A DNA stretch of 20,232 nt from a virus. The notes under the pieces are model-generated. The model was not told where the DNA came from and ran no database searches. It saw only the letters and a list, made by a program, of their open reading frames with translations. Both the position numbers and the translations under genes were made by a program. Every line of letters starts with the position of its first letter. Position 1 is the stretch's first letter. Location of the stretch: positions 1-20,232 of IMG/VR virus record IMGVR_UViG_3300030107_002164; one strand, 5' to 3'. Shown in pieces: positions 1 through 20,232 of this stretch.

Positions 1-101
1 TATTTAATTAAATATTAATTGGTGAGATTTTGCCAAGCTCTTATTTTTCAATTTTTAGGAAATTTTACAAATTTATTTAATTTACTTTTTTACTTGTTTT
101 T

Positions 102-117
102 TTCTGACATTCTGACA
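102..117. repeat. perfect 8-bp tandem repeat
   Basis: Two back-to-back copies of TTCTGACA occupy 102-109 and 110-117, inside an AT-rich non-coding tract. Function is unknown. Two adjacent copies could be a protein-binding site or a replication-slippage product. Confidence 0.5.
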
Positions 118-216
118 AAATACTAATAATTAAAAAATAATCGGCTCTGCATAGCCTTCAGGCTCAAGGGTTTACATAATGCATCTTATCGGAACGACAA
201 AAAATAGGGGGTCTAG

Positions 217-237
217 GGTGGATTTTCAGTTACCACC
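217..237. other. small GC hairpin in GC-rich island
   Basis: GGTGG (217-221) pairs with CCACC (233-237) across an 11-nt loop. The hairpin lies in a G-rich island between two GGGGG runs. No T-run follows closely on either strand, so it is not a standard intrinsic terminator. The island contrasts sharply with the AT-rich surroundings and sits on the far side of the putative small terminase gene, so a cos or pac element is possible. That is inference. Confidence 0.4.
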
Positions 238-264
238 TTTGGGGGCTTCCCACGCATATTTTTT

Positions 265-320
265 ACCCATTTAATGTCTACTTAAAAACCCATTTTTTTA
301 AAAATGTCTGTAGAATGTCT
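265..320. repeat. short repeats ACCCATTT / AATGTCT
   Basis: ACCCATTT occurs at 265-272 and 288-295. AATGTCT occurs at 273-279, 303-309 and 314-320. The AATGTCT copies are spaced 30 and 11 bp apart, close to whole helical turns, so a protein could contact them on one DNA face. They end about 45 bp from the small terminase stop codon. A role as packaging or regulator binding sites is inference. Confidence 0.45.
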
Positions 321-365
321 AAATAATTGTGTATAACTTTTTAAGGGGGTGCGTTCTAATGCAGT

Positions 366-1079
366 TTAAGAGGGTTCGGCTTCCTGAAAAACCTGATTGG
401 TTTTTTCTTCTCTTTTTTCAGCTTCTAATTTGTATAATTTCTCTAACCACGCTCTTTTAACATGGTCTTTTGGTCGCCCTGCTGGTAATCGTTCTAATCC
501 AACTGCTTCAGCTCTTTTTCTCAGGCTATACCTGTCGTTTTTATCTGCTTTATATTGAGGTGAGCGTTCACGTTTCATGCGAGTTAATGTTTTGTGTAAT
601 TTCTTCTTTTCTGCTCTTGCTCTGACTATAGGTTTATTATTTCTTTCATCTCTTGGGGGCAATTCAGTTTGAGATAAAGTCATCGGCTCAGTTTCACCGT
701 TCATTTCTTCATACTCTGCATCATCAGCTTCCATTTCTTTAGCAAACAGCTCATACGGAGATTTAACTTCTATTTGGAACTTCTTAGTAAACTTTCCATG
801 ACGTTCTGCTAAGTATCGTGCAGCTTGTACATTACCTGCTTGTGCTTCTCTTATCATCGCAACATCAACTAATAATAAATCACGAGTAATGTTCTTAGCA
901 AATATATCTTCGGCTTTCTCGTAAAATAATTTATCTTGTTTTATTCTTTTTAGAGCATTGGGAGTAATGTTTAATTGTTCACACAATTCTCTATCAGTTA
1001 TTGCAGGGTTCATCCCAACTAATTGAGATGCTTTGTTTCTTATTAAGTTAAAATTGCTTTTACCGACTAAATTTGGCAT
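366..1079 (-). CDS. putative terminase small subunit
   Basis: This 237-aa protein probably recognises phage DNA for packaging with the large terminase. The N-terminus (about residues 26-50, from ITDRELCEQLNITPNALKRI) looks like a helix-turn-helix. It is followed by a helical segment with NVQAARYLAERHGKF (83-97), a pattern seen in small terminases just after the DNA-binding domain. The middle is acidic and low-complexity (about 115-135). The C-terminal half is highly charged and basic, with AGRPKDHVKRAWLEKLYKLE. The ATG is immediately next to the stop of the MuF-like gene upstream, so the genes are probably co-translated. It is the last gene of the leftward packaging module, whereas small terminase usually precedes large terminase. 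The role is inferred from the helix-turn-helix and context; another DNA-binding phage protein is possible. Confidence 0.6.
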   Translation of the reverse strand: MPNLVGKSNFNLIRNKASQLVGMNPAITDRELCEQLNITPNALKRIKQDKLFYEKAEDIFAKNITRDLLLVDVAMIREAQAGNVQAARYLAERHGKFTKKFQIEVKSPYELFAKEMEADDAEYEEMNGETEPMTLSQTELPPRDERNNKPIVRARAEKKKLHKTLTRMKRERSPQYKADKNDRYSLRKRAEAVGLERLPAGRPKDHVKRAWLEKLYKLEAEKREEKTNQVFQEAEPS

Positions 1080-1610
1080 TTACACCTCTACTACCGAATC
1101 AATGTTATTTGTGGGGTCTAAGGTACAATAGCAACGGAAATTACACCTACTCCATCCTGAAGCTGGTAATCCTAAAGCAACCCAATCTGTAAATGGTCTT
1201 ACTTCACCACTTCTTTCTTCACAATCTACACAATGCTTTACACCACGAGCAACGACCCAACGATAATCTGCATCCCCACCTAAGACTTGGTTATAAACAG
1301 CCATCATACCTATTCTACTACCTTCTCTTATTCCGTATCTAATTACATCCGTCGTTGAATTATACAAAGCAGTAAACGCACCTGTTTTATTGTTATATTG
1401 AGTTTTAATACGTTCTTTTATTTGTGGGTCGGTTAATCCCTCGTATTGTAACCTTTCGATTGATGAGGTAAGTTGTGCAGTAAATACTGTAACGTCTAAA
1501 AATGCTAATGTAGTTAAAAAGTCAAAGAAATCAAAATCATCTTCTTTTACATCTTCTTCATCTAAGAAATTACTAATGTATAAATCTAAATCTTTTATAT
1601 TATCAGCCAT
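1080..1610 (-). CDS. short MuF-like head morphogenesis protein
   Basis: This 176-aa protein is probably a minor head protein linked to the portal. The C-terminal third carries CVDC at 127-130, then GEVRPF, ALGLPASGW and a second cysteine cluster (C156, C160, C162). This matches the C-terminal pattern of phage Mu gpF-type proteins: Cys-x2-Cys, then a LP..G motif, then a C.C pair, probably a metal-binding knuckle. The N-terminus is acidic (DEEDVKEDDFDFFD, 17-30), followed by helices and the segment YGIREGSRIGMMAVYNQV. MuF proteins are usually longer, so this is a compact version or one missing the N-terminal portal-binding region. It shares one base (TAATG) with the upstream gene and abuts the small terminase gene downstream. 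Confidence 0.65.
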   Translation of the reverse strand: MADNIKDLDLYISNFLDEEDVKEDDFDFFDFLTTLAFLDVTVFTAQLTSSIERLQYEGLTDPQIKERIKTQYNNKTGAFTALYNSTTDVIRYGIREGSRIGMMAVYNQVLGGDADYRWVVARGVKHCVDCEERSGEVRPFTDWVALGLPASGWSRCNFRCYCTLDPTNNIDSVVEV

Positions 1611-2176
1611 TAAATAAACATTCCTCCAGTAGCTTTTCTAAATGCTTCTTTCATACGACTTTTAAACATTTTTAATCCTGATTCACCTGTTTTTTCATCA
1701 TATTGTAGCCAAAATCTTATTGGAACGCTCTTACCAACCAATCCAAATCTTTCTGTAAAATTGTTTTTAGCAATCTTATAAGCAATTCCATCTTTATTAT
1801 CTTGGTCTTTTATAAAATTATCTAATTCTTCTTGACCTTTTGCAGTAACAACGCTTTTTCCAAGATGATGTTTTCCATATTCATTGAATCTTAATGTTCT
1901 GCTTTTAGGAAATGCTTTTATAGATTTTAATAATCTATCGGTATGTCTTAATGGCTTTGTAGAGCTTGTTTTTTTAAACTTAGCGTTAGGAGAAAGTCCT
2001 TTTTCTCTTGCAATCTTAGTAAATTCGCCAATTTTATCAAAATTTCCTTCCTTAATTGCTTTCTTAGAGCCTATCTCAAATGCTACTGCACTATTAGCTA
2101 AGAAATCTTTAATAATTTTGGGCATTTCTTTAGCCAACTTCCCTGCATCATACGTTATGTCAAATTCAACTTTCAT
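1610..2176 (-). CDS. putative neck / tail-completion protein (gp10 or virion-morphogenesis type)
   Basis: This 188-aa basic protein lies between the portal-side genes and the MuF-like gene. It contains PLRHTDRLLKSIKAF (about 75-89), resembling the 'PL..TG.L..SI' signature of HK97 gp10-like and Mu-type virion morphogenesis proteins. Towards the end it has VPIRFWLQYD, similar to the 'R.F.G' stretch of that group, and a basic C-terminal helix (MFKSRMKEAFRKATGG). Such proteins join head to tail or complete the tail end. The start ATG overlaps the end of the upstream 74-aa gene by 4 bases, and the stop overlaps the next start. Assignment rests on one motif plus context; it could be an unrelated minor virion protein. 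Confidence 0.5.
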   Translation of the reverse strand: MKVEFDITYDAGKLAKEMPKIIKDFLANSAVAFEIGSKKAIKEGNFDKIGEFTKIAREKGLSPNAKFKKTSSTKPLRHTDRLLKSIKAFPKSRTLRFNEYGKHHLGKSVVTAKGQEELDNFIKDQDNKDGIAYKIAKNNFTERFGLVGKSVPIRFWLQYDEKTGESGLKMFKSRMKEAFRKATGGMFI

Positions 2177-2397
2177 TTGATTTGTAAATTCCTTTTGGCA
2201 AAGTCCATACCAAGCTTCTTCGCTTTAAGTATTCGTTTGAAACTACGGCTAAGATTGTTTTCGACAAAGTCTTGTCCGAATTTTTCAGGATTCTTGAGTA
2301 TCTCGTCAATGGTCGTGTCCAAATCTCTGATTTCAAACTCATTAAGCTGTTTCTGTTCTTTGACGAAGTCTTTGAATAACCGATTGCCCTTGCTCAT
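2173..2397 (-). CDS. 74-aa hypothetical protein, packaging module
   Basis: This small, charged, helical protein has no recognised family. It starts inside the 3' end of the portal gene, a 56-base overlap in a different frame. On its coding strand AAGGA lies 6 nt upstream of the ATG, which supports this start. It ends with a basic stretch (KAKKLGMDFAKRNLQIK) and overlaps the next gene by 4 bases. Position between portal and neck genes suggests a small head or packaging accessory protein, but nothing in the sequence proves a role. Confidence 0.6.
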   Translation of the reverse strand: MSKGNRLFKDFVKEQKQLNEFEIRDLDTTIDEILKNPEKFGQDFVENNLSRSFKRILKAKKLGMDFAKRNLQIK

Positions 2398-3676
2398 TCA
2401 TTTTCCTTTTCATATCATTATTAGCAACGACATTTTCATCAATAATTTGCTTTGCCTGTTCATCTGTAAGGTCGTTGTTGTAATTTTGTAATAATTTGGT
2501 ATGGCTGATTAGATTATTATCTAACATAAATTGATTAAACATAATCTCATCCTGAGCTGACTTTGGATATTCAGGTTCAGCAAAATCTAATCCTAAATCT
2601 TCAGGTAGTGAAACGTTGTTTGCTTTAAGTATAGCTTTTTCTACTTCATAGATTTCATGTTCATACATTTGCCATAAATCAACATAATCTTCGTAATCTT
2701 CCTTGCGTTCTAAATCTCGAATTACAAGAGCTATTCCACTTGGTACTTCTCCACCTGAACGATTGAAATCAATATGTAAATGATTATTTGCAGCCGATGT
2801 TTCCATTATTGTTTTAATAATCTCAATTAATCCTCTCATATCGCCTTTTGGAGATACAATGTCAAAGTTCGCACCTTCAGGAAGTATTAATGTTTCATCC
2901 GTTCCTGCTCTGACTACGTTAGAATCTGCGTAAACACCTGTAACTACTGGTTGTCCAAAAGCTTGAAATCGACCACCGATACAAAGCTCAGTAAATAAAA
3001 TGTTTACTGCTTCATTAGCCTGAACAATATCAGAAGCTCCTGCAACAAAGTGAGAATCAATTTGTGGTTCTCTATGAATAAATGATACAGGTATCATTCC
3101 ATAATTATGCTCTACCTCACTAAGTATTCTACCACTTCCTTCGTATTTAATCATTCTTGTATCATCGAGATACATATATGTCTGTTCTTGGTTGCTTGAT
3201 ATATCATCAACCAAATTATCTATTGGGTAAGCAATAGCTATAGGATTTAAAGGGTCGTCATCTGACATAAATGGATGATAAAAATAAATAGGATGATAAT
3301 CCATTTGTTTTTTTACAGGATTATAAGTAATTCTACACGCAACTGTTCCTAATAGCTTGGCTATACGTTCAATATGCTTTAATTTTATGTTTTTAAAGCG
3401 AGTTAAGCTCGTATATTGGTCGTTTACATTACGAACTGCACCTGTTCTGTAAATACGAGCCATTTTATTGATGAATCGGTGTGTAAAATTAATAAATAAT
3501 GGTGGAACTTCCTTGAAGGCATCAATCTTAAAACGGTTAGCAATATAGCCTTCCATATTTTCACCTTCATAATAATCCAACATTTTATTTATCCACTTTT
3601 GTCGTCTTTTATGGACATCTAACTTTTGGTTTTGAATTGATTCGTTAATCAATTCTTTAGCTATTGAGTATATCAT
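2342..3676 (-). CDS. portal protein
   Basis: This 444-aa protein would form the dodecameric ring at the capsid vertex, through which DNA enters and to which the tail attaches. Length and order (directly after the large terminase) fit a portal. Visible features are a helical N-terminus with WINKMLDYYEGE (29-40), the segment VPPLFINFTHRFINKMARIYRT, a beta-rich middle (YHPIYFYHPFMSDDD) and a later HLHIDFNRSGGEVPSGIAL segment. That last segment resembles the 'sG.a......l' stretch before the long stem helix of SPP1-gp6-like portals. The C-terminal tail is Asn/Gln/Arg-rich. The start overlaps the terminase stop as ATGA, which indicates translational coupling. Family placement is from pattern and position, not alignment. 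Confidence 0.85.
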   Translation of the reverse strand: MIYSIAKELINESIQNQKLDVHKRRQKWINKMLDYYEGENMEGYIANRFKIDAFKEVPPLFINFTHRFINKMARIYRTGAVRNVNDQYTSLTRFKNIKLKHIERIAKLLGTVACRITYNPVKKQMDYHPIYFYHPFMSDDDPLNPIAIAYPIDNLVDDISSNQEQTYMYLDDTRMIKYEGSGRILSEVEHNYGMIPVSFIHREPQIDSHFVAGASDIVQANEAVNILFTELCIGGRFQAFGQPVVTGVYADSNVVRAGTDETLILPEGANFDIVSPKGDMRGLIEIIKTIMETSAANNHLHIDFNRSGGEVPSGIALVIRDLERKEDYEDYVDLWQMYEHEIYEVEKAILKANNVSLPEDLGLDFAEPEYPKSAQDEIMFNQFMLDNNLISHTKLLQNYNNDLTDEQAKQIIDENVVANNDMKRKMNEQGQSVIQRLRQRTETA

Positions 3677-4983
3677 CTACCTACCACTTTCATTTGCATA
3701 TTTTTAATTGGATAATGCGTTACAAAGAACATACGAAGTGAATCCATACTATGGTCTGACCGACCATCCTTCAATGGATTTTCCTTCAAAGGTCTATTGT
3801 CTTTATCTAATTCGTACCGATAGGCTTCTAAATCCTCTATTAATCCCTTACACTTCTTATCAATATGGATTCTATGAATACCATCGGCATTTTCAAAAAA
3901 CGACCTAACATGGTCTATTCCTGTGGAAATAGAACGAGATACTTTATCTCGTGGAAATCGACAATAAATGCCGAAGTTTCTCATCTGTGTAATATCACCC
4001 ATACCTGTTTGACTTTGTACTTGTCCACCAGCAGGGTCAGCATAATATCTTGTAACATGGTAAGGCTTTTGTAATATTCGCCTTGCCAATGATTCGGTCT
4101 TGATATTACGCTCATGGACTATTTCATCTATAATGTTGATATGTTCTAAACCATTCGTATCTAAGTAAGTTTGAAACCATAATACAGCAGGTTGTCTATA
4201 ACCAAAATCCATACTGCAATATGTTTGCCTACTTGGCTCATGTTTAAAATCTCCTACATGAGTATCTCTACGGAACGATTCGTAAACCACTCCACCCATA
4301 GATGTAAATGAAGCACCATACTCTTGTTGAAAAACTTGGGGAGATAAATTCCTGCGTATTTCTTGCAAATCTTTATCTTGATAACCTTCAGGAAACGCAT
4401 AATGGTTATCCCAAGATGGCGAGTTAAAGGAAAGCCATTCAGGGTCATCTCTTTGATACAATTCGTGTACCCAATTAAATCCTGATGGTGTTGTTATAAA
4501 AATAGCACGACTATCTTTTTGGTCTGATAAAGTTGGTCGTAAGTATTGTTCCCATACTCGCTTGTCAATGTATGCTGCTTCATCTAAGATTACTAATGAA
4601 TTAGATTCACCTAATAATGTAGCAGGATTATTAGCAGATTTTCCTTGTATTGAACTTCCCCAATCAAATTCTAAATACTGGTCACGCTCAGAGAATCTTC
4701 TTGGTTTCCATCCCATCTCGATTACTAACTTCTTATGAACTTCTCTAAATACTTTATTAGCCAATTCATAAGTTGGTGCAACCACCCAAACTCTCTTATT
4801 AGGTTGCGTAATCGTATAAACTGCTTCCATCGCTGATGATAAAGATTTACCAAACCTTCTACCACAAACTGCTACTGTGAATCTATGTTCTTTTTCGGGA
4901 AAATGTAATTTAAGCTGTCCACTATGAGGTTTATAACCAATCTGTTGAAACAGCTTTTCCTTAAATGTTTTCTGTTTATCCAC
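3673..4983 (-). CDS. terL: terminase large subunit (packaging ATPase-nuclease)
   Basis: This is the DNA-packaging motor, 436 aa from the GTG at 4983. ATPase features are an adenine-contact segment (YKPHSGQ), Walker A CGRRFGKS (40-47), Walker B LVILDE (130-135) and coupling motif TTP (164-166). The nuclease half has SMDFG (D259), IIDE (E287), YADPAGG (D316) and RSDHSMDS (D410, D414) as likely metal ligands. The frame stays open to a GTG at 5070, adding 29 residues, but that extension is encoded by the palindrome at 5026-5060 and is not terminase-like, so GTG 4983 is preferred. AAGGAG (5005-5010) lies 21 nt before it, unusually far, so the start is uncertain. It is the first gene of the leftward module. 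Confidence 0.93.
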   Translation of the reverse strand: MDKQKTFKEKLFQQIGYKPHSGQLKLHFPEKEHRFTVAVCGRRFGKSLSSAMEAVYTITQPNKRVWVVAPTYELANKVFREVHKKLVIEMGWKPRRFSERDQYLEFDWGSSIQGKSANNPATLLGESNSLVILDEAAYIDKRVWEQYLRPTLSDQKDSRAIFITTPSGFNWVHELYQRDDPEWLSFNSPSWDNHYAFPEGYQDKDLQEIRRNLSPQVFQQEYGASFTSMGGVVYESFRRDTHVGDFKHEPSRQTYCSMDFGYRQPAVLWFQTYLDTNGLEHINIIDEIVHERNIKTESLARRILQKPYHVTRYYADPAGGQVQSQTGMGDITQMRNFGIYCRFPRDKVSRSISTGIDHVRSFFENADGIHRIHIDKKCKGLIEDLEAYRYELDKDNRPLKENPLKDGRSDHSMDSLRMFFVTHYPIKNMQMKVVGR

Positions 4984-5025
4984 GAATAATCTTGTGCAAG
5001 TCCACTCCTTTAATTTAATATATCC

Positions 5026-5060
5026 TATGTGTATTCCACAAGATATTGTGGTTACACATA
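5026..5060. promoter_or_regulatory. 35-bp near-perfect palindrome in the divergent control region
   Basis: Left arm TATGTGTA (5026-5033), TT, CCACAA (5036-5041); loop GATA; right arm TTGTGG (5046-5051), T, TACACATA (5053-5060). The arms match over 14 positions, with one asymmetric TT/T bulge. The element lies between the leftward terminase and the rightward scaffold gene, so it could be an operator for a dimeric regulator controlling both directions, or a hairpin in a leader RNA. CATAAT (5057-5062) could be a rightward -10 box and TATATT (5022-5017, reverse strand) a leftward one, but no good -35 boxes were seen. Confidence 0.55.
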
Positions 5061-5090
5061 ATTCAAACACAACATATAGTAGGAGGACAG

Positions 5091-5612
5091 ATGTCCGAAG
5101 AACAACAAGTATCTAATGAACCAGTAGGGGATGTAGATACACCGAGTACAGAAGCGACTAACGCTGATGCTTCTGTAATTGCAGAAAGCAAAAAGTATCG
5201 TAAGCGTAGTCAGGCTGCTGAAGCTCGTGTAGCAGAGTTAGAAGCTAAAATTAATTCATTTGAAACTGATAAACTTAAAGAAAAAGAAGAATTTAAAGCT
5301 CTTTATGAAAAAGTTTCTGTTGAGAATGAATCAAATAAGGCTCTTGCCGATAAATGGACTTCTTATGAAGCAACTAAACGAGAACAGCTTTTACAACAAG
5401 TGCCTGATGAAGAAAAAGCAGAGTGGAATGATTCCCCTCTGAATTTATTAGAAAAATATGTATCGAAGGCTAATTCTGTTCAACCTCAGAATCCTGACCA
5501 TATAGTTTCAAAAACTCGCAATTTAACAGATATACCGAGTGATTGGACTAAAATGGATGGAAAGGCGAGGAGAGGTAATTGGTCTGCGATAGTTGATTCA
5601 TTTAAAAATTAG
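5091..5612 (+). CDS. putative capsid scaffolding protein
   Basis: This 173-aa acidic protein directly precedes the major capsid protein, the normal place for a scaffold that guides procapsid assembly and is then removed. The N-terminus is acidic and disordered (SEEQQVSNEPVGDVDTPSTE). A coiled coil follows at about 33-100 (KKYRKRSQAAEARVAELEAKI onward, heptad-like). The C-terminus is compact and basic with aromatic residues (KARRGNWSAIVDSFKN), as expected for a capsid-binding tail. The start ATG follows AGGAGG (5081-5086) by 4 nt. The frame extends 15 codons upstream, but that part runs back through the ribosome-binding site. Function is inferred from composition and position; no protease domain is present. 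Confidence 0.75.
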   Translation: MSEEQQVSNEPVGDVDTPSTEATNADASVIAESKKYRKRSQAAEARVAELEAKINSFETDKLKEKEEFKALYEKVSVENESNKALADKWTSYEATKREQLLQQVPDEEKAEWNDSPLNLLEKYVSKANSVQPQNPDHIVSKTRNLTDIPSDWTKMDGKARRGNWSAIVDSFKN

Positions 5613-5622
5613 GAGTTAAAAA

Positions 5623-6522
5623 ATGGCAATAACAGGTGGAATGTTAGGTGCTGCTCATACAACCTCAACTGCAGATGATTTTGTACCTGAGTTATGGAGT
5701 GATGGCATCTATAGATACTTTGAAAGAGGAACAGTTTTTAAAAATTTAATTGAAGATTATTCTTCAATGGTAAAAGGTTCTGGTGATATACTAAATATAC
5801 CTCAAATAGATTTTGATGCTTCATCGGATAAAGCTGCCAATACATTGGTAACATACGATGCTACAGCAACAACAGTAACTCAATTAGCAATAAATAAGCA
5901 TAAATATAATGCTATGCTATTTGAAGATGTATTACTAATTCAGTCAAATGCCGATTTAGTTTCAAAATATACTCAAATGTTTGGTGAAGCTCTTGCAAGA
6001 GCTGTAGATGCTGATATTTGGGCAGAGCTTGATGGTGTTAATGAGGGTGCAACCCTTTCTGCTGATGACGCATTAACCGATGCCGAGTTTCAAGCTGCTT
6101 TAGCAAACTTGGGAGAGAATGATGTGCCATATATGGATGGTGGTGTATCTATGGTAGTAAATCCAACATTGATGGCTGACATCTTAGACCCTGCCGCAGG
6201 AGTTTCTCGTAACTTTTGGAGAGCAGATGCAGGTGGAGATGGTAGTGCATTAATCGAAGGTGGTACTAAAGGTTTTATAGGTAAACTGTTTGGTATTAAT
6301 GTTTATATGTCTAATACGGTTGCTACTGCTGGTACAGCAATATCAGGTGCTTTATTTCATAAATCGGCTGCTGTTTGTGCAGTACAACAGGATGTAAGAG
6401 TTCAAGCAGAATACTCTATTGATGCTCTTGGAACTAAAGTTGTAGCTGATATGATTTATGGTGCTAAGTTGATTGATAGTGCAAATAATAAAAAAGGTTA
6501 TAAATTTACTAACGCAAGTTAG
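5623..6522 (+). CDS. major capsid protein, HK97-fold type
   Basis: This 299-aa protein is the probable shell subunit. Evidence is the length, the position after the scaffold, and a typical sequence course. The N-terminus ends in FVPELWSDGIYRYFERGTVF, a segment like the 'f.pelws..v...l...v' start of many marine phage capsid proteins. A region rich in beta structure and helix follows (VSKYTQMFGEALARAVDADI, about 113-132). After it come a Gly/Asp-rich insertion near 196-208 (RADAGGDGSALIEGG) and a C-terminal beta part (GKLFGINVYMSNTV, then ALFHKSAAV, the common 'a.~h..A~..a' pattern). AGGAG lies 7 nt before the ATG. A strong terminator follows at once, as expected for a highly expressed gene. 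Confidence 0.88.
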   Translation: MAITGGMLGAAHTTSTADDFVPELWSDGIYRYFERGTVFKNLIEDYSSMVKGSGDILNIPQIDFDASSDKAANTLVTYDATATTVTQLAINKHKYNAMLFEDVLLIQSNADLVSKYTQMFGEALARAVDADIWAELDGVNEGATLSADDALTDAEFQAALANLGENDVPYMDGGVSMVVNPTLMADILDPAAGVSRNFWRADAGGDGSALIEGGTKGFIGKLFGINVYMSNTVATAGTAISGALFHKSAAVCAVQQDVRVQAEYSIDALGTKVVADMIYGAKLIDSANNKKGYKFTNAS

Positions 6523-6545
6523 GTTTTTATATTTAACCATAATGT

Positions 6546-6582
6546 AAAGAGAGGGGATTTATTTTTCTCCTCTCTTTTCTTA
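6546..6582 (+). terminator. intrinsic terminator after the capsid gene
   Basis: AAGAGAGGGGA (6547-6557) pairs with TCTCCTCTCTT (6566-6576), an 11-bp stem with one G-U pair and an 8-nt loop. A6546-T6577 extends it, and a T-rich tail follows. It sits 24 bases after the capsid stop codon. It probably ends or partly attenuates the scaffold-capsid transcript before the accessory genes. Confidence 0.85.
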
Positions 6583-6598
6583 AAAAACAGGATATTTA

Positions 6599-6805
6599 AT
6601 GGCTGAATATTGGTACAAAAAAGATAAAAGAATTTTAAGAATATCGGAAGATACATCTGACAAAAGCGTTGTTCAGAAAAGAAAACATTTAAAAAGCGTT
6701 GGTTATGTTCAGATTAAAGATAGACATGATGTTACAAGCATTATTAAACCTAAAACAGTATCAAAGCCTAAAAAGAAAAAATCTACTAAATCTAAGAAAA
6801 AGTAA
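6599..6805 (+). CDS. 68-aa lysine-rich hypothetical protein
   Basis: This is the first gene after the capsid terminator. The N-terminal 50 residues (MAEYWYKKDKRILRISED onward) look folded, with alternating charged and aromatic residues. The last 18 residues are almost only Lys, Ser, Pro and Thr, ending KKKKSTKSKKK. Such a tail suggests nucleic-acid binding or attachment to an acidic surface. CAGGA lies 6 nt upstream of the ATG, and the stop overlaps the next start as TAATG. No family is recognised; a minor head-associated or decoration protein is possible from position but unproven. Confidence 0.6.
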   Translation: MAEYWYKKDKRILRISEDTSDKSVVQKRKHLKSVGYVQIKDRHDVTSIIKPKTVSKPKKKKSTKSKKK

Positions 6806-6984
6806 TGGATTTATCTAAAAAAATACGAAACGGTAGTGTTCAAAAATTAAATGGTTCAATGCTCGGAATAAATAAAGTTGGTAAAGGTAGTTTTTATAGA
6901 ATAAAAACATCTGACGAGCAATACAAAGAAAATTACAATAAAATCTTTAGAAAGAATAAATGCTCACAACATTCGATGAAATAG
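6805..6984 (+). CDS. 59-aa hypothetical protein
   Basis: This small basic protein begins MDLSKKIRNGSVQKLNGSML. The start overlaps the previous stop (TAATG), and the end overlaps the endolysin gene by 25 bases in another frame. Tight coupling to both neighbours and lack of any better reading in this interval support it as real. It has no recognised domain, signal peptide or membrane segment. An accessory role in lysis is possible only from position. Confidence 0.5.
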   Translation: MDLSKKIRNGSVQKLNGSMLGINKVGKGSFYRIKTSDEQYKENYNKIFRKNKCSQHSMK

Positions 6985-7439
6985 TTGAAAAAGTCCTTGA
7001 ACACGAAGGTGGGTATGTAGATGACGCCACAGATTCAGGTGGAGAAACTAATTTTGGAATTAGTAAACGAGCATACCCTGATGAAGATATTAAAGGTTTA
7101 ACAGTTGAAAGAGCTAAAGAACTCTATAAAAGAGATTATTGGGATAGGTTTCGTGTATCTGAGCTTCCTTCTCGTATTCGTCATATCTATGTCGATATGT
7201 GCATTAATATGGGTGGTAGAAGGGCAACTAAGATACTTCAAGAAGCTTGTAACAGTAAAAACTCCTACAAGATAGATATAGATGGTGGTATTGGTAAAGA
7301 TACTATTAAAGCTTCAAGTAATCTTGAAGAATTTAGACTTAGAGCGTATAGAGTAATGTTTTACGCTGAACTTGTAATTAAAAAACCTGACCAAATGAAA
7401 TTTTGGGTAGGTTGGTTTAGAAGGAGTTGCGAGGTATGA
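6960..7439 (+). CDS. endolysin, GH108-type N-acetylmuramidase
   Basis: This 159-aa enzyme should cleave the glycan strand of host peptidoglycan at lysis. The N-terminal motif LEHEGGYVDD contains the catalytic Glu of GH108 (E16 in HEGGY), followed by SGGETNFGIS (26-35), the hallmark glycine-rich segment. YKRDYWDRF (56-64) and YVDMCINMG (77-85) continue the family pattern. From about residue 106 a small peptidoglycan-binding part is visible (DGGIGKDTI), ending in KFWVGWFRRS, the usual closing motif. There is no signal peptide, so a holin-like protein must give access to the wall. The length is normal for the family. It overlaps the next gene as ATGA. Confidence 0.92.
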   Translation: MLTTFDEIVEKVLEHEGGYVDDATDSGGETNFGISKRAYPDEDIKGLTVERAKELYKRDYWDRFRVSELPSRIRHIYVDMCINMGGRRATKILQEACNSKNSYKIDIDGGIGKDTIKASSNLEEFRLRAYRVMFYAELVIKKPDQMKFWVGWFRRSCEV

Positions 7440-7663
7440 TGGAATATCTTAAAAATTACTATGGTATCGTTACTGGTATTATTGGCTTAGTAGTTGGTTG
7501 GCTTGTATTTCCTTTATCTGCAAAGGTTGAGGATAATTCAAAAAAGATACAAACTCTTAGAACTAAAACTGCTGTTCAGGAGACAAAATTGTCTGATATG
7601 GATGATAAATTAGATGACATTAAAGCATCTTTGGATAAATTAGTTGATAAAATATACGAATAA
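7436..7663 (+). CDS. membrane-anchored coiled-coil protein, holin-like topology
   Basis: This 75-aa protein has one N-terminal membrane segment (about 9-27, YGIVTGIIGLVVGWLVFPL), then a charged coiled coil (KVEDNSKKIQTLRTKTAV onward) with hydrophobic spacing typical of a dimer or trimer. AAGGAG (7421-7426) lies 9 nt before the ATG at 7436, which overlaps the endolysin stop. The in-frame TTG at 7427 is too close to that site to be the start. Position next to the endolysin suggests a holin or other lysis helper (BhlA/UviB-like proteins share one membrane helix plus a charged tail). It could instead be a spanin-like linker. Confidence 0.65.
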   Translation: MMEYLKNYYGIVTGIIGLVVGWLVFPLSAKVEDNSKKIQTLRTKTAVQETKLSDMDDKLDDIKASLDKLVDKIYE

Positions 7664-7965
7664 TGGATGTTTCACAACTACTTACAGAACATGGACTGGC
7701 TGTTGTTATCATCTTTTGTTTGTTCGGTGCTATCAGTTGGTTTGCCAAGTGGTTTTTTAATCATTATACTGCAAATTTATCAACACAATTTACAGAATTG
7801 CTCAGAGAAATCGCAGAAGTCAAAACAGAAGTATTAGACAGCAATTCTAAATTGTATTCTATACATGAAAAACTTATATCTAATCAGCGTGAAATACAGG
7901 AAGATGTAAATGCTATTGAAAGCTCTTTAGATACTTTATTAAAATTTATTAAGGCAGATAAATAA
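7663..7965 (+). CDS. second membrane-anchored coiled-coil protein, holin-like
   Basis: This 100-aa protein has the same design as its upstream neighbour: a membrane helix near the N-terminus (about 11-30, GLAVVIIFCLFGAISWFAKW), then a long charged coiled coil to the end. A Trp/Phe/Lys boundary (WFAKWFFNHY) marks the membrane interface. The ATG overlaps the previous stop as TAATG. Two similar-topology proteins in tandem after an endolysin suggest a holin pair, holin plus antiholin, or a spanin-like pair. No lipobox is present, so a classical outer spanin is unlikely. Confidence 0.65.
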   Translation: MDVSQLLTEHGLAVVIIFCLFGAISWFAKWFFNHYTANLSTQFTELLREIAEVKTEVLDSNSKLYSIHEKLISNQREIQEDVNAIESSLDTLLKFIKADK

Positions 7966-7966
7966 T

Positions 7967-8503
7967 GTGGCTGAACTTGGTGGACTTAACAAGGATGGTG
8001 GCATTAGCTTTGAGAGAAAGCGTAATTTCGATAAGAAAGAAAAAAAGCCTGAGATGTTCTCTCGAAAACCTCCTGACAGAAGTAAGGAAGTTGATGAAGA
8101 ACTTGAAAAACCTATTGTTGAAGATAGACCTCTTAGTGCTGAAGAATTATCGAAGAATGAGCGACTTAATGCAAAATTACGCAAGGCGAAAGGGATTCAA
8201 GCAGGTGGATTTGCTTTTAACGGTGGAAGCATTATCGCTGCTCTTTTCTATATTGATAGCTTGTTGCTTGACCCTGCTACCGTTGATAATCTTAACGCTA
8301 TTAATAAATTAATTGGTGCAGATATAGATTTTGAAAATATGATTGCTATTATACAAGGTTATAAAGCTCAGATAATAGGTTTTGCTATATCATCTCAAAC
8401 TATGATAATGGGTTACAAAGATACTGTTCAAAAAATGAAGGAAAGAGGTAATGAATCTTTCTATGAAGTTTTTAATCAAGAATTGGAGAAAACAGGTATA
8501 TAA
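7967..8503 (+). CDS. 178-aa hypothetical protein with hydrophobic C-terminal half
   Basis: The N-terminal 75 residues are strongly charged and probably disordered (FERKRNFDKKEKKPEMFSRK). The rest contains hydrophobic stretches such as GGFAFNGGSIIAALFYIDSL (about 79-98) and an IIQGYKAQIIGFAISSQTMI stretch (about 129-148). These could be one or two membrane helices or amphipathic helices. The start is GTG at 7967; an ATG two bases earlier opens another frame (115 codons) inside this gene. This frame is preferred because it is longer and its product looks protein-like. A role with the adjacent lysis-type genes is inferred only from position. Confidence 0.65.
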   Translation: MAELGGLNKDGGISFERKRNFDKKEKKPEMFSRKPPDRSKEVDEELEKPIVEDRPLSAEELSKNERLNAKLRKAKGIQAGGFAFNGGSIIAALFYIDSLLLDPATVDNLNAINKLIGADIDFENMIAIIQGYKAQIIGFAISSQTMIMGYKDTVQKMKERGNESFYEVFNQELEKTGI

Positions 8504-8688
8504 TGGTTTCTTTAAATTTTAAAGAAAGGATTGTTAAAATAGTTTTAGAAGTTATTGATAATACTATTGGTAAGAAGTTTCCAATTATAGATAAAGCAAC
8601 GGATTTATTCCAAGCACATGATAATAAAATTAAAAGATTAGAAGAAGATATAGATAAAATTAAAAAACAACTACAGGACATAAAGTGA
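8503..8688 (+). CDS. 61-aa hypothetical helical protein
   Basis: An amphipathic N-terminal helix (NFKERIVKIVLEVIDNTIGK) is followed by a heptad-like charged C-terminus (IKRLEEDIDKIKKQLQDIK). There is no membrane segment long enough to cross a bilayer. The ATG overlaps the upstream stop as TAATG, and the stop overlaps the next GTG. The composition suits self-assembly or association with the neighbouring coiled-coil membrane proteins, but no family is recognised. Confidence 0.55.
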   Translation: MVSLNFKERIVKIVLEVIDNTIGKKFPIIDKATDLFQAHDNKIKRLEEDIDKIKKQLQDIK

Positions 8689-8912
8689 AATCATTTTTCG
8701 ATTATATAAAAAAGTTAGCTATTCAAATGGTTATTAATCAATTAAAAGATAACTCAGATAAGTTGGCTAAGAAAATTGCAGACAAATGTGAAATTCCATT
8801 GTTAAATGAAAAGCAAGAAGCTGAATTAGCATCTAAATTGCTTGATGGAATGACAGAATTAATAGAAGATTTATTTGAAGATGATTTAAAGGAGAAAGAT
8901 GCCAAAGGGTAA
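8685..8912 (+). CDS. 75-aa hypothetical helical protein
   Basis: Starts at GTG 8685, overlapping the previous stop as GTGA, with CAGGA upstream. It is basic and amphipathic at the start (MKSFFDYIKKLAIQMVINQL) and acidic at the end (ELIEDLFEDDLKEKDAKG), so the molecule is charge-polarised. The 3' end overlaps the 25-aa gene that follows. No family is recognised. Confidence 0.55.
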   Translation: MKSFFDYIKKLAIQMVINQLKDNSDKLAKKIADKCEIPLLNEKQEAELASKLLDGMTELIEDLFEDDLKEKDAKG

Positions 8913-8976
8913 AGGAACATACGGTTCTAAGGTCGGCAGACCCAAGAAGAAAAAAAAGATGAAAAAGAAAAAGTGA
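8899..8976 (+). CDS. 25-aa lysine-rich microprotein
   Basis: This short gene encodes MPKGKGTYGSKVGRP followed by ten residues of which nine are Lys and one is Met. GGAG (8891-8894) lies 4 nt before the ATG, a good ribosome-binding site. Its first 14 bases overlap the end of the preceding gene, and the next start codon is 6 bases after its stop. The P-K-G-K-G-T-Y-G-S-K-V-G-R-P pattern is, from memory, a recurring microprotein in marine phage genomes; no function is known to me. The poly-Lys end suggests DNA, RNA or membrane binding. Confidence 0.65.
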   Translation: MPKGKGTYGSKVGRPKKKKKMKKKK

Positions 8977-8982
8977 GCTTAG

Positions 8983-10611
8983 ATGGCTAATTTTAGATTA
9001 TCCTTATCTTATGGTGTAAATCATATATCTATTCCATTATCCTTTTCGAGTGATAATAGTAACGTTGTTATGCAATTTGACCCTCAGTTAAAAAATAGTG
9101 ATGGTGAGTATGTTTATGAATACATTAATACTCAGGGTGCTACTGCAACAAATGTCGGTGGTAGATATGAAGGTAATTTAGTATCATTAGATACTACTAA
9201 ATCTTATATGGTAAGCAGTAAGCTTTCTCATGTAAAAAGTTTTGATGGAAGTGCAATTACAGAACACTCTTTAACTTATAAATTATATAATGGTGGTAAT
9301 TTTATTTCTTTTCCATTTACAGAAAATAAGCTTATTGGTGAAGGTGATTATTCAACATCAGGAGTAGCTGATATAGATTTTATAATAAATAAAAATTTAC
9401 TTAAAGGCTCAGGACACGCTACTGCTTGTATTGATTATATAAAAACAACAGGAAAAAGTGCAGGTGAATCAAAAATAATACAATACAATGGTAGTGGTTC
9501 TAATTTCCCTGATGATTGGTCGGGAAATTTATTAGAATTTAAAGCAGGTGAGGGGTATTTTTTGGGGTGTTCAGGCATAAGTCAAGCTTCTGTTCCTATA
9601 GATGCTAATCTATGGTCTAATACTGCTAACGATTATAATTACATTCCATTATCAGGTGTAACTCCTGCTGATTCAGAAGGGAATAATGTTTTTGCAGCTC
9701 CTTATGGAGAAAATTTAACTACAAGTACTTTTACTCTTTTATATTTTGGAGATGGTTATAAGGCTGTAGATAAAAATAATAATACTCTTTTAACATCAAA
9801 TTCTTCAAGTAAAATTACGGTTGAAGGAGGTATGACAACAGATTACCAATTAGTATTTTACCCTTTCAATAAAATCGGATTAGATTCAAACAACCCTTTA
9901 GGCATGGCTTGTTCAAACTTGACATCTAAAATCGACACAAGTGGTGTAGATACAGGAACTGCTGTAGATGGCTCTCATAATATCGTTACTATAGCTGAGG
10001 ATTTTTCAGGAACTTCGAGTGTTGATGATGCTGTATTGTCAGGAGGATTTTCTCCTTCCGATGTAAAAGAGAATAAAGATTTTACTAATTATCCTGATTA
10101 TTTTGTAAGAGGGTATAAACAATTACCAGCTTTTAGTGCTTTTCCAAATTTAAATACTTATGAAGTTTATTATAGACTTTATCTTTCTACTTGGTATTTA
10201 TGGGTTGGTGGACAATATATGTCATTCGATAGCTGGAGGTATAGAGCTTTTCATTCAGAAAATTCTCCCTTATTAGAAATTGACCCTGTAAACTTTAATT
10301 ATCAAGGTCATAAGATATGTCCAGTAGTATATAATCCATCTGAAAGTGATGGCGAGAGATATAGATTTTGTGAATATCACCCACATCCAAGAGATAGAGT
10401 GACAGGTGCTTATGCAGAAGATTTATCAGAATATAATCATATATTTTATGACGAAGAAGGAAATAGAAAATATTCAGAAATATTTGGTGAACCATACGCA
10501 CCACCACTTGATAAAATACTTCCTTATAAGTACCCTCATAGTGGAGTAGGTGAAGCACTTGCACCTAATTATAAATTTTTTAAATTAAGAGGGGTTTTAA
10601 AAATACTTTGA
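8983..10611 (+). CDS. putative adhesin / receptor-binding virion protein with repeats
   Basis: This 542-aa, beta-rich, Ser/Asn/Tyr-rich protein is probably displayed on the virion. A degenerate repeat of about 70-100 residues is visible. Copy 1 runs from YGVNHISIPL (10-19) to DTTKSYMVSS (70-79). Copy 2 runs from LYNGGNFISFPF (101-112) to FKAGEGYFLGCSG (186-198). A weaker third copy begins at NDYNYIPL (216-223). The pattern 'G.N.IS.P ... G.GY' resembles repeat modules of bacterial and phage surface proteins. The last 180 residues are aromatic-rich (YEVYYRLYLSTWYLWVGGQY) and may be the binding tip. It starts 6 bases after the microprotein, and its stop overlaps the TTG start of the next gene. 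Confidence 0.65.
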   Translation: MANFRLSLSYGVNHISIPLSFSSDNSNVVMQFDPQLKNSDGEYVYEYINTQGATATNVGGRYEGNLVSLDTTKSYMVSSKLSHVKSFDGSAITEHSLTYKLYNGGNFISFPFTENKLIGEGDYSTSGVADIDFIINKNLLKGSGHATACIDYIKTTGKSAGESKIIQYNGSGSNFPDDWSGNLLEFKAGEGYFLGCSGISQASVPIDANLWSNTANDYNYIPLSGVTPADSEGNNVFAAPYGENLTTSTFTLLYFGDGYKAVDKNNNTLLTSNSSSKITVEGGMTTDYQLVFYPFNKIGLDSNNPLGMACSNLTSKIDTSGVDTGTAVDGSHNIVTIAEDFSGTSSVDDAVLSGGFSPSDVKENKDFTNYPDYFVRGYKQLPAFSAFPNLNTYEVYYRLYLSTWYLWVGGQYMSFDSWRYRAFHSENSPLLEIDPVNFNYQGHKICPVVYNPSESDGERYRFCEYHPHPRDRVTGAYAEDLSEYNHIFYDEEGNRKYSEIFGEPYAPPLDKILPYKYPHSGVGEALAPNYKFFKLRGVLKIL

Positions 10612-11459
10612 AGAATCTCGCTTTAGAAAAACCTGTTGATGAACATTTAAAGCCTGTAAAGGATTTTGACGGTACTTCTACATCTCTTGAAGTATCAACT
10701 GATAAAATCAGAGTTAAAGATTTAGAAGTAACAGGTACAACTATAGGAATAGATACAGGCACATCTATTACTGTAGATTCATCTTTAACAGATGGTTCTA
10801 CAAATCCTGTAGAAAACAATGCAGTTTTTGATGGATTAGCTACTAAGTTGAATTTAAGTGGTGGTACTATGGAAGGTGCTATAGATGCTGATGGTAATAA
10901 TATTACTAATGTTGGTGGCTTTAGTGCAGAAACTATGGCTAATTCGGCATCAAGCATTGATACAATAGATAATGGCACAAGCTTAGGAACATCTGCTTCT
11001 ACCTTACCAACTCAAAATGCAGTAAAAGGTTATGTAGATGCAGTACCTACAAATGTTTATTCAAAAACATTAATAAAGGTTATGCCACGTGAGTTTATAG
11101 TTAATGATGATTATAATGGTAGAGCTGCGAATATAATAGAAGATGATACTTCTAATGAATTAGCGTTTAGAATGGGAAATTCAAATACAGAAGCTTATGC
11201 TTTTGTAAAGATACCTGATGGTTATAAAGCTACCCATGTACAGGTTTTAGCATCTGCATCTACGTCTAATGCAGTAGTTTGTAAAACATTTAATTATACT
11301 ACAGGTGCTACTACAGATTTAGAAACTTTTGATTTTAATACTAATGAAAATATAACAGATGTAACTGCATCAACGACAAATGATTTAGTAATTAAAATAT
11401 TACCTGCATCAACTTTAACTAAGATTTATGGTGCAAAAGTAACGATTGCGAGTGTATAA
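10608..11459 (+). CDS. putative tail fibre protein
   Basis: This 283-aa protein carries the motif SLTDGSTNPVENNAVFDGLA, then LNLSGGTMEGAIDADGNNI and TLPTQNAVKGYVDAV. These are typical trimeric fibre-shaft elements ('DGSTNAVQN.AVFDAL', 'SGGTM.G.I', 'P...AVK.YVD'). The C-terminal 130 residues are beta-rich and probably form a receptor-facing or trimerisation domain. The start is TTG at 10608, sharing bases with the upstream TGA; GAGGGG lies about 13 nt upstream, so translation probably depends partly on coupling. It is the first of two fibre-like genes. Confidence 0.75.
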   Translation: MKNLALEKPVDEHLKPVKDFDGTSTSLEVSTDKIRVKDLEVTGTTIGIDTGTSITVDSSLTDGSTNPVENNAVFDGLATKLNLSGGTMEGAIDADGNNITNVGGFSAETMANSASSIDTIDNGTSLGTSASTLPTQNAVKGYVDAVPTNVYSKTLIKVMPREFIVNDDYNGRAANIIEDDTSNELAFRMGNSNTEAYAFVKIPDGYKATHVQVLASASTSNAVVCKTFNYTTGATTDLETFDFNTNENITDVTASTTNDLVIKILPASTLTKIYGAKVTIASV

Positions 11460-12238
11460 TGAGCTTAATAGATAAAACAATAGCATCAACATTTAAAGAT
11501 ATTGTCACAATAGAAAATTCTAATACTGGTTTTGATACAAATATTGACCAAGTGAAAAGTGGTAATGGGAATGGTTCATCTTTGTATTTATCTACTAATA
11601 ATTTTAAAGTTCAACCAACATCAGATTCTACTACTAATTCAGTAATTTACGATAAAGATGGAAATATTTTATTTCAAGTAGATTCTACAAATGATGCAGT
11701 AAAGGCTTTAGGTAACCATGTTAATAGTCAATATGCTAAATTTTCAACAACAAATAGAGGTGCAACAAGTTATTCTGCAAATACTCATTATGCAGTAGAT
11801 TATATTGGTAATTATTCCAATACTACTGACTATGTAACATTGGGTACAAGTACAAATCCTGATACATCATTAACTGTAGCTACAACTGCACATTTATTAA
11901 TACCAAAAATGTGGTATGTGCCTGATGCAATAACTATAGATGCTGTTTCTTTTTGGGTTGGAGGAGATGCTGCAAGTGGTGATACAATTCGATGTCACTT
12001 AATGTCTTATGATATAGTTACTACAGCAGGAGCTACAGGTGGTGATTTATCTAATGGTGTTGTTGTGGCAGATGGAGCAGATATTTCTAATGATGGATAT
12101 GAACAAGCATATTATCAAGCTATGACAATTCAAAGTGCATCTGTTTCGGCAGGTAAAGCATTATTTTTTACATTTAGACAAGATGGTACAAATAGTGATT
12201 ATTCTATTAGTTCAACTATTAAATATCATTTAACATAA
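11459..12238 (+). CDS. putative fibre-associated structural protein
   Basis: This 259-aa protein is Ser/Thr/Asn-rich and probably mostly beta. The N-terminus (TIASTFKDIVTIENSNTGFD) links it to fibre-like surface proteins. The C-terminal half, from IPKMWYVPDAITIDAVSFWV onward, looks like a compact beta domain of a type found at fibre tips. It starts at an ATG overlapping the previous stop (TAATG), so it is coupled to the fibre gene. It may be a second fibre, a fibre cap or a host-recognition subunit. The exact role cannot be read from sequence. Confidence 0.6.
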   Translation: MSLIDKTIASTFKDIVTIENSNTGFDTNIDQVKSGNGNGSSLYLSTNNFKVQPTSDSTTNSVIYDKDGNILFQVDSTNDAVKALGNHVNSQYAKFSTTNRGATSYSANTHYAVDYIGNYSNTTDYVTLGTSTNPDTSLTVATTAHLLIPKMWYVPDAITIDAVSFWVGGDAASGDTIRCHLMSYDIVTTAGATGGDLSNGVVVADGADISNDGYEQAYYQAMTIQSASVSAGKALFFTFRQDGTNSDYSISSTIKYHLT

Positions 12239-12248
12239 GGGATTTATT

Positions 12249-13769
12249 ATGCCAAATTTCAATGCTAATTTAAATATTAGAACAGGTCGGGGAGATGCTT
12301 TAACTGCATCAAAAAATGGTAGCTATGTAGATGTTTTTAATATTAGACAAACTGTTAATAATACAAATGCAAGTAACACCTTATTAACAGGTGCTAAGTC
12401 TGTAGGTGTGGCTTCTATTAGCGATGCTAAATCTTTAATAATTAAAAATAATGGTGAAGTTCCTGCTGAGATTGTAATTGCAACTAATACACATACAGAT
12501 GCTACTCCTGATACTACAGGAGCTGCAGCATATCAAAAATATATTTTATCTGCTAATGACTTTATGTATTTGCCAAATATTAGACAAATGTATGGTTCAA
12601 GTGCAAATTCAAGTGCAAGTGCTTATACTTTAGACAGCCAAGTACCTGATGCTAATATGTATGTTGCTTTAAATAACGCTGCTTCAGGTGATGCTCAATT
12701 AGTAGCTGAAGCTATTGATGGCTCTGAAACAGAAATAGATGTTGATGAGGGTGGATATTTTTTTGTAGGTGATTTAATTAGAGTCGAAAATGAAATAATG
12801 GAAGTTACTGCAATATCAACTAATACTTTAACTGTAATACGTGGCACACATGGAAGTAGTGCTGCATCTCATTCTGATAATACTGCTATTAGATTACCAT
12901 TTTTTAATAATTATGTAGATTTTGATAAATATTCAACTGCTCAGACAGATAGTGCAGGTAAGTACAAGGCTACTAATTTAATAGGTTTATGTAGAAATAC
13001 AGATGGTAGTGGTAATCCTGAATCAATGGGCTGTAATGGTCTTTCAATTAAATTTTATTCACAAGGATTTCAGGAAATTGGGTTATCAGGAATTTCATCA
13101 TCTACTTCATCAGGATTAGCTGTATCTACAGAATATAAATTTAATATAACAGTTGATGGAGGTTCTACATTTTCAAATCTTACATTCATTACCGATTCAA
13201 GTGACGTTAGTTTTGGTGGAACAAACGGAATCATTAATAAAATACAAGATGCTTTAGACACTCAATTTTACACAGCAGGTTCTAATTTATTCGAAAAGAA
13301 AGTAAGAGTTAGTATTGTTAATGGAGATGTAAGATTTACATCAGGTTCACATTTATCTACATCTGCTATTTTACTTGCAGCACCTACATCGGGAACTACT
13401 CCATTTGGAGTTGGTCGCTTACCTGCTATAGCTAACGTAGAAGCTCCTGTTGCTTCTAAGTTACCACAAGACACTATTATTGATAGTAGAACAGGGTTAG
13501 AAACTAAAAATATCAATCAAATGGCTTATGATGATGGACATGGAGTAATAAAAGGTGTTTGTGATGGTACAATTTCTTATAATTCGGGTGCTATAACTTT
13601 ACAAAATGCACCAGCTAATGCTAATTTCGTTGTTAGTGCAAACTATGGTTCATCCCAAAGTGGTGGTAATAGATTCGGTGCAGCTATGGGGAATTGCATA
13701 ACTTCAATATCAGGTCGTTCTTGTAATTCAAAAATTGATACAACTATTGAAATAATAGGACTAAGATAA
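12249..13769 (+). CDS. virion structural protein with a shared 'TVIRG' domain
   Basis: This 506-aa Ser/Ala/Asn-rich protein has no charged enzyme-like motifs. Residues about 154-216 form a distinct module: IDVDEGGYFFVGDLIRVENE, then EVTAISTNTLTVIRGTHG and SAASH. The same module occurs in the next gene. The N-terminal 130 residues and C-terminal half are beta-type and lack a recognisable family. A pattern 'SSSTSSGLAVSTEYKFNITV' suggests an adhesion or decoration surface. TAAGGGA lies just before the ATG. Position between fibre genes and the head-tail connector leaves head decoration, collar or fibre-base roles open. Confidence 0.6.
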   Translation: MPNFNANLNIRTGRGDALTASKNGSYVDVFNIRQTVNNTNASNTLLTGAKSVGVASISDAKSLIIKNNGEVPAEIVIATNTHTDATPDTTGAAAYQKYILSANDFMYLPNIRQMYGSSANSSASAYTLDSQVPDANMYVALNNAASGDAQLVAEAIDGSETEIDVDEGGYFFVGDLIRVENEIMEVTAISTNTLTVIRGTHGSSAASHSDNTAIRLPFFNNYVDFDKYSTAQTDSAGKYKATNLIGLCRNTDGSGNPESMGCNGLSIKFYSQGFQEIGLSGISSSTSSGLAVSTEYKFNITVDGGSTFSNLTFITDSSDVSFGGTNGIINKIQDALDTQFYTAGSNLFEKKVRVSIVNGDVRFTSGSHLSTSAILLAAPTSGTTPFGVGRLPAIANVEAPVASKLPQDTIIDSRTGLETKNINQMAYDDGHGVIKGVCDGTISYNSGAITLQNAPANANFVVSANYGSSQSGGNRFGAAMGNCITSISGRSCNSKIDTTIEIIGLR

Positions 13770-13770
13770 T

Positions 13771-15030
13771 ATGGCTACCAATTTACCAACTTATGCAACA
13801 GTAAATGATTTAAGAGATGTTTATCCTAATATAAATAAATACGATACTAAACAACCTTTATATAATTGGGTAGAGATTGGGGTTTCAGGTAGTTATAAAC
13901 TATACCAAGCTAATAATTCAGGATTGACTAATGTATTATTTAGAGATGGTGAAGATTTAACAGGTTTAGGAAAAAAAGAAGTTTATACAGATTCTAATGT
14001 AGATACAAGTGAGGCACTTGACAGCGAAGAAACAGATGTAGATGTTGCAGATGGTTCTGCCTTTTCTGTTGGAAACATTATTAAAATTGATAGCGAAATA
14101 ATGTTAATTACTAAAATCACTTCAAACACATTAACTGTAATTCGTGGATTTGCAGGTACATCCGTTGCAAGTCACGTTAATCCTTCAAGTGTTTTTATTG
14201 GTTTAAAATTTTCTATTAACAATCAATGGTTCTATAGTACCGAAGATGATTGTGTTTTACTATATACTTTAAGCAATAGTGACCCAAACGATTCTTTATT
14301 AGAATCAGGTGAGGATTGGTTAGCACATAAAAATGATTTATTATACAAGGCATCAAGATATTTTGATAGCTATGTTGATGCTTCGCTACCTCAAAGGATG
14401 CACAAGAATAGTGAAGGAGAATATCCTTATCTTGTAATTAGAACTACTGCACAGATATGTGCTTATTTTTTAATTTCAGCACACGACCCTGAAAACGAAG
14501 ATGCTTTAAGATTAAAAGAAGAATATGAAGATATCCTTGACAAATTGGTCAATGGTCAGTTAAAACTTGATTACGAAAAGTCATCTGATTCAGCTAAAGG
14601 TATTTTAACGGAGTTATTTTCTGCAAGTTCAACTACCTTGAAACCTTTAGATATAATTGGCACATACACAGGCAGTAATTATGATAAAATATTAATAAAA
14701 ATTACAACTGGTGGAGGTGTTTCTCAGGCAAAATTTACAAGTTGGGTTGCAAGTGATGATAATCTTGGAGCAGGATTGGCATTTGCAAGTACAAGCACTA
14801 TATATGTACAAGATGAACTTATAAATGGACAATATCAAAATTTCGCATCAGGGTTGTATGTTAGGTTTGGCTGTTCAACTACCGTACCTGCAGGTTCAGG
14901 AGGAGCTACAACAGGATATGTTACAGGAACTACAACAGCAGGAGATGCTTATCAAGTAGAAGTATTTCCAAGAGGTTCAGAAATAGATGATGCTCGTGGA
15001 ATTAAATCGGCACGATTAACGAGAGCTTAA
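13771..15030 (+). CDS. composite head-tail connector protein
   Basis: This 419-aa protein is probably a head completion or adaptor protein with an inserted module. The N-terminus LPTYATVNDLRDVYPNI looks like the start of connector proteins of the DUF1320 / Mu gp36 kind. Residues about 81-143 are the 'TVIRG...SH' module also found in the gene upstream. The helical segment 190-266 (LLYKASRYFDSYVDASLPQR, then PYLVIRTTAQICAYFLISAH and LDKLVNGQLKLD) fits the adaptor family's 'A...ID.yL..R' and 'L..i..G...L' patterns. A beta-rich C-terminal domain follows (about 280-419). The gene sits just before the tail terminator, as expected. The split-domain reading is inferred from motif order. Confidence 0.6.
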   Translation: MATNLPTYATVNDLRDVYPNINKYDTKQPLYNWVEIGVSGSYKLYQANNSGLTNVLFRDGEDLTGLGKKEVYTDSNVDTSEALDSEETDVDVADGSAFSVGNIIKIDSEIMLITKITSNTLTVIRGFAGTSVASHVNPSSVFIGLKFSINNQWFYSTEDDCVLLYTLSNSDPNDSLLESGEDWLAHKNDLLYKASRYFDSYVDASLPQRMHKNSEGEYPYLVIRTTAQICAYFLISAHDPENEDALRLKEEYEDILDKLVNGQLKLDYEKSSDSAKGILTELFSASSTTLKPLDIIGTYTGSNYDKILIKITTGGGVSQAKFTSWVASDDNLGAGLAFASTSTIYVQDELINGQYQNFASGLYVRFGCSTTVPAGSGGATTGYVTGTTTAGDAYQVEVFPRGSEIDDARGIKSARLTRA

Positions 15031-15467
15031 TGGCTGTTACTTTTACAAATAATTTTAAAAACATACTCGATAAATTGCAAAGTATATTGAGAGAAGAATT
15101 TGGTAATACTTTGCCTGTATATGTAGGCGAAGATAATAAAAAGGCTGGTAGTCAGTATCTAAGACTTGACCCAGTAGGTAGTGAATTAATTGAATATAAT
15201 GTTAATGCTGAACTTCGTGAGTTTACGATTAATTTCTTTTTGTATTTCGGTGACAAATCTGATAGCAGAACGAAATTGGATGCTGTATTACGATTGGTTT
15301 CGAGGATTGAAGCACTTATTCACGATAATGTTTCTTTGACACTATCTGATTCATCAAGTTTATTTAACAACAGATTTGAAACTACAACATTGGATGCAAT
15401 AGAGGATTCAGAGAATTATGTCGTTCAACTTGTGTTTCAAGGACAACATTTAGGAAATTTAGGATGA
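15030..15467 (+). CDS. putative tail terminator protein
   Basis: This 145-aa protein probably caps the tail tube and joins it to the head. Length and order (after the connector, before the tail tube) fit gpU / tail-terminator-type proteins. Features are an N-terminal helix (NNFKNILDKLQSILREEFG), then strands with PVYVGED and LREFTINFFLYFG, and a helix with LDAVLRLVSRIEALI. A final strand carries YVVQLVFQGQHL. This alpha-beta course is typical of the fold. The start overlaps the upstream stop (TAATG), and the end overlaps the next gene as ATGA. Confidence 0.65.
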   Translation: MAVTFTNNFKNILDKLQSILREEFGNTLPVYVGEDNKKAGSQYLRLDPVGSELIEYNVNAELREFTINFFLYFGDKSDSRTKLDAVLRLVSRIEALIHDNVSLTLSDSSSLFNNRFETTTLDAIEDSENYVVQLVFQGQHLGNLG

Positions 15468-15649
15468 AGATAAAATTAAGAAAAATAAACACTAACCTAC
15501 CAAACTGTTGGAAACAATGTGGGGTTAGTTTGAAAGATTGGAAAAATTTTAAGTCGGGCAAAGAAATTGAAGTCAATGAGTTACCTGACTTTATTAAGCA
15601 TTTAGTAGAAATATCTACTGAGATAAAAAAAGTAAAAGGAGATAAATAA
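15464..15649 (+). CDS. 61-aa hypothetical protein, tail module
   Basis: This small basic protein contains INTNLPNCWKQCGVSLKDWK and then KSGKEIEVNELPDFIKHLVE. It lies between tail terminator and tail tube genes, overlapping both (ATGA and TAATG). The conserved place suggests a minor tail or assembly factor. No domain or membrane segment is seen, and no family is recognised. Confidence 0.55.
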   Translation: MKIKLRKINTNLPNCWKQCGVSLKDWKNFKSGKEIEVNELPDFIKHLVEISTEIKKVKGDK

Positions 15650-16650
15650 TGGCAACAGTAGCACACGCATTTTCGCCAAAAGAGTTTAAATGCTTTATTA
15701 TATCTGATGCAACTAACGCTGGGAGTTCAGGGATTCATGCCAGTAATATGTTACAATTAGATGTTGATTCAGTATCATACCCATCACTTAATGTTAATCA
15801 GGTGTTAGATGTTAGAAGTGGTGTTGGTAATACTTTTAAGGATGAAGATTTTTTTCAGGACAATAAGATGAGAGTAGTAGAATTAAGCCTGTCAGGTACT
15901 TTGCATGATGATGTTGGACATAGACTATTAATAGCTAACATTTGTGGAGCAGCACAAGCTGATGATACTAATCAGACTATTGCAAGTGGTCATAAAATAG
16001 TAGCACAAAAGTATGGTGCAGCAGTAACAAATAACGCTTCTTCGCTAACTGTTGTAATACAACCTTCTGATGTTTCAAATCAAACAGGATTAGAATTTGC
16101 AGGAATGGTTGTCACTAATTTAAGCATATCAGCAGATACTGGAACTGAAGGTGGTAGATATAAATTTTCAGCAACTTTACAATCGGGGAAAACTCCTGAC
16201 TTAGCTTCCACAGCAGCAGCAGGTAGTACTGTTTATGCTAATACTACAGGAACAACTTTAGCTTCTGCGAGTGGAGTAAAAGTTTATGCTCTTGATGCTG
16301 CTTTAAATAGTTTTACTACTACAATAGATTATCCTGCTGTTTTTTCAGGTATTACAAGTACAGGATATGATGTAGTAAGTAGGGGTGCAGAATGTTCAGT
16401 AACACATGATTGTCAAGTTAAATATGATGGAAATACTAAAGGTTTAGTTAATTCTTTTGATACACAAACATCTGCAAACGCTGAAAACACTTTTATTATT
16501 ACTAATAACGGAAAGTTTGGCATAGATACAGCTAATGGTGTATTAACAAATGTTGCTTATTCAGAAGGTGATATAATGATGCTTGATGTTTCGATTAAAG
16601 CTGTCGATGATGGAACTGACGAATTACTTATAATAGATTTATCTGATTAA
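15649..16650 (+). CDS. major tail tube protein
   Basis: This 333-aa protein probably polymerises into the tail tube. Evidence is its position between terminator and chaperones, and a beta-rich sequence. HAFSPKEFKCFIISDA opens the protein, VVELSLSGTLHDDVGHRL (about 76-93) gives a typical helix-strand turn, and EFAGMVVTNLSISADTGTEG (about 149-168) resembles the 'l..lsis...g.~~~~v~~~g' strand pair of many tube proteins. The second half (VSRGAECSVTHDCQVKYDG) repeats that strand style, suggesting a two-domain tube subunit. It is larger than the common 150-250 residues. AGGAG lies 9 nt before the ATG. Confidence 0.75.
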   Translation: MATVAHAFSPKEFKCFIISDATNAGSSGIHASNMLQLDVDSVSYPSLNVNQVLDVRSGVGNTFKDEDFFQDNKMRVVELSLSGTLHDDVGHRLLIANICGAAQADDTNQTIASGHKIVAQKYGAAVTNNASSLTVVIQPSDVSNQTGLEFAGMVVTNLSISADTGTEGGRYKFSATLQSGKTPDLASTAAAGSTVYANTTGTTLASASGVKVYALDAALNSFTTTIDYPAVFSGITSTGYDVVSRGAECSVTHDCQVKYDGNTKGLVNSFDTQTSANAENTFIITNNGKFGIDTANGVLTNVAYSEGDIMMLDVSIKAVDDGTDELLIIDLSD

Positions 16651-16651
16651 T

Positions 16652-16912
16652 ATGATAAAAACCCTTAGCACAAAAAAAGAAGTGACATTAAAAGAGATGT
16701 CAATAGATGACATGGATTTTTGTAATGACTTACAACACATTTGTCAAGAACCTGATGGTGGTATTTCTATTTATGGATTAAATAAATCTAATACTGCATG
16801 GATTAGACGAGGTGTTGAAGAAAGTGATGATAAATTCATTAAAGCACTTACGGAAACTGAAAAGATAGAGTTAGTTGCCTTAGTTAAAGAACATAATACT
16901 TTGGGGGAGTAG
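16652..16912 (+). CDS. tail assembly chaperone, short frame (gpG-like)
   Basis: This 86-aa soluble protein lies between tail tube and tape measure, the standard site of the lambda G-like chaperone that coats the tape measure during tail assembly. The N-terminus KKEVTLKEMSIDDMDF is typical of such proteins. The gene ends in a slippery T-TTG-GGG heptamer (16900-16906) just before TAG. A -1 slip there would fuse the first 85 residues to the following frame, giving a 231-aa product. The unslipped 86-aa form should be the major product. The start is one base after the tube stop codon. Confidence 0.75.
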   Translation: MIKTLSTKKEVTLKEMSIDDMDFCNDLQHICQEPDGGISIYGLNKSNTAWIRRGVEESDDKFIKALTETEKIELVALVKEHNTLGE

Positions 16913-16954
16913 CAAGTGTTGAATTGGCGATGAATGTTCATTTGTCGTCAATTT
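16900..16954 (+). promoter_or_regulatory. -1 frameshift signal: slippery heptamer plus stem-loop
   Basis: TTTGGGG (16900-16906) fits X-XXY-YYZ in the zero frame (T TTG GGG). The -1 frame is open from 16897 onward, with a stop at 16894-16896, so the slip must occur in a 16-base interval containing the heptamer. A downstream stem pairs 16921-16935 with 16940-16954: 15 uninterrupted pairs, four of them G-U, with loop GTTC. The spacer is 14 nt, longer than the usual 5-9. The stem also buries the ATG at 16930. Confidence 0.7.
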
Positions 16955-17346
16955 GTAATGGTTGTAGTTATCACGAGTTTCCCTACAAGGCAACTCCACC
17001 AATTTCAGGTCAAGGGGAAAAGTTATTTAAATCTAAGGATGATGTCAATGTTATCATAGGACAGCTAATCGATGAAGCAGAAGAATGGAATAAAAAGGGA
17101 AAGAATTTTGATGTCGCTCTTAGCGTTACCAAACAGCTTCCCTTTTTTTGTTGTTCAAATATAATTTTAAACAAAGAAAGTCAAAAAGCAATACAAAGAT
17201 ATGTATATTGTAATGAAACAGGAACACAAGCATATAATGGTTCGTATGGTGAGCAACCTTATAAATGGTTGCAACAATACTTTATTCTCAAACAAGCATT
17301 TGCTCAAAAAGAAAAGGCACAGATAGATGGCAGAAGGAAAGATTAG
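16924..17346 (+). CDS. tail assembly chaperone, frameshifted extension (gpGT-like)
   Basis: This frame (coding from 16906 when reached by slippage) encodes the T-like part of a G-T fusion. It has NVHLSSICNGCSYHEF, a Cys/His-containing start, then an alpha-helical region (VNVIIGQLIDEAEEWNKKGK) and ends in basic Q/K-rich sequence. No good ribosome-binding site precedes TTG 16924 or ATG 16930, and the ATG is inside the predicted stem, so separate initiation is unlikely. In lambda-type phages the T part binds the tail tube protein while G binds the tape measure. It overlaps the tape measure gene by 20 bases. The alternative is an independent small tail protein. Confidence 0.65.
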   Translation: MAMNVHLSSICNGCSYHEFPYKATPPISGQGEKLFKSKDDVNVIIGQLIDEAEEWNKKGKNFDVALSVTKQLPFFCCSNIILNKESQKAIQRYVYCNETGTQAYNGSYGEQPYKWLQQYFILKQAFAQKEKAQIDGRRKD

Positions 17347-19273
17347 AGTAAAGTTTGATGCTCAAGGTGACAAAGGCTTAATTGAAGCAATACGCAGACT
17401 TAATAAAGAAACTAAAAAATTAGGCGTTGAAACCAAGAAGTATAAAAGAAATGTAAAAGAAGCAGAAAAAGAACAAGATAAACAAAGGAAAACTACTCGT
17501 AATTTAGCAGGTACTTTTTCTACTTTACGTTCTAAAATGCTACTTAGTGCATTTGCTGTAAAGCAATTTGCTGACCCATTTATTAATTTAGCTCGTAAAT
17601 CTATTATGGTTGCTGCAAACTTTGAAGCTTTAGAAACAAGATTAGTTTCTATGACAGGTTCTACAAGAACAGCATCAGAAATGATGAAAGAATTTAGAGA
17701 TATTGCTGCAACTACTCCTTTTGCAGTTCAAGATGTTGTTGAAGCTGGTGTGCAATTAAGAGCTTTTGGTGTTGATGCACAAGAAATGATTAAACCTGTT
17801 ACTGACCTTGCTGCATTTATGGGAACAACTGCAACAGAAGCTGCAAGTGCATTAGGTCGTGCTTTTGCAGGTGGTGCAGGTGCAGCAGATATACTTAGAG
17901 AGCGTGGTATTTTACAGCTAATTAAAGATACACAGGGTATTACAGATTTATCTAAGACAACATTACCTGAGTTTAGAGAAGCATTAGAAAAAGCTTTAAT
18001 TGACCCAGTAGCAGGTATAGCAGGTGCTACTGACAAATTATCTGAAACAACTATTGGTGCATTTTCTAATATGCAGGATGCTTTAGATAATTTTCTTGCT
18101 GAATCTGCTGAAATAAGTGGTTTAAAAGATTCTATAACAGAGTTAGCAGAGAGTACTACTGAATTACTTAATTCTACTACATCTGAAAAAATTGAAAGAT
18201 TTTCTAATTTAGCTAAGATTACTGTAAAACTTGCTCTTGGAATGGCAACAGGTGGCTCAACATTAGCAGTAGGGTTTAAAGATTTAAGAAAAAATATAGA
18301 TGATTTTTTTAATACTCCTATTACAGGAGCAACAAAAGAACAAGAAGAAGCTCTTAAAAATCAACAAAAACAAATAGCAGTATATTCTAATAGAGTAATT
18401 ACTAACTATAAGCAACAAGAAACAGCAGTAAAAGATGTAAATAAAGCTATAGATGATTTATTTGAATCTGATGAAGCCTTAATCCCTATGTATATAACAA
18501 GAGAAGAACTTCTTAAAGCTACTACAGAGAGAATAAAAGAATTAGATATAGAAATGTTAAGAAATGTTGCATCTTCTACAATGTTATCTGAAGTTTTTGG
18601 TGAACTATCTGCAAAAGATAGAGAATTAAATTCTGAATTATTATTAACGTCTGTTGCAATAAATACAATAGGTGAATCGACTAAGCATAATATACCACTA
18701 ATAGAACAATTAGGAGCTTCTTTAAGTACTAATGCGACAATTACCAAAGAAGGTGTTGATGAAATGAGTAGATATATACAAAGCTCTATTTCAATGGGAA
18801 GGAGTATTAATCATGTAGGTAAAGCAGCATCTACTGCTGCTCAACATTTTATTGTTAGTAAAGTACAAGAAGGTGTAGCTTCTTATATAGCTGATTTTTT
18901 AAAAACAACTCCGTTGCCAGTATTTATATCTGCACCATTAGCAGTTGCAGGTGGAGCTGCGTTTGGAAGTGCGATGCAGCAAACTATTGATAGCGTTGCT
19001 AAATTTAAAACAGGTGGATTAGTTGGTGGTAAACGACACTCACAGGGTGGAACTATAATTGAAGCAGAACGAGGTGAATTTGTTATGAGCCGAAATGCTG
19101 TGTCTGCTATTGGTGTTGAGAATTTAAATAAAATGAATGAAGGACAAGGTGGTACTAATAATATAAGTATAAATATAAATGGTGGTATGATAAGTCCTGA
19201 TTTCGTAGAAAACGAATTAGCAGAATCTATTAGAGAAGCAGTAAGGCGAGGTGCAGACTTTGGCATTTCTTAA
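17327..19273 (+). CDS. tape measure protein
   Basis: This 648-aa protein sets tail length and later helps DNA entry. It starts with a basic coiled coil (about 20-58). A domain at about 95-200 follows, containing MTGSTRTASEMMKEF, FAVQDVVEAGVQLRAFGV and ALGRAFAGGAGAADILRERG, the usual N-terminal block of siphovirus tape measures. Long helices fill 200-500. A hydrophobic stretch at about 529-548 (PLPVFISAPLAVAGGAAFGS) may insert in the host membrane. The C-terminus has the common FKTGGLVGGKRHSQGG and AERGEFVMSRNAV motifs. At roughly 0.15 nm per residue the tail would be near 100 nm, an inference. It begins inside the chaperone gene and overlaps the next gene. Confidence 0.93.
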   Translation: MAEGKIRVKFDAQGDKGLIEAIRRLNKETKKLGVETKKYKRNVKEAEKEQDKQRKTTRNLAGTFSTLRSKMLLSAFAVKQFADPFINLARKSIMVAANFEALETRLVSMTGSTRTASEMMKEFRDIAATTPFAVQDVVEAGVQLRAFGVDAQEMIKPVTDLAAFMGTTATEAASALGRAFAGGAGAADILRERGILQLIKDTQGITDLSKTTLPEFREALEKALIDPVAGIAGATDKLSETTIGAFSNMQDALDNFLAESAEISGLKDSITELAESTTELLNSTTSEKIERFSNLAKITVKLALGMATGGSTLAVGFKDLRKNIDDFFNTPITGATKEQEEALKNQQKQIAVYSNRVITNYKQQETAVKDVNKAIDDLFESDEALIPMYITREELLKATTERIKELDIEMLRNVASSTMLSEVFGELSAKDRELNSELLLTSVAINTIGESTKHNIPLIEQLGASLSTNATITKEGVDEMSRYIQSSISMGRSINHVGKAASTAAQHFIVSKVQEGVASYIADFLKTTPLPVFISAPLAVAGGAAFGSAMQQTIDSVAKFKTGGLVGGKRHSQGGTIIEAERGEFVMSRNAVSAIGVENLNKMNEGQGGTNNISININGGMISPDFVENELAESIREAVRRGADFGIS

Positions 19274-20232
19274 TGACATAAAGAGTAAACATTTATCTAA
19301 TTTTGTATTAGTTACTATTAGCCAAAACACTCCTATGGACATTCCTTTAGGTACTTGCGTTTTTGGAGATATAAATAATCCTCAATCATTAGAAACTTCT
19401 TTTGAAGCTTGTCAAAATCAATATGGAGGATTATGGACACCTTACTCAAGACCTATATCATATAGGATTTCTACAAAAAACATTACTTTTGACGGAGAAT
19501 ATTACAAACCAGTATTACTTAATATCCCTTCGATTTCTGAATCTTTGGATATAGAACAACGAAAATACAAAATATCGTCTGTAAGCCTAAGTATAAGTGA
19601 TTACGAGCATAATGGTATAAGGTTTTCTGATACTTTAAACACTATAATTAATAGTGAGGTAAATATTTATTTTTCATCACCATCGTGTTCGAATTTAGAC
19701 GATTGTTATTTAGCTGGAACATATATTGTTCGCTCATTTTCTCAAGATGAAGATAAAGTTAATTTAAATTGTGAAGATATATCTCAAGATAAATTACATA
19801 AAGATTTGCCTTTACAGAGCTTACCTGATTCTGAAGGTATTTTAGAAAAGTATAGAAATAAACCTATACCAATGGTTTTTGGTTATGTAGATAGAAGCCC
19901 TTGTGTATTAAATACATTGGGAGTAGAAAGATTAATTGTTTCTGACTACAATCCTGATGACAACTTTGCTTATAGTAGTGAACAGATTTCTATAGGAGGT
20001 GGTACTGATTATCAAAATTCTCCTTTATATATATATGAAAATGAAGCTTATGTTAATATTGCAAATAAAAAACCTGATTCAAACTCACAACAGTTAAGTA
20101 ATAATGGAACAGATAATTTTACAGAAGATACAGGTTTTATTACCTTAGAATCCAATATCGAAGGTAATGATACAATTAATGAAAATTTAAGGATTATCTC
20201 AGTTAGAAAACCTTCATCAATCGCTTCTTTGC
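19260..20232 (+). CDS. tail tip / hub protein (partial, runs off window)
   Basis: The frame stays open for 324 codons to the window end. It probably starts at TTG 19260, 14 bases before the tape measure stop ends: GAGG (19248-19251) lies 8 nt upstream and the reading MAFLNDIKSKHLSNFVLV is protein-like. The first in-frame ATG is at 19335. Visible parts are a beta-rich start with YRISTKNITFDGEYYKPVL, then SLDIEQRKYKISSVSLSISD and a VNIYFSSPSC motif. GTYIVRSFSQDEDKVNLNCE and YRNKPIPMVFGYVDRSP follow. This course resembles the distal-tail and hub-type proteins next to tape measures in siphoviruses. Exact class is uncertain because the end is missing. Confidence 0.6.
   Translation, partial: MAFLNDIKSKHLSNFVLVTISQNTPMDIPLGTCVFGDINNPQSLETSFEACQNQYGGLWTPYSRPISYRISTKNITFDGEYYKPVLLNIPSISESLDIEQRKYKISSVSLSISDYEHNGIRFSDTLNTIINSEVNIYFSSPSCSNLDDCYLAGTYIVRSFSQDEDKVNLNCEDISQDKLHKDLPLQSLPDSEGILEKYRNKPIPMVFGYVDRSPCVLNTLGVERLIVSDYNPDDNFAYSSEQISIGGGTDYQNSPLYIYENEAYVNIANKKPDSNSQQLSNNGTDNFTEDTGFITLESNIEGNDTINENLRIISVRKPSSIASL

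Follow-up and report, generated by a model that had tools for sequence, protein, structure and literature searches.

A GGGGGAG slip site as the probable point of −1 frameshifting in a putative tail assembly chaperone gene of an uncultivated, AT-rich phage

Introduction

The production of short and long tail assembly chaperones from one gene by slippage is an arrangement already known from other phages. In phage lambda, the slip site of the gpG/gpGT pair is G GGA AAG. In lambda, a locus flanked by the tail tube and tape measure genes yields a short chaperone and, less often, a −1 fusion (PMC5009743), an arrangement resembling that of the locus described here; however, the two slip sites differ and no common sequence family is detectable. 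Phage Mu uses a −2 shift (PMC5009743), unlike the −1 shift proposed here, and its gp41/FS-gp41 gave a weak fold match to the short protein of our locus (E 0.019, probability 0.99).

A different slip site has been described in other phages. All of the approximately one thousand "fivetwo" motifs detected by PRFect in SEA-PHAGES frameshift genes have the sequence GGGGGAA, and the authors of that study suggested that a G-U pair allows the Glu tRNA to re-pair with GGA (PMC10885494). The same slip site has been assigned in corynephage phi16 (PMC5506516). The site described here shares with this motif the five G residues followed by two purines, the −1 shift and the location in chaperone genes, but it is found in AT-rich marine phages rather than in high-GC SEA-PHAGES genomes, and its A-site codon may be GAG as well as GAA. 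Judged by its sequence, G_GGG_GAR is the PRFect "fivetwo" (GGGGGAA) site known from the tail chaperones of actinophages. Not all such genes carry the motif, since the chaperone gene of Arthrobacter phage Wollypog has no GGGGGA in its short ORF. Our search of the literature found no paper pairing GGGGGAG with ribosomal frameshifting.

The gp24/gp25 genes of mycobacteriophage D29 (PF17388, GP24_25) lie, as the reading frames studied here appear to do, between the genes for the major tail protein and the tape measure. The annotated joined chaperone of D29 reads CAA CTG GGG GAA GCC at the junction, with CTG_GGG_GAA in the same frame as in our locus, and a stem is likewise present from offset 11 after the site. 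The peptide around the junction in D29 and related actinophage-type chaperones (xGE / GG[RS]xALxxL) is also similar. The two loci differ in GC content (about 63% for the D29 stretch and 33% for the DNA analysed here) and in the site itself, which is GGGGGAA in D29 and GGGGGAG, with a stop directly after it, in our sequence. The profiles of the short forms are similar, whereas the −1 domain has no homology by profile to that of D29 or to other actinophage T domains.

Organization of the junction

The DNA analysed, hereafter referred to as the window, is the 20,232-base IMG/VR virus record IMGVR_UViG_3300030107_002164 (positions 1 to 20,232). The reading frames at the junction are as follows:

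15649–16650, plus strand: ORF of 333 aa directly upstream of the 86-aa ORF, placed by position only
16652–16912, plus strand: zero-frame ORF of 86 aa, candidate short (G-like) tail assembly chaperone, from fold and profile matches
16897–17346, plus strand: −1 reading frame; the T-like domain of the predicted 231-aa fusion consists of the residues from 16909 on
17327–19273, plus strand: tape measure protein of 648 aa (PF20155 TMP_3, E 1.8e-11; phrog_973, E 1.1e-10)

The zero frame at 16898–16912 reads ACT TTG GGG GAG TAG. The −1 frame has a TAA at 16894, is open at 16897–17343 and stops at 17344–17346, and a slip on the G run joins the two frames into a product of 86 + 145 = 231 aa. The 86-aa ORF, the opening of the −1 frame at 16897 and the length of the fusion, all reported in the initial annotation, were confirmed from the sequence. 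The overlapping ORFs (16652–16912 and 16897–17346) sit between the genes for the putative tail tube protein, so designated from position only, and the tape measure protein, and the tape measure ORF begins (17327) before the −1 frame has ended. The 333-aa ORF had no Pfam or PHROG match and is, from its position only, probably the major tail protein.

Several other features were observed in the window. The terminase large subunit and adjoining ORFs (366–5070) are on the minus strand, opposite to the capsid and tail genes, and a gene for a glycosyl hydrolase 108 endolysin with a peptidoglycan-binding domain (6960–7439; PF05838, E 6.4e-24) sits between the capsid and tail genes. The ORFs at 7965–8312 (115 aa) and 7967–8503 (178 aa) lie in different frames and overlap nearly completely, and one of them is probably spurious. 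The adjacent ORFs at 12249–13769 and 13771–15030 both match phrog_7578 briefly (residues 151–215 and 81–142, respectively), which suggests that they share a domain.

Relatives of the junction

Single-sequence and profile searches yielded 81 further IMG/VR loci at the same junction. With the window, the set comprises 82 loci and 63 distinct junction sequences, and the kinship among these junctions means that counts over the 63 do not represent that many separate events. Identity to the window ranges from 93 to 32% for the −1 proteins and from 99 to 21% for the short proteins; the closest diverged relatives are the loci L012, L013 and L016 (81%, 70% and 64% identity to the window, respectively). 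The relatives of the window family are all uncultivated contigs, and no homologues were matched in cultured phage records or in bacterial genomes. Both frames are kept in 82 of 82 loci (63 distinct junctions), all with GGGGGA[A/G], and the short ORF stops 7 to 37 nt past the first G of this sequence. The comparison of the 82 loci and 63 junctions strongly supports the initial proposal that a −1 frameshift fuses two tail assembly chaperone frames; by all comparative tests, this is almost certainly a real frameshift, ordinary in kind.

The slip site

Two overlapping sequences and the stop codon were considered at the junction:

16900–16906, plus strand: T-TTG-GGG heptamer, the slip site of the initial annotation; present in the window, not conserved
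16903–16909, plus strand: G_GGG_GAG (GGGGGAR), predicted slip site; invariant in the relatives, with the same site in D29
16910–16912, plus strand: TAG at which the short product ends, immediately following the predicted slip site

GGGGGA followed by A or G was found in all 63 distinct junctions (GGGGGAA in 47, GGGGGAG in 16), and the zero-frame reading was G_GGG_GAR in every case. The window itself has the GGGGGAG form, a one-base variant of GGGGGAA abutting the TAG, and GGGGGA occurs only once in the window, at the junction. The glycine codon is GGG in 63/63 junctions, as against a background of 11% in the same genes, and the codon preceding it is always NNG, compared with 13% of Leu and 9% of Val codons ending in G elsewhere. 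Codon choice is far from the background, indicating a constraint at the nucleotide level. The triplet before the G run is of 14 kinds, and the codon at this position may be TTG, GTG, CTG, GAG, AAG, ATG or GCG. Re-pairing of the upstream tRNA is therefore not the common mechanism. The canonical X XXY YYZ pattern does not describe G_GGG_GAR, in which the second triplet is GGA and not YYY.

The initial annotation had placed the slip site one codon (three bases) upstream of GGGGGAG, with tandem slippage on T-TTG-GGG. As read from the sequence, this heptamer does lie in the zero frame, with one codon between it and the TAG at 16910. It conforms formally to X XXY YYZ in the right frame, the fusion produced would be equally long, and the heptamer might add to slippage in the clade of the window alone. 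However, the canonical pattern occurs at this position in only 5 of the 63 distinct junctions, and close relatives have TGTGGGG (L012 and L013) or GTTGGGG (L016) and keep both frames, a loss that the initial annotation had itself named as counting against its proposal. A slip at T-TTG-GGG would also leave the invariant third-base G of the GGG codon unexplained, and TTTGGGG, which occurs three times on the plus strand of the window, is unremarkable alone. Since the triplet before the G run varies across the relatives, we consider the heptamer to be a local coincidence; it was rejected as the slip site, and tandem slippage on it is very unlikely.

A pattern scan of IMG/VR with GGGGGAAGNNNNGCCCTC (slip site plus CCCTC) matched at least 80 loci. 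Among the matches listed, at least 49 had the layout of a short ORF and a −1 ORF, whereas the other two frame assignments on the same strand accounted for 0 and 1 and the opposite strand for 7. Among the matches listed, most are higher-GC, D29-like chaperones (xGE / GGSxALAxLID), and several are of a marine type (xGE / GGREALQLELN).

The downstream hairpin

The predicted slip site is followed by a potential RNA structure:

16912–16965, plus strand: downstream hairpin, with pairing of 16912–16915/16962–16965, 16917–16920/16957–16960 and 16921–16935/16940–16954, loop GTTC

The 15-bp stem of the initial annotation (16921–16935/16940–16954, loop GTTC) is complete, with 15/15 pairs formed, including 4 G-U; it extends further, to at least 19 bp, and the relatives keep a stem at this place. 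The hairpin at 16912–16965 has a folding energy of −19.1 kcal/mol (z = −2.96; 2/200 shuffles as good), and only 2% of versions obtained by synonymous recoding of the −1 frame fold as well (p = 0.02). The spacer between the end of GGGGGAG (16909) and the start of the contiguous stem (16917) is 7 nt in the window and approximately 5 nt in a clade of 30 sequences, both within the usual range of 5–9 nt between frameshift site and structure (PMC5009743). The spacer of 14 nt previously given depended on the wrong slip site.

Comparison with synonymous recodings revealed stronger folding after the site across the family (mean z −2.66; p<0.05 in 78%). In the clade of 30 sequences, the stem is AGCCUCCA/UGGAGGCU or GCCCUCCA/UGGAGGGU, with 97.4% of cells paired and a G-C/C-G swap in 11 sequences; none of 500 shuffles scored as high, and slid controls gave 40–64%. 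A second clade, of 22 sequences, has an almost invariant core (CCCUC/GAGGG) one base out of register with this stem. The hairpin of the window clade is 88% paired over 4 distinct sequences; one pair (16924–16951) is compensated, and the covariation score of the hairpin was reached by shuffles, four distinct sequences being too few for separation. Thus, the exact hairpin is limited to the small clade of the window, and to this extent the pairing is specific, as initially suggested; however, a stem is present at the same place across the family and the spacer is an ordinary one. The stem is, as initially suggested, a likely stimulator. An upstream Shine-Dalgarno stimulator, which is an optional feature of −1 signals, was not detected by comparison with synonymous recodings (p = 1.0 in the window; p<0.05 in 5% of relatives), and no such signal was conserved among the relatives.

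In most relatives, the CCUCC/CCCUC of the 5′ arm of the stem could also pair with the GGGGG of the slip site, such that two mutually exclusive folds are possible. The pairing of the G run with CCUCC could form in the clade of 30 sequences, and RNAalifold on alignment A6 also gives it (A5/A6 columns 1–18; 16903–16920 in the window). The columns are invariant, so covariation lends it no support, and the window has no CCUCC; this pairing was therefore not retained.

The five-G run present in every relative would also be compatible with access to the −1 frame by transcriptional slippage rather than by the ribosome. However, the runs involved in transcriptional slippage are usually longer and composed of A or T (PMC3711429), and slippage of this kind would not call for a folded downstream stem, making this explanation extremely unlikely.

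Expression of the −1 frame

The window contains an ATG close to the beginning of the −1 frame:

16930–16932, plus strand: ATG in the −1 reading frame, located within the stem and not conserved as a start

The first 20 codons of the −1 frame contain no ATG in 55 of the 63 distinct junctions and none of ATG, GTG or TTG in 45, and the −1 ORFs of L012 and L013 have none of these codons before codon 122. The ATG at 16930 is replaced with ATA in L012 and L013 and with ATT in L016. Moreover, conservation of the −1 protein (60 proteins) sets in at the slip site, ahead of any start codon, with the sequence GG[VR]xSVxLA or GGREALQLE. The lack of a conserved start, together with conservation from the slip site onwards, fits expression of the −1 frame by fusion. 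Independent starts at 16924 or 16930 were rejected, as there are relatives without start codons, and the suggestion that the stem blocks initiation at the ATG at 16930 could not be maintained given ATA or ATT in its place and the startless frames of L012 and L013. The synthesis of two separate proteins, with the second frame starting at the TTG at 16924 or the ATG at 16930 of the window, the GGGGGAG, which resembles a ribosome binding site, serving as Shine-Dalgarno sequence and the stem regulating access, is in the light of these relatives scarcely credible.

The two protein domains

AlphaFold2 models were obtained with pLDDT values of 90.9 for the 86-aa protein and 87.8 for the −1 domain. 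In the Foldseek viral library, the best named matches to the 86-aa protein were tail assembly chaperones, with weak E-values (0.02–0.3 at probability 0.8–1.0, and up to 1 over all matches to named chaperones), among them Mu FS-gp41, Bacillus phage Gemini and halovirus ChaoS9 (probability 0.97–0.99); there was no fold match in the PDB. With hhalign, the profile of the 86-aa protein aligned end-to-end with D29/PF17388-type chaperones (E 2.2e-5, probability 76%). This similarity is profile-profile only, as no member of alignment A8 reaches the gathering score of PF17388 (GP24_25), and the Pfam and PHROG searches gave no convincing family for either half. Gene order, the weak fold matches and this one profile match suggest that the 86-aa protein is a tail assembly chaperone.

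The −1 domain had fold matches with E <= 0.001 to three unnamed viral models of 89–116 aa, shorter than the −1 frame, which would fit ORF calls starting at an internal codon. An invariant pair of cysteines, C18 and C21 (CxxC), and an invariant C84 were also observed in this domain (16954–17154 in the window), and it is possible that these residues of the unnamed T-like domain form a metal site.

Proposed mechanism and significance

Taken together, the comparisons very probably point to one tail chaperone gene with a −1 slip at GGGGGAG and the hairpin as its likely stimulator. In the mechanism that we infer, from the occurrence and efficiency of slippage to the functions of the stem and of each protein, most ribosomes would stop at the TAG at 16910, giving the short chaperone of 86 aa. 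A minority, whose P and A sites are occupied by GGG and GAG, respectively, would slip back one base at 16903–16909 and continue to 17343, giving the 231-aa fusion, the extra ~145 residues of which would form a second domain. The hairpin located about 7 nt downstream would be the likely stimulator of this slippage. If lambda gpG/gpGT is taken as a model, the short form may coat the tape measure protein, and recruitment of the major tail protein may fall to the fusion. Either both tRNAs could re-pair, the Glu tRNA doing so on GGA with a G-U at the middle position (...TLGE-VASV), or the Gly tRNA in the P site could slip by itself (...TLGG-VASV), which poses the question of whether residue 86 of the fusion is E or G.

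We lean towards the view that G_GGG_GAR represents a distinct class of −1 slip site, conserved widely, which dispenses with canonical A-site re-pairing (by a single P-site tRNA-Gly slip, or a tandem slip with a middle G-U) and is linked to a stem. This class would extend over phage chaperone genes of ~34% to 72% GC, so it would not be a by-product of GC content in actinophages. The GGGGGAA motif was first inferred from high-GC and highly redundant actinophage genomes, in which G runs are common. Its invariance in an AT-rich family in which GGG is an uncommon glycine codon and the −1 frame is often startless constitutes independent evidence of a true slip site, and provides annotators with a rule by which tail chaperones so far lacking annotation can be located in marine phages.
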